DNA of 64,000 nt. It comes from Galbibacter mesophilus (GTDB lineage: Bacteria; Bacteroidota; Bacteroidia; Flavobacteriales; Flavobacteriaceae). The notes under the pieces were generated by a model that was given only the letters and a program-made list of their open reading frames with translations, was not told the DNA's origin and made no database searches. The position numbers were made by a program, and so were the translations under genes. The stretch lies in the NCBI RefSeq assembly GCF_023721415.1, contig NZ_JAMQVC010000001.1, positions 1,240,001-1,304,000 on the forward strand, written 5' to 3'. This document shows, one piece after another, positions 1 to 64,000 of this stretch; position 1 is the stretch's first letter; every line of letters starts with the position of its first letter.

Positions 1-471
1 GCGTTGTTTTTTCAAGTGGGAATAACTTTTCAAAAATCTATTTATAAAGAAGATCAAGTGCTTTTTGAAGCCGATGGATCGGTGCCTGGTGAAGAAGATG
101 TGGTGGTGGATGAGTTTACCCGCGCACCCAATATGTATGGATTTTTGAATAGTAATTGGCAAATGACAGACGATTTTAACCTTGACGTAACAGGTAGTTT
201 TACTGGCTCCATGATAGTTCCGCATGTTATAAGCGAATCGGGTTTTATGGAGTTGGTAGATACCAACGCTTTCTTTGATATGACAGGAAAGCTTACCTAT
301 CATTTAGACCTTTTGGATCGCTTTCATGCCGAAGTAAGTGGCGGGGTTCAAAACGTATTTAATAGCTATCAAGACGATTTCGATACAGGTGCCCTGCGCG
401 ATTCTGATTATATTTATGGACCCAATCGCCCGAGAACCTTTTTCATCGGACTCAAATTTGGGGATTTTTAA
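1..471 (+). CDS. TonB-dependent receptor, C-terminal fragment (cut by window edge)
   Basis: The reading frame is already open at base 1, so the N-terminus lies outside the window. The 155 or so visible residues alternate hydrophobic and polar positions like outer-membrane beta strands. They end in FIGLKFGDF, with the terminal aromatic residue typical of outer-membrane barrels. Phrases such as ADGSVPGEEDVVVDEFTRAPN and the VQNVFN turn resemble the last strands of Bacteroidota TonB-dependent receptors. The thioredoxin-like gene starts 10 bp later on the same strand, suggesting co-transcription. The substrate cannot be told from this piece. Confidence 0.75.
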   Translation, partial: ALFFQVGITFQKSIYKEDQVLFEADGSVPGEEDVVVDEFTRAPNMYGFLNSNWQMTDDFNLDVTGSFTGSMIVPHVISESGFMELVDTNAFFDMTGKLTYHLDLLDRFHAEVSGGVQNVFNSYQDDFDTGALRDSDYIYGPNRPRTFFIGLKFGDF

Positions 472-481
472 AAGTTTAGAA

Positions 482-952
482 ATGAAGAAGTGGTTAATAT
501 CTTATATGATTTTCTTTTGCTTTGCAACGGTTTCCTTGGCGCAGCAAAAGGAAGAAATCCACTGGAAAACATTTCCAGCGCTGGAGGATGCGCTAAAAGA
601 AAAGCAGAAACCAGTATTCATTTTCTTTTATGCTGATTGGTGTGCGTATTGTAAAAAGATAAAAAGGTGGGTATTTACAAACGCTCAAGTAATTGAGAAA
701 CTCAATACGGAATATTACGCCGTAATGATGGATGCAGAAAGTAAAGAAAGTATTGCTTTTGACGGTAAAACCTTTTCAAATGAACAGGCGAAAACCCAGC
801 GAAATGGTATTCATGAAATTCCACTTTTGTTGGCATCACGTAATGATATTCCATTTTCACTTCCCGCCACAGTTATTTTAACGGAAGATTTTGAGGTAAA
901 AAAAAGGGTATTTGAGTACTATACTTCCGAAGAAATTCTTGAAATGCTTTAG
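482..952 (+). CDS. Periplasmic thioredoxin-fold protein (CAYC active site)
   Basis: A 156-residue protein. An upstream in-frame start at 338 would overlap the receptor gene by 134 bp. The ATG at 482 gives a clean signal peptide (MKKWLISYMIFFCFATVSLA), so it was chosen. The mature part has the thioredoxin core: a strand VFIFFYADW, the redox motif C54-A-Y-C57 followed by KKI, and a cis-proline segment LPATVIL. The family (thioredoxin_7/DsbD-gamma-like) reduces or isomerises disulfides in the periplasm. It sits directly after a TonB-dependent receptor gene and may be co-expressed with it. The partner is unknown. Confidence 0.82.
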   Translation: MKKWLISYMIFFCFATVSLAQQKEEIHWKTFPALEDALKEKQKPVFIFFYADWCAYCKKIKRWVFTNAQVIEKLNTEYYAVMMDAESKESIAFDGKTFSNEQAKTQRNGIHEIPLLLASRNDIPFSLPATVILTEDFEVKKRVFEYYTSEEILEML

Positions 953-985
953 TCTTATTTCAATTATTCCTAATGGGAATTGAGT

Positions 986-1017
986 TAAAAAGCAAAAGCC
1001 ACTTCTCTCGAAATGGC
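986..1017 (-). terminator. Intrinsic terminator of the PUL left arm
   Basis: On the minus strand the arms GCCATTTC and GAAGTGGC pair (one U-G wobble) around a short loop and are followed by TTTTGCTTTTT. It lies 35 bp past the stop of the lyase gene. It pairs properly only on the minus strand, because the plus strand has a C-A mismatch at the wobble position. Confidence 0.7.
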
Positions 1018-1052
1018 CCTGCAACTAACTAAATTTAATCTAACCGAATGCA

Positions 1053-2933
1053 TTATTTAATAATGATGGTCTTGTTGACGGTTTTTTGTCCGTCATATTG
1101 TAATTTCAATACGTAGGTACCTGGGGATACTTCCTTATTGATATTTAAATTTATTTTTTCCTGATCCAGAATCTCTGTTTCAATTGGTACTTCATCGCCA
1201 TTAAAGGTATAAAGCGATATTTGGTTTGGTTTTTCTTCTAAGTTGTTTATGTGCATAACCTTTCCGCCTGAAGGATTAGGATATACCAATACATTCTTAT
1301 TGGATTTTTCAATGGTTTGTGCGCTTTGAGCAGTTTGTGAACAGTCGCAATCTACCTCATTTTTGTAATTGCCGCCATCGGGAGCCAATCCAAATTTAAT
1401 TTCATCATAATAAACCTCATGCATGGGGTCGGTGTTTTTTAGAACATCGCTGTAGGTTCCAAACTTTACATAGCAACTTTGTTTTTCAGGAAAATCTACG
1501 TTTGTTTTTTTAACATAATCGTCCCCAATCCAAACTTCAATTACACCATCGTTGTTGGTTCCATACTTTAAATGCACTACAATATCCGTCCACTGGTTTA
1601 AGACAACATCCGACACATCGCCATAACCGGCTACATCATATTTGTAAACCCCATCCACTTTATGGGTAATAATAGAGCCGTACTGATTTCCGCCCCCTCC
1701 CGCGTCTATGTTTTTAAACTGAAAAATATGAACATTCTCACTCGACCATTTGTCCTGCAAATAATTGTCTTTTATGTAAACGCTAAAGCCAATCCACACA
1801 TCATCGCCGTAGCTCGCAAATGCATCTTCATAATTTCCTATTTCGTTTCTTGCGCTGCAGTAGCTTCCGCCGGTAAGTACTTTTTCTTCATAAGACCGTG
1901 TAAATCGTAAGGATTTGGATCCGCATCTGGATAAATCATCAGAAACCTTCAAAGGAGACGAACTGCATGGTGTTCCGCAGCTCGGACCAACATCACAATT
2001 TTGCTCGTAATAGTAATCGATGGTTTCGGTTCCATCAGCATAATTTTCAAAATTGTCCTCACGTATTTGGGTGTAAGAAGATAAGGTTCCGGCAGTTTTC
2101 ACCGTAATTGCACTGCTGTTTCCAGAAAAGTTTCCTGCTGCATCAGCGGCTTTAACATAAAAAATATAGGTGGTCCTTGGTGTTAGGCCAGTAACGGTTG
2201 CAGAAGTAGATGGAGGATTGCCAAATACAGATTGATCCCAACCTGAATTTTTAAGAACTTCATATTTTGTGACCCCAATATTATCTGTGGAGGCACTCCA
2301 ACTTAAATCTACAGAGGTTTCAGTAATATTGGAAGCTACCAAATTTCCGGGTGTTGAAGGTGCTGAGCTGTCTGAATTACTAATTGTTAACTTAGGAGGA
2401 TTCGGACTTTCTTTTGAATGAATATCCACTCGTTGATCCCAAACACCATTGCTTCCCCAGGACATATCCACATAGACGTAAAAGGAAACTATTCCATCTC
2501 CATTAATTTGGTTGTTTACAAAATTGGTGACATCAAAAGAGGTGTAACCTCCATTAGCTTCTGTCCCCGAATCTAAATTATTGCCAGAGGATGAAGGTCT
2601 GTTGTTCCAAGTTAAACTGGATTCGCTCCAAGAATCACTTTGTACATCTTGCACGGCAAAAACAACGTTGGTAACACTGTTATTCCATTCGGTATTATAA
2701 AGTTCAAGGGTAACAGAGTTTGCTGAGGTGTTTACGGCGCTTACATCAAATTTCACAAAATATTCGCGTGTCTCGGAAGCTTTAGGTTGAATGGTGTAGT
2801 TCGACTGACTTCCGTAGTTATTGGTTGGGTGTTTACTATTTACAAATCCGTCAGAAATCGGATTCAGAACGGTGGTTTGTGCAACAAGCGGAATGCTTGC
2901 CATAAGTAAAAAAGAAATAAGTAAAGTTTTCAT
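1053..2933 (-). CDS. Secreted multidomain polysaccharide lyase-like protein with T9SS sorting domain
   Basis: A 626-residue protein with this order: signal peptide 1-19; a DNRLRE/CBM96-like beta-sandwich about 21-185 (start DGFVNSKHPTNNYG, then SWSESSLTWNNRP); a fibronectin type III domain about 192-280; a jelly-roll catalytic region about 285-530; and a type IX secretion C-terminal domain about 548-626 (VLVYPNPSGG ... GTYVLKL). The catalytic part has RNEIGNYED, WIGFSVYIKD, HIFQFKN and VYYDEIKFG. This arrangement resembles the Polysacc_lyase clan that includes PL13 and PL20 (heparin and glucuronan lyases). It is the last gene of susC-susD-GH88-lyase, 20 bp after the hydrolase stop. A GH88 neighbour fits a lyase leaving unsaturated uronates. 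Exact PL family and substrate are not settled; it could be a new subfamily. Confidence 0.75.
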   Translation of the reverse strand: MKTLLISFLLMASIPLVAQTTVLNPISDGFVNSKHPTNNYGSQSNYTIQPKASETREYFVKFDVSAVNTSANSVTLELYNTEWNNSVTNVVFAVQDVQSDSWSESSLTWNNRPSSSGNNLDSGTEANGGYTSFDVTNFVNNQINGDGIVSFYVYVDMSWGSNGVWDQRVDIHSKESPNPPKLTISNSDSSAPSTPGNLVASNITETSVDLSWSASTDNIGVTKYEVLKNSGWDQSVFGNPPSTSATVTGLTPRTTYIFYVKAADAAGNFSGNSSAITVKTAGTLSSYTQIREDNFENYADGTETIDYYYEQNCDVGPSCGTPCSSSPLKVSDDLSRCGSKSLRFTRSYEEKVLTGGSYCSARNEIGNYEDAFASYGDDVWIGFSVYIKDNYLQDKWSSENVHIFQFKNIDAGGGGNQYGSIITHKVDGVYKYDVAGYGDVSDVVLNQWTDIVVHLKYGTNNDGVIEVWIGDDYVKKTNVDFPEKQSCYVKFGTYSDVLKNTDPMHEVYYDEIKFGLAPDGGNYKNEVDCDCSQTAQSAQTIEKSNKNVLVYPNPSGGKVMHINNLEEKPNQISLYTFNGDEVPIETEILDQEKINLNINKEVSPGTYVLKLQYDGQKTVNKTIIIK

Positions 2934-2953
2934 CTTTTTAAAGTTTTGGTTGG

Positions 2954-4159
2954 TTAATTGGGGCTGGGGGAACCTTTTTGTCTAACCAATGCTTCCAAGA
3001 AATAGTAATCGCCGTAATTTATAGGTTCATCTATTTCATCGTTTTTAGGCCAATTTCCTGTGCTGTGTTTTAGAATAAAAGGGGCTTCCACTTCTGGATT
3101 TAAAAGGTATTCTTCACTCTTTAAATTTTCCAAAACCTTATTGGCATAGTTTAAATAAATGTCGCTTTCAGTGTAAGAATATAATTCTAAACAGGCGGAG
3201 GCCACAATCGTAGCAGCCGATACATCCCGAGGGGCATTCGGGATGTCCGGGTCGTTAAAATCCCAATAGGGAATCCCATCTTTTGGAAGGTTATCATGGT
3301 TTAAGTAGTAATCCAGTACAGCTTTAGCAATATCTAAGTGCTTAGGATCTTTTGTATAACGGTACGTCATGGTGTACCCATAAATTGCCCAAGCTTGTCC
3401 ACGCGCCCAGCCAGACTCGTCGTTGAAGCCTTGATGTGTTACCTTGTCTTTTACAGAGCCGTTAATGCTGTCGTAAACTACCACGTGATAGGTACTGTTA
3501 TCGCTTCTGAAATGGTTTTCTAGAGTAGTGTTGGCATGCTTTTCAGCAATTTTATAGTAGCTACTGTCCCCAGAAATTTTAGTAGCTTCGAACAAAAGTT
3601 CGAGGTTCATCATATTATCAATAATTACAGGGAACTCCCATTCTTTGGCGTTAAAATCCCACGAACGGATGCAACCCACATTTTCATTAAAACGAGTACT
3701 TAGCGTTTTAGCGGTTTGGACAACTACATCTTCGTAAGCCTCATTCTCTTCCGTTTGTAGTCCGCTTCCGAAACTGCAAAAAACTTTGAAACCTGTATCA
3801 TGGGTATGAGTGTCATATTTCTCCTTCTCCATGAAATCCGTCCAAACAGCGGCTTGTTTTTTATAAGCCGGATTGTTGGTTAGTTGATATATTTTCCAAA
3901 GACTACCAGGAAAAAATCCCGCAGTCCAATCCCTTGAATTTACCTTTCGTATTCCTTTTTCTTCGGAATAACTTCTAGGAAAAGACAATGAATCGGGAGC
4001 ATAGTCCAATAACTTTTGATACCGTACCTTCAGCAAGGAATCGGAAGAAATGGAGGTAACTTCATCTGAAGCTACCTCTTTAATTTCCCATTTTTGTTTA
4101 CAACTTAAGGCTGAAACTAGTACAGCGCTTGCTAAAAAATAATTTACTAATTTGATCAT
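2954..4159 (-). CDS. GH88 unsaturated glucuronyl hydrolase, lipoprotein
   Basis: A 401-residue protein starting with a lipoprotein signal (VSALSC, Cys20). GH88 enzymes remove 4,5-unsaturated uronic acids from lyase products by hydrating the enol ether. The two expected acidic residues are visible in the right spacing: D121 in HTHDTGF and D181 in VIIDNMMNLELL. Family landmarks DWTAGFFPGSLW, ESGWARGQAWAIYGY and PRDVSAATIVASACLEL are also present. The gene begins 9 bp after susD and precedes the lyase gene by 20 bp, so it is surely part of the same operon. The lipid anchor places it in the periplasm or on a membrane face. Length is normal for the family. Confidence 0.93.
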   Translation of the reverse strand: MIKLVNYFLASAVLVSALSCKQKWEIKEVASDEVTSISSDSLLKVRYQKLLDYAPDSLSFPRSYSEEKGIRKVNSRDWTAGFFPGSLWKIYQLTNNPAYKKQAAVWTDFMEKEKYDTHTHDTGFKVFCSFGSGLQTEENEAYEDVVVQTAKTLSTRFNENVGCIRSWDFNAKEWEFPVIIDNMMNLELLFEATKISGDSSYYKIAEKHANTTLENHFRSDNSTYHVVVYDSINGSVKDKVTHQGFNDESGWARGQAWAIYGYTMTYRYTKDPKHLDIAKAVLDYYLNHDNLPKDGIPYWDFNDPDIPNAPRDVSAATIVASACLELYSYTESDIYLNYANKVLENLKSEEYLLNPEVEAPFILKHSTGNWPKNDEIDEPINYGDYYFLEALVRQKGSPSPN

Positions 4160-4168
4160 TCTAGTAGT

Positions 4169-5686
4169 TTAATAACCGGGGTTATTTGGTAATAAGTTAG
4201 GATTTCTTGCAAGTTCATCTCCCGGAAGTGGGAATAGATAATCCCTTCCTTCATCAAAATTGGAATGCGGTTCCAATCCGTTAGCATCAAAAACTGATGA
4301 TCCTATTTGCAGTCGCTTAATATCGTACCATCTTTTAAACTCGAAAGCCAATTCTAGCCTACGCTCTTCAATGATGGCATCGTGGAGAGCTTGTTGCGAT
4401 AATCCGTTTGGTAAATTTTCAGGGAAATTAGACATTACCCCACCTTTGTTTCTTGCTCTTGCTCGTACTTGGTTTACTAAATCTATAGCTTGGCTACTTC
4501 CCGGCTGTAATTGGTTTAAGGCTTCCGCAGCAATTAATAAAACTTCAGCATAACGCATAGTGATATAATGATGACTAGATTGACGCCCATTGGATGCTGT
4601 TAGCCCTGGAAACCTAGAATATTTTGCAATATGAGGTCTGTTAACACCACGATCGGAAAACTCGGCAAAACGTGTGTAAGGTTCAACGTTGCCATTGAAA
4701 ACCGCGATAGTATCAAAACTTACAGATCTTCTATAATCCTTTTCATCCCAAGTTTCAAAAACTTTTAGACTTGGTACGGCAACGGTCCACCCACCATTAG
4801 GAACTCCTTTTTCATCCTCGCGAATGGCGGTTAGCGGTATAATTAAATCATCTCCTAAATCCCCTTGACTATTTTGACCGATATAATTAATAGTAAATAA
4901 AGGTTCTTTTAAAGCTCCCGCCTTTTCAGCATCAAAAAGATCTTGAAAGTCGGCTTCCAAGCCTAAGTTATATTTACCAGCGTTAGTGATAATAGCATTC
5001 GCTTCATCATACGCTTTTTGATATTCTCCCAAAGTTAGATACACAGAAGCCAAGTATGCCATTGCAGTAGCTTTGGAAGGCAACGAGCGTGTTGGTTGAT
5101 TGTCGGGCAGCCACTGTTTCGCAAACTCTAAATCAGCTATGATGTTTTGATATACCTCCGCTTCCGAAGTTTTGGAAATGGTTTCTATCGTTTTTACATC
5201 TGTAACTGCTTCGTCTATGTAAGGAATGTCCCCAAATATCCGTACCAAATGGTAATAAGCAAAAGCTCTGGAGAAATTCGCTTGTGCAGCGATTGCATTT
5301 ATAACATCTTCGTCACCTTCTATTTGTTTTGCGCCGTCCAACGCTTGGTTTGCAGCACCAATAATGGCATACGATTGTGGCCAAAAGGCTGTAACCATTC
5401 CGTTATCATCTCTCGCGGAAAAATTGTTAATATCCTGTCTTCTAGCAGGGGTTCCTAAGTCTCCTATTTCTACCATATCGCCGCGAAGCATGATGGAAAG
5501 GGTTAATTTTCTTCCCCAATATTTTTCAGAAGCCATGTACCCAAAGCTACCGTTAACCGCAGTTTGCAAATCCTGTGGGGTTTTTATAAAAGAATTGGGA
5601 GACAGTAGACCTACTGGCTCTTCCTCAAGGTCGGAACAACCTATGAGAAGCAATCCTATGATGAATGTTGAAATTATATTTTTCAT
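4169..5686 (-). CDS. SusD/RagB-family glycan-binding lipoprotein
   Basis: A 505-residue protein. A start 17 codons further upstream is possible, but the ATG at 5686 gives the canonical lipoprotein signal MKNIISTFIIGLLLIGCSD with Cys17. The sequence shows SusD features: PNSFIKTPQDLQTAVNGSFGYM, the tetratricopeptide-like helix FSRAFAYYHLVRIFGDIPY, MRYAEVLLIAAEALNQ, and the C-terminal EERRLELAFEFKRWYDIKRL with the NPGY end. SusD binds oligosaccharides at the cell surface and caps the SusC transporter. The gene lies 68 bp after susC and 9 bp before the GH88 gene. Substrate is inferred from neighbours to be a uronate-containing polymer. Confidence 0.95.
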   Translation of the reverse strand: MKNIISTFIIGLLLIGCSDLEEEPVGLLSPNSFIKTPQDLQTAVNGSFGYMASEKYWGRKLTLSIMLRGDMVEIGDLGTPARRQDINNFSARDDNGMVTAFWPQSYAIIGAANQALDGAKQIEGDEDVINAIAAQANFSRAFAYYHLVRIFGDIPYIDEAVTDVKTIETISKTSEAEVYQNIIADLEFAKQWLPDNQPTRSLPSKATAMAYLASVYLTLGEYQKAYDEANAIITNAGKYNLGLEADFQDLFDAEKAGALKEPLFTINYIGQNSQGDLGDDLIIPLTAIREDEKGVPNGGWTVAVPSLKVFETWDEKDYRRSVSFDTIAVFNGNVEPYTRFAEFSDRGVNRPHIAKYSRFPGLTASNGRQSSHHYITMRYAEVLLIAAEALNQLQPGSSQAIDLVNQVRARARNKGGVMSNFPENLPNGLSQQALHDAIIEERRLELAFEFKRWYDIKRLQIGSSVFDANGLEPHSNFDEGRDYLFPLPGDELARNPNLLPNNPGY

Positions 5687-5754
5687 TGTGTGTGTTTTAA
5701 TATTATCCTCTGTATCTAGATTATAGCTTATAAACATTTAGTGATTAAACCGTT

Positions 5755-8700
5755 TTAAAACTTCAAGTTCATTCCTAAAGTAAACGACCTTACATTCGGG
5801 TAGTTTCCGTAGGCCAATCCTAAATTTGTATTAGCTCCTTGACCTCCGTTGCTTCGATAGCTAGTTTCTGGGTCCAGACCGGGATAATCGGTGAAGGTTA
5901 ACAAGTTTTGACCACTGATGTAGAACCTTAGGTTTTGAACACCTAAACGTTCAACAACTTGGGAGGGAAGGCTATAACCTAAGGATACGTTTTTAAGTCG
6001 CACGTAGCTTCCGTCGTAGATGTATCTGGATGTAATCCTTTTTTCCCTAACAGCCGCAGAAGGAACATTGGTGTTGGTGTTTGTCGGAGTCCAAGCATTA
6101 AGAACTTCCGTAGTAGCATTAGAATCACCAGAGCCAAGTTCTAACAGTGTATAGTCTAAAATATCACCTCCGATGGCCGTTTGGAAGAAAATATTAAAAT
6201 CCAAACCTTTGTAAGTGAAGGTGTTGTTTAAACCTCCTGTAAAGTCCGGATTTGGATCGCCAATGATAGTTTTATCATCAGAGTTTACCATTCCATCTGG
6301 AGTGTCTACAATCTCTCCATCTGCATTTCTTCCAGCAATATCTCTAAATAGTTCTCCTCCAGGTTGGGTTTCGAATCCTTGAGGCACATTGTCTCCATCT
6401 TGAATTACCCCATCATATATATATCCATAAAAGGCTCCAACTGGTTCTCCTTCTCTAAGAATCTGAGATTCGTCTTGTAAAAAGTGCCCTGGAGCAGAAG
6501 GATAAATGATATCCTCACCATCGGGCAATTTCGTTATTTCATTGATGTTTTTAGAGATGTTAAAATCTGTTGTCCATGTAAAGTTTTCGTTCAATATGTT
6601 TTTACTGCTGATGAATATTTCGAACCCTTTATTTACCAAAGAACCTATATTCTGAGTTTGGATAGCATCTGCTATCCCGCTTATTTCAGGCAACGGTCTT
6701 GGAAACAACAAATCTTTGGTTTCAATATTGTAGTAATCAAAAGAAGTGTTCAATCGGTTTCCGAAAAACCCTAAATCTACCCCAACATTTAACTGGTATG
6801 AAGTTTCCCATTTGAGGTTATCGTTTGCAAACTCAGTAACCGCGACAGAGTTTACGATGTTATCGCCAATTACGGTATAGATTTCAGAAAACCTGGCCAA
6901 AGTTCCGTATGCAGGAATCGCCTGATTACCGGTTAAACCGTAACTACCTCTCCACTTCCAATTGGAAATCGTGTTGCTGTTCTCCAAAAAGCTTTCGTTA
7001 CTCATGTTCCAAGCAAGTGCCCCGGAGGGGAAAAATGCGTATTTGTGGTTTTTACTGAAGTTAGATGAACCATCCCTTCTTGCTGTAAAGGTTATTAAGT
7101 AGCGATCGTCGAAGCCATAATTCAATCTCCCAAACATAGAGACCAGTTCAATTTCGCTTAAACCTGAATCCGGTCTTAGGTACACAGCACCTCCAGAAAG
7201 ATTTCGATAGGAAACATTGTCGGTAACAAAACCTTGGGATGCGGCATAAGAATACTCATTTTTATTTTTTTGGTAAGAGTAACCTCCCATTAAGGTTAGA
7301 GCATGATTTCCAAAAGTGCGGTCGTAGGTTAAATAATTTTCAGAAATTAAGTCGGTAGATTTGCTGGTAGTAATGTTGGCTTCTCCGCCTATACCTGCGC
7401 CGGCCAATAGCGTAGAAGGCACAAACCTTCCCTCCATAGTATTTCCTGTATTAAAACCGAAAGTAGTTTTAAAGGAAAGTCCTTTAAAGATTTCCAACTC
7501 AGCAAATAAGTTGGCTCTAAATAAGTCAGAAGTTTTTTCATTTACATTTAAAGTTGCAACAGCAAATGGGTTGTCGATGTCATCACCTAGAGAATTGATA
7601 GTTAAGTCGCCATTCGCATCGTAGATTCCCAAATCTGGTGCGAATCTATAAATGGAAGAAATAACATCTGCCTGTCCTGTTCCTCCACTTCCTGTTTGTG
7701 TGGGTACCCCATCTTTTGAAATTCTATTTCCAAAAAGATTCATCCCAACTTTTAATTTTTCAGTTGCCTGAACATTTACGTTACTCAAGAAAGAAAACCG
7801 ATTTAAGTCAGAACCCAGCACAACCCCTTCTTGGTCGAAAAAAGTTCCCGAAACATAATAATTTACATCGTCAGTAGCTCCAGAAACAGATACTTGGTGA
7901 TTGGCAATTGCACCAGTTCTATAAATTTCATCTTGCCAGTCTGTATTGGCAGGACCTTGCACATAGCTTGAGCTGTAAGAGCTTCTGTATTGTGCGAACT
8001 GATCTGCGTTTAGCATATCGAGTTCGTTGGTCACTTCTTGAAGCGAGTACGATGAGTTTAATTCAATAGATGCTTTTCCAATCTTTCCTTTTTTGGTAGT
8101 TACCATAATTACACCGTTTGCACCACGGGAACCGTAGATAGCGGTAGCGGACGCGTCTTTCAAAACTTCCATGGAAGCAATATCTTCCGCAGGAGGCATC
8201 TGTGCTCCAACAAAACCGTCTACAACTATTAATGGATCGCTCCCAGCGTTGATAGACGTACCCCCACGAATTCTTATTTTTAGTGGCGCACCAGGCTCTC
8301 CACCATTATTTGTTTGAATATTTACCCCGGCAACACGTCCTTGTAATGCTTGTTCTGCATTTTGAACAGGGTATGCCACGAGGTCTTCCGACTTTACCGA
8401 AGATACAGCGCCAGTGATGTCACTTTTCTTTTGTGTTCCATAACCTACAACAACAACTTCGTCCAATTGGGAAACATCTTCTTGAAGTGTTACATTAATG
8501 GTTGTTTGGTTGTTTACGGAAACTTCTTTTGTGGCAAAACCGATATAACTGAATACTAATACAGCGTTTGTGCCAGATACATTTATTTCATAGTTCCCGT
8601 CAAAATCGGTTACAACTCCAGTTGATGTTCCTTTCAACGTTACTGCAACCCCAGGTAAGGGTGTTCCATCTACAGTGGTAACCACACCGGACACGGAATT

Positions 8701-8817
8701 TTGAATGGGTGGTGTGTTTAGGTTGGATGCGTTTACGAGCATTGACAACATGCAAAAACATAGTAGGAAGTATGTTTCTGAAGGTGTCAAAATCTTTTTG
8801 AACCATTGTTTTTTCAT
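5755..8817 (-). CDS. SusC/RagA-family TonB-linked outer-membrane transporter
   Basis: A 1020-residue protein from the ATG at 8817; a longer frame to 8868 would run through the promoter-like box, and MKKQWFKKIL followed by a hydrophobic stretch makes a normal signal peptide. After it come a carboxypeptidase-regulatory-like domain (VSGVVTTVDGTPLPGVAV), the TonB-box region DEVVVVGYGTQKKSDITGAV, a plug domain (QALQGRVAGVNIQ, IRIRGGTSINAGSDPLIVVDG, ASATAIYGSRGANGVIMVTTKKG), and a long beta barrel ending in FTLGMNLKF. It imports oligosaccharides together with the downstream SusD. It is the first gene of the leftward PUL arm. A promoter-like box and a LacI-type palindrome lie just upstream. Confidence 0.96.
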   Translation of the reverse strand: MKKQWFKKILTPSETYFLLCFCMLSMLVNASNLNTPPIQNSVSGVVTTVDGTPLPGVAVTLKGTSTGVVTDFDGNYEINVSGTNAVLVFSYIGFATKEVSVNNQTTINVTLQEDVSQLDEVVVVGYGTQKKSDITGAVSSVKSEDLVAYPVQNAEQALQGRVAGVNIQTNNGGEPGAPLKIRIRGGTSINAGSDPLIVVDGFVGAQMPPAEDIASMEVLKDASATAIYGSRGANGVIMVTTKKGKIGKASIELNSSYSLQEVTNELDMLNADQFAQYRSSYSSSYVQGPANTDWQDEIYRTGAIANHQVSVSGATDDVNYYVSGTFFDQEGVVLGSDLNRFSFLSNVNVQATEKLKVGMNLFGNRISKDGVPTQTGSGGTGQADVISSIYRFAPDLGIYDANGDLTINSLGDDIDNPFAVATLNVNEKTSDLFRANLFAELEIFKGLSFKTTFGFNTGNTMEGRFVPSTLLAGAGIGGEANITTSKSTDLISENYLTYDRTFGNHALTLMGGYSYQKNKNEYSYAASQGFVTDNVSYRNLSGGAVYLRPDSGLSEIELVSMFGRLNYGFDDRYLITFTARRDGSSNFSKNHKYAFFPSGALAWNMSNESFLENSNTISNWKWRGSYGLTGNQAIPAYGTLARFSEIYTVIGDNIVNSVAVTEFANDNLKWETSYQLNVGVDLGFFGNRLNTSFDYYNIETKDLLFPRPLPEISGIADAIQTQNIGSLVNKGFEIFISSKNILNENFTWTTDFNISKNINEITKLPDGEDIIYPSAPGHFLQDESQILREGEPVGAFYGYIYDGVIQDGDNVPQGFETQPGGELFRDIAGRNADGEIVDTPDGMVNSDDKTIIGDPNPDFTGGLNNTFTYKGLDFNIFFQTAIGGDILDYTLLELGSGDSNATTEVLNAWTPTNTNTNVPSAAVREKRITSRYIYDGSYVRLKNVSLGYSLPSQVVERLGVQNLRFYISGQNLLTFTDYPGLDPETSYRSNGGQGANTNLGLAYGNYPNVRSFTLGMNLKF

Positions 8818-8865
8818 ATTGATTAAGTGTGAAATGTTAGTTAATTCAGCACAATGATACAAAAC

Positions 8866-8873
8866 CAAAATTA
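8866..8873 (-). promoter_or_regulatory. Predicted -7 box (TAATTTTG) of the susC operon
   Basis: On the minus strand TAATTTTG matches the Bacteroidota -7 consensus TAnnTTTG. It lies 48 bp before the chosen susC ATG. The palindrome at 8878-8891 sits immediately upstream, where it would lie between the -33 and -7 elements. Confidence 0.5.
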
Positions 8874-8877
8874 AAAA

Positions 8878-8891
8878 TACAATCGATTGTA
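8878..8891. promoter_or_regulatory. Predicted LacI-family operator upstream of susC
   Basis: TACAATCGATTGTA is a perfect 14-bp palindrome with a central CG, the usual form of LacI-family operators. The same core with the same right flank (CAATCGATTG then TAAAA) recurs at 10172. Its place directly upstream of the susC -7 box would let a bound repressor block polymerase. The link to the adjacent LacI-type gene is inference. Confidence 0.6.
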
Positions 8892-8994
8892 AAAATTATT
8901 TCGTAAAGCAAATAGTGTTTATTTCAACTATTGTTAAAATTGCAAGGAATATTTTGAGTAATTAGTGATTATCCTGAATGTAGATGAAAATACT

Positions 8995-10011
8995 CTAACG
9001 TAAAGTAGAAGCTCTTTTTATAAGTGTAGGACTTAAAGTGACCGTCTTGGTGGCAATGGCGCCGTCGTTTTTAAGGCTGTCAATCAAAAGGTTGCAGGCA
9101 ATCTTTCCTATGTCGTAACCAGACTGATCAACAGTGCTAAGCGCTGGTTCTATAACGGCTGACATCGGTTCGTTACTGAAGCCCACGACAGCAATATCTT
9201 CTGGGATTCTTACTTTGGATTCCTTAAGTTTTTTCATTGCGCCGATGGCAGCAAGATCGTTTGCAGATACAATTCCATCTATTGCCTTTTTGCTTTTTAT
9301 GATGTCGTCCGCAAGGCGGTAGCCGTCTTCTTGATGGAGGGCGGAGGCAAATACGAGTTTGCTGTCAAAAGGAATATCATTTAGCTTTAATGCGTCTTTA
9401 TATCCTTTTAAACGGTTTTTGTATATAGCAAGATTTTTAGGTCCTGAAAGGTGTGCGATTTTCTTGCATCCCATTTCAATAAGATGTTCGGTAGCTTGTA
9501 AAGACGCCTGATAGTCATCTATGAGAACCTTGCTATTGTTTACGTTTGGTAGTGCTCGGTCGAAAAAAACCAAGGGCGTATTGGTTTGATTAAAGCGTTC
9601 TAAATGCTCCGCGCTAACGGTTTCCATGGAGACGGAAACGAGTACGCCATCCACGCGATTGGAGATAAAGTTTCCCACTATCCTTTTTTCCCGTTCCAGC
9701 TTCTCCATAGATTGCGCAATAACAACGTTGTATCCGTGTGTGTAGGCTGCTTCTTCAATTCCAGCAATTGTAGATGAGAAAAAGTGCCTACTTATTCTTG
9801 GTACAATTACTCCAATGGTATTGGATTTGCTTTTGCGTAAATTGGAGGCCAACATGTTGCGTTGATATCCAATCTCTTTTGCCTTTTTAAGCACCTTGTC
9901 TTTTGTTTTTTGAGTAACTAACTTACTGTCGTTAAGTGCTCTGGAAACCGTAGAGCTGTCAATATTCAAAAGCTTGGCAATCTCATGAATGGTGGGTTTA
10001 CTTTTTTTCAT
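8995..10011 (-). CDS. LacI-family transcriptional regulator of the PUL
   Basis: A 338-residue protein with an N-terminal LacI helix-turn-helix (TIHEIAKLLNIDSSTVSRALND, about residues 7-28) and hinge (YQRNMLASNLRKSKSNTIGV). A periplasmic-binding-protein-like sugar-sensing domain follows to about residue 335 (GVIVPRISRHFFSS, DGVLVSVS, GCKKIAHLSGP, DGIVSANDLAAIGA, TVDQSGYDIGKIACNLL). It lies between the leftward susC operon and the rightward kduI operon. Two copies of a CG-centred palindrome occur in the flanking intergenic regions, so it probably represses both arms until a uronate-derived inducer binds. It may also regulate itself from the 10172 site. Confidence 0.93.
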   Translation of the reverse strand: MKKSKPTIHEIAKLLNIDSSTVSRALNDSKLVTQKTKDKVLKKAKEIGYQRNMLASNLRKSKSNTIGVIVPRISRHFFSSTIAGIEEAAYTHGYNVVIAQSMEKLEREKRIVGNFISNRVDGVLVSVSMETVSAEHLERFNQTNTPLVFFDRALPNVNNSKVLIDDYQASLQATEHLIEMGCKKIAHLSGPKNLAIYKNRLKGYKDALKLNDIPFDSKLVFASALHQEDGYRLADDIIKSKKAIDGIVSANDLAAIGAMKKLKESKVRIPEDIAVVGFSNEPMSAVIEPALSTVDQSGYDIGKIACNLLIDSLKNDGAIATKTVTLSPTLIKRASTLR

Positions 10012-10325
10012 TAATACAAATGGGTTGATTCAAAGCTATATGCCTCTCAAATTCAGCGTAAATATAGATATTTCTGTGTTTCTCTTCCTGGCTTTATGTT
10101 TTTTGGTGCAAAGTTCCTGTAAAACCGGGTGCGTTTGCTCAATTTCAGGTGAAAAGTCTTCAAAATATTTGCAATCGATTGTAAAATTATTTAAATTTAT
10201 TTACATTGCACTTCGTAATGATTAAATTTAGGATGAAACCGCAACTTTCAATTCCTGAAGTCATGTTTTTGGCAACTATTAAAAATATAAAGGGAATAGA
10301 AAGTTTGCAATAAAACTTTAGATAA
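10012..10325. other. Intergenic region between lacI-type gene and kduI
   Basis: A 314-bp AT-rich stretch between divergent genes. It contains the predicted operator at 10171-10184. Short open frames on both strands here lack coding character and overlap the flanking gene starts, so none was called. No clear TAnnTTTG match was found for kduI; TAAATTTA boxes near 10191 and 10224 are one base off. Confidence 0.6.
10171..10184. promoter_or_regulatory. Predicted LacI-family operator in the lacI-kduI intergenic region
   Basis: TGCAATCGATTGTA shares 13 of 14 bases with the perfect palindrome in front of susC, and the following TAAAATTATTT matches as well apart from one A. It lies 160 bp upstream of the regulator start and 142 bp before kduI, so it could control either or both. 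Confidence 0.55.
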
Positions 10326-11159
10326 ATGAAATACAATACAAGGTACGCTTCGAGTCCAAATGAAGTGAAACAAATGGATACACAGGCCTTAAGGGACACT
10401 TTCCTAATAGGCGATTTAATGAAAGTTGACGAAATAAATCTTACCTATTCGCATTACGATAGATACATCGCGGGTTCTGCAGTGCCTAAAAAGCCACTAA
10501 AGTTGGAGCCGATTGATCCTTTGAAAGCTGAATATTTCCTAGAACGTCGTGAACTGGGTATTATAAATGTTGGTGCTAAAGGCGAGGTGAGCGTTGACGG
10601 AGAAGTGTTTTCTTTGGAACACAAAGAAGCCTTGTACGTAGGGCGAGGGAAAAAAGAAGTGATTTTTAAAAGTGCTGATAGCAATAACCTCGCTAAATTT
10701 TATATTAACTCTGCACCCGCCCATAAGGAACTTCCTACCAAAAAGGTGGGGATGAAAGAAGCGAATAAATTGGAACTGGGCTCTTTGGAAACTGCTAACG
10801 ACCGAACAGTAAATCAATTGATTATCGGAGGTATCGTAGAAACCTGTCAGTTGCAAATGGGACTTACCGAACTAAAAAAAGGAAGTGTTTGGAACACCAT
10901 GCCAGCACATGTTCACGACCGAAGAATGGAAGTATATTTTTACTTAGATGTGCCAGAAGATCAAGCAGTTTGCCATTTTATGGGGCAACCGCAAGAAACT
11001 AGGCATGTTTGGATGCACAACCACCAAGCCATTATTTCGCCACCTTGGTCTATCCATGCAGGGTCAGGAACTTCCAACTATAGCTTTATTTGGGGAATGG
11101 CCGGCGAGAATTTGGATTATGCAGACATGGATAAAGCAGCAATTAAAGAATTGAGATAA
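10326..11159 (+). CDS. kduI: 5-dehydro-4-deoxy-D-glucuronate isomerase (KduI)
   Basis: A 277-residue cupin-fold enzyme of normal length. KduI isomerises 5-keto-4-deoxyuronate, the open form of unsaturated uronates, to 3-deoxy-D-glycero-2,5-hexodiulosonate in the cytoplasm. The metal ligands can be placed: H195 and H197 in [16 protein letters not shown]202 in the same motif, and H244 in [10 protein letters not shown]. These match the H-x-H, E, H pattern of the Escherichia coli enzyme. Other family segments are [23 protein letters not shown] and WMHNHQAI. It is the first gene of the rightward PUL arm, followed 12 bp later by kduD. Regulation by the adjacent LacI-type protein is likely. Confidence 0.97.
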
Positions 11160-11171
11160 AATTAATCACGA

Positions 11172-11966
11172 ATGAGTTTATCACTTTTTAATTTAGAAGG
11201 TAAAACAGCATTGGTAACAGGCGCCACTCACGGTTTGGGAATGGCCATGGCCATGCAGCTAGGAAAAGCAGGAGCTACCATTGTTATTAATGGGAATTCT
11301 TCCCAACAAAAAATAGACGATGCCATTACCGAATACAAAAAGGAGAACATTAAAGTTTACGGTTATAAATTTAATGTAACTAAGGAAAATGAAGTATCCG
11401 AAGCTATCGCGGCGATTGAAAAGGAAGTAGCGCCTATCGATATTTTGGTGAACAACGCAGGGATTATTAAAAGAATTCCGCTGGAAACCATGGATGTGTC
11501 CGATTTTAGGGAAGTAATCGACGTGGATTTAGTGGCACCTTTTATTGTTTCCAAGCAAGTGGTGAAAGGAATGATAGAAAGAAAAAGCGGTAAAATAATC
11601 AACATCTGTTCGATGATGACAGAATTGGGAAGAAATACCGTTGGGGCATATGCGGCTGCAAAGGGCGGACTAAAAATGCTTACTAAAAATATGGCTACGG
11701 AATGGGCTAAACACAACATTCAGGTTAATGGTATTGGCCCGGGGTATTTTGCAACTTCGCAAACCGCGCCTATTCGTGTGGATGGACATCCTTTCAACGA
11801 CTTTATTGTAAACAGAACGCCTGCCGCTAAATGGGGAGACCCAGAAGATTTGGGCGGTGCGGCTATCTTTTTGGCTTCCGCAGCAAGTAATTTTGTAAAT
11901 GGACATATTTTGTATGTGGATGGTGGTATTTTGGCTACCATCGGAAAACCATCAAACGAAGACTAA
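11172..11966 (+). CDS. kduD: KduD-type 2-deoxy-D-gluconate 3-dehydrogenase / DKII reductase (SDR)
   Basis: A 264-residue short-chain dehydrogenase. The cofactor motif TGATHGLG (residues 17-24), NNAG (94-97), the catalytic S147 and Y160-x-x-x-K164 (YAAAK) are all visible. KduD reduces 2,5-diketo-3-deoxygluconate to 2-keto-3-deoxygluconate with NAD(P)H, the step after KduI. Family segments LETMDVSDFREVIDVDLVAPF and GPGYFATSQT support KduD over a generic SDR, as does the position between kduI and the DUF4861 gene (5 bp downstream). Confidence 0.92.
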   Translation: MSLSLFNLEGKTALVTGATHGLGMAMAMQLGKAGATIVINGNSSQQKIDDAITEYKKENIKVYGYKFNVTKENEVSEAIAAIEKEVAPIDILVNNAGIIKRIPLETMDVSDFREVIDVDLVAPFIVSKQVVKGMIERKSGKIINICSMMTELGRNTVGAYAAAKGGLKMLTKNMATEWAKHNIQVNGIGPGYFATSQTAPIRVDGHPFNDFIVNRTPAAKWGDPEDLGGAAIFLASAASNFVNGHILYVDGGILATIGKPSNED

Positions 11967-11971
11967 AACTT

Positions 11972-13159
11972 ATGAAACCTTTTATTTATTCCCTTTTCTG
12001 TGCAACAATTCTAGTTTCATCATGTGCAAAACAGACGGAAACCATAGTTGTTGAAGTTGAAAATAGCTTGGACATTAATCGTTCTTTTGAAACAGTGGAA
12101 ATTGATCTTTCTGAACTTTCCCAGTCTGAAGAACAAAAGAAATATGCTAATTGGGGCGTGAAAGATGCATCTTCTGAAAGCGAACTTGTTTCTCAATTGA
12201 TTGATGAAGACCAAGATGGGGAATGGGATTTACTTATTTTTCAACCGGAAATAAAGGCGTCCTCTAAAATGAAATTTGAGATTTTCCCGAAGGAAACCAT
12301 TTATAAAACGGATAGTGTCCCCGCTTGTTTTTCCCGCTTTGTGCCGGAAAGAACAGACGATTACGCTTGGGAAAACAACCGTGTGGCTTTTAGAACGTAT
12401 GGTCCCAAAGCACAAAAAATGGTGGAAGATAGCATACAGGGTGGAACCCTTTCCAGCGGCATTGACGCTTGGTTGAAAAGAGTGGAGTATCCCATTATAA
12501 ATAAATGGTATGAAAAATATGTTTCAGGAACCGGGACGTATCACGAAGATACTGGCGAGGGACTCGATAATTTTCACGTTGGTAAAAGTCGCGGTATTGG
12601 TGGTGTTGCCAAAAAGGTGGATACAAGTTATTTCTATTCCAAGAATTTTGTTTCTTGGGAAACCATTACCACCGGGCCATTGCGAACTAGTTTTGTTCTA
12701 AAGTACGCCGACTGGGATGCAGGGGGAAAATCTATTTCCGAAGAAAAACATATCTCTTTGGATTACGGTCAGAATCTATCAAAATTCAAACTTAAAGTTC
12801 AGGGTGTTCAAACCATTTCAACCGGAATTACACTTCATAAAAAAGAAGGGGACACCAATACAAACATAGAGCAAGGTTGGATGAGCTATTGGGAACCACA
12901 CGAAGGCTCGGAACTTGGTATGGGCATAGTAACCAAGCCTGAAAACATTGTAGCGTTCGACAAGTTTGATACCACAGCAAAAGATGAAAGTAATTTGTAT
13001 GCTGAGTTAAAACTTGAAAACGGGGAAGTGGTTTATTACGCTGGTTTTGGGTGGAAAAAAAGCAATCAATTTACAACCCAGAAAGAATGGGAAGCATACT
13101 TAGCTGATTTTTCCAAAAAACTTGCAACTCCGTTGAAAGTTACGTTACCATTAAACTAA
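11972..13159 (+). CDS. DUF4861-family lipoprotein of uronate PULs
   Basis: A 395-residue protein with a lipoprotein signal (ATILVSSC, Cys18). The body contains RTDDYAWENNRVAFRTYGP, KRVEYPIINKWYEKY, YHEDTGEGLDNFHVGKSRGIGG and GMGIVTKP, which I recognise as the DUF4861 family often found next to KduI/KduD. The conserved aromatic, His, Asp and Glu cluster (YHEDTGEGLD) suggests an enzyme acting on carbohydrate, but no activity is assigned. A role in processing an unsaturated or modified uronate before KduI is an inference from context. The start lies 5 bp after kduD, and its stop overlaps the convergent LLM gene by 4 bp. Confidence 0.8.
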   Translation: MKPFIYSLFCATILVSSCAKQTETIVVEVENSLDINRSFETVEIDLSELSQSEEQKKYANWGVKDASSESELVSQLIDEDQDGEWDLLIFQPEIKASSKMKFEIFPKETIYKTDSVPACFSRFVPERTDDYAWENNRVAFRTYGPKAQKMVEDSIQGGTLSSGIDAWLKRVEYPIINKWYEKYVSGTGTYHEDTGEGLDNFHVGKSRGIGGVAKKVDTSYFYSKNFVSWETITTGPLRTSFVLKYADWDAGGKSISEEKHISLDYGQNLSKFKLKVQGVQTISTGITLHKKEGDTNTNIEQGWMSYWEPHEGSELGMGIVTKPENIVAFDKFDTTAKDESNLYAELKLENGEVVYYAGFGWKKSNQFTTQKEWEAYLADFSKKLATPLKVTLPLN

Positions 13160-14178
13160 GAAACGGCAACTTTTTCAGAAAACAATTCACTCAATAGTTC
13201 GTAGGATTTAAGTCTAGCGTCGTGATCGTAAATGTAAGACACAGCAATTATTTCGTTTACTTGCGTGGCATTTACAAACTTTGAAAGTTCGTTGTCAACG
13301 GTTTTTTTAGAGCCTACAAATGTAAAATACATCATATTTTTAATAGCCGCTTCTTGTTCGGGCGTCCAAATATCGTCCATGGAGTCTACAGGAGGTGGCA
13401 AAGGTCTGCGAATATTAGTCACCACGCCCATCGCAAATTGGTATAAGCTCGTAGCAAGTCGTTTCGCTTCTTCATCAGTATCCGCAATGATTACATTTAC
13501 GCATGCCATGGAATAAGGTTTCTCTAACTTATCAGAAGCATTAAATTCATTATTGTAAATGTCAAGAGCATTGAATAATTGTGCTGGTGCAAAATGACTG
13601 GCAAATGCATATGGCAATCCTTTTTTGGCGGCTAAGGATGCGCTAAACGTACTAGAGCCCAATAAATAGATTGGTACTTCCAGTCCTTCCCCTGGAATGG
13701 CACGCACCCTTGAATCTTCATTTTCAACGGAAAAATAGCGCTGGAGTTCTTCAATATCATTGGGGAAATCCTGTACACTTTCCTGCTTGCCTCTTCGCAA
13801 GGCTTGTGCCGTTAATTGGTCGGTGCCTGGGGCTCTTCCCAAACCTAAATCTACTCTATTGGGATACAAAGTAGCCAACGTACCAAACTGCTCTGCTACA
13901 ATTAAAGGCGCATGGTTGGGCAACATAATACCTCCAGAACCGATTCTAAGTTCAGAAGTTCCCTGCAATAAATAGCCTAGTAGCACTACCGTAGCAGAAC
14001 TTACCAAGCTTTCCATGTTATGATGTTCGGAAACCCAAAACCTATTATAACCCAATTTTTCGGCATGCTGCGCTAAATCCAAACTGTTTTTAATGGCTTG
14101 CAAAGGTGTGTTCCCTTGGGTGACGGGAACTAAATCCAATATTGAAAAATGTGTATTATAAAGGGGATTCTCAGACAT
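13156..14178 (-). CDS. LLM-class (luciferase-like) flavin-dependent oxidoreductase
   Basis: A 340-residue TIM-barrel monooxygenase-like protein. Family marks are ILDLVPVTQG near the N-terminus, AEKLGYNRFWVSEHHNM, the flavin-site strand GSGGIMLPNHAPLIVAEQFGTLATLYPNRVDLGLGRAPGTD, and a late IYLLGSSTFSASLAAKKGLPYAFASHF. It groups by eye with the YhbW-like branch. Members oxidise small organics using reduced FMN; the substrate here is unknown. It is convergent with the PUL right arm and shares 4 bp with the DUF4861 gene end, so it is probably a separate transcription unit. Confidence 0.9.
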   Translation of the reverse strand: MSENPLYNTHFSILDLVPVTQGNTPLQAIKNSLDLAQHAEKLGYNRFWVSEHHNMESLVSSATVVLLGYLLQGTSELRIGSGGIMLPNHAPLIVAEQFGTLATLYPNRVDLGLGRAPGTDQLTAQALRRGKQESVQDFPNDIEELQRYFSVENEDSRVRAIPGEGLEVPIYLLGSSTFSASLAAKKGLPYAFASHFAPAQLFNALDIYNNEFNASDKLEKPYSMACVNVIIADTDEEAKRLATSLYQFAMGVVTNIRRPLPPPVDSMDDIWTPEQEAAIKNMMYFTFVGSKKTVDNELSKFVNATQVNEIIAVSYIYDHDARLKSYELLSELFSEKVAVS

Positions 14179-14267
14179 GAAAACTACTTTTAAAAATCTA
14201 TTATATGAAGTCGGTTATGATGGTTAATGCTTACAATCTTTAAACGCACGTAAGACTACAACAGAGT

Positions 14268-16796
14268 TTAATGTTGAATGGGACGATAAATAGGTTCCAT
14301 CGATTTGGTTTCGCCAACTACATCATCAATTTTCTTTACAATATACTGCAAATGGGCCTTTGCCAATTTATTGGATACATTCGGCAATACATTTTGTACC
14401 CTACGTCGAAGCGTAATAAGTTTATTGAGTGCCAATGATCTGATATCAGTGTTATAAGTTTTTTCTTTAGATAATTGTGCCATTAAACCCACCATGGGGC
14501 TTTCGGCTTCATTGGGCTTGTAGAGCGCTATTAAGTCGGAAACGTACGTTTTTTGTAGTTTTCTTTGGTAATCAGTTGGATTGTAGAAAACATCTAAATC
14601 GCTCCAAATATATCCGCTTAAATCGTTTAAATATTCTTCAGGAGTATACGGATCGTCGAAGCCATATCGGTCTGCCGCAAACGAAATTCTACTTATCCGG
14701 CTTCCACCCATTAAGGTCAGCATTAAACTTTCCATAATTTCCGTGGTGGGCGATTTAGCGTTGGGCTCTTGGGTTTTGTTCAGAATAGAATCTTCCAACA
14801 GCCATTCGGGTTCATTAAAAAGATACGTATTCAAAAACATAAGTGCTTCTTTCTGTTTGCCCTTGGAAACCGCTTGGTACACGTCGCCTTCATCACTTCT
14901 CGACTTTGGCGTTACGTAAATCCCGCCAATATTTTTAGCTACATGAAAAAGGTAATTGCTGTATTGTTTTAGAGCATCTTTATAAATGGCGTTCAAATCT
15001 TCATAATCGCCGTTGGGATTATCTGCGGTCCAATCTACCAAATTCGGTAATACGCGTTTCAAGTTTTCAATTCCGTAGTAAGATGCTACCATGGCGTTGT
15101 CACCCAAATCTTCCGTTTGCGAACGCGGATCGAAATCTTTTCCTTCCCCGCCGAACCAAAGACGCGGATTCGTACTTACGCTATCGGCCACCCACTGGTT
15201 AAGGATTTTCTTTTCTTCTTCGGAAGAAAGACTATCTGGAAATGCTGAATACCCCCATTGTATTGCCCATTTATCATAATCGTTGATGCGTGGCATTAAA
15301 TTTTCTACGGAAACACTGTCCTCTGGCTGCGCTACATAATTGAAGCGGGCATAATCCATTATCGAACTCGTATGTCCGTTTTTGGTCAGCCAATCGTTAT
15401 CTCGCAGGCGTTCCACCGGTGTAGCATGACTCGCCGCCATGTTGTGCCTGAGCCCAAGGGTGTGCCCAACCTCGTGGGAAGAAACAAAACGAATTAGTTC
15501 GCCCATTAGTTCGTCATCGAAGGTCATTTTTCGGGCGCGCTCGTCTACTGCTCCAGCTTGAATCATATACCAATTATGAAGGAGGTTCATTAAATTATGG
15601 TACCAGCCCATATGGCTTTCCAAAATTTCGCCACTACGCGGATCAATAATATTCGGTCCATAGGCGTTTTTGGAAGGCGATGCAAAATACCGCAACACAG
15701 AGAAACGAGCATCCTCCAAACTCATGCTGTCATTATCTTCTGGCCATTCTTTCCCAATAATGGCGTTTTTAAATCCGGCTTGTTCAAAGGCTTTTTGCCA
15801 ATCGTTGATTCCCTTAATAAGATATGGGCGCCATTTTTCAGGGGTAGCGGGATCAATATAATACACAATCTGTTTTTTAGGTTCTACCAATTCCCCGCGT
15901 TTCCATTTCTCCACATCTTCGGGCTTAGGCTCCAATCGCCAACGGTGTATGTAAGTGTTTCTATCTACTTTCTGCTGGTCGTCTCCATAGAGATAATAGG
16001 AACTCGCAAAGTAGCCAACACGTGGATCGTAAAAGCGCTTTTTCATTGGCTTTTGTGGGAGCAAAATAATAGAGTTATTGAGTTCTAAAGTCACCACCCC
16101 CGACAGCATGGCTGCAGGGAGACTCTTTTTGTGGTCTTTCGAAGCTTTGGCATTAAAGGTTTTTACCGTTTTTATTTCTGTATTTATAGGGTAGGAGTTT
16201 ATGTCCTTAATGTAAGACCTGTCTTTTTCCAAAGAAGTCAACCCGTAACTCTCTTTTTGTGAGGAACTAAGAGATAACAAATTGTTTTCGCTATTAATAA
16301 AATCGGTTACCTCAATGACGGATGTACTATCCTCCTTGTTTCGGGCTTTTACCTCAAAGGCATGTAAAATAGGAGTGATATTGGAGTTGTTAACTGCCTT
16401 GGCGATGGCATCGTTTTCATTGGCCTCACTTACAAAAGTGGAAATGCGAAGAAATAGTTTGTTGGAAGGACCTTTTTCAAAAAAAATAGTTTTCTCGCCA
16501 ATCTCTTCCCCACCGTAATTTCCGGCACCGCTGGGTGTTTTTACAAAGCGGGTAACCACTAGCATTTCCCTACTTAAAAGCGAGTCTGGTATTTCAAAAA
16601 AGTATCGATCGTTTACTTGGTGAACTTTAAATAGGCCATCCTGTGTAATGGCATCGCTTGGGATAAGCTTGGCAAGTGCAGGAATTTCTTCCGTAGTAAA
16701 AGTACTTTCTGTAGCCGTTTTAGTTGTTCCGCAGGAAACAAAAACCGCCACTAGGCAAGCTGTTAAGACTAATTTGTATTGTGTAGGTAGACCCAT
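14268..16796 (-). CDS. Zinc-dependent metalloprotease lipoprotein (DUF5117/DUF4953 type)
   Basis: About 842 residues. The frame can be extended 8 codons to a TTG at 16820, but the ATG at 16796 gives a good lipoprotein signal (LTACLVAVFVSC), so it was preferred. The catalytic zinc motif HEVGHTLGLRHN (HExxHxxGxxH, about residues 441-452) is intact. Flanking parts match the Bacteroidota DUF5117-DUF4953 layout: an N-terminal domain with KDINSYPINTE, a central IDPATPEKWRPYLIKGINDWQKAFEQAGF, and a helical C-terminal part with SSIMDYARFNY just after the motif. It is likely cell-envelope anchored. The substrate is unknown. It is monocistronic by spacing. Confidence 0.9.
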   Translation of the reverse strand: MGLPTQYKLVLTACLVAVFVSCGTTKTATESTFTTEEIPALAKLIPSDAITQDGLFKVHQVNDRYFFEIPDSLLSREMLVVTRFVKTPSGAGNYGGEEIGEKTIFFEKGPSNKLFLRISTFVSEANENDAIAKAVNNSNITPILHAFEVKARNKEDSTSVIEVTDFINSENNLLSLSSSQKESYGLTSLEKDRSYIKDINSYPINTEIKTVKTFNAKASKDHKKSLPAAMLSGVVTLELNNSIILLPQKPMKKRFYDPRVGYFASSYYLYGDDQQKVDRNTYIHRWRLEPKPEDVEKWKRGELVEPKKQIVYYIDPATPEKWRPYLIKGINDWQKAFEQAGFKNAIIGKEWPEDNDSMSLEDARFSVLRYFASPSKNAYGPNIIDPRSGEILESHMGWYHNLMNLLHNWYMIQAGAVDERARKMTFDDELMGELIRFVSSHEVGHTLGLRHNMAASHATPVERLRDNDWLTKNGHTSSIMDYARFNYVAQPEDSVSVENLMPRINDYDKWAIQWGYSAFPDSLSSEEEKKILNQWVADSVSTNPRLWFGGEGKDFDPRSQTEDLGDNAMVASYYGIENLKRVLPNLVDWTADNPNGDYEDLNAIYKDALKQYSNYLFHVAKNIGGIYVTPKSRSDEGDVYQAVSKGKQKEALMFLNTYLFNEPEWLLEDSILNKTQEPNAKSPTTEIMESLMLTLMGGSRISRISFAADRYGFDDPYTPEEYLNDLSGYIWSDLDVFYNPTDYQRKLQKTYVSDLIALYKPNEAESPMVGLMAQLSKEKTYNTDIRSLALNKLITLRRRVQNVLPNVSNKLAKAHLQYIVKKIDDVVGETKSMEPIYRPIQH

Positions 16797-17051
16797 ATCC
16801 GCACTAATAAATTTTATCAAATTGACCTTCGTTTATGGTTTTGTTGTTTGATGGTAATAGTAGCGTTTATGTTTAGGTATTTTAAAGTTAAAGAAATTGA
16901 ACTAAAATATCCCTACAGATTAGCAAGCCCTTAACACTTAGCAGGAAAGCTTAACAGAAGATTAGGAAGGTTGAAACAAACGGTCAGTCACTTATCAATA
17001 AAACCCTCGCCGAGCAATGGCCATTGTAAAACTCGACTTATGTTTTCCTGT

Positions 17052-18764
17052 TTACATCCGCCTTGCTGTGGCATCTGCCCATTGTTGTACGCGCTCGCCG
17101 AAGCACGCGGAGATAGAATCCACCCCAAGTACACTTCCTTTGGCCAGTCTGCCGAGAACGGAAAGGGGGGGTATTACACCGTTTTCAGGGGTGAGCACGC
17201 TTGCTTCTTCGGTTGTAGCGATACCGAGCTTTGTATGCACAGGTGCAATCAATTCGTTGCACAAAAGGTTCTTCACCAATGGTGAGGTTACTTTTAGCAG
17301 TTGAGGTGCATCCAGCACACAATTAATTAGAGTCGAAACGGTTATGGTTTTGCTTTCTTTTTTGAGTTTCCATCCTTCGGGAATGGTTGAAATATCTGGG
17401 TTGTCGACAAAATGAAGCGTTACAACTTTCGCTTGAATGAGCGCCCATAATTGTTGCATGCTTTCAACGGGCGGACCAAAAGAATAGCGCTTCATCCTAC
17501 CATGAAGTTTAAATGCCTTTACCAAGATATCTTCTTCTAAGTTGGTGTAAGAGAACGCATCGAAAATAGGGTAATGGCAGTGCCGCCAAACCTGCCCCAC
17601 GCAGTAATCCAACGATATTTCGCCTTTGCCCGTTGCCATTTTTAGGTAATCTTGAATGCTTTTTTTAGTATTGTTTTCAGCATCATAAAGCAATGGGTGT
17701 GAATAATCTTCATCATCAAGCCAAGCCAGTATTACCTTTCTAATTTCTTCGGAAGAATAGGATTGTTCTTTCGGAAGCAGATTCTTTATATAGACTCCTG
17801 AAGCTACTTCGGCAACCGCCTCCTTAAAAAAATCGATATTATCTACTGCGGCATTGCCGAAAGTTATCTCCGTCAATGCGGAAGAAAACGTTTGTAGTTG
17901 TGCTTTGGAAGGTTTAAACTGTTCGTCCAGTTTTTTGGTAAGGGGTTTCGGAATGGGCGGTTTTCCATCCAACGAAAAGGGAATTATTTTTTTAGGACTT
18001 TCTTCACTTGGATGATATACGCCCTCCAGTGTTTCTTCGTTCACAATCTCAAACCTTCCTCCTTTTTCCAGCGTAAGTGCTCGCATTACATCAATCATAG
18101 CGAGTCCGAATCCTCTTAGGGCCACTTGAGAACTTCCATCAATGACTTCTGAAGCTAAAAAAGATTCTACGGGATACGGTTTTTCGGCCAACAGCACTGC
18201 TTTGTTTCCTTTCGCATGATCCATCCATTCGTTGAGCTCTTCAGAATTTTCCGTTGGTTGATGGCCAATGGTTAGTAATACCTCATTAAAAAAATAATGA
18301 TGTTGCTTTGTGTCTTCCAAATGAAACCTATCGCCTTCTTTATCAATTCGAGAAATTTCTGTACTTATCAATTCCAGAAGGCCATTTTTTAGTAGTGGTG
18401 CACTTAAAGTTTCAAAGCGTTCTTTAAAATACCTTCCTATTTTGTTACGTGGTGGGAAAAAATCAGGCTTGTTGGATTTATGATTCGTGTTTGCCCATTC
18501 ACGATAGGAAGGAAAATGCGGTATCGTAGTATTGCGATATAAAAATTCTTTGCGTCCGTCTAATGTTTCCAGGTCTCTTTCGGAAATATTCAACCAATTA
18601 ACATCAGGTTGGTTCAATCGCCACACCTCGCCGGCACCGAGATGTTCAGCATTATCAAATAAGGTAATCTCCACCTCTTTTTGTTGATTACTGATGGAAA
18701 CCAACAAGCTCTCTAAAGCTGAAAGACCCCGAGGTCCTACACCAACAATGGCAATTTTTTTCAC
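17052..18764 (-). CDS. FAD/NAD(P)-binding domain protein
   Basis: A 570-residue cytoplasmic protein. The start MKKIAIVGVGPRGLSALESLL holds the dinucleotide-binding GxGxxG motif (residues 8-13), and later segments include IGRYFKERF, LLTIGHQPT, RGFGLAMIDVMRALTLEKGG and SFGPPVESMQQLWALIQAKVV. This is the FAD_NAD_binding 9 type found in many bacteria with no settled reaction; relatives are sometimes called hydroxyacylglutathione-like or ornithine-monooxygenase-like by weak similarity, which I do not adopt. It is divergent from the tadA-like gene with only about 80 bp between their starts. Confidence 0.82.
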   Translation of the reverse strand: MKKIAIVGVGPRGLSALESLLVSISNQQKEVEITLFDNAEHLGAGEVWRLNQPDVNWLNISERDLETLDGRKEFLYRNTTIPHFPSYREWANTNHKSNKPDFFPPRNKIGRYFKERFETLSAPLLKNGLLELISTEISRIDKEGDRFHLEDTKQHHYFFNEVLLTIGHQPTENSEELNEWMDHAKGNKAVLLAEKPYPVESFLASEVIDGSSQVALRGFGLAMIDVMRALTLEKGGRFEIVNEETLEGVYHPSEESPKKIIPFSLDGKPPIPKPLTKKLDEQFKPSKAQLQTFSSALTEITFGNAAVDNIDFFKEAVAEVASGVYIKNLLPKEQSYSSEEIRKVILAWLDDEDYSHPLLYDAENNTKKSIQDYLKMATGKGEISLDYCVGQVWRHCHYPIFDAFSYTNLEEDILVKAFKLHGRMKRYSFGPPVESMQQLWALIQAKVVTLHFVDNPDISTIPEGWKLKKESKTITVSTLINCVLDAPQLLKVTSPLVKNLLCNELIAPVHTKLGIATTEEASVLTPENGVIPPLSVLGRLAKGSVLGVDSISACFGERVQQWADATARRM

Positions 18765-18830
18765 GGATAGTAATTAGAAGGATTATAACACGAAGTTAGG
18801 TATTTCTAGTAAATGAAAGCGAGCTATTTG

Positions 18831-18838
18831 TACCTTTG
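18831..18838 (+). promoter_or_regulatory. Predicted -7 box (TACCTTTG) of the tadA-like gene
   Basis: TACCTTTG fits the Bacteroidota TAnnTTTG element exactly. The gene's ATG begins 4 bp after it, so the transcript would have almost no leader. This also argues against the upstream in-frame start at 18813. Confidence 0.5.
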
Positions 18839-18842
18839 TAGT

Positions 18843-19292
18843 ATGATACAACCCTTTGATGACGCTTATTTTATGAAAAAAGCCTTGCAGGAAGCGGAGG
18901 AAGCTTACCGAAAAGGCGAAATACCAGTTGGGGCGGTAGTTGTAGTAGACAACAGAATAATTGCCCGAACCCACAACCTTACCGAAACCCTACACGATGT
19001 TACGGCACATGCCGAAATGCAGGCCATTACCGCAGCGGCAAACTTTTTAGGCGGAAAATATTTAACGGGTTGTACGCTCTACGTCACCTTGGAGCCCTGC
19101 CAAATGTGCGCCGGAGCGTTGTATTGGAGTCAGATTAGTAAAATTGTGTACGGGGCTGCCGATGAGCAACGTGGATTTAAGGCTATGGGAACTCAGCTAC
19201 ACCCGAAGACAGAAGTAGTTTCGGGAATTATGGCCGATGAAGCTGCCAATTTGCTAAAACGCTTTTTTATTGAAAAGAGAAATCTTAATTAG
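18843..19292 (+). CDS. tadA: tRNA-specific adenosine deaminase-like nucleoside deaminase
   Basis: A 149-residue zinc deaminase. The start at 18843 (MIQPFDDAYFMKKAL) matches family N-termini; the longer frame from 18813 begins upstream of a -7 promoter box. The catalytic motif HAEMQAI and the zinc cysteine pair in LEPCQMCAGAL are intact. The QRGFKAMG tail is usual for TadA. TadA converts adenosine 34 of tRNA-Arg to inosine; a guanine-deaminase-like role cannot be excluded by eye. Confidence 0.9.
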   Translation: MIQPFDDAYFMKKALQEAEEAYRKGEIPVGAVVVVDNRIIARTHNLTETLHDVTAHAEMQAITAAANFLGGKYLTGCTLYVTLEPCQMCAGALYWSQISKIVYGAADEQRGFKAMGTQLHPKTEVVSGIMADEAANLLKRFFIEKRNLN

Positions 19293-19306
19293 GAAAGTTT
19301 CAATAA

Positions 19307-19465
19307 CTAATCCCTCGTTTTGTATTTATAGATTAGGAATATGAGTCCGATTACAAAGCCAATCGCTAAAAGAATATAGCCGATCATTTTTAGTGCAAAA
19401 ACGAAAAGCATTAGGAGTCCGGCGAGAGTGCAGAGTAGGCCTAGAAAGAAAATGGTAGATTTCAT
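19307..19465 (-). CDS. Small two-helix membrane protein (52 aa)
   Basis: A short frame of 52 codons plus stop. The product starts MKSTIFFLGLLCTLAGLLML and is nearly all hydrophobic: two predicted membrane helices (about 4-25 and 28-46) separated by a Lys, ending in a basic tail KYKTRD. The composition and positive-inside tail look like a real membrane microprotein rather than chance. It ends 14 bp from the convergent tadA-like gene and lies beyond the csp terminator, so it is probably its own small transcript. Function unknown. Confidence 0.55.
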   Translation of the reverse strand: MKSTIFFLGLLCTLAGLLMLFVFALKMIGYILLAIGFVIGLIFLIYKYKTRD

Positions 19466-19510
19466 TTGTGTAATTTTAAATGAAAAATACGATTTAAAAT
19501 GTGTCCAAAC

Positions 19511-19539
19511 AAAAAAAGTCGCCCAAATTGGACGACTTT
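19511..19539 (-). terminator. Intrinsic terminator downstream of the cold shock gene
   Basis: On the minus strand AAAGTCG pairs with CGACTTT with an inner CCA/TGG extension and is followed by seven T residues. It lies 25 bp past the cold shock gene stop. Confidence 0.8.
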
Positions 19540-19563
19540 GTAACCTACAAAAATAAAATATCT

Positions 19564-19758
19564 TTAGCCGATTACTTGCACTTGGGCAGCAACCATACCT
19601 TTTCTTCCTTCTTCTTCTTCGTATTCTACTTTGTCACCTTCGTTTAGCTCAACACCTTTAAGTTCAGTTACGTGAACAAAAATGTCTTTGCCTGTTTCGT
19701 CGTTGGTAATGAATCCATAACCTTTTGATTCATTGAAAAATTTTACTGTACCAGTCAT
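19564..19758 (-). CDS. Cold shock domain protein (CspA family)
   Basis: A 64-residue single-domain protein. The RNA-binding motifs are clear: RNP1-like KGYGFIT (residues 12-18) and RNP2-like DIFVHVTEL (25-33). It begins MTGTVKFFNESKGYGFI. Csp proteins bind single-stranded RNA and act as RNA chaperones in cold or stationary phase. It is monocistronic with its own terminator. Acidic run EEEEG near residues 48-52 is usual in flavobacterial copies. Confidence 0.96.
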   Translation of the reverse strand: MTGTVKFFNESKGYGFITNDETGKDIFVHVTELKGVELNEGDKVEYEEEEGRKGMVAAQVQVIG

Positions 19759-19842
19759 TATAAAATGTAATAAAAATTAAAGTACCAAATGTAGGAATTA
19801 AATTGGGAGTGCAAATAAAATTTAGGTAAAATCTTTTAAAAA

Positions 19843-20097
19843 TTATTGATTTTCAGTGTTTTCCCCCTTTTTATCATTCATTTTATCAAGATTTTCTTTC
19901 GTCATCATATAATCTTGAATGTTTTTACCTTTTGAACGAGAATAGATGAAAAGTGGAATGAACACAAATGCAGATACAATTACCGCAATACCTACAATCT
20001 TATCGCCTGTAACATGGTCTTCTTGCCATTTAAAATAATAGCCAATAACAAAGGCAATGAGAATAGCGATAAATAGTATTTGAACAATTCTTTTCAT
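19843..20097 (-). CDS. Small two-helix membrane protein (84 aa), unknown function
   Basis: An 84-residue protein with two membrane helices (about 5-21 and 34-51) and a charged C-terminal tail (SKGKNIQDYMMTKENLDKMNDKKGE). The layout of basic starts and hydrophobic segments supports a real inner-membrane protein. It lies upstream of the cold shock gene on the same strand with an 84-bp gap. I do not recognise a named family. Confidence 0.65.
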   Translation of the reverse strand: MKRIVQILFIAILIAFVIGYYFKWQEDHVTGDKIVGIAVIVSAFVFIPLFIYSRSKGKNIQDYMMTKENLDKMNDKKGENTENQ

Positions 20098-20167
20098 TTG
20101 AAATTTTTTAATAATTACTATTCTGAGGATATTGTTTTTGAAACCAAATTTGTCCTAAATATCATAT

Positions 20168-20355
20168 GTTCATTTTTTCCATTGATGAAAAAACGAACCA
20201 AAAAAATCTAGGCTTGCTATAAAAATATAAGAAAATGCTACGGAACCCCCAGCCACTGATAAAAATAACTCGCCCTTCCTGCGGTCGGCCTCAAACAGAT
20301 TTTTATCATTTACCCCTGCTGCTTCCTTGATTTTCAATATTTTTCTAGTCAGGCC
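20168..20355 (+). repeat. 188-bp direct repeat, copy 1 (left of ClC gene)
   Basis: This non-coding sequence is repeated in the same orientation at 22374-22561, with 9 mismatches and no gap by eye. Both copies carry two inverted repeats: GTTCATTTTTTC against GAAAAAACGAAC (20168-20198), and TGATAAAAAT against ATTTTTATCA (20257-20308). Conserved arms suggest a structured interspersed element. It occupies most of the 388-bp gap between the ClC gene and the small membrane-protein gene. Confidence 0.9.
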
Positions 20356-20485
20356 AAAAAAAAATAAATGTCATAAAAATCTCCAAAATTATCATCCATT
20401 AAACGAAAGTAATAGGTTATCTAAAACGTTTAGGATGCTATTTTTTTTGAAACATTGAATTTCAAAGTTAAATTAAATTTGAAAA

Positions 20486-22279
20486 CTATTTGGTGAACGA
20501 AATTAACTTTCTTCTGTAGGCGGTGAGTAACTTGGATTTCGAAACAAAACCGTAATACTTGCCATCGCGGACTACAGGTAAGTTCCACGCCCCGCTATCC
20601 TGAAACTTTTTCATTACTTGGGTCATTTTATCGGTTTGCATTTTTATAACCGCTGGTGGGTTTTGCATAACGTCGGAAGCTTTTATCTCTTCATATAAAC
20701 TTTGGTCGAACATAATGGAGCGAATGTCATCCAACAAAATAACGCCTTCCAAATAGTTGGTTTTTCGGTTTAGAACAGGGAAAATGTTGCGGTTGGATTT
20801 AACAACGGCATTGTGTACAATATCGCCCAAGTTCATATCTGGATAAAGCGGCACAAAATTGCGCTCTATAACAGTACTAATGTCCATAAGCGTTAATACA
20901 GCTTGGTCTTTATCATGCGTAATCAATTCTCCTTTGTTAGCCAGTTCCATGGTATAGACCGAATGCGGAATAAAATATTTTGTAATGGCAAAAGAGATGG
21001 TCGCCGTAATCATTAAAGGGATAAATAGTTCGTAACCCCCAGTAAGTTCGGCAATTAAGAAAATAGCGGTTAAAGGTGCATGTAAAACACCTGCCATCAA
21101 GCCTGTCATTCCCACCAAGGTAAAATTACTTTCAGAAACAGGATGATTGAGAATTCCTATATTATTGAGTACTTTGGCCAAGCAGTTGCCCATGATACTT
21201 CCCATAAAAAGGGTAGGAGCGAAAATACCTCCAACGCCACCGGCACCAAATGTAATCGCGCTGGCCACAATTTTAAAAAGTACCAATCCCGTAAGCAATC
21301 CTACTACTACCCATACATTATCTAAATCGATATTGAAAAAATTATTTTTAAGAGCTTCTTTCGGATTTCCTTGAACTAAGTGGTTAATTACTTCGTATCC
21401 TTCACCGTACAATGGTGGTATAAAAAAAACAATGATACCTATGAGTACCCCACCAATGATTAATTTTTTTACAGGCGAACTGATTTTCTCAAAAAAAGCA
21501 TGAATGCTTCCGTATACTTTGGTGAAATAAATAGAGGTAAAGCCTGCTACGGAACCTAATAAAATATAAAAGGGAACATCGTTCAACGTAAAACCTTCCT
21601 CTAATTTGAAGGGGAGTAAAATATCACTTCCGAAGAAAAAATAAGAAGTAATTACACCGGAAAGTGATGCCAACAGCAACGGTAATAGTGATGCCAGTGT
21701 AAGGTCCAGGCTAAAGACTTCCACCGCAAAAATAATGGCTGCAATGGGGGCTTTGAAAATTGAAGACATCGCGCCTGCGGCTGCAGCTCCAATGAGTAAG
21801 GTTCTAGTGGCTTGGTTCATGTGAAACAAGCGTGAAATATTCGAACTAATTGCCGCTCCTGTAGCCACTGTAGGCCCCTCGAGTCCGACAGAACCTCCAA
21901 AACCAACTGTGAATGGTGCAGTTAATATACTTCCCACCATTTGAAACCGTCGCATGATTCCTTTTCGTTTGGAAATGGCAAACAAAGTTGAAGGAATCCC
22001 GTGGTTTACCTTATGGCGTACTACATACTTCATTATAAAAAAAGTAAGCGTGAGTCCGATTAGCGGATATACAAAATAAAAAGCATGGTGATATTCCTGA
22101 ACCAGTTTACCTTCCAGTAAATGCTGAATTAAGTGCGTTAGGTTTTTTAGAATAACCGCACCTATTCCTGAGGTGAAACCAACAAGAATACTTAGGATGT
22201 AAACAAATTGACGCTGCGAAATATGTTTGGCGCGCCAAATGAGTATACGTGTATATAAACTCTTTTTAGAATGTGGCAT
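20486..22279 (-). CDS. ClC-family chloride channel/antiporter with CBS domains
   Basis: A 597-residue membrane protein. The ion-path signatures are GLEGPTVATGAA (the external gating glutamate), NHGIPST for the first selectivity loop, and GGIFAPTLFMGS for the GxFxP loop. About ten or more membrane helices span residues 25-440. The C-terminal 130 residues form two CBS domains (LTLMDISTVIERNFVPLYPDMNLGD and IKASDVMQNPPAVI ... SGAWNLPVV), which usually bind adenine nucleotides. Whether it is a channel or a proton exchanger is not clear by eye. It is isolated and bracketed by 188-bp direct repeats. Confidence 0.94.
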   Translation of the reverse strand: MPHSKKSLYTRILIWRAKHISQRQFVYILSILVGFTSGIGAVILKNLTHLIQHLLEGKLVQEYHHAFYFVYPLIGLTLTFFIMKYVVRHKVNHGIPSTLFAISKRKGIMRRFQMVGSILTAPFTVGFGGSVGLEGPTVATGAAISSNISRLFHMNQATRTLLIGAAAAGAMSSIFKAPIAAIIFAVEVFSLDLTLASLLPLLLASLSGVITSYFFFGSDILLPFKLEEGFTLNDVPFYILLGSVAGFTSIYFTKVYGSIHAFFEKISSPVKKLIIGGVLIGIIVFFIPPLYGEGYEVINHLVQGNPKEALKNNFFNIDLDNVWVVVGLLTGLVLFKIVASAITFGAGGVGGIFAPTLFMGSIMGNCLAKVLNNIGILNHPVSESNFTLVGMTGLMAGVLHAPLTAIFLIAELTGGYELFIPLMITATISFAITKYFIPHSVYTMELANKGELITHDKDQAVLTLMDISTVIERNFVPLYPDMNLGDIVHNAVVKSNRNIFPVLNRKTNYLEGVILLDDIRSIMFDQSLYEEIKASDVMQNPPAVIKMQTDKMTQVMKKFQDSGAWNLPVVRDGKYYGFVSKSKLLTAYRRKLISFTK

Positions 22280-22373
22280 TCTTTATGGTTTATAATACCA
22301 TTTCAAATCAGAATTGGTATAAGTCGTTATCATGAAATATGATAGTTAAACAATTGTGCCTTTCAGATTATAC

Positions 22374-22561
22374 GTTCATTTTTTCCATCGATGAAAAAAC
22401 GAACCAAAAAAATCTAGGCTTGCTATAAAAATATAAGAAAATACTACGGAACCCCCAGCCACTGATAAAAATAACTCGTCCTTCCTTCGGTCGTCCTCAA
22501 ACAGATTTTTATCATTTAACCGCGCTGCTTCCTTGATTTTCAATATTTTTCTAGACAGGCC
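22374..22561 (+). repeat. 188-bp direct repeat, copy 2 (right of ClC gene)
   Basis: Same-orientation partner of 20168-20355, about 95% identical without indels. The first inverted repeat is more complete here because its centre reads CATCGATG. The rest of the 396-bp gap between ClC and aspS is AT-rich with no coding frame. Confidence 0.9.
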
Positions 22562-22675
22562 GAAACAACCTTCGACAGTCTAAAAACAATTTGACGCGAT
22601 TTATTGTTAAATATAATAAACTTTTACAACGCGCCCCGAATTCTTTAGAGGCGGCGTTATAAAAGTTTATATTTC

Positions 22676-24442
22676 TTAACTATTCTTAGTGTTTTCCAAA
22701 CTAAGTTTTATGTGAAGTTCTTTTAATTGTTCGTTATCAATTTTAGCTGGCGCATCTATCATAACGTCACGGCCGGCATTGTTTTTAGGAAAAGCAATAA
22801 AATCACGTATCGTTTCTTGTCCGCCAAGGATAGCGACCAATCTATCAAAACCAAAAGCTAATCCGCCGTGAGGGGGCGCACCATATTGAAATGCATCCAT
22901 TAAGAAACCAAATTGCGCTTTTGCTTCCTCATCAGTGAAGCCTAAGTGTTTAAACATAAGCGCCTGAAGGTCTTTGTCGAAAATCCTAATAGAACCCCCG
23001 CCAATTTCGTTTCCGTTGAGTACCAAATCGTATGCATTCGCCCTTACTTTGCCAGGGTCGGTATCCAAAAGTTTGATGTCTTCTGGTTTTGGAGACGTGA
23101 ACGGGTGGTGCATCGCGTGGTAACGCTCTGTTTCTTCGTCCCACTCCAACAATGGGAAATCCAATATCCAAAGTGGTGCAAATTCATCTGCTTTTCGAAG
23201 TCCTAGTCGCTCTGCCATTTCCATTCTCAACGCGCTTAACTGACTTCTAGTTTTATCTGTAGGTCCAGAAAGCACGCAGATTAAATCACCAGCCTTTGCT
23301 CCGGTGGCTTCAGCCCATTTTTTAAGGTCTTCTTCATCATAAAATTTATCTACGGAAGATTTAAAAGTTCCGTCTTCATTGCATTTTACGTACACCATTC
23401 CCAACGCACCTACTTGAGGACGTTTTACCCAATCTATTAATTTATCGATTTCTTTTCGGGTGTAGGATGCGGCACCTGGCACAGCGATTCCTACCACCAA
23501 TTCAGCGTCATTGAAGACTTTAAAATCTTTGTGTTGTGCAACGGCGTTTAGTTCTCCAAACTCCATTCCGAAGCGAATATCCGGTTTGTCGTTTCCATAT
23601 TTGCGCATGGCATCGTCGTAAGACATTCTTGGGAAAGCATCAATTTCAACCCCTTTTACCTTTTTCAGTAAATGGCGCGTTAATCCTTCAAAAACATTTA
23701 AAATGTCTTCTTGCTCCACAAATGCCATTTCGCAGTCAATTTGCGTAAACTCAGGCTGTCTGTCGGCTCTAAGGTCTTCATCCCTGAAGCATTTCACAAT
23801 TTGGAAATACTTATCCATACCACCCACCATGAGCAATTGCTTAAAAGTTTGAGGTGATTGCGGAAGAGCGTAAAACTGACCTTCATTCATTCTAGAAGGC
23901 ACTACAAAATCGCGGGCACCTTCCGGAGTAGATTTAATCAGGTACGGAGTCTCCACTTCAATGAATCCTTCAGAAGAAAGATAATTTCTCACTTCCATGG
24001 CTACTTTGTGGCGGAAAATAAGACTATTTCTAACAGGATTTCTACGAATGTCGAGATAACGGTATTTCATTCTAAGGTCATCACCACCGTCGGTTTCGTT
24101 TTCAATGGTAAAAGGAGGGGTTTTTGATTCGTTGAGCACCTCAATGCTTTTTACCAAAACTTCAATATCTCCCGTTGGGATATTCGGGTTTTTAGATTCA
24201 CGTTCAATTACCGTCCCTTTAATCTGAACAACAAATTCGCGACCTAGTTTTTGCGCGGCTACAAGCACCTCTTTCGGGGTACGCTCCTCGTCAAAAATCA
24301 ATTGCGTAATCCCATAACGGTCCCGCAGGTCTACCCAAACCATAAATCCTTTATCCCTTACTTTCTGCACCCATCCGGAGAGGGTAACCTCATTGTTTAT
24401 GTGTTCGCTGCGCAATTCGCCGCAAGTATGACTTCTATACAT
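22676..24442 (-). CDS. aspS: Aspartate--tRNA ligase
   Basis: A 588-residue class II synthetase of the bacterial type. It has the N-terminal OB anticodon-binding domain ([26 protein letters not shown]), motif 1 and 2 regions ([43 protein letters not shown]), the bacterial GAD insertion (about residues 285-420), and motif 3 ([16 protein letters not shown]). It charges tRNA-Asp. The start [11 protein letters not shown] is canonical. It is monocistronic, reading left from the gap that also holds the MORN-gene promoter. Confidence 0.98.
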
Positions 24443-24772
24443 GAATTCTTATCATTTAATAAGCTGCAAAGGTAATAAGATACGGTAGGGAAAAGAAATT
24501 TTTTCAATTGTAAATCGCTCTGAAAAAATGGATATGGCAGAAAAGGGAAAAATGATATTCTTTGATGGAAATTAGAGATGATTTTTAGTTAAAATTCGGT
24601 TTCCAATGTTAAATTTTACATTGGCTTAATATTGTAAATATCTAAAAATCAACGTAAAAAGATTCCAATGTTAATTTAATGTTACGTAAACGTTTTCTAA
24701 ATGTAAATTATTTGTGTATATTTGTTATGATAACGTAAAGTAATAAAAATAATTCTTAAAAAATATAAAGTC
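24443..24772. other. 330-bp divergent promoter region between aspS and the MORN gene
   Basis: AT-rich non-coding DNA. It holds a predicted promoter at 24717-24724, an inverted repeat CCAATGT/ACATTGG (24603-24624), and a 12-bp direct repeat TTCCAATGTTAA at 24601 and 24663. No tRNA or ORF seen. Confidence 0.55.
24717..24724 (+). promoter_or_regulatory. Predicted -7 box (TATATTTG) of the MORN gene
   Basis: TATATTTG matches TAnnTTTG. The gene starts 48 bp later. A weak TTTTC lies about 19 bp upstream as a possible -33 element. Confidence 0.5.
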
Positions 24773-25129
24773 ATGAAAAAGATTGTACTAATATTCGCAG
24801 TGATGTTTTCCTTAACTATGGTTGCACAAAACGCTTCCCCAAAACCAGTTTTGGAAAGAGATGGAGATATGGTAAAAGCTACTTATTTCCATGATAACGG
24901 AGCAATTGCTCAAACAGGATTTTATTTAGACGGAAAGTTACACGGGGAATGGAAAGCTTTTAACGAAGAAGGTAAAAAGATTGCCATAGCTAAATATGAA
25001 AACGGAAAGAAAACTGGAAAATGGTTTTTTTGGGGTGATAAAAGCTTAAACGAGGTTAATTATCAAGATAACAGCATTGCCGATGTAACAACTTGGACCA
25101 ATGACAACCCTGTTGTTGTGGTAGACTAA
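24773..25129 (+). CDS. Secreted MORN-repeat (YwqK-like) protein
   Basis: A 118-residue protein with a signal peptide (MKKIVLIFAVMFSLTMVAQ). The mature part has MORN-like repeats: YFHDNGAIAQTGFYLDGKLHGEWKAFNEEGKK and AKYENGKKTGKWFFWGDK. Such proteins are often auto-named 'toxin-antitoxin system YwqK antitoxin', but no toxin partner lies nearby, so this name should not be taken as function. It is a monocistronic periplasmic or secreted protein with its own promoter-like box and terminator. Confidence 0.85.
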   Translation: MKKIVLIFAVMFSLTMVAQNASPKPVLERDGDMVKATYFHDNGAIAQTGFYLDGKLHGEWKAFNEEGKKIAIAKYENGKKTGKWFFWGDKSLNEVNYQDNSIADVTTWTNDNPVVVVD

Positions 25130-25154
25130 CTAAAAATAACATTTATATGTTCTT

Positions 25155-25182
25155 AAAACCGCGCTTTTAGCGTGGTTTTTTG
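25155..25182 (+). terminator. Intrinsic terminator of the MORN gene
   Basis: AAAACCGCGC pairs with GCGTGGTTTT (one G-U) around TTTTA, followed by more T residues. It is 26 bp past the stop. Confidence 0.8.
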
Positions 25183-25253
25183 TTTTTTAACCAAAAATCT
25201 ATTCATTAGCCGCTTCTAAGGGGACGTAAGTTTTTAATAGTTATAGTATTTCG

Positions 25254-25261
25254 TACTTTTG
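25254..25261 (+). promoter_or_regulatory. Predicted -7 box (TACTTTTG) of yicC-gmk-nadD
   Basis: TACTTTTG fits TAnnTTTG and lies 20 bp before the yicC ATG. It follows the terminator of the previous gene, so it likely drives the three-gene cluster. Confidence 0.5.
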
Positions 25262-25281
25262 CCTATCTATAAAACTAAAGC

Positions 25282-26154
25282 ATGATAAAGTCAATGACTG
25301 GTTATGGGAAGAATGTAATTCAACTTCCTTCTAAAAAAATTACCGTAGAATTAAAATCGCTCAATAGTAAAAACTTAGACCTCAATGCAAGAATTCCATC
25401 TTCGTATAGGGAAAAGGAAATAGAGTTGAGGAACTTAATAGCCAATAGCCTTGAAAGAGGGAAAGTTGACTTTAGTTTGTATGTAGAGATTACGGGAGAA
25501 GCTACAAATACACAAGTGAATACCAGTGTGGTTAGGGATTATGTGGAGCAATTGCGAAATGTAAATCCTTCAAAATTTTCTGATAAAGATGATATTGAAC
25601 TTTTAAAAATGGCCGTTCGTATGCCCGATGCTTTAAAAGCAGAGCGCGATGAGATAGATGAAGAGGAATATAAAGCCATTAAAAATGCTTTGGAAGAAGC
25701 CTTAAAAGAAATTAATGTTTTTAGGGCTCATGAAGGGGCTGTGCTGGAAAAAGACTTCGTTGGAAGAATTGAAAATATTCTTTCGCTGCTGAAAAAAGTA
25801 GAAGCTATAGACCCGGAAAGGTTGGCAGCAGTTCGTGAACGTCTGGAAAAGGCGGTATCTGACCTCAAGGAAAATGTAGATGAAAACCGTTTTGAACAGG
25901 AATTGATCTACTATCTTGAAAAATTTGATATCACTGAAGAAAAAGTGCGTTTGGCCAATCACTTGGATTACTTTTTAAAAACGTTGAATTCAGACGATTC
26001 CAATGGAAAGAAATTAGGCTTTATCAGTCAGGAAATCGGTAGGGAAATCAATACCATCGGCTCGAAGGCAAATTATGCACCCATGCAGCAGTTGGTCGTG
26101 CAAATGAAAGATGAGCTTGAAAAAATTAAAGAACAAATGCTCAATGTGCTTTAA
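25282..26154 (+). CDS. yicC: YicC-family endoribonuclease
   Basis: A 290-residue protein with the family start MIKSMTGYGK and the C-terminal DUF1732 segment FISQEIGREINTIGSKANYAPMQQLVVQMKDELEKIKEQMLNVL. YicC proteins are RNases involved in small-RNA turnover in Escherichia coli. Next comes gmk after 59 bp, an arrangement seen in many bacteria. Coiled-coil-like charge pattern in the middle is typical. Confidence 0.94.
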   Translation: MIKSMTGYGKNVIQLPSKKITVELKSLNSKNLDLNARIPSSYREKEIELRNLIANSLERGKVDFSLYVEITGEATNTQVNTSVVRDYVEQLRNVNPSKFSDKDDIELLKMAVRMPDALKAERDEIDEEEYKAIKNALEEALKEINVFRAHEGAVLEKDFVGRIENILSLLKKVEAIDPERLAAVRERLEKAVSDLKENVDENRFEQELIYYLEKFDITEEKVRLANHLDYFLKTLNSDDSNGKKLGFISQEIGREINTIGSKANYAPMQQLVVQMKDELEKIKEQMLNVL

Positions 26155-26213
26155 TCGTTTGTATTTCGATTAATGCTATTTTCAATGAGTGCTATTCAGA
26201 TAAAATAAAATAC

Positions 26214-26810
26214 ATGTCAGGTAATAATTCAGGAAAAGGAGGGAAGTTAATTATTTTTTCTGCTCCTTCCGGAAGCGGTAAAACAACTATTGTAAGACAT
26301 TTACTCAACTACCCAGAGTTGAATTTGGAATTTTCCATTTCCGCTACTTCCCGTGAGCCCAGAGGAGACGAAAAAGACGGTGAGAATTACTATTTTCTAT
26401 CCGCACGCCAGTTTAAAGATCACATAAAAAATGATGATTTTTTGGAGTGGGAAGAGGTGTACCGCGATAATTTCTACGGAACGTTAAAAACAGAAGTGGA
26501 ACGCATTTGGGCATTGGGAAAAAATGTAATTTTTGATATTGATGTGGCTGGCGGATTACGAATAAAAAAGAAGTTTCCAGAACAAACATTGGCAGTTTTT
26601 GTAAAACCGCCAAGTGTAGACGAATTGAAAATTAGGCTCAAGAAACGAAAAACAGAAAGCGACGATAAGATTAATATGCGTATTGCTAAAGCGTCGGTGG
26701 AATTGGCGACAGCTCCGCAGTTTGATGAAATCATTAAAAACTACGATTTGGATACGGCCAAACAAGAAGCCTATGATTTGGTAGCTGGTTTTATCGGGTT
26801 GAAAAATTAA
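26214..26810 (+). CDS. gmk: Guanylate kinase
   Basis: A 198-residue P-loop kinase. The Walker A motif SAPSGSGKTT lies at residues 15-24, the GMP-binding SATSREPRGDEKDGENYYFLS at about 43-63, and EWEEVYRDNFYGT and FDIDVAGGLRIKKKF follow. It phosphorylates GMP to GDP with ATP. It lies between yicC and nadD, 4 bp before nadD, and is probably translated in the same transcript. Confidence 0.97.
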   Translation: MSGNNSGKGGKLIIFSAPSGSGKTTIVRHLLNYPELNLEFSISATSREPRGDEKDGENYYFLSARQFKDHIKNDDFLEWEEVYRDNFYGTLKTEVERIWALGKNVIFDIDVAGGLRIKKKFPEQTLAVFVKPPSVDELKIRLKKRKTESDDKINMRIAKASVELATAPQFDEIIKNYDLDTAKQEAYDLVAGFIGLKN

Positions 26811-26814
26811 TGAT

Positions 26815-27402
26815 ATGAAAAAAAAGGTTGGACTTTACTTCGGGACATTCAACCCTATTCATGTTGGGCACCTGGCCATTGCCAACCATATGGTAGAGTT
26901 TACAGGGCTGGATGAGGTCTGGCTAGTGGTAACGCCCCACAATCCGTTAAAGAAAAAAAGTACACTTTTAGACAACCACCACCGGTTGGAAATGGTGTAT
27001 AAAGCTACCGAAGGTTATATGAAATTAAAACCAAGCGATATTGAATTTGGTTTACCACAACCCAACTATACGGTAAATACGCTCGTGCACTTAAAGGAGA
27101 AGTTTCCCGATTATCATTTTTCTTTAATCATGGGGGAAGATAACCTAAGGAATTTCCAAAAATGGAAAAACCACGAAATTATTTTAGCTAAAAACAATAT
27201 TTACGTTTATCCAAGGTTTGAAAAAAATAGCACTAAGAAAAGTGCTTTTGAAGACCATCCTAAAATAACAAAAGTGGACGCCCCAATTATGGAGATATCA
27301 TCCACTTTTATACGTAATGCTATTGCTGAAGGGAAAAACATTCAGCCTTTGCTCCACTCAGAAGTGTGGAAATACATTGATTTGATGAATTTCTACAAAT
27401 AA
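26815..27402 (+). CDS. nadD: Nicotinate-nucleotide adenylyltransferase
   Basis: A 195-residue nucleotidyltransferase. The nucleotide-binding motif GTFNPIHVGHLAIAN (residues 9-23) with the HxGH signature and the C-terminal ISSTFIRNAIAEGK are intact. NadD adenylates nicotinate mononucleotide in NAD synthesis. It follows gmk by 4 bp and is convergent with the Kbp gene, 6 bp away. Confidence 0.97.
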   Translation: MKKKVGLYFGTFNPIHVGHLAIANHMVEFTGLDEVWLVVTPHNPLKKKSTLLDNHHRLEMVYKATEGYMKLKPSDIEFGLPQPNYTVNTLVHLKEKFPDYHFSLIMGEDNLRNFQKWKNHEIILAKNNIYVYPRFEKNSTKKSAFEDHPKITKVDAPIMEISSTFIRNAIAEGKNIQPLLHSEVWKYIDLMNFYK

Positions 27403-27408
27403 TAGTTA

Positions 27409-27906
27409 CTATTCTTCGGCATGCGGGATACGCAGAACTTGTCCGGGATATATTTTATCTGGGTCTTTAAGCATGGGTTTGTTTGCTTCAAAAATTACAG
27501 GATATTTCATCGCGTTTCCATAAAATTTCTTAGCAATCTTTCCTAAAGTATCCCCACTTACAACGGTGTGGAACTGAGCTTCTGGTTCTTTGTTTTCCAC
27601 TTCCATTTGGTCGTCTACTACTGCAATACCTGCACTGTTACCAACTACCAATACCACTTTTTCTTTGGTGCTTTGGTCGTATGCTTTACCACTTACTTTG
27701 GCGGTGTCTCCAGTAATTTCTATTTGCAATCCTTCCACTTTCAGGCCTAAATCGTGAATGGTTTCCGTTAAACTAGCAGCTGCTTTTTCGTTCGCCGCTT
27801 TTATGGCTGCTTGTTTATCTGCTGCCGCTTCGGCTGCTTCCTCTGCTGATGTCTTTCCGCCGAATATTTTAGCGCCGGCATCTTTAATAAATGAAAATAA
27901 TCCCAT
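27409..27906 (-). CDS. kbp: BON-LysM protein, potassium-binding Kbp (YgaU) homologue
   Basis: A 165-residue protein with the Kbp layout: an N-terminal start MGLFSFIKDAGAKIFGG, a BON domain (about 45-103, LKVEGLQIEITGDTAKVSGKA ... AGIAVVDDQMEVE), and a C-terminal LysM domain (about 112-162, FHTVVSGDTLGKIAKKFYGNAMKYPVIFEANKPMLKDPDKIYPGQVLRIP). An Ala/Glu/Lys-rich segment at 20-40 joins them. The Escherichia coli protein binds K+ in the cytoplasm; the similarity here runs end to end, but K+ binding is inferred. There is no signal peptide. Confidence 0.92.
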   Translation of the reverse strand: MGLFSFIKDAGAKIFGGKTSAEEAAEAAADKQAAIKAANEKAAASLTETIHDLGLKVEGLQIEITGDTAKVSGKAYDQSTKEKVVLVVGNSAGIAVVDDQMEVENKEPEAQFHTVVSGDTLGKIAKKFYGNAMKYPVIFEANKPMLKDPDKIYPGQVLRIPHAEE

Positions 27907-28059
27907 GTTTCTGTTTTTTTAATTATTGATTTAATTTTCCTTTTAAGGTAAGAAAATTATAGCAGTTTAGCAATGAGGAGGGAGGGTTAAAGTTTTATAA
28001 AAAGATTGTAACGATAATGTTTGGTAGAGAGTTTTAGTGCGTATTTAAATACTTTATCA

Positions 28060-28095
28060 AAAAAGGTCGCTAACCCTATAAGTCAACGACCTTTA
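28060..28095 (-). terminator. Orphan leftward intrinsic terminator upstream of kbp
   Basis: On the minus strand AAAGGTCG and CGACCTTT pair perfectly around a 17-nt loop, and the second arm runs into a run of six T residues. No annotated gene ends here: the nearest leftward gene, kbp, starts 153 bp further on. It may end a small RNA or act as a leader attenuator for kbp. Confidence 0.6.
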
Positions 28096-28284
28096 TAAAT
28101 AACCAACCAAAAAAATCAACTAACCTAACTTGATTTTAACTATAACTATAACGCACTGTTTTCAGTTCTCATTGTTTTCAGAATCATAATCTATTGTTAA
28201 ACCTGGTTTTTCAGAAGAAAAAAACCAAATTATTATATTAATATGCTGTTATTCAAATGGTAAGGTCTTGATTTAAAATTTAGT

Positions 28285-28292
28285 TACTTTTG
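28285..28292 (+). promoter_or_regulatory. Predicted -7 box (TACTTTTG) of gpsA
   Basis: TACTTTTG matches TAnnTTTG, 24 bp before the chosen gpsA ATG and 9 bp before an alternative ATG at 28302. Confidence 0.5.
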
Positions 28293-28316
28293 GCCTGCAA
28301 AATGAACTACAAACGA

Positions 28317-29318
28317 ATGGAAAAGTCTTTAAAAGTTGCAGTTTTAGGAGGAGGAAGTTGGGCAACCGCATTGGTGAAAATGCTGAGTGAAAATTTAGAT
28401 GAAATCGGTTGGTACATGAGAAACCAAGCTGCGATTGACCATATTTTAACCGCTCAACACAACCCGAATTATTTGAGTTCAGTAGAGTTTCATACCGAAA
28501 AGTTGAAACTTAGTAACGATATCAATGAAATCGTTACGTATGCCGACTATTTAATATTCGCCATACCTTCTGCTTTTTTGCACGACGAGTTGAGCCGTTT
28601 AACAGCCTCTTTAGATAAAAAGGTAGTTTTCTCGGCTATTAAAGGGATTGTTCCAGAAAGCGGACTCATAGTTGGGGAGCACTTTCACGATTTGTACGAT
28701 GTTCCTTTTGATAGAATAGGTGTTATTACAGGGCCATGCCATGCCGAGGAGGTGGCTCTTGAACGACTTTCCTACCTCACTGTAGCCTCCTCCGATGAAG
28801 AAAAAGCGGTTATTTTAGCTGAAAAACTTGCCGGTCCGTACATTAAAACCAAGATAAGCGATGATATTATCGGTACAGAATACGCGGCTGTACTTAAAAA
28901 CATTTATGCTATTGCTGCTGGAATTGCTCACGGTTTGGGATATGGAGATAATTTTCAGTCGGTGCTAATGAGTAATGCTATTCGTGAAATGAAACGGTTT
29001 ATAAAGCGTATTCACAAGATGAAGCGTAACATAAACGATTCTGCATATTTGGGGGATTTGTTGGTAACGGGTTATTCCATTTTCAGTAGAAATAGAATGT
29101 TTGGAAATATGATTGGTAAAGGGTATACTGTAAAAAGCGCCATGATGGAAATGAATATGGTTGCTGAAGGATATTACGCTACTAAAAGTGCTGCCAAGAT
29201 GATAGCCAAACAAAAACGAAAATCCAAAACGCCCATTATCGACGCGGTTAATGCCGTTTTATATGAAGGAAAAGACCCTAAAAAAACATTTTTAAAACTT
29301 ACAGAGAAGTTGGATTAG
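28317..29318 (+). CDS. gpsA: NAD(P)-dependent glycerol-3-phosphate dehydrogenase
   Basis: A 333-residue enzyme from the ATG at 28317 (MEKSLKVAVLGGGSWATALV). In-frame starts at 28302 (ATG) and 28290 (TTG) are possible, but they lie on or very near the predicted promoter and add residues not usual for the family. Motifs are the N-terminal GGGSWAT, FAIPSAFLHDEL, KGIVPESG, TGPCHAEEVALERLS, and the substrate Lys region in EYAAVLKNIYAIAAGIAHGLGYGDN. It makes sn-glycerol-3-phosphate for phospholipids. The last 98 coding bases are duplicated 686 bp downstream, next to glpD. The gene itself is full length. Confidence 0.95.
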   Translation: MEKSLKVAVLGGGSWATALVKMLSENLDEIGWYMRNQAAIDHILTAQHNPNYLSSVEFHTEKLKLSNDINEIVTYADYLIFAIPSAFLHDELSRLTASLDKKVVFSAIKGIVPESGLIVGEHFHDLYDVPFDRIGVITGPCHAEEVALERLSYLTVASSDEEKAVILAEKLAGPYIKTKISDDIIGTEYAAVLKNIYAIAAGIAHGLGYGDNFQSVLMSNAIREMKRFIKRIHKMKRNINDSAYLGDLLVTGYSIFSRNRMFGNMIGKGYTVKSAMMEMNMVAEGYYATKSAAKMIAKQKRKSKTPIIDAVNAVLYEGKDPKKTFLKLTEKLD

Positions 29319-29319
29319 G
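29221..29319 (+). repeat. 99-bp direct repeat, copy 1 (3' end of gpsA)
   Basis: Identical to 29907-30005 at 98 of 99 positions; the single difference is C at 29234 against T at 29920. It covers the final 32 codons, the stop and one following base of gpsA. Confidence 0.97.
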
Positions 29320-29505
29320 GAGTAACCTACCAAATGTTTCAAGTTTTTTTCAGTATACTTTTAAGGAAAGAGAAAGTGTTGAATTTTTCTTTCCCATTCT
29401 TCTTATGCCTTGATTGCCTCTATCGAGGTTTCTTGAGTAATGAAGTCCTTTTAACTACTTCTTTAAAGGTTTCAATTTATGTGGTTTTTTATTGTAAAAA
29501 AAATT

Positions 29506-29513
29506 TATATTTG
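29506..29513 (+). promoter_or_regulatory. Predicted -7 box (TATATTTG) before the 54-aa lipoprotein
   Basis: TATATTTG matches TAnnTTTG and is 48 bp before the ATG at 29562. The region from the gpsA stop to here is AT-rich without a convincing ORF. Confidence 0.45.
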
Positions 29514-29561
29514 ATAAAAAATTAACAAAATTTTCTTTTTAACTTTTTTAAATCTATTAAA

Positions 29562-29726
29562 ATGAAAAAAATATTCTTTTTGATATTGCTCGCTACGATA
29601 AACGCAGGTTTTATTTCTTGTTCTACGGAAGATGTGTCAGAAACAGAGGCACTATACAACCATCAAGCCAATGATGAAGACGGCCATACAGGAGGGGACC
29701 CCGACGACCCCGATCCAGTAAACTGA
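29562..29726 (+). CDS. Tiny lipoprotein (54 aa) between the gpsA repeats
   Basis: A short frame starting MKKIFFLILLATINAGFISC with a lipobox and Cys20, followed by an acidic tail rich in Asp, Glu and Gly (DEDGHTGGDPDDPDP). The clean lipoprotein signal and a promoter-like box upstream support a real gene. Mature length is only 35 residues. It has no recognised family. It lies inside the segment bounded by the 99-bp repeats. Confidence 0.6.
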   Translation: MKKIFFLILLATINAGFISCSTEDVSETEALYNHQANDEDGHTGGDPDDPDPVN

Positions 29727-29744
29727 AAATGCATTTATAATTCT

Positions 29745-29752
29745 TACATTTG
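29745..29752 (+). promoter_or_regulatory. Predicted -7 box (TACATTTG) before the 74-aa lipoprotein
   Basis: TACATTTG matches TAnnTTTG and ends 4 bp before the ATG at 29757, implying a near-leaderless transcript. Confidence 0.4.
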
Positions 29753-29756
29753 AGGA

Positions 29757-29981
29757 ATGAAAACCAACCCACTTTCATTCCTCATTTTTTTTGCTTGTTT
29801 TTGTATACTTATATCGTGTCAGGTAGAAACGAAAACTAAACAAAAGGATATAGACACTACCAATAATACCGACTCATTCTACTTAGAAGCCAATGCACAA
29901 AAGACCAATCCAAAACGCCTATTATCGACGCGGTTAATGCCGTTTTATATGAAGGAAAAGACCCTAAAAAAACATTTTTAA
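29757..29981 (+). pseudogene. Lipoprotein gene truncated by the duplicated gpsA end
   Basis: The first 49 residues form a plausible lipoprotein: MKTNPLSFLIFFACFCILIS with Cys21, then a Thr/Asp/Lys-rich stretch ending near ANAQKT. From 29907 the frame enters copy 2 of the 99-bp repeat, out of phase with gpsA, and reads 25 more residues (PKRLLSTRLMPFYMKEKTL...) to a stop. So the 3' part is foreign to the original gene. It may be a remnant, or a working short lipoprotein with a new tail. Its promoter box suggests it can still be transcribed. Confidence 0.55.
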
Positions 29982-30005
29982 AACTTACAGAGAAGTTGGA
30001 TTAGG
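29907..30005 (+). repeat. 99-bp direct repeat, copy 2 (displaced gpsA 3' end)
   Basis: Near-identical to 29221-29319. The last five bases lie inside the 3' end of the convergent glpD gene and supply its stop codon (TTA at 30001-30003 on the plus strand) plus two bases of its last codon. Confidence 0.97.
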
Positions 30006-31662
30006 AGGATTGTTCCACCACCCCATGCCTGCCAATTTCCTCTAAAATGCGTTGCATCCAAAAGGAATAGTCCTCTTCTTTTAACTGAAAGACGGTTTGG
30101 TATTCTTTTACAATCATGGGTGAGTATTTTTTTACGCTATCTATATCAAAATACATACGTCCTGTCCGTCTGATAAAAAAGTCAAGCGGATTCTGAAGCA
30201 GTTCGTATTTTATTGTAAAATGGAATTCTGCTTTTAGTAATCTTGCCATAGCGTCGTCATCTTCAAAATGGTTGAAGAGGTCTAAAATGATATCCATTTG
30301 TTTTCCGTAGGTTGTGGTTAAATACCAAGCGTCGCGTTTTGTAAATCCATCACTATCAAGAGATGTGAATATTTGGTCAGAATACGCTTTTACTTCAGCA
30401 AAACTTTCCCAAGGGCCACCACAAAGCGGAATCTCATGGGTTTTACTATTACCAAACGTTAGATTTTCTTTTGTATTTAACTTCTTTACAGCTCTATCTA
30501 ACACACGCTCCGCCATTTTGCGGTAACCCGTCAGTTTTCCACCGGCAATGCTTAATAGTCCGCTTTCAGATTCAAAAATTTCGTCTTTTCTAGATAGTTC
30601 GGTAGCCGATTTTCCTTCTTCGTGAATCAATGGTCGTAACCCCGCCCAAGAAGACTGAATATCGTTGAGCGTTAGGTTAAGCGTCGGGAACATATAGTTT
30701 ACTGCTTTAATAAGGTAAAAAGCATCGGTAGGATTGGTATACACGTCATTTTTATCATCCGGATAAGGGGTGTCGGTAGTTCCCACATAGGTGATTTTAC
30801 CCCTCGGAATGGCAAATATCATTCTCCCATCTGGAGCATCGAAGTAAACCGATTGCCGTACCGGAATTTTCTCATGGGCAAACACCAAATGAACCCCTTT
30901 GGTAAGAAACAAATTATGTCCGTTTTTACTCTTGTTTACCGTTCTAATATCATCCACCCAAGGCCCAGTAGCGTTAATAATATATTTGGCTTTAATGGTG
31001 TAGCTTTCACGACTCAGTATATCTTCCACTTTTACGCCTTTTACCAGTCCATTTTCATATAAAAAATTGGTCGCCTTGATGTAATTAAGCGCAGTAGCTT
31101 CGTAGTTTAAGGCTGTTTTTATGTTTTCCAATGTAAGTCGGGCGTCGTCGGTTCTGTATTCCGCATAATATCCAGCGCCTTTTAAAATTTTTTCCGGCAG
31201 TAGTGGTTCCAATGCCAACGTCTCTTCTTTGTCCAACATTTTCCGTTGGTCTTCGCCATCTACCTGCGCCAAAAGGTCGTAAATTTTTAACCCAATGGAG
31301 GTAAGCCATTTCCCATAAGAACCTTTTTCAATAAGCGGCAGCAACATTTTCTCCGGAAGTACTAAATGCGGAGCCAAGTTGTGTACAATCGCCCGTTCAG
31401 TGCCCACTTCTTTTACCAGGCCGAAATCAAATTGCTTTAAATACCGCAGTCCGCCATGAATAAGTTTGGTGGATTTACTGCTGGTGCCCGAGGCAAAATC
31501 TCCTTTTTCTACCAGGGCAACTTTTAAGCCGCGGGAAGCGGCATCCAATAAAATCCCCGCACCGGTAATACCGCCGCCAATCACCACCAAGTCATACTCC
31601 GTTTTTTTTAATGCTGAAGTAATTTCAGGTCTGTTGAGGTTAGAAAATTCTTTAAGTTCCAT
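30001..31662 (-). CDS. glpD: FAD-dependent glycerol-3-phosphate dehydrogenase
   Basis: A 553-residue flavoenzyme. The FAD-binding motif is VVIGGGITGAGILLDAASRGLKV (about 26-48). Family segments SKSTKLIHGGLRYLKQFDF, INATGPWVD, DGRMIFAIPRGKITYVGTTDTPY and SIAGGKLTGYRKMAERVLD follow, and the C-terminal helical domain ends in HGVVEQSS. It oxidises glycerol-3-phosphate to dihydroxyacetone phosphate at the membrane, feeding the quinone pool. The stop lies in copy 2 of the gpsA repeat, so GpsA and GlpD genes were probably once tail to tail. A duplicated 71-bp upstream region begins 4 bp before its ATG. Confidence 0.95.
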   Translation of the reverse strand: MELKEFSNLNRPEITSALKKTEYDLVVIGGGITGAGILLDAASRGLKVALVEKGDFASGTSSKSTKLIHGGLRYLKQFDFGLVKEVGTERAIVHNLAPHLVLPEKMLLPLIEKGSYGKWLTSIGLKIYDLLAQVDGEDQRKMLDKEETLALEPLLPEKILKGAGYYAEYRTDDARLTLENIKTALNYEATALNYIKATNFLYENGLVKGVKVEDILSRESYTIKAKYIINATGPWVDDIRTVNKSKNGHNLFLTKGVHLVFAHEKIPVRQSVYFDAPDGRMIFAIPRGKITYVGTTDTPYPDDKNDVYTNPTDAFYLIKAVNYMFPTLNLTLNDIQSSWAGLRPLIHEEGKSATELSRKDEIFESESGLLSIAGGKLTGYRKMAERVLDRAVKKLNTKENLTFGNSKTHEIPLCGGPWESFAEVKAYSDQIFTSLDSDGFTKRDAWYLTTTYGKQMDIILDLFNHFEDDDAMARLLKAEFHFTIKYELLQNPLDFFIRRTGRMYFDIDSVKKYSPMIVKEYQTVFQLKEEDYSFWMQRILEEIGRHGVVEQSS

Positions 31663-31665
31663 TAG

Positions 31666-31736
31666 CTGAAGTTTCTACTTCGGAAGATACAATTTTAACT
31701 GAAGCTTTCCCTTTCCTTTCTAAAAATCTGATGCTC
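31666..31736. repeat. 71-bp direct repeat, copy 1 (5' region of glpD)
   Basis: Matches 32093-32163 with two mismatches and no gap; similarity continues weakly through CTGTAGG. It lies directly upstream of glpD on the minus strand, so it probably includes the glpD leader or promoter. Confidence 0.9.
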
Positions 31737-31911
31737 GCTCCTGTAGGTTTTTCAAAACTCTGTAGGTTTTTGAAAGTTTTAAAATATCTGTAAGGCGAAA
31801 AAAATCTTGGAGGTACCCCAGTTCATATTTGATAATATAAAAGAAATAGAATTAAAATAATATTACAACAAACTCTATATAAGGTAAGAAAACAATTTCA
31901 TCATTTTATGG

Positions 31912-32082
31912 TCAATTAGTGATATAGAAAATCGCTTTTCCCAAAAAATATCCTGCCACCCCAATAGTTGCAAGCATAGCAATTATGACTAATATTGTTT
32001 TGACCGTTTTATTAACACCTTTTTGTGTTCCAATCAAAGCAAGAATTATGATGATGGTATTTGTAAATAATAAAATTTCCAT
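31912..32082 (-). CDS. Small two-helix membrane protein (56 aa) near glpD
   Basis: A 56-codon frame starting MEILLFTNTIIIILALIGTQ, then KGVNKTVKTILVIIAMLATIGVAGYFLG: two hydrophobic helices joined by a basic loop. It starts 10 bp after a copy of the 71-bp upstream region that also precedes glpD, so both genes may share a promoter type. Both products begin ME. The function is unknown. Confidence 0.5.
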   Translation of the reverse strand: MEILLFTNTIIIILALIGTQKGVNKTVKTILVIIAMLATIGVAGYFLGKAIFYITN

Positions 32083-32092
32083 ACATTATATA

Positions 32093-32163
32093 CTGAAGTT
32101 TCTATTTGGGAAGATACAATTTTAACTGAAGCTTTCCCTTTCCTTTCTAAAAATCTGATGCTC
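32093..32163. repeat. 71-bp direct repeat, copy 2 (5' region of the 56-aa ORF)
   Basis: Second copy of the glpD upstream sequence, placed before the 56-aa ORF. The two mismatches are C/T and C/G near the gene-proximal end. Confidence 0.9.
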
Positions 32164-32241
32164 CCTTCTGTAGGGTTTCCAAAAAGACCTTGTAGGATGC
32201 TAGTTCTTACTCGGCAAGTCGTCGTTCAAAGCGTATAGATA

Positions 32242-32682
32242 AATATTCCGGTCAGGGAAAAGTATATTCTTGTTAGGGAAATCTATATTCTTGTCAGGGC
32301 AATCTATATTCTTTCCATGGAAAAGTATATTCTTGTCAGGGAGCTATATATTATTTTGATGGGACTTTATATCCTTGTCAGGGAAAAGTATATTCTTGTT
32401 AGGGAAATCTATATTCTTGTCAGGGAACTATATATTCTTCCGATGGAACTTTATATTCTTTCAACAAGGTTTTATATTCTCGTAGTTGGACTGTATATTT
32501 TAACGATTGCACTGTATATTCTTGCAGTTGTACTTTATATTATCGGGATTGCACTATATATTCTTCCCGTTGCACTCTATATTCTTGTAGTTGCACTATA
32601 TATTATGTCAATTGGACTGTATATTCTTGCTGTTGTACTTTATATTTTCCTCGTTGCACTCAATATTCTGGTTATTGCACTT
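32242..32682 (+). repeat. Tandem array of 21 units of exactly 21 bp
   Basis: Units begin at 32242 and every 21 bp to 32662, with a degenerate partial at 32683. The consensus is TATATTCTTG followed by TYAGGGAAATC in the left half and by TAGTTGCACTN in the right half, with mixed units between. The first six bases TATATT are kept in 18 of 21 units, while the last 12 bases vary. No indel occurs. 21 bp equals two turns of B-DNA, so the AT-rich steps all face one side of the helix. The array fills most of the gap between the 56-aa ORF and pbpC. Confidence 0.95.
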
Positions 32683-32730
32683 TATAAGCTAACCTTTCTA
32701 AGTTCTGTAATGATGGGTTGGAGGCCATAA
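32317..32730 (+). CDS. Heptapeptide-repeat ORF encoded by the 21-bp array (doubtful gene)
   Basis: The array is open in one plus-strand frame from 32239 to the TAA at 32728; the first ATG is at 32317, giving 137 residues. The product repeats seven residues: YILVREK/L/I in the first part, then YILVVAL-like units, so it would be an almost wholly hydrophobic helix or strand with Tyr every seventh residue, ending TFLSSVMMGWRP. Tyr is always TAT, and Ile almost always ATT, which points to DNA-level conservation or recent expansion rather than protein selection. The minus strand has stops. No signal peptide, no known family. I regard translation as possible but unproven. Confidence 0.3.
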   Translation: MEKYILVRELYIILMGLYILVREKYILVREIYILVRELYILPMELYILSTRFYILVVGLYILTIALYILAVVLYIIGIALYILPVALYILVVALYIMSIGLYILAVVLYIFLVALNILVIALYKLTFLSSVMMGWRP

Positions 32731-32753
32731 ATCGCTGTTTTATTTTTATAAGC

Positions 32754-35138
32754 CTAGGTAGTTTTTTCAACTTCAATAAAAATGGTCTTTTCATTGCCCT
32801 CTTCATCAATGGCAGTCAGCGTATGTGTTCCAACCGAAGGGAGTATGGCGACTTCATGAAAGTTTTTGGTCTTTCCTAGGTAAGTGTCATCCAGATACCA
32901 AAACACAACCGAATTGGCACTGGCATGGGCAATTTTGCATATCAGCTCGCCTGTTTCACCTTTAAAATTCTTGGTGAGCACTATTTTATTCCCATTTTTC
33001 GGGTAAATAAAGTCCATTATCTCTTTAGGTTCTCCATCGCAACCAGCGAGCATAGGGGGGAGCGTTTTATAATCCGCATTATTATTTTTGAAGTAAAACT
33101 CCATTAAAGGCGGAAGTTTAAACCAAGCTTCCGTTTTCATTTCTTCCAAAGAGTAGCAATCACCATTTACACGATACTGCTTCTTATCGTCTAGGTGAAA
33201 CAATTGGTGAAACGGACAAACATCAAAGTTTTTTCCTGCAAGGGGAACCTGCATTTCTGTGGATGGGCAAATAGGGGAGGCCAAATACCCACTAGTTTTA
33301 CATACAGTTACTTCCGTTAAGGCATCAAAAGGTGTATTAAACCAATCTCTTTTTGGAAGAAGATTAAAAACATCGAATAAAATAGGGGCGGCGCTGCTTA
33401 CTCCCGTAAGGTTGGGGCGTCCTTCCCCATCGGCATTGCCAACCCAAACCCCGACAAGGTATTTTTTGGTCACTCCAATAGCCCATGCATCGCGGTTGCC
33501 GTAACTGGTGCCTGTTTTCCAAGCTATTTCTTCAGCTGAATCAAAAAAACGCCAAGCTTCTTCTCCTGGTCTGTTTACCTCTTTTAAAGCTTCAAGGGTT
33601 AAGAAAAAGCTTCCGGCATCAAATACCGTTTTTTCAGCGGTTTTCTTTCCGAAGTCAACAATTTCTGACTCATAAAAGGTGGGTTCTCTAAATTCTTTTG
33701 AAAAGTATTCACTGGAAGTTTCAGTAAAATGATTAACCGTACCGGCCATACCGGCATACGCTTTGCTTAGGTCCCACAAGCTGCTTTCCGCGCCTCCCAA
33801 AATAAGGGAGAGCCCATAATAGTTAGCCGATTTATCTATATTTTTTTGCTGAAAGTATTTTAGTTGTGTCCTAAATTTTTGTAGTCCGTAATCCTGCAGC
33901 AATCGCACGGCGGGAACATTTAAAGAGCGTGCCAAAGCGGTATGTGCAGGAACCGCACCTGTATATTCTTTCTCAAAATTTTCGGGTTGATAGCCTCCAA
34001 TTTTTGTTGGAACATCGGCTACCAAGCTATTGGGAAGCAGTTCGCCGCTATCTAACATAGCAGCATAAAGAAAAGGTTTTAACGTACTCCCCGTACTTCT
34101 CGGTGCCTGAATAACATCTACATCTTTTTGATGCTTTTTAGTGGTAGGAGTATTCCCAACGTACGCCAATAGTTTTCTAGTTTCAATATCCATTACCAAA
34201 ACACCCGCATTAAAAACGTTATTTTGCCTAAGATTGTCATAATGCCTTTTTACGATGATGTTGGTTCGTTGTTGTAATTCGAGACTTACGCTTGTTGTTG
34301 TAATTTTTCCCTCTTCTTTGTTTTTAACCAATTGCAATAAATGCGTTGCGTGCTGCGGAAGGGGGAATGGCTTTTCGGGCAAAGGTTCTGTTATGGCCAG
34401 ACGGTACGTAAGCGAATCTATATCTTTTGTGTCAACTAACTTTTTAAGTAATCGGTTTCTTTTTTGTAATAGACGCGCTTTGTTTTTCCCTGGATAAATA
34501 AGGGAAGGAGCATTGGGCAAAACAGCCAGGGTGGCGGTCTCTGCCCAAGAAAGCTGGTGGGAAGGAATGCCAAAATAGCGCCAAGATGCTACTTCCAAAC
34601 CTACCACATTCCCTCCAAAAGGGGCATGTGTAGCATACAATTGTAAAATTTCATCTTTGGTATGGCGAAATTCCAGTCGGGTAGCCAGAATAATTTCTAT
34701 CAATTTCTCAAAATAGGTCCGGTTTTTACCCGCTCTTGAGAGACGGATTACCTGTTGGGTAAGCGTACTTCCACCCCGAATTATCTCTCCCGCCTCAATA
34801 TTTTCTGAAAAAGCTTTGAGTATAGAAACCGGATTAAACCCCGGATGCTGATAGAAATAACCGTCTTCAAAAGCGATTATACTTTTCTTGAATTTCTCTG
34901 GAAGACTGTCGCTGGAAGGAAAACGCCACTGCTCATCCTTTGCAATTTGCGCACCAAGCAATTGTCCCTTTTTATCAAGGATTACGGTGGAAAACGGACT
35001 GTCAAACAATGGCTTCGGAAGCGAAAAATAATACCCAACAAGTAAAAGAACGGCAGCAATGATTAAAATCCGCCGCCTTTTAGTTCGAAAAGGGCCTTTT
35101 CTTTGTTTCCTATTTTTTACTGAACCACTTTTACCCAT
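32754..35138 (-). CDS. pbpC: Penicillin-binding protein 1C
   Basis: A 794-residue bifunctional peptidoglycan synthase. Order: cytoplasmic basic tail, membrane helix (about 25-43), GT51 glycosyltransferase with EDGYFYQHPGFN and GGSTLTQQVIRLSRAG, a transpeptidase with the S-x-x-K motif in TGSTLKPF, KTG in AWKTGTSYGNRDAWAIG, and a C-terminal BiPBP_C domain (about 700-790). It overlaps the upstream alpha-2-macroglobulin gene by 22 bp. This coupling is known in bacteria, where Pbp1C is thought to repair wall damage after attack while the macroglobulin traps proteases. Confidence 0.96.
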   Translation of the reverse strand: MGKSGSVKNRKQRKGPFRTKRRRILIIAAVLLLVGYYFSLPKPLFDSPFSTVILDKKGQLLGAQIAKDEQWRFPSSDSLPEKFKKSIIAFEDGYFYQHPGFNPVSILKAFSENIEAGEIIRGGSTLTQQVIRLSRAGKNRTYFEKLIEIILATRLEFRHTKDEILQLYATHAPFGGNVVGLEVASWRYFGIPSHQLSWAETATLAVLPNAPSLIYPGKNKARLLQKRNRLLKKLVDTKDIDSLTYRLAITEPLPEKPFPLPQHATHLLQLVKNKEEGKITTTSVSLELQQRTNIIVKRHYDNLRQNNVFNAGVLVMDIETRKLLAYVGNTPTTKKHQKDVDVIQAPRSTGSTLKPFLYAAMLDSGELLPNSLVADVPTKIGGYQPENFEKEYTGAVPAHTALARSLNVPAVRLLQDYGLQKFRTQLKYFQQKNIDKSANYYGLSLILGGAESSLWDLSKAYAGMAGTVNHFTETSSEYFSKEFREPTFYESEIVDFGKKTAEKTVFDAGSFFLTLEALKEVNRPGEEAWRFFDSAEEIAWKTGTSYGNRDAWAIGVTKKYLVGVWVGNADGEGRPNLTGVSSAAPILFDVFNLLPKRDWFNTPFDALTEVTVCKTSGYLASPICPSTEMQVPLAGKNFDVCPFHQLFHLDDKKQYRVNGDCYSLEEMKTEAWFKLPPLMEFYFKNNNADYKTLPPMLAGCDGEPKEIMDFIYPKNGNKIVLTKNFKGETGELICKIAHASANSVVFWYLDDTYLGKTKNFHEVAILPSVGTHTLTAIDEEGNEKTIFIEVEKTT

Positions 35139-38100
35139 TTGCCTTTCGTTCTCACCATAAAATCATCGTCATACATAGCTTCCGCCTGTATCCCGGGCAA
35201 ATAATAGTTCCCCAAATAGGATGCATTTAATAGCACTCTAAACGTTTTGCTTTCGTTTTCCTGTATATCAAAATAGAAATTGGCACGGTCATCCCGTAAA
35301 TCGGTATAGTTGGCTGGATTTTCTTCAAACGCTCCAACGTCAGTAAATCGTGTATTTATAATTTCCCATCCGCTGGGGAATATTTCGGTAAGCGCTACGT
35401 TTTTAATAGCCTCCGCTTTTGCATTGGTAATAGTGACTTCAGCAATAAAATTAGTGCCCTGCGTAAGAGTGGAAATATCCATTGGTTTGCCGTCATATCC
35501 TTTGTAAGAAATAAGCGCTTTTAAATTTCTTGTTTCTGTTTTTTCTTCGCCAACCGGAAGTTTGCCACTGGTTAAAACACGTATAAAAACGGTATTATCT
35601 CTTTTGTTTTTTACCTGAATACTATTAGAGGTTCCTTTTATTGGAAGACTTCTATTGGCAAGTGTTTTTTCACTGTCAATGTTTTTTGTAGCTCCATTAA
35701 TTGAATAAGTTAACTGTATGCCTTTCCCTCCGATAAAGGAAGCGAATTTAGCCATTGCCAACAAGCCGTAAGCGGTTGTTTGTGTACTCATATATTCTTT
35801 TGAAGAAAGGTCTTTTGCAATCATTTGTGCCAAATCTTGAGCCTTTTCTTTATTTTTCAAAAGAATAAGTGTTTCCAAAGCCATGGCTCTGTTTCTTTTC
35901 GTAGACCCAAAAGTGTAATAATCGTATTCCACTGGGGCAAAATTGATATTTGCTGAATTAAAAACTACTTCGGCAGCTTCTTTCTGTCCAATGAGCGCAT
36001 AGGCAGCTGCCAATCGGTGTTTAGCTTCGTTGGAAATACTGGAAGTTTCCCGTAAACGATTCATTGAAGGAACATCGGCATTTCCCGATAATGCTAATGT
36101 AAACAGTCGGTAAGCTTGTGATAAATCAGAGTTATAGTTCGTGTACCGCCATTGTTTCGCCATTTGCTGTTGGTAGCGAACCCATTTCGATTTGAAACTG
36201 ATAGGCAGCACATATCCTTTCTTTTCTGCTTCCAATAAGAAATGCCCTGCAAAGGAAGTTCCCCAATCGCTTGGTTGACTTTGCCCTAACCAATAGGAAA
36301 ACCCTCCATTGGGTAATTGAAAGTTTTCAAGTCGGTCGATTGCTTTTTCAATATTTTGCTGTATTTTCTTCTTTTTATCAAAAGTAAGGTCAAAAATATC
36401 CGTTAGGAATAATTGGGGAAAGGCTGCTGAAGTGGTTTGTTCCACGCAACCATGCGGATACCTAATTAAATATTCCAATCTACCGGAAAAGTTCATTGGC
36501 GGTAAAGTGGAGAATTCTATTTGAGCACTGTTGCTGCCTTTTATACCGAAAGTTTCAAAGGCAATTTCCTGAGTAGCATTGGGTTCTAAAATAATTTCTT
36601 GAGCGATGGTTGAATACGGATTCGGATTTACTACGTCCATTTCAATTTCATAGGAAGCTTTTTCTTTACCGGAAGTTGCATTCACCTTAATTTGTCCAAT
36701 TCCAGTAATATCATTCACTTGAATATCAAAATAAACCATTTTTTCATCCGGTTCGCTAAATGAAATCACCTTGGTTTTTTCTCCAAGAATGGTAAAAGCA
36801 TTGTCTTCCGAAAGGGAAACCGTTACATTTTTAATGTTTTTTTCCATTGCAAAAACCGTTACTGGAAGAGTAACCGTCTCTTTGGAAGTAAGCTTACGCG
36901 GCGCTGATGCCAAAACCATTACCGGTTTTTTAACGGGAGTTGATTTTTCTGCAACTCCATATGCGTTTTCAGCTACATTTCCAGCAATAACCATCGTTCG
37001 AACGGCACCGATATATTTTGGGACATCAATTATATGAGTTTTGCTACTGTTTTCAGCTAATTCAAACGGACCGTAGTAGCGAACCATTGGTTTAAAACGG
37101 TTGGCTTTTTTGTTTTTTGCGCCCGCGGCCATGCCATCACCACCAATACTAAATACTTGGTCTACTTGTCCGCCAAAAGCCCCAATAACATCATCATAGA
37201 TATCCCAGGTTTTTACACCTAGTGCTTCGCGCGCAAAAAAGTCATCCCAAGGATTCGGGGTTTTAAACCTTGTTAAATCCAATAATCCTTCATCTACAAC
37301 GGCAAGCGTATATGTCATTGCCTTTCCATTTTTTTCATCCACTTTCACTCTGTATTTTTCTTCAGGTCTTAAAGTACTGGGCATGCTAATGGTTGGTTCT
37401 AAAATGGTTTTCGGATTGGTTACCGAGATAGGAATAACACCATACATGCGTATCGGTGCATCATTTAGAGTGGAAGCGTGAGGTTGCAGCAACGAAATAT
37501 GAATGTACACATTTGGAGCGTACAGGTCTTCTATGGGAAGCTCAAATTTAGTTTCGTCTTTTTGTGGAATGACCCACATTGAATTAATTACTTCATTTCC
37601 GTTTTCAATCGTTACCAAAGCTCTGCCGCCTTCACTGGAAGGAAAGGTTACAATGGCATTTTCTCCTACTTGATAATCTTCCTTATCAGAAGAAAAAACA
37701 AGCATTGTTGCCGCTTCAGGGTCTTGGTTTTTAGATTTTCCAGCCCAACCTGGCCAATCGAAATAAACCGTTTGTCCGGTGGCGTGTCCACTTTCAGGGT
37801 CTTCTACACGCACCAAATACCGTCCCCACTCCGGATATTTCAATTCAAATTTAAAAGTAGCTTTCCCGTTGTTTTCTGTTCGTATTTTTTTAGAGAAAAC
37901 CTCTTGCTGATAATTATCGGCATTAAACGTTGATAGGTTATCTGCAGAGGTGTCCCACCACCATCGCCAATCTATTTTGTAGATGGAGACTTTTAAATTG
38001 TTTACAGACTTTGGTTTTCCATTTTCGTCTACTGTGGCTATTTCAAAAGTGTGCTTTTCGTCAGTAAGAAGCATGTTTCTCGCCGCGTCCCCATCAGGAA

Positions 38101-40651
38101 CTCTTAAACCAACATAGGTGTTATACGGAGAATACGTTTTAGAAAAAACATCCGTGCTAAAATCGCCACCGTTTTCATAGACTTTTGTTACAAAAGAAGC
38201 TTTTAGCATTCCCGGTGCCTTGTTTTCAAGTTGAGGTTGTAAGCTGAAAGAAGCTTTTCCTTCGCTGTTTATTTTGCCGTCAAAAACGGTTTGATCTTCC
38301 ACGGAAAATCTGCGGGTTGGGTCATCGAAAACATAATTGGAGAAGTTATCGAAGCTTGTTTTCGTTGCTGAAAACATTGCTTTAACATCCGTTTTCATAT
38401 TCCTGGCAACAGCTCCGTGCAACCAATTAACGCTTAGATTCCCTTTAATGGGTTTGTTGGAAGAAAGAAGATCCTCATTAAAATCAACTTTAATTTTTAA
38501 GCGGTTGGGTTTAATGGTTTCAATATTTAATTGTTTTGAAAATGTAGCTCCGCCGACTTTAATTTTGGCGGTCCATTTCCCTGTGGGTGCAGTAATATCT
38601 GTTACGGTATTGAAATTGTAAAAGCCACCAACGCTGGTATTTTGAATTTTCTTATCGACCACTTTCCCATAAGGATCGGTTAACTCAAACTTTATAGGGT
38701 GGGTGTCCGGAATTTTACTGCTTTTATCATTCAGAATAAAGTTTAGAAAAATTGAATCTCCTGGCCGCCAAACTCCTCTTTCGCCGTAAATAAAGCCTTT
38801 AATTCCTTTTTGCAGTTCTCTTCCAGCGACGTCAAACTTACTTACCGATAGTGAATTTCCGTCGTTTAGTTTGAGGTAGGTTTTTTGATTGTTTCTTTCT
38901 GCGATAACAAAATATACAGGAGCGGGAGCATCAAAAATGTCGGTGCCCGAAGCTTCTGTAATTAAGTCGCCAATAGGTTGTTGTTGGTAATTGTAAAAAG
39001 TAACTTTTGTACCGGCAAGCGGGTCTGTTGTAATTAAATTGTTGACGCTAATAAAATAGCTTTCGTTTTTTCCTTTTTTAACGGTTAAGCCAATATCGCT
39101 GGCAATTATATTAGTTTTTACGGTTTTGTTGTAGTAGTAAGAATTGCTACAGGGATTTTCTCTTTCGTTCCAATTGTAATCTTGGTAATAATCGTTGTCC
39201 CAATAGGTGTTTTGGGTTGTTGGTGACCATTCTTCAGAAGTAGCAACATCATTTTTAAAATTACTGTAATCGTTTAGTTCAAAAGCTTCTGTATTGGTAT
39301 AATTATCACAAGAATAGGAGCTGTATTTTCTTCCGAAGGAAAACTCCACACGATAAATAGCACCGGGGTCTGGCGTAATAAGTTCCCTTAAATCTACCGC
39401 ATAAGCATGCCAATTCCCTGTGTTTTTGGTAAGGTTACTTTGCAGTTCTATCGCCTTTTTAGCTACAGGTCTGGCTACGGATCTTAAGTTGCCGGTTCCG
39501 TTGATGTCTTCATTTTGTAAATACTGAAGGATGTTGTTTTCATAAATTTTAATAACCGTAACGTCAACGGCTTTTAAGTTAACCGCTTCAAAATTGATTT
39601 TAAGGTTGTTTGAAGATGGCAAAATAGTCCCGCTACTTAATAAACGCACTTGAGGCTTTAACTGTTCAAAAGCGATGTTTTCAGAAAAAATATTCTTCAG
39701 CTTATAACCATCAACACTTTGCACGCCTTGAAAAATAGTGAGCTGACTAACCCCTTTTATTTTTTGGTTTGGATAGGCTTTTAATACGTTTCCGTCGATA
39801 ATAAATTTTAGTTCCTCCGCACCTTTTAAAGTAATAAGTCCATCGAGGTTTTGGGATTTATTTAATGGATCGGAAAAATTGATTTCCAAATATTGATTTT
39901 CACCTTGAAATGAGATAACATCTACAACGGAAAAATTGTTTTTACCTCGAATCTTAATTTTCGCGTCACCTTTTTCATTAATATCCATGGATTTTCCGTC
40001 CCATTGAATCTCAATTTCAGAATCTTCATCAAACCGTTGTATACTATCTATTGTAAATGGAATTTGTGTTCCTTCGGAAGTTAATTCGTCAAACTTTATG
40101 GAAAGTGTTTTTCCATTTTGATAAGCGCTCACAACTCCTTTAGCGTTCTCTAAAGAAACGACATCGCTGCTGCGGAAACTACCTTCTAAATATTGCCAAT
40201 CTTTGGAATAGGACTGCAAGTTTCCTGTGGTTACATTAAACTCTTGCTTAATCGTTTTTATTTTAAATGCAAACTCATGAAATTCTGAAGGCAAATCGTC
40301 GATGAGTCGGTCTAAGTCTAAAGTAAACGTGTATTCTTTGTCTTGCTGAAAACCGTTTTCGGGAATAAAAGCAACTGTTTGATTGTTTAGTGCCACCACT
40401 TTCCCTTCGGTATGCGGGGAAACTGAAAAAAGTCCGTCCTCTAAAATTTCATTTTCTTCCAAAGTAGAAGAAGGGTTTCTTAAAACAACTCGAACATCCG
40501 ATTTTGCTGAAACAATACCTGCCGAAACATCGGAAACATACGGTCGGAATTTGTGCAGGTTTTCTTGGTACTCTTTGGCTTCCTCCTGTTTGTTTTTACA
40601 ACCTAAAGTTACAATGGCTAAAAGGCAGATAAATATATTTTTTATGGACAT
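35117..40651 (-). CDS. Bacterial alpha-2-macroglobulin, lipoprotein with thioester
   Basis: About 1844 residues from the ATG at 40651, which gives a lipoprotein signal (CLLAIVTLGC, Cys18); the frame extends to 40705 but without a signal there. It has MG domains, an MG2-type segment (FIYGERGVWRPGDSIFLNFILND), the bait and A2M regions, and the intact thioester motif GCVEQ at about residues 1401-1405 (bases 36437-36451) within RYPHGCVEQTTSAAFPQL. Thioester proteins of this group covalently trap attacking proteases in the periplasm. It is followed by overlapping pbpC and preceded 13 bp upstream by a small membrane-protein gene. Confidence 0.95.
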   Translation of the reverse strand: MSIKNIFICLLAIVTLGCKNKQEEAKEYQENLHKFRPYVSDVSAGIVSAKSDVRVVLRNPSSTLEENEILEDGLFSVSPHTEGKVVALNNQTVAFIPENGFQQDKEYTFTLDLDRLIDDLPSEFHEFAFKIKTIKQEFNVTTGNLQSYSKDWQYLEGSFRSSDVVSLENAKGVVSAYQNGKTLSIKFDELTSEGTQIPFTIDSIQRFDEDSEIEIQWDGKSMDINEKGDAKIKIRGKNNFSVVDVISFQGENQYLEINFSDPLNKSQNLDGLITLKGAEELKFIIDGNVLKAYPNQKIKGVSQLTIFQGVQSVDGYKLKNIFSENIAFEQLKPQVRLLSSGTILPSSNNLKINFEAVNLKAVDVTVIKIYENNILQYLQNEDINGTGNLRSVARPVAKKAIELQSNLTKNTGNWHAYAVDLRELITPDPGAIYRVEFSFGRKYSSYSCDNYTNTEAFELNDYSNFKNDVATSEEWSPTTQNTYWDNDYYQDYNWNERENPCSNSYYYNKTVKTNIIASDIGLTVKKGKNESYFISVNNLITTDPLAGTKVTFYNYQQQPIGDLITEASGTDIFDAPAPVYFVIAERNNQKTYLKLNDGNSLSVSKFDVAGRELQKGIKGFIYGERGVWRPGDSIFLNFILNDKSSKIPDTHPIKFELTDPYGKVVDKKIQNTSVGGFYNFNTVTDITAPTGKWTAKIKVGGATFSKQLNIETIKPNRLKIKVDFNEDLLSSNKPIKGNLSVNWLHGAVARNMKTDVKAMFSATKTSFDNFSNYVFDDPTRRFSVEDQTVFDGKINSEGKASFSLQPQLENKAPGMLKASFVTKVYENGGDFSTDVFSKTYSPYNTYVGLRVPDGDAARNMLLTDEKHTFEIATVDENGKPKSVNNLKVSIYKIDWRWWWDTSADNLSTFNADNYQQEVFSKKIRTENNGKATFKFELKYPEWGRYLVRVEDPESGHATGQTVYFDWPGWAGKSKNQDPEAATMLVFSSDKEDYQVGENAIVTFPSSEGGRALVTIENGNEVINSMWVIPQKDETKFELPIEDLYAPNVYIHISLLQPHASTLNDAPIRMYGVIPISVTNPKTILEPTISMPSTLRPEEKYRVKVDEKNGKAMTYTLAVVDEGLLDLTRFKTPNPWDDFFAREALGVKTWDIYDDVIGAFGGQVDQVFSIGGDGMAAGAKNKKANRFKPMVRYYGPFELAENSSKTHIIDVPKYIGAVRTMVIAGNVAENAYGVAEKSTPVKKPVMVLASAPRKLTSKETVTLPVTVFAMEKNIKNVTVSLSEDNAFTILGEKTKVISFSEPDEKMVYFDIQVNDITGIGQIKVNATSGKEKASYEIEMDVVNPNPYSTIAQEIILEPNATQEIAFETFGIKGSNSAQIEFSTLPPMNFSGRLEYLIRYPHGCVEQTTSAAFPQLFLTDIFDLTFDKKKKIQQNIEKAIDRLENFQLPNGGFSYWLGQSQPSDWGTSFAGHFLLEAEKKGYVLPISFKSKWVRYQQQMAKQWRYTNYNSDLSQAYRLFTLALSGNADVPSMNRLRETSSISNEAKHRLAAAYALIGQKEAAEVVFNSANINFAPVEYDYYTFGSTKRNRAMALETLILLKNKEKAQDLAQMIAKDLSSKEYMSTQTTAYGLLAMAKFASFIGGKGIQLTYSINGATKNIDSEKTLANRSLPIKGTSNSIQVKNKRDNTVFIRVLTSGKLPVGEEKTETRNLKALISYKGYDGKPMDISTLTQGTNFIAEVTITNAKAEAIKNVALTEIFPSGWEIINTRFTDVGAFEENPANYTDLRDDRANFYFDIQENESKTFRVLLNASYLGNYYLPGIQAEAMYDDDFMVRTKGKWVKVVQ

Positions 40652-40664
40652 GACATTATTAAGA

Positions 40665-41084
40665 TTAAATTCCGTAGCCACCGTAGTGTGCTTTAAAATA
40701 TGCACTAAATGCTTTCAAGAGATTTTCGAAGTTTTCATTGTGTTTTATCGCTATTTCTTTAATTAGCTTTCTCAATTTAAACTTTTTTCTAAACCCAAAG
40801 AAAACCATTGTAAAAAGGGAAATGCTCACAGCCCCAACGAAAATAACCACTCCATTTCTAATCAGGGAATAAGTATCCATTGGGTATTCTTTTCCTGCAA
40901 AAATAAGGTTGTAAAGAACAATGCCAACAATGAGTACAAACAGACAAGCAATCGTATAGTTTTCTAATTTGGCTGCTTCTCTGTACAATTTTGATAGTTG
41001 TTTTAGCTCCTTTTCTATTATTTCTAATTTAGGTGATGTTGGATTCTGTTGAGGTTTGGTACTTTGTTCTTCCTTTCTTATCAT
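40665..41084 (-). CDS. Small membrane protein upstream of the alpha-2-macroglobulin gene
   Basis: A 139-residue protein. A charged N-terminal region with helical coiled-coil character (KLEIIEKELKQLSKLYREAAKLENY, about 19-43) is followed by two membrane helices (about 44-64 and 76-96), a basic loop FRKKFKLRKLIKEIAIKH, and a Tyr/Gly-rich end. I do not recognise a family. It lies 13 bp before the macroglobulin gene and 32 bp after the isoaspartyl peptidase gene, all leftward, so it may belong to the same operon and envelope-defence role. That role is inference only. Confidence 0.65.
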   Translation of the reverse strand: MIRKEEQSTKPQQNPTSPKLEIIEKELKQLSKLYREAAKLENYTIACLFVLIVGIVLYNLIFAGKEYPMDTYSLIRNGVVIFVGAVSISLFTMVFFGFRKKFKLRKLIKEIAIKHNENFENLLKAFSAYFKAHYGGYGI

Positions 41085-41116
41085 TCTTTATGTAAACTAT
41101 ATTCTTTACAAAAGAA

Positions 41117-42187
41117 CTAATTATTTGCATAAATACCAATATAAAGTTCTCCATCACCATTCATGGAAGCTCTGTACATTCCCGCAGTGTTAAATTCCAT
41201 TGCTACATTTCCTTTATGATCTATGGCAATTATACCACCGTTTCCACCCATTTTCGGTAATTTTTCCTGAATCACTTTTCGCGCCGATTCCTGCAGAGAT
41301 TTATTTCCATATTCCATCATGGCGGAAATATCATAAGCAATTACGCCGCGTATAAAATATTCTCCCCATCCAGTGGAAGAAACAGCACAGGTTGCGTTAT
41401 TGGCATACGTCCCAGCTCCAATTATTGGCGCATCGCCAACACGCCCCCATTTTTTATTGGTCATTCCTCCTGTGGAAGTTCCTGCGGCAAGATTCCCATG
41501 TTTATCTAAAGCAGCACAACCCACAGTTCCGAATTTATCGTCTTTAATGTATGGGTCGTAAAAAGCAGTTTTATCATCATGATCCAGTTCTACTTTTTCT
41601 CTTTTCTGAGCTCTTTTCAATGATTTCATACGGTTTTCAGTAAAAAAATAGGATGAATCCACCATTTCAATGCCTTGCTCTTTAGCAAATTGTTCGGCTC
41701 CATCGCGGGCGAACATGACATGCTCTGATTTTTCCATTACCGCTCTTGCCAAGTTTATAGGATTTTTTACAGTTGTAACTCCAGCAACGGCTCCTGCATT
41801 TAATGTTTTTCCATCCATAATGGAGGCATCCAATTCATTTTTCCCATCATTGGTAAAAACAGCACCTTTACCCGCGTTAAAAAGTGGAGAGTCTTCTAAA
41901 ACATTGATTGTTTTTTCAATAGCGTCTAGACTTGTACCCCCTTTTTCTAGAATTGCATATCCTGTTTGTATGGCTTCGGTAAGTTTTGCTTTGTAGGCAG
42001 CTTCGAGCGAGTCGCTCATGTTTTCTTTTAATATAGTTCCAGCACCACCGTGAAGTACAATACCAAAATTATTTTCGTTTGGTTTTTGAGGCTTTTCTGT
42101 AGATTTTTCAATGGTTTCAGTCGATTTTTTTTCTTCGCAAGCGCTAAAAATCAGTAAGCTAAGCAAGATGTATGCAATTTTTTTCAT
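41117..42187 (-). CDS. Isoaspartyl peptidase / L-asparaginase (Ntn-hydrolase), lipoprotein
   Basis: A 356-residue precursor with a lipoprotein signal (LLSLLIFSAC, Cys17). The self-cleavage site is visible: T221 in DKFGTVGCAALDKHGNLAAGTSTGG would become the new N-terminal nucleophile of the beta chain. Other family parts are IVLHGGAGTI, NAGKGAVFTNDGKNELDASIMDG and NNATCAVSSTGWGEYFIRGV. The enzyme hydrolyses isoaspartyl dipeptides and asparagine. It is exported, unlike the cytoplasmic Escherichia coli form in some reports. It is the first gene of an apparent leftward cluster with the macroglobulin and pbpC. Confidence 0.95.
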   Translation of the reverse strand: MKKIAYILLSLLIFSACEEKKSTETIEKSTEKPQKPNENNFGIVLHGGAGTILKENMSDSLEAAYKAKLTEAIQTGYAILEKGGTSLDAIEKTINVLEDSPLFNAGKGAVFTNDGKNELDASIMDGKTLNAGAVAGVTTVKNPINLARAVMEKSEHVMFARDGAEQFAKEQGIEMVDSSYFFTENRMKSLKRAQKREKVELDHDDKTAFYDPYIKDDKFGTVGCAALDKHGNLAAGTSTGGMTNKKWGRVGDAPIIGAGTYANNATCAVSSTGWGEYFIRGVIAYDISAMMEYGNKSLQESARKVIQEKLPKMGGNGGIIAIDHKGNVAMEFNTAGMYRASMNGDGELYIGIYANN

Positions 42188-42281
42188 AAAAAAGAGTTAT
42201 GTTTAAAGTAGCGATACACTAAAGTAAACTATTCCCAATTCTTACCCAACTCATACCCGCTCTTTATTTAAAGATGTAAAA

Positions 42282-42289
42282 TACTTTTG
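42282..42289 (+). promoter_or_regulatory. Predicted -7 box (TACTTTTG) of the CAP gene
   Basis: TACTTTTG matches TAnnTTTG and lies 44 bp before the ATG of the CAP lipoprotein. Confidence 0.45.
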
Positions 42290-42333
42290 GGGTCCCATTT
42301 CTCACACATGTACGTTTTTAAACGACATTTATA

Positions 42334-42834
42334 ATGAGAAAATTTAGAATAATGATTTCCTTTTTATTTGCAATTGCATTTTTGCTTTCATGTTCAAATG
42401 AAGAACTTCAAGAAGAAAGCTTTATAGACGAAGCACAGCTGCGGAATACAGTTAAAAGTATCGAGCAGGAGGTATATTTGTTGGTGAACGACTATCGTAT
42501 TCAGGAAAAATTAACTCCGTTGGAATATAGCAATTTAGCTTATCCTTTTGCTGAAGAACAAACGCGATATATGATTTCGAGTGGACATATGAAACACAAT
42601 AATTTTAACGAAAGAGCTACTTCTTTAGCCAACGTAACCGATGCTGTTTCTGTAGCAGAAAATATAGCGATGAATTATCCAACCGGGAAAGAAGCTGTGG
42701 CTGGTTGGATTTCAAGTGCAGGACATTTAAAAAACATCAAAGGAGACTTTACCCATACAGCGATTAGCGTTGCGGGTGATAAAAATGGTGTTCTCTATTT
42801 CACTCAGCTCTTCTACCGGGCGCCTTCAGAATAA
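42334..42834 (+). CDS. CAP (SCP/PR1) domain lipoprotein
   Basis: A 166-residue lipoprotein (signal FAIAFLLSC, Cys20). The CAP fold follows at about 38-162: VYLLVNDYRIQEKLTPLEYSNLAYPFAEEQTRYMISSGHMKHNNFNERA, then AENIAMNYPTGKEAVAGWISSAGHLKNI and the closing THTAISVAGDKNGVLYFTQLFYR. The His and Glu residues of the CAP cavity (GHMKHNNF, AENIA, GHLKNI) are present. Bacterial CAP proteins have mostly unknown envelope roles. It is monocistronic. Confidence 0.9.
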   Translation: MRKFRIMISFLFAIAFLLSCSNEELQEESFIDEAQLRNTVKSIEQEVYLLVNDYRIQEKLTPLEYSNLAYPFAEEQTRYMISSGHMKHNNFNERATSLANVTDAVSVAENIAMNYPTGKEAVAGWISSAGHLKNIKGDFTHTAISVAGDKNGVLYFTQLFYRAPSE

Positions 42835-42924
42835 ATATTTTATATCACGATTGATCAAATTCAGTGAAATGCTTCTCCTTTCAATGGAAGTTACTTACTT
42901 TTAGAGTACTTAATTATTTCTGAA

Positions 42925-43470
42925 ATGGCTATAGCAAAACCTTTTAATTTACAGAAGTGGATAGATGAAAACCGTGCGTTTTTAAAACCACCAGTAGGAA
43001 ACAAAAATCTTTACAAAGAGGCTGATGATTACATTGTGATGATTGTTGCAGGGCCGAATGCTAGAAAAGACTATCACTATAACGAAACAGAAGAGCTATT
43101 TTATCAGTTGGAAGGCAATATAGAAGTTCATATTCAAGAAAATGGTGAAAAGAAAACCATGGAATTGGGTCCCGGGGATATGTATTTGCATCCGGCAAAA
43201 GTGCCTCATAGTCCGGTTAGAAAAGAAGGCTCTATTGGTTTGGTTGTAGAAAGAAAACGAGCAGATTTAGACGGAAAAGACGGATTACTTTGGTTTTGTG
43301 ATAATTGCAATAATAAGTTGTATGAGGTTTATTTTCCTTTGAATGATATTGAAAAAGACTTCCTAAAACATTTTAAGCATTTTTACGAAAGCAAAGAGCT
43401 TCGTACCTGTAATAACTGCGGAACTGTAATGCCTGTTGATAAGCGTTTTATTGCTGATGAAGAGGATTAA
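42925..43470 (+). CDS. nbaC: 3-hydroxyanthranilate 3,4-dioxygenase
   Basis: A 181-residue cupin of normal bacterial length. The catalytic iron ligands are H51 and E57 in DYHYNETEELFYQLEG and H95 in AKVPHSPVR. The second, rubredoxin-like iron site is complete: C125-x-x-C128 and C162-x-x-C165. The enzyme opens the ring of 3-hydroxyanthranilate in the kynurenine pathway, giving quinolinate for NAD or further breakdown. No other kynurenine gene is adjacent. It is convergent with the PepSY gene, 11 bp away. Confidence 0.96.
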   Translation: MAIAKPFNLQKWIDENRAFLKPPVGNKNLYKEADDYIVMIVAGPNARKDYHYNETEELFYQLEGNIEVHIQENGEKKTMELGPGDMYLHPAKVPHSPVRKEGSIGLVVERKRADLDGKDGLLWFCDNCNNKLYEVYFPLNDIEKDFLKHFKHFYESKELRTCNNCGTVMPVDKRFIADEED

Positions 43471-43481
43471 TTATTGGAATT

Positions 43482-44510
43482 CTATTTTCTTTTAAGCCAA
43501 ATTATAAAACCCGTAACCGATAAGAAAGGTCCCGAGAGTCCCACCAGCGCGTATAAAATTTTAATGGGCAAGCCGCCAAATTGACCGAAATGCATTGGAG
43601 TGATCATGCTTTCCAGTTTTGTACCTATGGAAGCTTCAGCAATTTTAACGGATGTAACTATTTTTCCTGTCTTGTAGTCTGCTTCTATTTTATTGTAAAA
43701 TTCACTAAAGTAGAAAGGGTCATTTTTAAAAATTCCGTAAACAACTATTTTTCCTTTTTCTGAAGTGGGAAAGCGCAAGTAAGTCGGTTTATAATCAGGA
43801 TAATCATTTTTTATCTCTGCCAACAGTTTTTCAGTAGACGTTTCTATTAGAGGGGTCTTTGCTTCCGAAGGACTTTTTAAACCGGCTGTGGCGACTTTGT
43901 AAGCCAAAAATACTCCGGAAATTACGATAACACTATTCAAAAGTAATGCCCAAACACCAACATAGCGATGGATAACCGAATAGCGGTTTTTTTTATTGCT
44001 CCATTTTAATTTGGTCTTAAACGCTAAGGTTTTCCAAAAAACCTTTCTGTATAAAATAGTACCAGTAATGATGGAAAGCAAAAAGGCGATTCCGGCAAAC
44101 AATATTAAAAATCGTCCCACAACGCCGGCATGCAGGGAATAATGAAGTTTAAGAAGCCATTTAGTGATAGTGCTATTGGCATCTATTTCTTTGATAATCT
44201 TGCCAGAACTTGGGTGTACAAAAACATATTTTCTGGCGTTCGGACTTCTTAGATTAAAAACAAGAGTTTTGTTAGGTTCAAAGGTTATTAAGCGGGTGTC
44301 CCAATCTTTATATTCTTTTTGAATGGTATTTAGGGTCTTATCGATGTTCCGCTCAGAAGGGATGCTTTCGATTTCATACTTGCTAAATTCTGCTGCATCG
44401 ATTTCTTGGTTAAACACCAAAATGGTACCCGTAATGCCTAGCACTAAAAGAAAAGCACCTCCTAGAATGCCAAAAAAGGAATGATATTTTAGAAGGATGC
44501 GATTCTTCAT
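43482..44510 (-). CDS. PepSY-associated membrane protein (siderophore reductase-like)
   Basis: A 342-residue protein with four membrane helices: one near the start (FFGILGGAFLLVLGITGTILVF), two in the middle (FLILFAGIAFLLSIITGTILY; WALLLNSVIVISGVFLAY) and one at the C-terminus. PepSY-type periplasmic parts lie between. His residues in the helices (YHSFFG, HYSLHAGVVGR, HRYVGV, MHFGQFGGL) fit haem binding as in ferric-siderophore reductases of this family. It lies 13 bp after the TonB-receptor gene on the same strand, so the pair likely handles iron-siderophore import and release. Confidence 0.9.
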   Translation of the reverse strand: MKNRILLKYHSFFGILGGAFLLVLGITGTILVFNQEIDAAEFSKYEIESIPSERNIDKTLNTIQKEYKDWDTRLITFEPNKTLVFNLRSPNARKYVFVHPSSGKIIKEIDANSTITKWLLKLHYSLHAGVVGRFLILFAGIAFLLSIITGTILYRKVFWKTLAFKTKLKWSNKKNRYSVIHRYVGVWALLLNSVIVISGVFLAYKVATAGLKSPSEAKTPLIETSTEKLLAEIKNDYPDYKPTYLRFPTSEKGKIVVYGIFKNDPFYFSEFYNKIEADYKTGKIVTSVKIAEASIGTKLESMITPMHFGQFGGLPIKILYALVGLSGPFLSVTGFIIWLKRK

Positions 44511-44523
44511 TTAAAATTAAAAC

Positions 44524-46869
44524 TTACAATTTTACGGTTAAGGAAACATTGAACTGGGTTCCATTTGCCTTTATGTAATTAGAGTCGCGACCCGCCCATT
44601 GCGAAATTAGATTGTAATAATCTTCGTTTAAAAGGTTTCTTATACCTACTCCCAAATTTGTTGTTGGCGTAAGTTGGTAATTTGTAGTAAGGTTAAGAAC
44701 GTTGAAACTATCTACTGGCCCTTGACCATAACTGTAATCCCCGCTGTCATTTGGGTCAAATCTATTTCTGTTTCCACTATAGGTGTAGGATAAACGTGTA
44801 TCTAAGCGTTTTTTCCATCGGTAGGAAAGGTAAGACACCAGTTTTATTGGTGGAATTCTATCTCCGTTCATGTAGGTGCTATAATCTCCGTTGTCTTGAG
44901 TGTCTAGTTTTCCTTCAACATAGGTAAATGAGGTTCCGAAGTTTAAGTTTTCCAATAATTCGGTATCAAGGGCTAATTCTACACCATATATTTTTTCGGG
45001 TTGCCTAGCAATTTCAAATACCCCGCTTGGTGTTTCGCGATAGGTTGACCCAAGCTCGGAAGTACTTATAAAATAAGCACCGCTTAATCTTGTTTTTCCA
45101 AGTTGGGAATTAATACCTATTTCGTAATTATTGGCAATAACCGCTTCAGAATTGATTTCACTTACCGTGTTTTGGGTAGCAGAACGAAGGGTTCTTCCTA
45201 AATCAGCAATAGAAAAACTTTGTGAAAAGCTTACAAAAGGTTTAAAAACGCTCCATTTGTTGTAACGTAAACCAACATTAAATACAGTTGCATTGTAGTC
45301 TAACTGACCACCGTCCACGGCTACGCCTCCGCCATTGGGTGTTGTTTCCCCTTCATTATAGGTTGTAATGGTTGTGTAGTCTGGCACATCAATTTTTATA
45401 TTTTCAAATCGTATTCCCGCTTTAAAAACAAAGTCACTATACATAGTTTTAAACTGGGCATAGGGAGCTAAATTGGTCATGTCCATTTCTGGTACCCACA
45501 GGCGCCCATCTACTAATTCCTGGGAAGTTTTGTCATTTAAAACATCTAAACCATATAACACGTATCCGTTAACGTTGCCAAAGGAATACGGAGTTTTTAA
45601 ATTGAAACGGGCTCCTTTTTTAGTTGAAAGAATAGAAGATTGTCCGCCATCGAAACCTAGATTTGGATCAAAGAAAAAATCTGAGAAACCATAAACGGTT
45701 TTAAAGTCTTGGTAGTAAAGATTGGTGCGTAGATCAGTTTTTCCAAAAATACCGGCATAGTCGTAGGTAAGCTGAATATTGTGGTTGTAACGGTTACCTT
45801 GATCTTCTCCTGGGTCTTCTCCGAGAACACCGATTGTAGGAGTTTCCCCGTACTCTCCAAGTTCAGCTACATATTGAGTGTCTTGGTTGCTACTGAAATA
45901 GTTGTACATCAGTTCGATGTTCTGCTTATCGGAAATTTCATAATTGAACTTCCCAAACAAGCTATATTGAGAAGTTTCACCTAATCCGTAAAAAGGAGAC
46001 ATTACAACTCCATTGGCGTCTTTAAAAACACCAGTTTGGCGAAAAGTACCGTTGGCTACATAACCAAGCTTGTTAACTTTACCAGAAAATGTCTGACTTA
46101 TATTGGCGCCCACCGTGTTGTCTATAGCGACTAAAGAACCTGTGCTCCCTACAGTAGTAGTGCTCTCAAAAGGCTTGGATTCGGCGGTTTTTTTGGTAAT
46201 GTAATTTACAATACCACCATCAGCACCGTTTCCATAAATGGCTGTTGCCCCTTTAATTACTTCAATACGTTCAATTGTGCTGGGGTCTATGGTATTTATG
46301 TCACGCCCACCGCTTCTAAGTGGAGTGGACTGCGGAATCCCATCAATTAACACCAGCATGTTCCTTCCGCGAAGCGTTTGCCCTGTGTTGCTCGTTTGGT
46401 TAGTACTTAGAGAAATTCCGGGAATTTCAGTAAGAATGTCGGCAACAGAATTACTAGTTTGGGATAAATTTTCAACTTGTCTTGAAGTAAGCACAGAAAC
46501 CGAAGAAGGAACTTCATCTAAAGTCTCCCGCGTACGGTTGGAGGTGATTACTATTTCATTTAACTGTTCCAAATATTCTTCAAGCGTAACATCCAGCTTT
46601 ATTCCGTTGCTATTCTCCAGCGATACATTCTTCTCTACGGATTTAAATCCGATAGCGGAAAAAGTAAGCGTATAACTCCCTGATTCGGTAAAATGTAAAA
46701 TGTATTTTCCTTTTTCGTCGGAAGTAGTACCTATGGAGGTACCTTTGGCCATAACATTAACAAAAGGAATTGGATTGTTGTCTTGATCTTTCACTGTTCC
46801 TTGAAGTGTGAAATCTTGGGCAGTAAGGATACCCGAAGCGAGAAAAACTAAGCCGAATAGAAATCGCAT
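44524..46869 (-). CDS. TonB-dependent siderophore receptor
   Basis: A 781-residue receptor. After the signal peptide comes a carboxypeptidase-regulatory-like domain (FTLQGTVKDQDNNPIPFVNV ... YTLTFSAIGF), the plug (ETLDEVPSSVSVLTSRQVENLSQTSNSVADILTEIPGISLS, QTLRGRNMLVLIDGIPQSTPLR, IERIEVIKGATAIYGNGADGGIVNYITKK) and a beta barrel ending in FNVSLTVKL. The plug wording is that of siderophore receptors. The PepSY reductase-like gene follows by 13 bp, supporting iron uptake. No clear Fur box was recognised upstream. Confidence 0.93.
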   Translation of the reverse strand: MRFLFGLVFLASGILTAQDFTLQGTVKDQDNNPIPFVNVMAKGTSIGTTSDEKGKYILHFTESGSYTLTFSAIGFKSVEKNVSLENSNGIKLDVTLEEYLEQLNEIVITSNRTRETLDEVPSSVSVLTSRQVENLSQTSNSVADILTEIPGISLSTNQTSNTGQTLRGRNMLVLIDGIPQSTPLRSGGRDINTIDPSTIERIEVIKGATAIYGNGADGGIVNYITKKTAESKPFESTTTVGSTGSLVAIDNTVGANISQTFSGKVNKLGYVANGTFRQTGVFKDANGVVMSPFYGLGETSQYSLFGKFNYEISDKQNIELMYNYFSSNQDTQYVAELGEYGETPTIGVLGEDPGEDQGNRYNHNIQLTYDYAGIFGKTDLRTNLYYQDFKTVYGFSDFFFDPNLGFDGGQSSILSTKKGARFNLKTPYSFGNVNGYVLYGLDVLNDKTSQELVDGRLWVPEMDMTNLAPYAQFKTMYSDFVFKAGIRFENIKIDVPDYTTITTYNEGETTPNGGGVAVDGGQLDYNATVFNVGLRYNKWSVFKPFVSFSQSFSIADLGRTLRSATQNTVSEINSEAVIANNYEIGINSQLGKTRLSGAYFISTSELGSTYRETPSGVFEIARQPEKIYGVELALDTELLENLNFGTSFTYVEGKLDTQDNGDYSTYMNGDRIPPIKLVSYLSYRWKKRLDTRLSYTYSGNRNRFDPNDSGDYSYGQGPVDSFNVLNLTTNYQLTPTTNLGVGIRNLLNEDYYNLISQWAGRDSNYIKANGTQFNVSLTVKL

Positions 46870-46904
46870 TATTATTTTTATTTAGATTTTTTATAAATAG
46901 AGTG

Positions 46905-46912
46905 CAAAAGTA
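46905..46912 (-). promoter_or_regulatory. Predicted -7 box (TACTTTTG) of the siderophore receptor gene
   Basis: On the minus strand TACTTTTG matches TAnnTTTG, 35 bp before the receptor ATG. Confidence 0.45.
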
Positions 46913-47097
46913 AATTTTAGTGTCGTACTTCCAAAGGGATACTTGTTAAATTTTTTCCTGAAATCACTTCTTGAATTTTAAGCTAATATTGATGACATTA
47001 ATTATCATTTGATAAATTGTAAATTGAAGGAAGGTTTTCATCAATAATTTGTATTTTCGTTATTAATCAAACAAAAACACTTTAAAAAGTTATAAAT

Positions 47098-48651
47098 ATG
47101 ACAATAAGTACCAAAGATTCTGCTATAGGCGAAACTTTAAGCATATTAGGATTATCAGAGAATAATTTAGGAAGCTCAACAGGTAAAAACTGGTTTGCTT
47201 CCGGAAGTGAGTTGGTATCCATATCTCCTGTAGATGGACAAGAGATAGGGCGAGTTACCCAAACCACCGAATCTGATTACGAAAAAGTAATGGAAACGGC
47301 AACAGCTGCCTTTAAAGAGTGGCGGCAAATACCAGCACCGCAGCGCGGGGAAATTGTTAGACAGTTTTCTGAAAAATTACGAAAATACAAAGAGCCGCTT
47401 GGCAAATTGGTTTCTTATGAAATGGGAAAATCATATCAAGAGGGGCTCGGCGAAGTACAGGAGATGATAGATATTTGCGACTTCGCTGTTGGACTTTCAC
47501 GTCAACTTCATGGTTTAACGATGCACTCCGAAAGACCGGGGCATAGAATGTACGAACAATATCATCCATTGGGAATAGTGGGTGTCATTTCTGCTTTTAA
47601 TTTTCCCGTAGCCGTTTGGTCTTGGAATACTGCTTTGGCTTGGGTTTGCGGCGATGTATGTGTTTGGAAACCTTCCGAAAAAACACCTTTAATTTCGGTG
47701 GCTTGTCAAAAACTAATCGCAGAAGTACTGGAAGAAAGCAATATGCCCGAAGGTATCTCCTGTTTAATCACGGGAGATTACAAAGTGGGGGAGTTGCTAA
47801 CCAACGATAAGCGCGTTCCGTTAATCTCTGCTACGGGTTCCATTAGAATGGGAAAAATTGTAGCACAAGCTGTAGCGGCTCGTTTGGGTAAGTCGTTATT
47901 GGAGTTGGGTGGAAATAATGCCATTATAGTTACTCCAGATGCTGATATTAAAATGACAGTTATTGGCGCTGTATTTGGTGCCGTGGGAACCTGCGGACAA
48001 CGTTGTACTTCTACAAGACGACTTATTGTTCATGAATCTATGTACGAGCAAGTGAAAAACGCATTGGTAGATGCATACAAACAGCTCCAAATTGGTAATC
48101 CTTTAGATGAAAACAATCATGTTGGTCCGCTAATCGATAAAGATGCGGTAAATAATTACTTAAACGCACTTGAAAAGGTGAAAGAAGCAGGCGGTACTAT
48201 TTTAGTTGAAGGCGGAGTGCTGGAAGGAGAAGGCTACGAAAGCGGCTGTTATGTTAAACCTGCCATAGCCGAAGCAGAAAACCATTATGACATTGTACAG
48301 CACGAAACCTTTGCTCCTGTATTGTATCTTATGAAATACAAAGGAGATGTTGAGAATGCTATTGAATTACAGAACGGAGTGGTACAAGGATTGTCTTCGG
48401 CTATTATGACAAACAATCTTCGGGAAGCGGAAAGATTTTTATCACACCAAGGATCCGACTGCGGAATTGCCAATGTGAATATTGGAACCAGCGGCGCTGA
48501 AATTGGTGGCGCTTTTGGTGGAGAAAAAGAAACCGGTGGAGGTCGTGAAAGTGGTTCTGATGCTTGGAAAATTTATATGAGACGTCAGACAAACACTATA
48601 AATTATACTACAGAACTTCCGTTGGCACAAGGAATAAAATTCGACTTGTAA
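47098..48651 (+). CDS. ALDH7-type aldehyde dehydrogenase (aminoadipate-semialdehyde dehydrogenase-like)
   Basis: A 517-residue NAD(P)-dependent enzyme. The substrate-fold motifs are NFPVAVWSWNTALAWVCGDVCVWKPSEKTPL, the glutamate motif LLELGGNNAIIV, and the catalytic cysteine in GTCGQRCTSTRRL. The phrase AIGGAFGGEKETGGGRESGSDAWK-like near 485-510 is characteristic of antiquitin (ALDH7). It likely oxidises alpha-aminoadipate semialdehyde in lysine breakdown. It is followed by a strong bidirectional terminator. No other lysine gene is next to it. Confidence 0.93.
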   Translation: MTISTKDSAIGETLSILGLSENNLGSSTGKNWFASGSELVSISPVDGQEIGRVTQTTESDYEKVMETATAAFKEWRQIPAPQRGEIVRQFSEKLRKYKEPLGKLVSYEMGKSYQEGLGEVQEMIDICDFAVGLSRQLHGLTMHSERPGHRMYEQYHPLGIVGVISAFNFPVAVWSWNTALAWVCGDVCVWKPSEKTPLISVACQKLIAEVLEESNMPEGISCLITGDYKVGELLTNDKRVPLISATGSIRMGKIVAQAVAARLGKSLLELGGNNAIIVTPDADIKMTVIGAVFGAVGTCGQRCTSTRRLIVHESMYEQVKNALVDAYKQLQIGNPLDENNHVGPLIDKDAVNNYLNALEKVKEAGGTILVEGGVLEGEGYESGCYVKPAIAEAENHYDIVQHETFAPVLYLMKYKGDVENAIELQNGVVQGLSSAIMTNNLREAERFLSHQGSDCGIANVNIGTSGAEIGGAFGGEKETGGGRESGSDAWKIYMRRQTNTINYTTELPLAQGIKFDL

Positions 48652-48666
48652 AATAATGGTATAAAT

Positions 48667-48700
48667 AAAATGTCCTGCTGAAATTCGGCAGGACATTTTT
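48667..48700. terminator. Bidirectional terminator between ALDH and desaturase genes
   Basis: AAATGTCCTGCTGAA pairs with TTCGGCAGGACATTT with one wobble and a tiny loop, with A residues before and T residues after, so it works for both convergent genes. Confidence 0.9.
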
Positions 48701-48724
48701 ATATTATTTCATTGGATTTTTAAA

Positions 48725-49714
48725 CTATAAAACCCCATTAGCTTCAACCCATTTAAATGTATGTTGGTCTTGTGGCACCGCCATACGTTCGGAGATTCTT
48801 TTTAGTCGGTCTGGGAGTTTCATTAAGTATTCCCTTGCCTTCTCTGCTTTATCGTTAAGTTCACGAACTTTATCAATTTCCCAATACGCATTTAACTTGT
48901 CTAAAATATTTATATAATCAAAGGTGGTATAAACACCTAGACGTTGCGCCGCATTGGAGAAATTCTCAAAAGCGCTTCCGATATGGTCTCCAGACTCACG
49001 GATAAATTGAGCCGGCATAACAATTTTACGCTTCATCATATCCGCAAAGGCAATCATCATTTCACTTGGGTCGTGTTCGAAAATAACTTTTACAAACTCC
49101 CGGTACGCCAAGTGGTGACGCATTTCGTCTCCCGCAATAATGTTGCACATTTTGGCTAACATTGGGTTGCCATTCTTTTTGGCCAATTGCCCAACACGTT
49201 TGTGGGAAATATTGGTAGCCAACTCTTGAAAAGAGGTATAAACAAAGTTTTTATAAGGGTCTCTTCCTGTACCAATATCAAAACCATCAGCAATCATATG
49301 CTGGGTGGTTTTTTCTATTTCTTTCATGTTTACCCTTCCGGCGAGGTATAAGTATTTGTTCAGCACATCACCATGTCGGTTCTCTTCAGCAGTCCAATGG
49401 CGCACCCATTTAGACCATCCGTTTCTGGCATGTTGGTCTACGCCTTCCACATCCATTAACCATGATTCGTAGGTAGGCAAGGCTTCTTCCGTAATGGTAT
49501 CCCCAACAAGTACTACCCAAAAGTCGTAGCCCAATTCTTTCGCTTCGCCTCTAATTTTTCTTACTTCTTCAAAAAAGTTGTCGCTTTGGGAATCTGGTAG
49601 GAAATCAGTGGGTTGCCAAATTTTATCAACTGGAATTAAATATTCCTCAAGAAAAGAGTCTACCCTTTTCTCGATAGTTTTCATAACTTCAAGTCTAATA
49701 TTATGTAAGGACAT
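48725..49714 (-). CDS. Acyl-ACP desaturase (soluble di-iron)
   Basis: A 329-residue protein of the plant-type stearoyl-ACP desaturase family. The di-iron ligands are visible in two motifs: EENRHG (residues 110-115) and GDEMRHH (about 195-201, with E197 and H200). WVRHWTAEENRHGDVLNKYLYLAGRVNM and TSFQELATNISHKRVGQLAKKNGNP are family segments. It introduces a double bond into acyl-ACP, affecting membrane fluidity. A start at residue 11 is possible, but the N-terminus from MSLHNIRLEV matches relatives I know. An inverted repeat lies 85 bp upstream. Confidence 0.95.
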   Translation of the reverse strand: MSLHNIRLEVMKTIEKRVDSFLEEYLIPVDKIWQPTDFLPDSQSDNFFEEVRKIRGEAKELGYDFWVVLVGDTITEEALPTYESWLMDVEGVDQHARNGWSKWVRHWTAEENRHGDVLNKYLYLAGRVNMKEIEKTTQHMIADGFDIGTGRDPYKNFVYTSFQELATNISHKRVGQLAKKNGNPMLAKMCNIIAGDEMRHHLAYREFVKVIFEHDPSEMMIAFADMMKRKIVMPAQFIRESGDHIGSAFENFSNAAQRLGVYTTFDYINILDKLNAYWEIDKVRELNDKAEKAREYLMKLPDRLKRISERMAVPQDQHTFKWVEANGVL

Positions 49715-49798
49715 ATAGTTCTGGTTTTTTAACGGTGTAAATATCGTATTTCTTTAATCTAATTACGAATACTTTGCCTAAATTTTAGCATTTGCAAT

Positions 49799-49815
49799 AT
49801 TCAACATTGTTGAAT
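49799..49815. promoter_or_regulatory. 17-bp palindrome upstream of the desaturase gene
   Basis: ATTCAACATTGTTGAAT is a perfect inverted repeat with 8-bp arms around one base. It could bind a dimeric TetR-like regulator of fatty-acid genes; no such gene is in the window, so this is speculative. Confidence 0.4.
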
Positions 49816-49990
49816 TAAAACATCCAACTCTTTCAAAACTAATCAGTTTTGTCAAGTTGAGCGTCATTAAGCTAGTTGGTAGAACTATAAAATTACGAAA
49901 AATTGCCCGTTTTATTGTCCTTTGAGAGCGTTTTATACTGTGATGCGCAAAGTTTTTTCAGAAGACGGTGTTAAGATTTGATTTTTTTGT

Positions 49991-49998
49991 TAAATTTG
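49991..49998 (+). promoter_or_regulatory. Predicted -7 box (TAAATTTG) of the OmpA-HhH pair
   Basis: TAAATTTG matches TAnnTTTG, 34 bp before the ATG of the OmpA-like gene. Confidence 0.45.
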
Positions 49999-50032
49999 AT
50001 AGGTAACATACTGCTAACCAATCTTCTAATTT

Positions 50033-50920
50033 ATGAAATCTGTCTATCTCGTAGCCATAATAATTACTATTCTTATTGGCTCTTTTTTCAATTGGATTTT
50101 GTGTTGTGATGCTATTGCTGAAGAGGTTGTAGTTGAAAGGACGGTAGTGGAAAAGACATTACCAGTAAATCCTTTAATAATTGAAGATAGTACAGGTACA
50201 TTCTCTTATAGAACCAATGATAATTTCAACTTTCACGAATCGGATTTTATTATTTTGAGGCCTTTGGAAAATGGGGTAGACGAAGGTATTGAGAAGTTAA
50301 ACGATTACATTTCTCCCAACGAGCAAAAATTTATCGATGTTACTGGATTTTATGCTGCCAATGAAAGAAACAATTCTGCTTTTCCAAATCTGGGATTGGC
50401 TCGGGCAAACTCCGTCAAAAACCATTTGATTGCAATGGGGATTTCATCCAAAAAGATAAATACGTATGGGGAAATCAAAGAAGACCTTGTTGTAAACGAC
50501 AGTATTTATGTGGGGCCGGTAGCGTTTTTAATAACCGAAGATTCCAATTTTAAAAATGCCGAAGCAGTTATCGCCCGTATTAAAGAGGAGCCCATCGTGC
50601 TATATTTTGAAACAGGTAAAAGTACGATAACCCTTACCGATGAACAGCGAGCCAAATATTTGGATATAGTACGCGCTATGGATAAAGTAGACGATATTTC
50701 GGTAGTGATTTACGGTCATACAGACAGTACGGGAAGCACGGAAAACAACATGGCTTTGGGCAAAGGCAGGGCAGAATTTATAAAATCATATTTGGTTAGA
50801 AATGGGATTCCCGAAACTAGCATTGAAACCATCTCCAAAGGAGAGCAGGAACCTGTTGCGGATAACAATACTACGGAAGGAAGGGCTAAGAACAGAAGAA
50901 CGGTAATTACCATAAAATAG
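50033..50920 (+). CDS. OmpA-family protein with two OmpA-like domains
   Basis: A 295-residue protein with an N-terminal membrane anchor (VYLVAIIITILIGSFFNWIL). The C-terminal OmpA domain (about 185-293) is clear: VLYFETGKSTITLTDEQRAKYLDIVRAM, VVIYGHTDSTGSTENNMALGKGRAEFIKSYLV and GRAKNRRTVITIK, with the peptidoglycan-binding Asp and Arg. A first, weaker copy at about 75-170 (DVTGFYAANERNNSAFPNLGLARANSVKNHLIAMGI) looks like a degenerate OmpA repeat. It probably anchors the membrane to peptidoglycan. The HhH gene follows 24 bp later. Confidence 0.88.
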   Translation: MKSVYLVAIIITILIGSFFNWILCCDAIAEEVVVERTVVEKTLPVNPLIIEDSTGTFSYRTNDNFNFHESDFIILRPLENGVDEGIEKLNDYISPNEQKFIDVTGFYAANERNNSAFPNLGLARANSVKNHLIAMGISSKKINTYGEIKEDLVVNDSIYVGPVAFLITEDSNFKNAEAVIARIKEEPIVLYFETGKSTITLTDEQRAKYLDIVRAMDKVDDISVVIYGHTDSTGSTENNMALGKGRAEFIKSYLVRNGIPETSIETISKGEQEPVADNNTTEGRAKNRRTVITIK

Positions 50921-50944
50921 AACGAATCAACTAAAAATTTATAT

Positions 50945-51439
50945 ATGAATTGGTGTTTAATCATTCCATTAATTGTAGGTGTTATATGTGCAATTTTGGG
51001 GTATTTATTGGGAAAATTATCTAGCGGAGATAATTCGGAAGCTATTCAATCTTGGCAAAAGAAATACGATAAACTAGATGCAGATTTAGCCGATTGTAGG
51101 GCAAAACTTGCGAGAAAAGATGTGGTTACTACCCATTTAATTCCTTTTGATGCTGCCATGGCAAAGTCTGCATTTGGTAAAAAGATAAAGCAAGACGACT
51201 TAAAAATTGTGGAAGGAATAGGACCTAAAATTGAAGTTTTGTTTCATGCAAAAGGCGTAACAACGTGGAAAGAACTCTCGGATTGCAGCGTAGAAAAATG
51301 CTATGAAGTTTTAAAATCAGGTGGGAAAGCTTTCGATATTCACCGACCAGAAACATGGCCGGAGCAGGCAAAATTGGCGTATGAAGGAAAGTGGGTAAAA
51401 CTAAAAGCCTGGCAAGACGAATTGAAGGGCGGAAAATAA
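50945..51439 (+). CDS. Membrane-anchored helix-hairpin-helix protein
   Basis: A 164-residue protein. One N-terminal membrane helix (CLIIPLIVGVICAILGYLLGKL) is followed by a short coiled coil (IQSWQKKYDKLDADLADCRAKLARK). The C-terminal domain, about 95-160, has a helix-hairpin-helix motif DLKIVEGIGPKIEVLF and a second KCYEVLKSGGKAF-RPETWPEQAKLAYEGKW segment. This HhH type also occurs fused to ribosomal L21-like and NuoE-like proteins. Nucleic-acid binding is possible but unproven for a membrane protein. It is paired with the OmpA-like gene. Confidence 0.8.
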   Translation: MNWCLIIPLIVGVICAILGYLLGKLSSGDNSEAIQSWQKKYDKLDADLADCRAKLARKDVVTTHLIPFDAAMAKSAFGKKIKQDDLKIVEGIGPKIEVLFHAKGVTTWKELSDCSVEKCYEVLKSGGKAFDIHRPETWPEQAKLAYEGKWVKLKAWQDELKGGK

Positions 51440-51519
51440 CTATCGCACGAAACCTTGTTGAAAGTAATCTAAATTATAAATCTCAATTATTGAGGAAAGA
51501 GCTAACCAGCTGAATCTTG

Positions 51520-51557
51520 AAATCGCCTTCATGAACTATTGTGAAGGCGATTTTTTT
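51520..51557 (+). terminator. Intrinsic terminator of the OmpA-HhH operon
   Basis: AAATCGCCTTCA pairs perfectly with TGAAGGCGATTT, followed by seven T residues. It is 80 bp past the HhH stop. Confidence 0.9.
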
Positions 51558-51566
51558 AATGAAACT

Positions 51567-51714
51567 CAAACCTCAAAAGCCGCAGGCGCATTGCGGTTTG
51601 CTGGTTGAACCTTCCTGCTTCGCGGGTAGGCAGGTTAACCTTGACCTTCAGCGTCAGGATCTTTTTTCTGAAACGTCTCCCAAACCTCAAAAGCCGAAGG
51701 CGCATTGCGGTTTG
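51567..51714. repeat. Pair of 34-bp direct repeats with internal dyads
   Basis: Copies lie at 51567-51600 and 51681-51714 with one mismatch. Each contains the dyad CCGCAGGCGCATTGCGG (or its near match). Between them is GC-richer DNA with CCTGCTTCGCGGGTAGGCAGG, another hairpin. The base composition differs from neighbours, suggesting an interspersed hairpin element. An open frame across it (51541-51864) has no coding look. Confidence 0.7.
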
Positions 51715-51729
51715 TTGGCTTTACGTCTC

Positions 51730-52461
51730 TTAATTTCTACCCTTTTCATCGGGGTACAATTCATTTGCATTATCACTCTGCCAATACTCTTTGGTGTCAA
51801 TGTCCATTATCGTAAGCGGACTCTTATAGGCGGCTCCTGTGTCCATATTCCAAACACGATCTAAGTTAACGGGTGTGGTTTCACCTATTCGTATGGTTGG
51901 TGTGTGACCAATGTAAATTTCGTGGTAATGTCTTAGACGTTGAGGGTAGTTGTCATCGTCTTCGGTTAAATTCTTATCCATTGCCAATAACATTTCCCAT
52001 AACGACCGGTCCCAATACAGCATTTCAGGGAAATATTCCCTTTCAACCCCATGTAAATTGGTGAAACCGGCATGAACAAACAAACGGTTGTTCTTATCCA
52101 AGTGATAATTATCCAACGACTCCAAGAATTTTTTATGAATATCAATTTCGGCCCTGCCCAGTTTTTCGTAGGCTTCAACCGTTGCTTTTCCGCCGTGGAA
52201 TAGCCACATATCGTTATCTACTGGTTTTAATAACCACTCCAAAAACAACACATCGTGATTCCCTTTTATAAAAACGCATTCGTTGGTGCTTCTAAGTTCT
52301 ATCAATTTATTTATAACCTGCGGCGCCTCGCTCCATCCGTCAACATAATCGCCTAAAAAAATTAGTTTGTCATTTTCGGTTACTTCAGCTCGCTCCAATA
52401 CTTGTTCCAGCGCTCTAAAAGCTCCGTGGATATCGCCTATAACCAATGTTCTGTTTGCCAT
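51730..52461 (-). CDS. Metallophosphatase (calcineurin-like)
   Basis: A 243-residue cytoplasmic phosphoesterase. All metal motifs are present: GDIHG (residues 8-12), GDYVDG (37-42) and GNHD (65-68), then IYIGHTPT and NMDTGAAYKSPL near the end. This is the bacterial PPP/serine-threonine phosphatase or diadenosine tetraphosphatase-like group; the exact substrate is not clear. It is monocistronic, transcribed towards the hairpin element. Confidence 0.9.
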   Translation of the reverse strand: MANRTLVIGDIHGAFRALEQVLERAEVTENDKLIFLGDYVDGWSEAPQVINKLIELRSTNECVFIKGNHDVLFLEWLLKPVDNDMWLFHGGKATVEAYEKLGRAEIDIHKKFLESLDNYHLDKNNRLFVHAGFTNLHGVEREYFPEMLYWDRSLWEMLLAMDKNLTEDDDNYPQRLRHYHEIYIGHTPTIRIGETTPVNLDRVWNMDTGAAYKSPLTIMDIDTKEYWQSDNANELYPDEKGRN

Positions 52462-52577
52462 GAAATCACTTTTTTTAAAGTATCTTTATATGAAATGTCC
52501 AGTCGTAAATAATATATTTACATAATAAGTGCAAAAGGCATTCCACTTGACCAATTTAAAAAAATAAATAAGAAAAG

Positions 52578-53522
52578 ATGAGAAAAGTGTACTGCATTGG
52601 GGAGCTGTTAATTGATTTTGTGGGAGAAAACCAAGGAGCAGATTTGGCAAAAGCGCTTCAATTTACCAAAAAGGCGGGTGGAGCACCAGCTAATGTTGCT
52701 TCAGCCGTGGCTAAATTGGGTGGGGAAAGTGAGTTTGTTGGCAGCGTTGGAAAAGATGCCTTCGGAAGTTTTTTAACGCATACCCTTCAGCAAAATAAAG
52801 TGGGAACAAAATATTTGCAGCAAACAAATACATTTACCACTTTGGCATTTGTTTCCTTGGCGGAAAACGGAGAGAGGGATTTTGTTTTCAGTAGGGGAGC
52901 GGATAAAGAATTGGAGTACGACCGAAACCTAAAAGATCAATTTGCCAATGCGATTGTTCATTTTGGGGCGGCCACTTCTTTTTTGGGTGGAAGTTTAGAA
53001 AAAACCTACGAAAAGTATTTGGAAGAAGTTGTTGCGAAAAATGCCTTTGTTAGCTTTGATCCCAACTATAGAGTGGATCTTTGGAAAGGAAAAACAGCTG
53101 TTTTTGTGGAAAAATGCAAACCTTTTATTCAGAAAGCTGATTTTGCCAAATTCAGTGAAGAGGAAGCATTTCTCATTTCAGAAAAAGACAACCTTATTGA
53201 TGCCTGTCATAAACTGCATGCTGAAGGTGTCAAGGTAATTGCGGTAACGATGGGTAGTAAAGGTACTTTTCTCAGCACCCAAGAAAAGAATGCAATTATT
53301 GAAAGTGTCCCGGTAAATGCTGTTGATACCACGGGTGCCGGCGATGCCTTTGTGGGTTGTTTTTTGTATTTATTATCGAAAGAAAATAGGTTAGATGAAA
53401 CACTGCTTGATTTTAATAAACTAAAAGAAATGGTAGCAATTGCCAACAAGGCGGGAGCACACACCACCACCCAATTTGGAGCTATTGATGCTTTGCCGTT
53501 TGCTAAGGATTTGGGTTTGTAG
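52578..53522 (+). CDS. PfkB-family carbohydrate kinase (fructokinase-like)
   Basis: A 314-residue sugar kinase. PfkB signatures are the N-terminal KKAGGAPANVASAVAKLGGESEFVGSVGKDAFG and the C-terminal DTTGAGDAFVGCFLYLL with the catalytic Asp in GAGDAF. The start GELLIDFVGE is like plant and bacterial fructokinases rather than KDG kinase. It phosphorylates a hexose, probably fructose. It is far from the PUL and not adjacent to sugar genes. Confidence 0.9.
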   Translation: MRKVYCIGELLIDFVGENQGADLAKALQFTKKAGGAPANVASAVAKLGGESEFVGSVGKDAFGSFLTHTLQQNKVGTKYLQQTNTFTTLAFVSLAENGERDFVFSRGADKELEYDRNLKDQFANAIVHFGAATSFLGGSLEKTYEKYLEEVVAKNAFVSFDPNYRVDLWKGKTAVFVEKCKPFIQKADFAKFSEEEAFLISEKDNLIDACHKLHAEGVKVIAVTMGSKGTFLSTQEKNAIIESVPVNAVDTTGAGDAFVGCFLYLLSKENRLDETLLDFNKLKEMVAIANKAGAHTTTQFGAIDALPFAKDLGL

Positions 53523-53619
53523 AGATGAAGATTAACGAACTAGTTGAATTTTAAAGTCTTAAAAGGAAACGTAACCTTGAAGGAGTTGGTTCAGTGTAAA
53601 ACAAAACCCTCAATGAGGG

Positions 53620-54756
53620 CTAAGAATACTGTACTTTCCTCAATACCCGTAACGCTTCTTTTAGCGAATTATAGACTTCTTTATTGTGGTCTTTTACAAA
53701 CCAGCGGTAATCTTCCAGCATTTGTTTGGCTCCAGAAAACCCGTTCAAATAACAAATAAGATGTGTGGCAGGGATGTTTTTCAGGTCTTTTTCGTCTTGG
53801 TTGCTCAGTGGAAGTCCTTTTTTTAACTTTTCCAGAATGGTGTTGTTGGTATTAAAAATATGGTAGAGCATTTTACGGTCGTATTGTGGAGGCTCAAATA
53901 TCAGCGTACTGTCTATGGTGTACGTACCGTTATCGTTAAATTGTATTTCTACTTTTTCCAGCGGATAGAACTTTTTGTTACTGCTCAACCCCAATTGAAT
54001 GTACTCCGTTATCGCAAAAGTGCTTTCCGTAAACTTAATTTCCACTTCATCGAGGGCAGAATAAAAGAGTTTTACCTGTTCATTAATCAATTCAATATCT
54101 ACACGGGAGTAATAAACTTTGTCATCTACCTTTTTAACATTGCCTGCCCAGCAAACCACAAATTGTTCTTTAAAAACCTTGTAGTTCGACTCAAGGTCGG
54201 CGTGGGTTTCATTTATAAAGTTGATAACCCCATCCAGTGTAAGTTCGATATTGTTTTTGGCATGTTGTTCAATTTCAGCAACAATGGCAGAGTTCGTATC
54301 TTTTATTTCAATATCAAATACTTTCGGCATGCTAATGCTGCCATCCCTAAAAAACACGCTACCGCCCCAATATTTCCAAATGTTTTTTCTAAGGGCAGCC
54401 AATTTTCCGGTAGACCGAATGGTGACCAAACCAACCACTTTTCCAGCCGGTAATTGCGGAAAGTAAATATTTTCGTAGGAAACCAGCGGAGCGTTATCGA
54501 TGTATGCATTTACAAGGTTTTGTATTTTGCTATCATCAAAAAAATCTACTCCAACAATTTTGTTGTCCTCATCTTCCACACCCACCACTATAAAAGCATT
54601 GTTATTGGGGTTGGAGTTTGCTAAGGCGCAGATGTGTTTTATAAATTTAGCTTTCCCCTCCTTGTCGCCAATGTTTATAAACCGCTTTTTATCATAAAAA
54701 CTATTCTCGTCGTTATGGGCGAGGAGGTTTTTTACCAACAAACGTTTATTAATCAT
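53620..54756 (-). CDS. AlbA_2/Schlafen-domain ATP-binding protein
   Basis: A 378-residue protein. The N-terminal 15-125 region is the AlbA_2 fold: AKFIKHICALANSNPNNNAFIVVGVEDEDNKIVGVDF, then VVGLVTIRSTGKLAALRKNIWKYWGGSVFFRDGSISM. The rest shows no clear second domain; a positively and aromatic-rich C-terminal half may be a helical module. Bacterial Schlafen-like proteins can be regulators or nucleases, and sometimes defence proteins. No partner gene is next to it, and the N-terminal acidic catalytic trio of nucleases was not evident. Confidence 0.8.
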   Translation of the reverse strand: MINKRLLVKNLLAHNDENSFYDKKRFINIGDKEGKAKFIKHICALANSNPNNNAFIVVGVEDEDNKIVGVDFFDDSKIQNLVNAYIDNAPLVSYENIYFPQLPAGKVVGLVTIRSTGKLAALRKNIWKYWGGSVFFRDGSISMPKVFDIEIKDTNSAIVAEIEQHAKNNIELTLDGVINFINETHADLESNYKVFKEQFVVCWAGNVKKVDDKVYYSRVDIELINEQVKLFYSALDEVEIKFTESTFAITEYIQLGLSSNKKFYPLEKVEIQFNDNGTYTIDSTLIFEPPQYDRKMLYHIFNTNNTILEKLKKGLPLSNQDEKDLKNIPATHLICYLNGFSGAKQMLEDYRWFVKDHNKEVYNSLKEALRVLRKVQYS

Positions 54757-54953
54757 TGAATTTAAATTGATCCACTAAATGGAATTTACTCACACCTGAC
54801 TGCCGTCAGACAAGTTGCTCCGTCACATGCCTACCAAATAGGCCATGGCAATAGGAATTAACATTTTCAACCTAATTGCCTCATCTGCAACGAAATTATT
54901 CACTCTAAAGATAAAGAGTACAACTGAAATGAAAAAGAGTTTAGGGTAAAGTT

Positions 54954-55712
54954 CTATGCGTTCTTATTTACTATTGTGCTGCTGGCTTGGTCGGTAGGCA
55001 TAACTATTAGGTCGGCAATATTTACATGGGGTGGGCGGGTAACGGTAAAATGTATAATCTCCGCTACATCCTGCGGGGAAAGCGGGGTGAATCCTTCGTA
55101 CACCGCTCCTGCTTTTTCGGTATCTCCCTTTAAGCGTACTTGACTAAATTCGGTTTCTACCAAGCCTGGATTTACGGCACCTACCCGAATGCCGTGAGCG
55201 TGCAAATCGATACGCATTCCTTGATTGATAGCATCTACAGCGTGTTTGCTCGCGCAATAAACATTTCCGCCGGGATACACTTCTTTTCCAGCGGTGGACC
55301 CGATATTGATTATATGTCCGGATTTACGTTCCACCATACCGGGAATAATCGCTTTGGATACATAGAGCAATCCTTTCACGTTGCCGTCTATCATGGCATC
55401 CCAATCGTCGATGGCCCCTTTGTCGATAGGCGACAAGCCATGGGCGTTTCCGGCGTTGTTAATGAGAATGTCTATTTTTTTAAATGCTGAAGGGATTGCT
55501 TCAATTGCATTAAAAACTTCTGTTTTGTTGCGAACATCAAATGATGCGATATGCACTTTTACTTTTTCTGAAAGTTCATTTTGAAGCGTTTCCAAACGTT
55601 CTTTTCTTCTTCCGCAGAGAACAAGATTAATACCATTTTCAGCAAAAAGTTGAGCAGTTGCTTTTCCTATTCCACTCGTCGCGCCAGTTATAAGTGCAGT
55701 TTTGTTATCCAT
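54954..55712 (-). CDS. SDR-family NAD(P)-dependent oxidoreductase (YdfG-like)
   Basis: A 252-residue short-chain dehydrogenase with TGATSGIGKAT (residues 10-20), NNAGNAHGLSPID, INIGSTAG and the catalytic YCASK. The pattern near SSTIVNKNA and the LSPQDVAEIIHF segment group it with YdfG/serine 3-dehydrogenase-like enzymes. It reduces a small carbonyl or oxidises hydroxy acids with NADP. An upstream (55811-55873) heptanucleotide array lies 99 bp before its start. Confidence 0.9.
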   Translation of the reverse strand: MDNKTALITGATSGIGKATAQLFAENGINLVLCGRRKERLETLQNELSEKVKVHIASFDVRNKTEVFNAIEAIPSAFKKIDILINNAGNAHGLSPIDKGAIDDWDAMIDGNVKGLLYVSKAIIPGMVERKSGHIINIGSTAGKEVYPGGNVYCASKHAVDAINQGMRIDLHAHGIRVGAVNPGLVETEFSQVRLKGDTEKAGAVYEGFTPLSPQDVAEIIHFTVTRPPHVNIADLIVMPTDQASSTIVNKNA

Positions 55713-55810
55713 AGTATTCGTTTTGCCTATAAAGATAAGGCTAGGATAAGTTAAATGTTATTTTTTGTTATTGTTTAATTGTTGAATAGACTACGTTTAA
55801 ATTTTTTAAA

Positions 55811-55873
55811 CTCCTAACTCCTAACTCCTAACTCCTAACTCCTAACTCCTGACTTCCGACTCCCGACTTCAGA
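55811..55873. repeat. Tandem heptanucleotide repeat CTCCTAA
   Basis: Nine 7-bp units: five perfect CTCCTAA followed by CTCCTGA, CTTCCGA, CTCCCGA and CTTCAGA. It lies between the EamA gene end and the SDR gene start, outside both ORFs. Confidence 0.95.
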
Positions 55874-55897
55874 GCCTTTCAACGAAACCAGACACCA

Positions 55898-56815
55898 TCA
55901 TGAAACGTTGGTTCTTTTGGCAACGGTGACTTCTTTTTTGGTTTTGGTTACCAAATAGACACCTAGAAAAACCAATAATCCGGCAACAACTCTAACGAAA
56001 TTTAGCTTGTCGGCACCCACGGCCACGGCAAATAGTATTCCAATAAGCGGTTGCAAGTAAACGAAGGCCCCAATTGTTGATGCTTTTAATTGTTTAAGCG
56101 CATAAATATTCAGCAGATACGTAGAAAAAGTGGTTCCTACCACTACAAAAGTCATTCGCCAAATGGCATCAAATGGTAAAGTTGTCCACTCTACGGCTTT
56201 AAATTCAGAAAAAGTAAAAGGAAAATTAATAACAATCCCGATTAGGAATACCCATTTCATAATGGTAAACGAATGGTATTTAGCCACCAAGGGTTTTACT
56301 AAAACAAGATAAACACCGTAAGAAGTGGCGTTAATCATAAAAAGCAAATTTCCCAAGGCAATGTTGGGAGCGTTCTGTTGTGTTTGTTCTCCAAAAAGTA
56401 CTAATCCCAAAGCGCCGGCAAAGCCCAGTAAAACGCCCAACGTCCGTATAAAAGTAATTCGTTCTTTAATTAACACAGCCGAAAGTACAAATACAATAAT
56501 GGGGGTAATAGTAACGATTACCGAACTGTTAATGGGGGTGGATAAACTAAGCCCTTTAAAAAATGCAAGCATGTTTATCATCATTCCAAACATGGAACAC
56601 ACAATAAGCCGGGGCCAATCCTTGGTATCTATCTTTTCTTTGGGTCCCCAAATGCTTATCAGCCAAAATAAAAAAGTGGCTCCCGTTACGCGCAACATAA
56701 TAAAACCGAATGGCTGAATGTATGTAGGCATAACATCTTTGGCAACGGTGTGATTTATTCCGTAAATAAGACTAGCCCCAAAAGCAGCCAACAGTGCTAG
56801 AATTCTTTTATCCAT
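55898..56815 (-). CDS. EamA-family (DMT) transporter
   Basis: A 305-residue membrane protein from the ATG at 56815 (MDKRILALLAAFGASLIYGIN); the frame extends to 56860 but that would run through the ArsC-like gene. Two EamA repeats give ten membrane helices, with typical segments YGINHTVAKDVMP, FLWLISIWG, SVIVTITPIIVFVLSAVLIKERI and LKQLKASTIGAFVYLQPLIGILFAVAVG. It exports or imports small metabolites, substrate unknown. It overlaps the upstream ArsC-like gene by 8 bp (ATG within its stop region), so translation is likely coupled. Confidence 0.9.
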   Translation of the reverse strand: MDKRILALLAAFGASLIYGINHTVAKDVMPTYIQPFGFIMLRVTGATFLFWLISIWGPKEKIDTKDWPRLIVCSMFGMMINMLAFFKGLSLSTPINSSVIVTITPIIVFVLSAVLIKERITFIRTLGVLLGFAGALGLVLFGEQTQQNAPNIALGNLLFMINATSYGVYLVLVKPLVAKYHSFTIMKWVFLIGIVINFPFTFSEFKAVEWTTLPFDAIWRMTFVVVGTTFSTYLLNIYALKQLKASTIGAFVYLQPLIGILFAVAVGADKLNFVRVVAGLLVFLGVYLVTKTKKEVTVAKRTNVS

Positions 56816-57161
56816 GAATGGCTTTCTTTGCGTTTTCCACTGTTTTTTTGCTATTGCCAACGAAAATTTCCCCGTTATTAATAATTACAGGTCGTTTTAG
56901 AAAGGTATAGTGTTCAAGGATTAGATTTTTATAATCGTTTTCTGTAAGATTTTTATTTTTTAAGTCACGCTCTTTGTAAAGTCGTGCTCTTTTACTGAAA
57001 AGGGATTCGTAAGACCCCGAAAGTTCCTTCATTTCTTCCAGCTGAGTTTCCGTAATGGACGCTGTTTTAATATCTTGGGAATCAAAGTTGGAAGGAAGTT
57101 CCAATTCGTTGATGATTCGTTTACAAGTGTCGCATGTACTAAGATGGTAGATTTTTTGCAT
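56808..57161 (-). CDS. ArsC/Spx-family reductase
   Basis: A 117-residue protein from the ATG at 57161 (MQKIYHLSTCDTCKRI), which places the redox CxxC (Cys10 and Cys13) near the start as in the family; the frame to 57182 adds 7 residues. Later KRPVIINNGEIFVGNSKKTVENAK is the conserved cis-Pro and tail region. Members include arsenate reductases and the Spx/YffB regulators; the exact function is not told. It is followed by the overlapping EamA transporter. Confidence 0.85.
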   Translation of the reverse strand: MQKIYHLSTCDTCKRIINELELPSNFDSQDIKTASITETQLEEMKELSGSYESLFSKRARLYKERDLKNKNLTENDYKNLILEHYTFLKRPVIINNGEIFVGNSKKTVENAKKAIHG

Positions 57162-57318
57162 TTTCAGAAATTTTAAATGCAAAGTTAGCGTTATTAACTT
57201 ACTTAAAAAGGCGTTTGTAAGGTTTTATAACATTCAAGCGCTTCTCTGTTTTGTTCTGCAAATTTAAAGTCGATTTCGAGTTTTAATTGGTAATTTTACG
57301 GGAGGATAAGAAATAATT

Positions 57319-57777
57319 ATGATAGCATATCAATTCGAAATCCTGCAAAAAAGCAGGGAGGCCGTTTTAAGATTAACGGAAGGTTTAACGGAAGCGCAAT
57401 TAAATAAAATCCCAAAAGGGTTTAACAACAATATTGCCTGGAATGTAATCCATTTAGTGGTTACGCAGCAGCTTTTATGTTATAAACTAGCAGGAAAAGA
57501 AATGTACGTTTTGGATGAAGTAGTAAATAGTTACAGAAAAGGAACTGCACCAGACCCTTCTAAACCGGTTTCCTTAAAAGAATTTGAAGCCTTTAAAGTA
57601 GAATTAATGAAAAACGTAGAGCGCATCAAAAATGACTACAAACCGGGTCAAAGCTTTAATAGCTACACTACCAGTGCCGGAGTAACTATAAGCTCTATTG
57701 AAGATGCTATTGCCTACAACAATTATCATGAAGGATTGCACAACGGCTCTATTCTGTCGTTGCTTCGAGCCATTTAG
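57319..57777 (+). CDS. DinB-like four-helix protein
   Basis: A 152-residue protein of the DinB_2/YfiT-like fold: four helices with metal-binding His at WNVIHLVVTQQLL and HEGLHNGSI (NYHEGLHNG), and a final LSLLRAI. Family members bind divalent metal and often act as thiol transferases; the substrate is unknown. Its end overlaps the convergent DUF3298 gene by 29 bp. Confidence 0.85.
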   Translation: MIAYQFEILQKSREAVLRLTEGLTEAQLNKIPKGFNNNIAWNVIHLVVTQQLLCYKLAGKEMYVLDEVVNSYRKGTAPDPSKPVSLKEFEAFKVELMKNVERIKNDYKPGQSFNSYTTSAGVTISSIEDAIAYNNYHEGLHNGSILSLLRAI

Positions 57778-58507
57778 GTTTTATAAAAGCTTTAGCCTCT
57801 TCAAAAGGAATTTCAATTTTTGTGAGTCCGTCTGCATAGGCTGCAATTTCGTAAGGATTGTATACCAAAATAATTCCTTTTTCGTCAAACCCAATGCTGT
57901 TTGGCAAGTGAAAACGGTCGCTTTCAAACATAAAGCCGGTACTGTTAATGTTGGCGTCGGCTGCGATGTCTTCTTTTTCGCGAAAAGTCTTTTCAGCAAA
58001 AGAAAGGAAAGCCTTTTTGTCAGTTAACAGCTCTTCCGCGTTTAAGTGGGTTCCGTTTGAAATATCAAAATTTAAATAATTTACACTTCCGTAGCCATGG
58101 GCACCGCCGGTAAAAATGTAACTATCTACTTTTATGGAAGCGAAATGTTCATTTTGAAAAGAAACCTCTCCTCTTATGGTCGCTTCCCACGGAATAATTT
58201 CCTCTGGGAACCTTTCTTTTAGTTTTGTGTATTCACTTCGGAAGATTTCTATTGCGGAAGATAAAGAGTCAGCTGTATTTTCTTCGGAATAGTTTAAGGT
58301 CTTAATGACGAATTCTTCGATTTTATCATTAATTTTTGAAGCTACCTCATTCTCTGGCTGCGCTTGGGGCATCTCAATAATTACTTTTGGACATTCCTTA
58401 CAATCATCCGTAGGAATATCTTTAATCACAAAGGTTGTGTGTTCTGTCGTGTCACAAGCGGAAAAGAAGAATAGAGATAAAAAACAAACGGCTGATAAAC
58501 GCTTCAT
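57749..58507 (-). CDS. DUF3298/DUF4163 lipoprotein
   Basis: A 252-residue lipoprotein (signal FLSLFFFSAC, Cys18). The segment DIPTDDCKECPKVIIEMP is followed by the DUF4163-like helix region and the C-terminal DUF3298 domain (about 165-245), with GGAHGYGSVNYLNFDISNGTHLNAEELL, DKKAFLSFAEKTFR and IGFDEKGIILVYNPYEIAAYADG. The family includes the C-terminal part of RsiV, which binds lysozyme, but function here is unknown. It shares 29 bp with the convergent DinB gene. Confidence 0.87.
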   Translation of the reverse strand: MKRLSAVCFLSLFFFSACDTTEHTTFVIKDIPTDDCKECPKVIIEMPQAQPENEVASKINDKIEEFVIKTLNYSEENTADSLSSAIEIFRSEYTKLKERFPEEIIPWEATIRGEVSFQNEHFASIKVDSYIFTGGAHGYGSVNYLNFDISNGTHLNAEELLTDKKAFLSFAEKTFREKEDIAADANINSTGFMFESDRFHLPNSIGFDEKGIILVYNPYEIAAYADGLTKIEIPFEEAKAFIKPKWLEATTE

Positions 58508-58642
58508 ATAAAATTGCTGTTAAATCCCTCATTGAGGGTTGTTCGCCGACGTTCTGCGTCGAAATGAGTTAAACAATATTTTATTTGAATACCTCATGGG
58601 CTGCCCCGAAGTAGTTAAATAAAGAATAAAGGTACGCTGTTC

Positions 58643-58674
58643 TTTGTAAACCCCAAAAGTAAATGATAATTTTG
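58643..58674 (+). promoter_or_regulatory. Predicted promoter (TTTG-N20-TAATTTTG) of the metB-like gene
   Basis: The best two-box match in the window: TTTG at 58643-58646 and TAATTTTG at 58667-58674, 20 bp apart. The ATG at 58708 lies 33 bp beyond it, which also disfavours the start at 58663. Confidence 0.6.
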
Positions 58675-58707
58675 ATAGGAACGCATTTATTTTCAGAACA
58701 GATAATT

Positions 58708-59862
58708 ATGAGCGATAAAACATTACGGTTTAATTCCAAGACCATACACGGGGGTCAAAAACCCGACAAAGCATACGGCTCAGTAATGCCGCCCATTTAC
58801 CAAACTTCTACCTATGCCCAGACCACGCCTGGAGGACACCAAGGATATGAATATTCCCGAAGTGGCAACCCAACGCGTACGGCTTTGGAAAATAGTTTGG
58901 CGAGCATTGAGAACGGTAACTACGGAATGGCATTTGCAAGCGGACTTGCAGCTATCGACGCGGTTATTAAATTGTTGAAGCCTGGTGATGAAGTAGTTTC
59001 TACCAATGACTTGTATGGCGGAAGCTATCGTTTGTTTAGTAAAATATTTATTGATTTTGGTATCAAATTCCATTTTGTAAATATGGAAGATGTCTCTAAT
59101 ATAGAGAATGCGATAAATGAAAACACCAAGCTCATTTGGATAGAAACGCCTACCAACCCAATGATGAATATTATAGATATTGAAGCGGTAGCTGAAATTG
59201 CTAAAGAACATGATATTTTGCTCGGGGTGGATAATACGTTTGCTACGCCTTACTTGCAGCAGCCGTTGGATTTAGGAGCCGATTTGGTCATGCATTCAGC
59301 CACTAAATATTTGGGCGGACACAGTGATGTTGTAATGGGTGCTTTAGTGGTAAAAGATAAAAAACTTGCCGAGAGACTTTATTTTATTCAAAATGCCAGT
59401 GGTGCCGTTGCGGGGCCAATGGATAGTTTTTTGGTGTTGCGCGGAATTAAAACCTTACACATTCGAATGCAGCGGCATTGTGAAAACGGTTCAGCTGTCG
59501 CGAAATATTTAGCGAATCACCCTAAGATTGAAAAAGTATATTGGCCAGGATTCGATTCGCATCCCAATCATGATGTAGCAAAAAAACAAATGAAGGATTT
59601 TGGAGGGATGATTTCTTTTGTAACCAAAGGAAATAATTACCAAGAGGCTATTAGAATTGTTGAAAATTTGAAGGTTTTTACGTTGGCAGAATCCTTGGGC
59701 GGTGTGGAATCCTTGGCGGGGCATCCGGCTAGTATGACCCATGCTTCCATCCCGAAAGAAGAACGGGAAAAAACAGGCGTTGTAGACGCATTAATCCGTT
59801 TAAGTGTTGGTATTGAAGATGAGAATGATCTTATTGAAGATCTCGAGCAAGCCATCGGATAG
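58708..59862 (+). CDS. Cystathionine gamma-synthase family PLP enzyme
   Basis: A 384-residue enzyme from the ATG at 58708; an earlier in-frame start (58663) lies inside the predicted promoter. The PLP lysine is K200 in HSATKYLGGHSDVVMG. Other marks are YEYSRSGNPTRTALE, FASGLAAIDAVIKLLKPGDEVVSTNDLYGG, WIETPTNPMMNIIDIEA and ESLGGVESLAGHPASMTHASIP. It catalyses gamma-replacement or elimination in methionine/cysteine metabolism; the split between MetB and cystathionine gamma-lyase is not clear by eye. Confidence 0.93.
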   Translation: MSDKTLRFNSKTIHGGQKPDKAYGSVMPPIYQTSTYAQTTPGGHQGYEYSRSGNPTRTALENSLASIENGNYGMAFASGLAAIDAVIKLLKPGDEVVSTNDLYGGSYRLFSKIFIDFGIKFHFVNMEDVSNIENAINENTKLIWIETPTNPMMNIIDIEAVAEIAKEHDILLGVDNTFATPYLQQPLDLGADLVMHSATKYLGGHSDVVMGALVVKDKKLAERLYFIQNASGAVAGPMDSFLVLRGIKTLHIRMQRHCENGSAVAKYLANHPKIEKVYWPGFDSHPNHDVAKKQMKDFGGMISFVTKGNNYQEAIRIVENLKVFTLAESLGGVESLAGHPASMTHASIPKEEREKTGVVDALIRLSVGIEDENDLIEDLEQAIG

Positions 59863-59923
59863 CGAAAACGTTTGAAATTTACGATTTATTAAAAATAGAC
59901 CCTTAATTTTTCAATAAAAGTTA

Positions 59924-59931
59924 TAATTTTG
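59924..59931 (+). promoter_or_regulatory. Predicted -7 box (TAATTTTG) of gdhA
   Basis: TAATTTTG matches TAnnTTTG, 33 bp before the gdhA ATG. Confidence 0.45.
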
Positions 59932-59964
59932 CTTTTAAATTACTAAAACCATAATCCATTTTTT

Positions 59965-61317
59965 ATGAACGCAATGGAGCAAAAAATTGAAGCATTTATG
60001 GACGAAGTTAAACTTCGTAATGCTCATGAACCAGAATTTCTTCAAGCTGTACAAGAGGTAGCAGAAACCGTACTTCCGTACATCGCACAGCACGAAATTT
60101 ACAATGGTAAAAATATATTACTCCGGATGGTAGAGCCAGAACGCGCTATCATGTTTCGTGTGCCATGGGTAGACGATAAAGGAGAGATACACGTGAACCG
60201 AGGATACCGAATCCAAATGAGCTCTGTAATTGGGCCTTATAAGGGCGGACTTCGTTTCCACCCGACAGTTAATATGAGTATTCTAAAGTTCTTGGCTTTC
60301 GAGCAAGTCTTTAAAAACAGTTTAACAACGCTTCCAATGGGAGGTGGTAAAGGAGGATCGGATTTTGATCCGAAAGGAAAATCAGATGATGAAATTATGC
60401 GTTTTTGCCATAGTTTCATGTCAGAACTCTTCCGTCATATTGGTCCGAATACCGATGTTCCTGCAGGGGATATTGGTGTAGGTAGCCGTGAAATTGGTTT
60501 GCTTTTCGGAATGTACCGAAAAATAAAAAATGAATTCACTGGGGTTCTAACAGGAAAAGGACTTTCTTGGGGAGGGTCGTTAATTCGTCCTGAAGCTACT
60601 GGATATGGAAATGTGTATTTCGCGCAAAACATGTTGGAGCGCAAAGGCGATAGTTTCAATGGTAAAGTAGTTACCGTTTCCGGTTCTGGAAACGTAGCGC
60701 AATATGCTACTGAAAAAGCTACGCAATTAGGTGCTAAAGTGGTAACCCTGTCAGATTCTTCTGGAACTATTTACGATAAGGAAGGAATTGATGAGGAGAA
60801 ATTAAAGCACGTAATGCATATTAAAAATGAAAAGCGTGGTAGAATTTCAGAATACCTTGAAAAATATCCAAATGCTGAATATTTTGATGGCAAAACTCCA
60901 TGGCACATTCCGTGTGATATAGCATTACCTTGTGCGACACAAAACGAATTGGATAAAGACAATGCTAAGGAATTAGTAGATAATGGTTGTATTTGTGTAA
61001 GTGAAGGAGCGAATATGCCTTGTACACCTGGAGCAATTGCTGTTTTCCATGAAGCAAAAATATTGTTCGCACCAGGAAAGGCTTCCAATGCTGGAGGTGT
61101 TGCAACATCCGGATTGGAAATGGCACAGAACTCACTTCGTTACAGCTGGACAAGAGAAGAAGTGGATGATAAATTAAAAGGAATCATGAAGAGTATTCAT
61201 AATGCTTGTATTGAGCACGGTGAAGACGAAGATGGATATATAAATTACGTTCGTGGTGCAAATATTGCAGGTTTCGTAAAAGTAGCCGATGCAATGTTGG
61301 CGCAGGGTGTAGTTTAA
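59965..61317 (+). CDS. gdhA: NADP-specific glutamate dehydrogenase
   Basis: A 450-residue enzyme of the hexameric type. Substrate and catalytic marks include RGYRIQMSSVIGPYKGGLRFHP, LPMGGGKGGSDFDPKGKSD, PAGDIGVGSREIGLLFG, and the Rossmann part VTVSGSGNVAQYATEKATQLG. The tail is SLRYSWTREEVDDKLKGIMKSIH. It makes glutamate from 2-oxoglutarate and ammonia. A start at 59974 is a possible alternative. A strong terminator follows. Confidence 0.97.
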   Translation: MNAMEQKIEAFMDEVKLRNAHEPEFLQAVQEVAETVLPYIAQHEIYNGKNILLRMVEPERAIMFRVPWVDDKGEIHVNRGYRIQMSSVIGPYKGGLRFHPTVNMSILKFLAFEQVFKNSLTTLPMGGGKGGSDFDPKGKSDDEIMRFCHSFMSELFRHIGPNTDVPAGDIGVGSREIGLLFGMYRKIKNEFTGVLTGKGLSWGGSLIRPEATGYGNVYFAQNMLERKGDSFNGKVVTVSGSGNVAQYATEKATQLGAKVVTLSDSSGTIYDKEGIDEEKLKHVMHIKNEKRGRISEYLEKYPNAEYFDGKTPWHIPCDIALPCATQNELDKDNAKELVDNGCICVSEGANMPCTPGAIAVFHEAKILFAPGKASNAGGVATSGLEMAQNSLRYSWTREEVDDKLKGIMKSIHNACIEHGEDEDGYINYVRGANIAGFVKVADAMLAQGVV

Positions 61318-61335
61318 AATAACCCAAAGCATACT

Positions 61336-61374
61336 AAAACACCCCAAGAAATTTCAAATTTCTTGGGGTGTTTT
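61336..61374. terminator. Bidirectional terminator between gdhA and the MFS gene
   Basis: AAAACACCCCAAGAAAT pairs perfectly with ATTTCTTGGGGTGTTTT around a 5-nt loop. It sits between two convergent genes. Confidence 0.95.
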
Positions 61375-61398
61375 CATTTTTTAAAAGACATTATCAAT

Positions 61399-62583
61399 TT
61401 AATCGCCCTGCACTAGAGGTGTTTTGTATTTTTTACGCATGTAAATATTCAGTCCAAGAAAGGCGACAATCAATATTGCTGGTAATATGGACATGGTTCG
61501 CAAAGCTTCCGTAGCATTAGCGGTATCCATTAAGCGCCCCATTATTGGCAATACTAAAGATACAGATAACATTCCGGCACCTCCCATAACCGAAAGGCCT
61601 AGCGCTCCCGTTTCAGGAAGGTATTCAGCAACAAATCCAATCATGGTCGGCCAGAAGAAAGTTACGCCAATAGCGAATACCCCTGCAGCAACAAAAGTAA
61701 ATCCGTCTGATGTAATTGTCAAAAGCCAAAGGCCGATAAAGGTAAAAATGGCTGAAAACAACAACATACCTGCCGGTTGTAATTTATGGATTACTTGTCC
61801 AGCAAAAGCACGACCAAGAGCCATAATCCCGTTTATAAAGGCTAAAACCAATAGCGGATAAGCGACTGAGTTATGTAATAGAGATTCTATGCGTTGTGTG
61901 GTTCCAAGTTCAGAAGCGGCAGTCATTAACATGCAGATTACCATAAATATAAAAAGTGGTTTTCCTAAATTCTTAACCATATCTCCGAAAGAAACCCCCA
62001 TTTGTACCCTTTCGGTAACAGGAAATTTTTTACCCCAAAAGATAAGTCCGTAAATAATTAAAGGAACATAAAGTAGACCTACCATAATCTGCCATCCTAG
62101 TCCCATTACATCCATAACGAGCCATCCCATTAAAGCACCGATAACGATACCTCCAGGGAACCAAACGTGAAATCGGTTAAGCATTTTGGTCTTTTTGTTT
62201 GGAAACATAGAGGCTACCATAGGATTGAACGCCGCTTCCACCATTCCATTTCCGATTCCTACAAAAAGTGTTGCGATAAAAAGCGAATTCATATCGTAGG
62301 CCAAAATAGTTAGAGTAATACCAATAGCGTGCGTTATAAAAGCAATCCAAGCAATTTTCTTAATTCCCAGTCGGTCTACCAGTGGCCCCCCGAAAATCAT
62401 GGCAAGGGTAAAGCCCCAAAATGCAGGCGCAAAGGCAGTTCCTATTTGTTCTAAATTAAGTCCAACGCCATCTGGGCCAAAAACCAATTCCAGTTTTGCC
62501 CTAATTGCAAATGTCATTGAGGTTACCACCAAGGCTATGCAGGAGCCAATAAATAATTTTTGCTTGTTTATGTTTTCTTCCAT
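61399..62583 (-). CDS. Major facilitator superfamily transporter
   Basis: A 394-residue protein with about 12 membrane helices in two halves. The MFS loop signature follows helix 2 (GGPLVDRLGIKK, residues about 65-76). A repeated pattern IGNGMVEAAFNPMVASMFPNKKTKMLNRFHVWFPGG and INGIMALGRAFAGQVI recalls the sugar-type (FucP/NanT-adjacent) branch common in Bacteroidota, but the substrate is not known. It is convergent with gdhA across a shared terminator and monocistronic. Confidence 0.88.
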   Translation of the reverse strand: MEENINKQKLFIGSCIALVVTSMTFAIRAKLELVFGPDGVGLNLEQIGTAFAPAFWGFTLAMIFGGPLVDRLGIKKIAWIAFITHAIGITLTILAYDMNSLFIATLFVGIGNGMVEAAFNPMVASMFPNKKTKMLNRFHVWFPGGIVIGALMGWLVMDVMGLGWQIMVGLLYVPLIIYGLIFWGKKFPVTERVQMGVSFGDMVKNLGKPLFIFMVICMLMTAASELGTTQRIESLLHNSVAYPLLVLAFINGIMALGRAFAGQVIHKLQPAGMLLFSAIFTFIGLWLLTITSDGFTFVAAGVFAIGVTFFWPTMIGFVAEYLPETGALGLSVMGGAGMLSVSLVLPIMGRLMDTANATEALRTMSILPAILIVAFLGLNIYMRKKYKTPLVQGD

Positions 62584-63037
62584 CGTTTAGTGTAGTTTTG
62601 GTTATTCGTATTTTAGATTGCTCGAAATATCGCCGTAATTTATAATGTATTCTGAAAAATACGGCGAAAACTTTTGCAAAATAGTAAATATTTATAAATA
62701 ATAGTCATATTGACTTTTTGATTCTGATTTTGTTTGAAAAGTTTTAGCACATATATTGTTAATTTATGAAGCTCTGGTTTAAAATAGCATTGAAATTAGC
62801 TACTAAAAAACTCCTTATCCCCAGAATAGTAATCAAAAGCTCCGAAAACAGGAGCGTAGGCACGGAGCGACGCGGAGTTTTGATTACGGTTTTTCGACTT
62901 AATGGTCGAAAAAATTCCTTGGATAAGGCGCCCTTTTCTTTGTTTCGTTTCTTTTGGGCGAGCAAAAGAAATGAAAGGATATTATACAAATTCACAACAA
63001 CAATATTCATAAGCACAAATTTAAACTAGAGCAATTT
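62584..63037. other. 454-bp gap with a cluster of hairpins before recO
   Basis: Between the MFS gene and recO. It contains inverted repeats 62829-62844 against 62873-62887 (GTAATCAAAAGCTCCG and its near complement), CTCC/GGAG inside, and TTTTTCGAC against GTCGAAAAA (62890-62913). Open frames exist on both strands (62759-63016 and 62766-63029) but mirror each other and lack a coding look. The GC-richer block at 62840-62880 differs from the AT-rich flanks, as in interspersed palindromic elements. Confidence 0.6.
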
Positions 63038-63754
63038 ATGATTGTAACAACCAAAGCCATAGTATTATCTGCTCTAAGGTACGGGGATACAAGTTTAATT
63101 GTACGTCTGTTCAGTGAGAGTGATGGAGTGAAATCCTATATGCTAAAAGGAGTGCTTGCATCTAAAAAAGGAAAAATTAAGAAAGGATACTTTCAGCCGT
63201 TAACGCAACTGGAAGTAGTTGCCAACCATAAAAACAAAGGTACTTTGGAGAGTTTGAGGGATGTTAAATTGACAACTTCTTACGAAACTTTGCAAACCGA
63301 TGTACTTAAAAGCTCCATGGCCTTGTTCTTATCAGAAATGTTGGTGGTTTCGCTTCAGGAGGAGGAAGAGAATAAGCCGCTTTTTAATTTTCTTAGCTAT
63401 TCTTTTGATTGGTTGGATAGGTCGGAAGAAATAGCCAATTTTCATATTTCGTTTTTAGTGCAGCTCACACAATACTTGGGTTTTTACCCCGATGATTCCA
63501 ATATTAATCTTCCTTATTTTGATTTAACTGAAGGCGAATTTGTGCCAACACTTTACAATGAAGTCATGGAAGGAGCACCCTTATTGGCTTTTAAGCAGCT
63601 TTTAAATGCAGATTTTGATGCTTCAAAAGAAGTTAAGATGAATAGACAAACGAGAGCCGCTTTATTAAATCATTTGATTCGTTTTTATCAACTTCATTTA
63701 AACGATTTTAAAAAGCCGAGATCACTTGAAATACTTCAGCAGGTATTTGGCTGA
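63038..63754 (+). CDS. recO: DNA repair protein RecO
   Basis: A 238-residue protein. It has the RecO N-terminal OB fold (MIVTTKAIVLSALRYGDTSLIVRLFSESDGVKSYMLKGVLASKKGKIKKGYFQPLTQLEVVANH) and a helical C-terminal part (FLSEMLVVSLQEEEENKPLFNFLSYSFDWLD, HISFLVQLTQYLGFYPD). It loads RecA at gaps together with RecR. No zinc-cysteine set is present, which is usual for this phylum. It is the last gene in the window; the remaining 246 bp hold no gene I can support. Confidence 0.95.
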   Translation: MIVTTKAIVLSALRYGDTSLIVRLFSESDGVKSYMLKGVLASKKGKIKKGYFQPLTQLEVVANHKNKGTLESLRDVKLTTSYETLQTDVLKSSMALFLSEMLVVSLQEEEENKPLFNFLSYSFDWLDRSEEIANFHISFLVQLTQYLGFYPDDSNINLPYFDLTEGEFVPTLYNEVMEGAPLLAFKQLLNADFDASKEVKMNRQTRAALLNHLIRFYQLHLNDFKKPRSLEILQQVFG

Positions 63755-64000
63755 TTTCTCCTTTTTCTTCCGAAGAAATGTATGCTCTAGTCTAGATAAA
63801 GATTAAAGCTATTCATGATTAAAAATCTTATCGCCACATGAAATCTCTTCTTTTTTCATGTAGTAAAGCAGTCTTGAATCTTTTGCCGAACAGTGTGTTA
63901 AAATAGTGTAAGTGTAAAGCTTACCTTATATTACCATTATATTGCGGTGAAATCTGTTTTATTGCGGCGCTTTTAATTATTATGAGGTATGTCAATTCAC
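63755..64000. other. Terminal intergenic stretch, nothing recognised
   Basis: AT-rich, 246 bp after recO, with no ORF over 60 codons, no tRNA shape and no clear terminator. It may carry the upstream region of a gene beyond the window. Confidence 0.5.

Follow-up and report, generated by a model that had tools for sequence, protein, structure and literature searches.

A gene for an unannotated protein and an array of direct repeats with a 21-bp period constitute a previously unrecognised chromosomal pair, of which no published description was found in the open-access literature. The window, that is the whole stretch of 64,000 nucleotides of Galbibacter mesophilus DNA that was analysed, carries one such array in a 1.63-Mb contig. 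A search with its unit, suggested alongside the original prediction, returned homologous arrays across the order and, in this genome, six sister arrays, a seventh being located through the linked gene; the seven sisters and the dedicated protein gene had been missed by the earlier reading. With fair confidence, we interpret the arrays as DNA sites bound in trans by the linked protein on one face of the helix, in a centromere- or titration-like manner.

The window array and its setting comprise the following features.

31696..32759, no strand assigned, segment of about 1.06 kb that holds the array and has no counterpart between glpD and pbpC in the closest congener
32242..32451, plus strand, first array block, 10 GGGAA-type units resembling TATATTCTTGTCAGGGAAAAG
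32452..32472, plus strand, hybrid unit TATATTCTTTCAACAAGGTTT joining both blocks
32473..32682, plus strand, second array block, 10 TTGCACT-type units resembling TATATTCTTGCAGTTGCACTT, in phase with the first block

Read gap-free, positions 32242-32682 are exactly 21 x 21 bp of direct repeats without any phase shift, as was originally claimed. TRF reports period 21 at 32243-32460 and 32473-32686, and the 6% indels that it gives for the second half are an alignment effect, not a real shift. Units start with TATATT or AATATT throughout, with one TATATC; TATATT at unit positions 1-6 is nearly invariant, and G16 and A18 are also kept. The segment TATATTCTTG had been described as well kept, which holds for TATATT but only in part for CTTG. 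The unit tail does not drift along the array, as had been thought, but switches abruptly from GGGAA (units 1-10) to TTGCACT (units 12-21) by way of the single hybrid unit at 32452. Array length in G. mesophilus could be affected by assembly (8 contigs); the conservation of unit numbers in other genomes argues that such arrays are assembled faithfully.

The G. mesophilus genome holds eight arrays in total, and about 111 matches to the unit pattern as against 0 for a reversed-pattern control. The first six sister arrays listed here have the same unit types as the window array.

C5:54657
C2:640347, extending to 641121, directly behind a 242-aa gene
C1:921015, minus strand
C1:394473, minus strand
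C2:10015
C4:248921, minus strand
C3:5712, downstream of a broken copy of the gene, with a third unit type

The arrays named C5 and C1a are also bipartite and made of the same two unit types, C5 in the block order of the window array and C1a in the opposite order. The GGGAA type of the first window block is that of the gene-linked array at C2:640347-641121. The TTGCACT type matches neither array of the two gene copies in this genome and may be the remnant of a lost paralogue of the gene. Placement is in intergenic DNA, between convergent genes in 4 of 7 cases. Congeners lack these arrays at the sites that can be traced: the glpD-pbpC gap of G005 is about 110 bp long, and traceable sites orthologous to those of the other arrays are empty in G005 and G006.

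Linkage of the arrays to one gene family is near-universal. When array neighbours were listed, with a simple ORF rule to call genes, seven genomes each showed one array behind a member of this gene family and in the same orientation as that gene; in G157 and G719 the gene copy is interrupted. Full-length homologues number 26, drawn from one viral contig and from the families Flavobacteriaceae and Weeksellaceae, and 25 of them are followed by a same-strand array of 21-bp period. Because five alignment seeds and locus L176 came through arrays, we also give the count for homologues found by protein only, which is 17/18. The background frequency is 0/102 segments (Fisher p~6e-19, computed for 16/17 versus 0/102). 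A protein-only search of 396 genomes of the order gave 21 full-length copies, all with top downstream autocorrelation lags of 21, 42 and 63. The homologue on the viral contig (L359, 31% identity) precedes about 13 units, and the out-of-sample congeners G002 and G004 each contain one gene copy (G002b, G004a) with a new array type. The full-length G002a has no array within 1.5 kb, nor has the divergent gene copy of G004 any array. The gene is present in 8/8 genomes that have at least three matches to the array model, versus 20/396 overall (p=9e-12). The species are related, hence neither the linkage nor the co-occurrence counts are independent. By eye, the genes immediately flanking 27 arrays showed no recurrent partner except the linked gene, and no ParA-type partner. 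A further divergent homologue, L351 (G229), lacks a 21-bp array and has 24-bp repeats containing CTGAG upstream, around 1214-1333.

The linked protein is 240-260 aa long and mostly basic, mainly of pI 8.5-9.9; the intact protein of G. mesophilus is acidic (pI 5.8). It matches no Pfam or NCBIfam family above cut-off, ParB-like, Rep and transposase or nuclease families included, and receives no PHROG or PADLOC assignment: PHROG matches are weak and scattered, and the best hit to the PADLOC defence models (E 0.0066) is a weak match of coil type. No relative was found among the phage records searched. The AlphaFold model, built on a shallow two-sequence alignment, predicts an all-helical bundle of eight helices with a disordered middle linker (pLDDT 78) and shows no recognised DNA-binding fold. 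Fold searches with this model of long helices gave no convincing PDB match (Foldseek best E 0.23), and the best VIA-align Z, 9.4, is of a size that helical bundles often reach according to the tool's own warning. By sequence, 14-3-3 helices matched weakly (E 0.003), which was put down to coil similarity. Four or more of the 26 gene copies are broken, by stops in G157, G000-C3 and G004a and by a frameshift in G719, which shows that the element is dispensable or accessory.

What is conserved among the arrays is the period, as the original prediction had implied in attaching weight to 21 bp. Other families of the order have homologous arrays too, for example in Chryseobacterium and Epilithonimonas, and 48 pieces of three units each, aligned without gaps, yield TATATTCTTGCRNNNGNAATN. 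While unit sequence varies widely between species, from AATAAGCTTCCGCCGAAATAG in G144 to TTATAGCAATGTCATTTACGG in G702 and TAAAAATTCAAAAACCTATGG in G088 for gene-linked arrays, the period stays at 21 bp. The more alike two proteins are, the more alike are their repeats (Mantel r=0.575, p=2e-4, as against -0.08 for a reverse-complement control), a correlation of which shared ancestry alone would yield part. Solo arrays of a genome's own gene-linked unit are present in G088, G235 and G182, which have other unit types, as in G. mesophilus. In G144 (C1:1579298 versus C1:3253571), the solo array has the unit of relatives, which differs from the unit linked to the only gene copy there and looks like a trace of a lost matching gene.

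Solo arrays are also stable between species. They are fixed in place beside pepE in four genomes and beside an MFS gene in two, and three orthologous array pairs have 11/11, 11/11 and 12/12 units without indels, though their flanks have some. In the pair G104a/G144, core columns 2-6 hold 1 of 33 differences versus 7.9 expected. In G081/G719b, block swaps (AAC/TCA) affect columns 1-3, and the core there is ATTCTTG and not TATATT. The orthologous units of L324 and L331 likewise show a three-base block swap (AAC/TCA) at the unit start with the unit number kept, which suggests conversion between units. A rare phase shift, one extra base, was seen in array L132 of Chryseobacterium caseinilyticum. 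These observations bear on the view that the arrays are a neutral minisatellite, functionless products of slippage that are in phase by chance. Superperiods of 42 and 63 bp, like the duplication inside array C2a, reflect duplication of unit blocks and are what slippage would leave; yet a period of 21 across unrelated unit sequences, the linkage to one gene family, the conserved core columns and the constant unit number make this view very improbable.

Conservation acts on DNA and not on a peptide, in agreement with the original prediction. Its companion remark, that the frame is open across all units and could give a heptad protein, is true of the window array as regards the open frame and fails for several of its sisters. 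An array encoding a YILxxxx heptad protein would indeed account for the frame being open through the window array and through the 36 units of C2a. However, no start lies upstream of the window array, in-frame stops (TAA, TAG or TGA) interrupt C5, C1a and C2b as well as arrays L083, L125 and G022, and no frame is consistently open in gene-linked arrays; conservation is not codon-periodic, the third codon position being no less conserved than the first two. A coding repeat is thus hardly credible. The array had further been proposed to bend DNA or to seat a row of proteins. The latter is the likeliest use, whereas curvature predicted by a dinucleotide wedge model, with parameters supplied by us, is not above that of column-permuted arrays (mean percentile 0.41 over 28 arrays; window array near the 1st percentile).

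Alternatively, the arrays could act as RNA, transcribed either as a 3' part of the gene's own transcript or on their own, and bound by the helical protein. The fixed orientation of the array relative to the gene and a protein fold that is not that of a classical DNA-binder would fit such a role. Nevertheless, of 24 gene-linked loci about half have a strong terminator between the gene and its array, and solo arrays can point either way with respect to their neighbours and often lie after terminators or between convergent genes; those of G104/G144 and G081/G719 are also beyond a strong terminator. Folding energy (MFE) of most arrays equals that of column-shuffled controls, symmetric pairs are as frequent as expected from the columns, with neither pair covariation nor an excess of hairpins in the arrays, and Rfam gives no match. 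We therefore deem an RNA element decidedly unlikely.

Binding of DNA by the linked protein is the interpretation that we retain. Here, the window array would be a solo site array, bound in trans, of a two-part chromosomal element. The first part is the gene for the protein of about 240 aa, mainly basic, all-helical and without an assigned family. The second consists of 5-37 direct repeats of invariant 21-bp period, with one array just downstream of the gene and more arrays of the same unit dispersed in intergenic DNA. Since each 21-bp unit spans two turns of B-DNA, the sites keep a one-face register, and the protein would bind units side by side on this face, forming a large nucleoprotein cluster at each array; it probably binds such arrays wherever they are located. 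A dedicated adjacent protein, sites in trans and fixed geometry together make cooperative one-face binding the simplest account. The clusters may serve anchoring or segregation, like a centromere, or titration, the former being slightly favoured, and silencing of neighbouring genes is a further candidate role. Several findings count against binding: the lack of a recognised DNA-binding fold, the acidic G. mesophilus protein, the broken gene copies, G002a, and the unmatched TTGCACT and G144 units.

Known systems share parts of this organization. On the F plasmid, sopC lies just downstream of sopB, and this ParABS type Ia system likewise pairs a tandem direct-repeat array with a protein, for which binding in our case is presumed. 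The twelve 43-bp repeats of sopC (PMC6238139) each cover roughly four turns of the helix, as does the 42-bp superperiod that is frequent in the arrays described here. The present system differs in being chromosomal, in its protein, unrelated by sequence, and in having no palindromic core, no ParA-type partner seen by eye beside the array-flanking genes, several arrays per genome and a unit that varies widely between species. Of the ParABS traits, an array beside the gene of a presumed binding protein is found in 25/26 full-length copies, whereas a ParB-like sequence is not, no Pfam or NCBIfam family scoring above cut-off. Plasmid iterons, to which the window array had at first been likened, are direct repeats near 19-22 bp beside a Rep gene of about 250 aa, close to our pair in repeat size and gene length. 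That likeness does not extend further: both parts of the pair sit on chromosomes, a search of 72,556 plasmid records gave no match to the protein, Pfam assigns it to no Rep family, and in its shallow model long helices appear in place of paired winged helices. The omega/parS system of pSM19035 has 7-bp units and a ribbon-helix-helix protein, as against 21 bp and a predicted helical bundle. Its units are contiguous short direct repeats, as in our arrays, and gap-free repetition is needed for their activity (PMC9499535).

REPIN/RAYT systems also combine one gene with linked short repeats that are dispersed elsewhere in the genome (PMC3116915), as do the gene and arrays here, where repeat sequence tracks the gene. 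By analogy, the protein could copy or move array DNA as part of a selfish element, solo arrays being its non-autonomous derivatives. Patchy distribution, the congener sites without arrays, the decay of gene copies while arrays persist and the match of solo to gene-linked arrays all agree with this scenario. REPs, however, are palindromic hairpins and RAYTs transposases, whereas the present arrays are long and in phase, their units are direct and not hairpin-forming, no precise insertion boundary was seen, and the protein matches no transposase or nuclease family. Moreover, solo arrays keep the same loci (pepE, MFS gene) and the same unit number in the species pairs compared, and we hold such an element to be unlikely. 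Finally, TAACTGA heptamers form unexplained intergenic direct-repeat arrays, including in some Bacteroidetes; their 7-bp unit has a fixed sequence and, in the genome examined most closely, usually sits shortly before start codons, and they are not reported to have a linked gene family, unlike the situation here (PMC4679880).

Constant spacing combined with changing sequence, in arrays tied to an unannotated protein family, is the mark of a protein and DNA sites that evolve together. The pair explains puzzling intergenic arrays in Flavobacteriaceae and Weeksellaceae, makes the need for exactly two helical turns directly accessible to study, and provides natural paired, possibly orthogonal, protein-array sets. 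Tentatively, it might represent a new class of centromere-like or anchoring system of Bacteroidota chromosomes, in which a helical-bundle protein of an undescribed family reads lineage-specific in-phase arrays, clusters at several loci and co-evolves rapidly with its repeats.

A broad search for four TATATT at 21-bp spacing also took in simple repeats, phage coding repeats and Firmicutes arrays. We do not claim its 21-bp arrays (Firmicutes and others) for the family, the gene being present in only one locus, L176 of C. balustinum. Arrays of 21-bp TATATT units with other tails were seen in L116, L138, L147, L090, L093, L104, L136 and L126; the hosts of this group are Peribacillus, Cytobacillus, Mesobacillus, Pedobacter and Flavobacterium psychrophilum, and the gene is absent from the same 8-kb pieces. 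Within the window, a direct repeat of about 100 bp (31666-31766 and 32093-32196, about 90% identical over the core) flanks a short reading frame. Its first copy abuts the start of glpD, and a promoter region thus seems to have been duplicated. The small ORF between the two copies (31912-32082, minus strand) encodes 56 aa with membrane-like hydrophobic stretches, and none of six congeners has a match to it in the orthologous region. Elsewhere in the window, the heptamer AACTCCT is repeated in tandem in 6.6 copies at 55809-55863.
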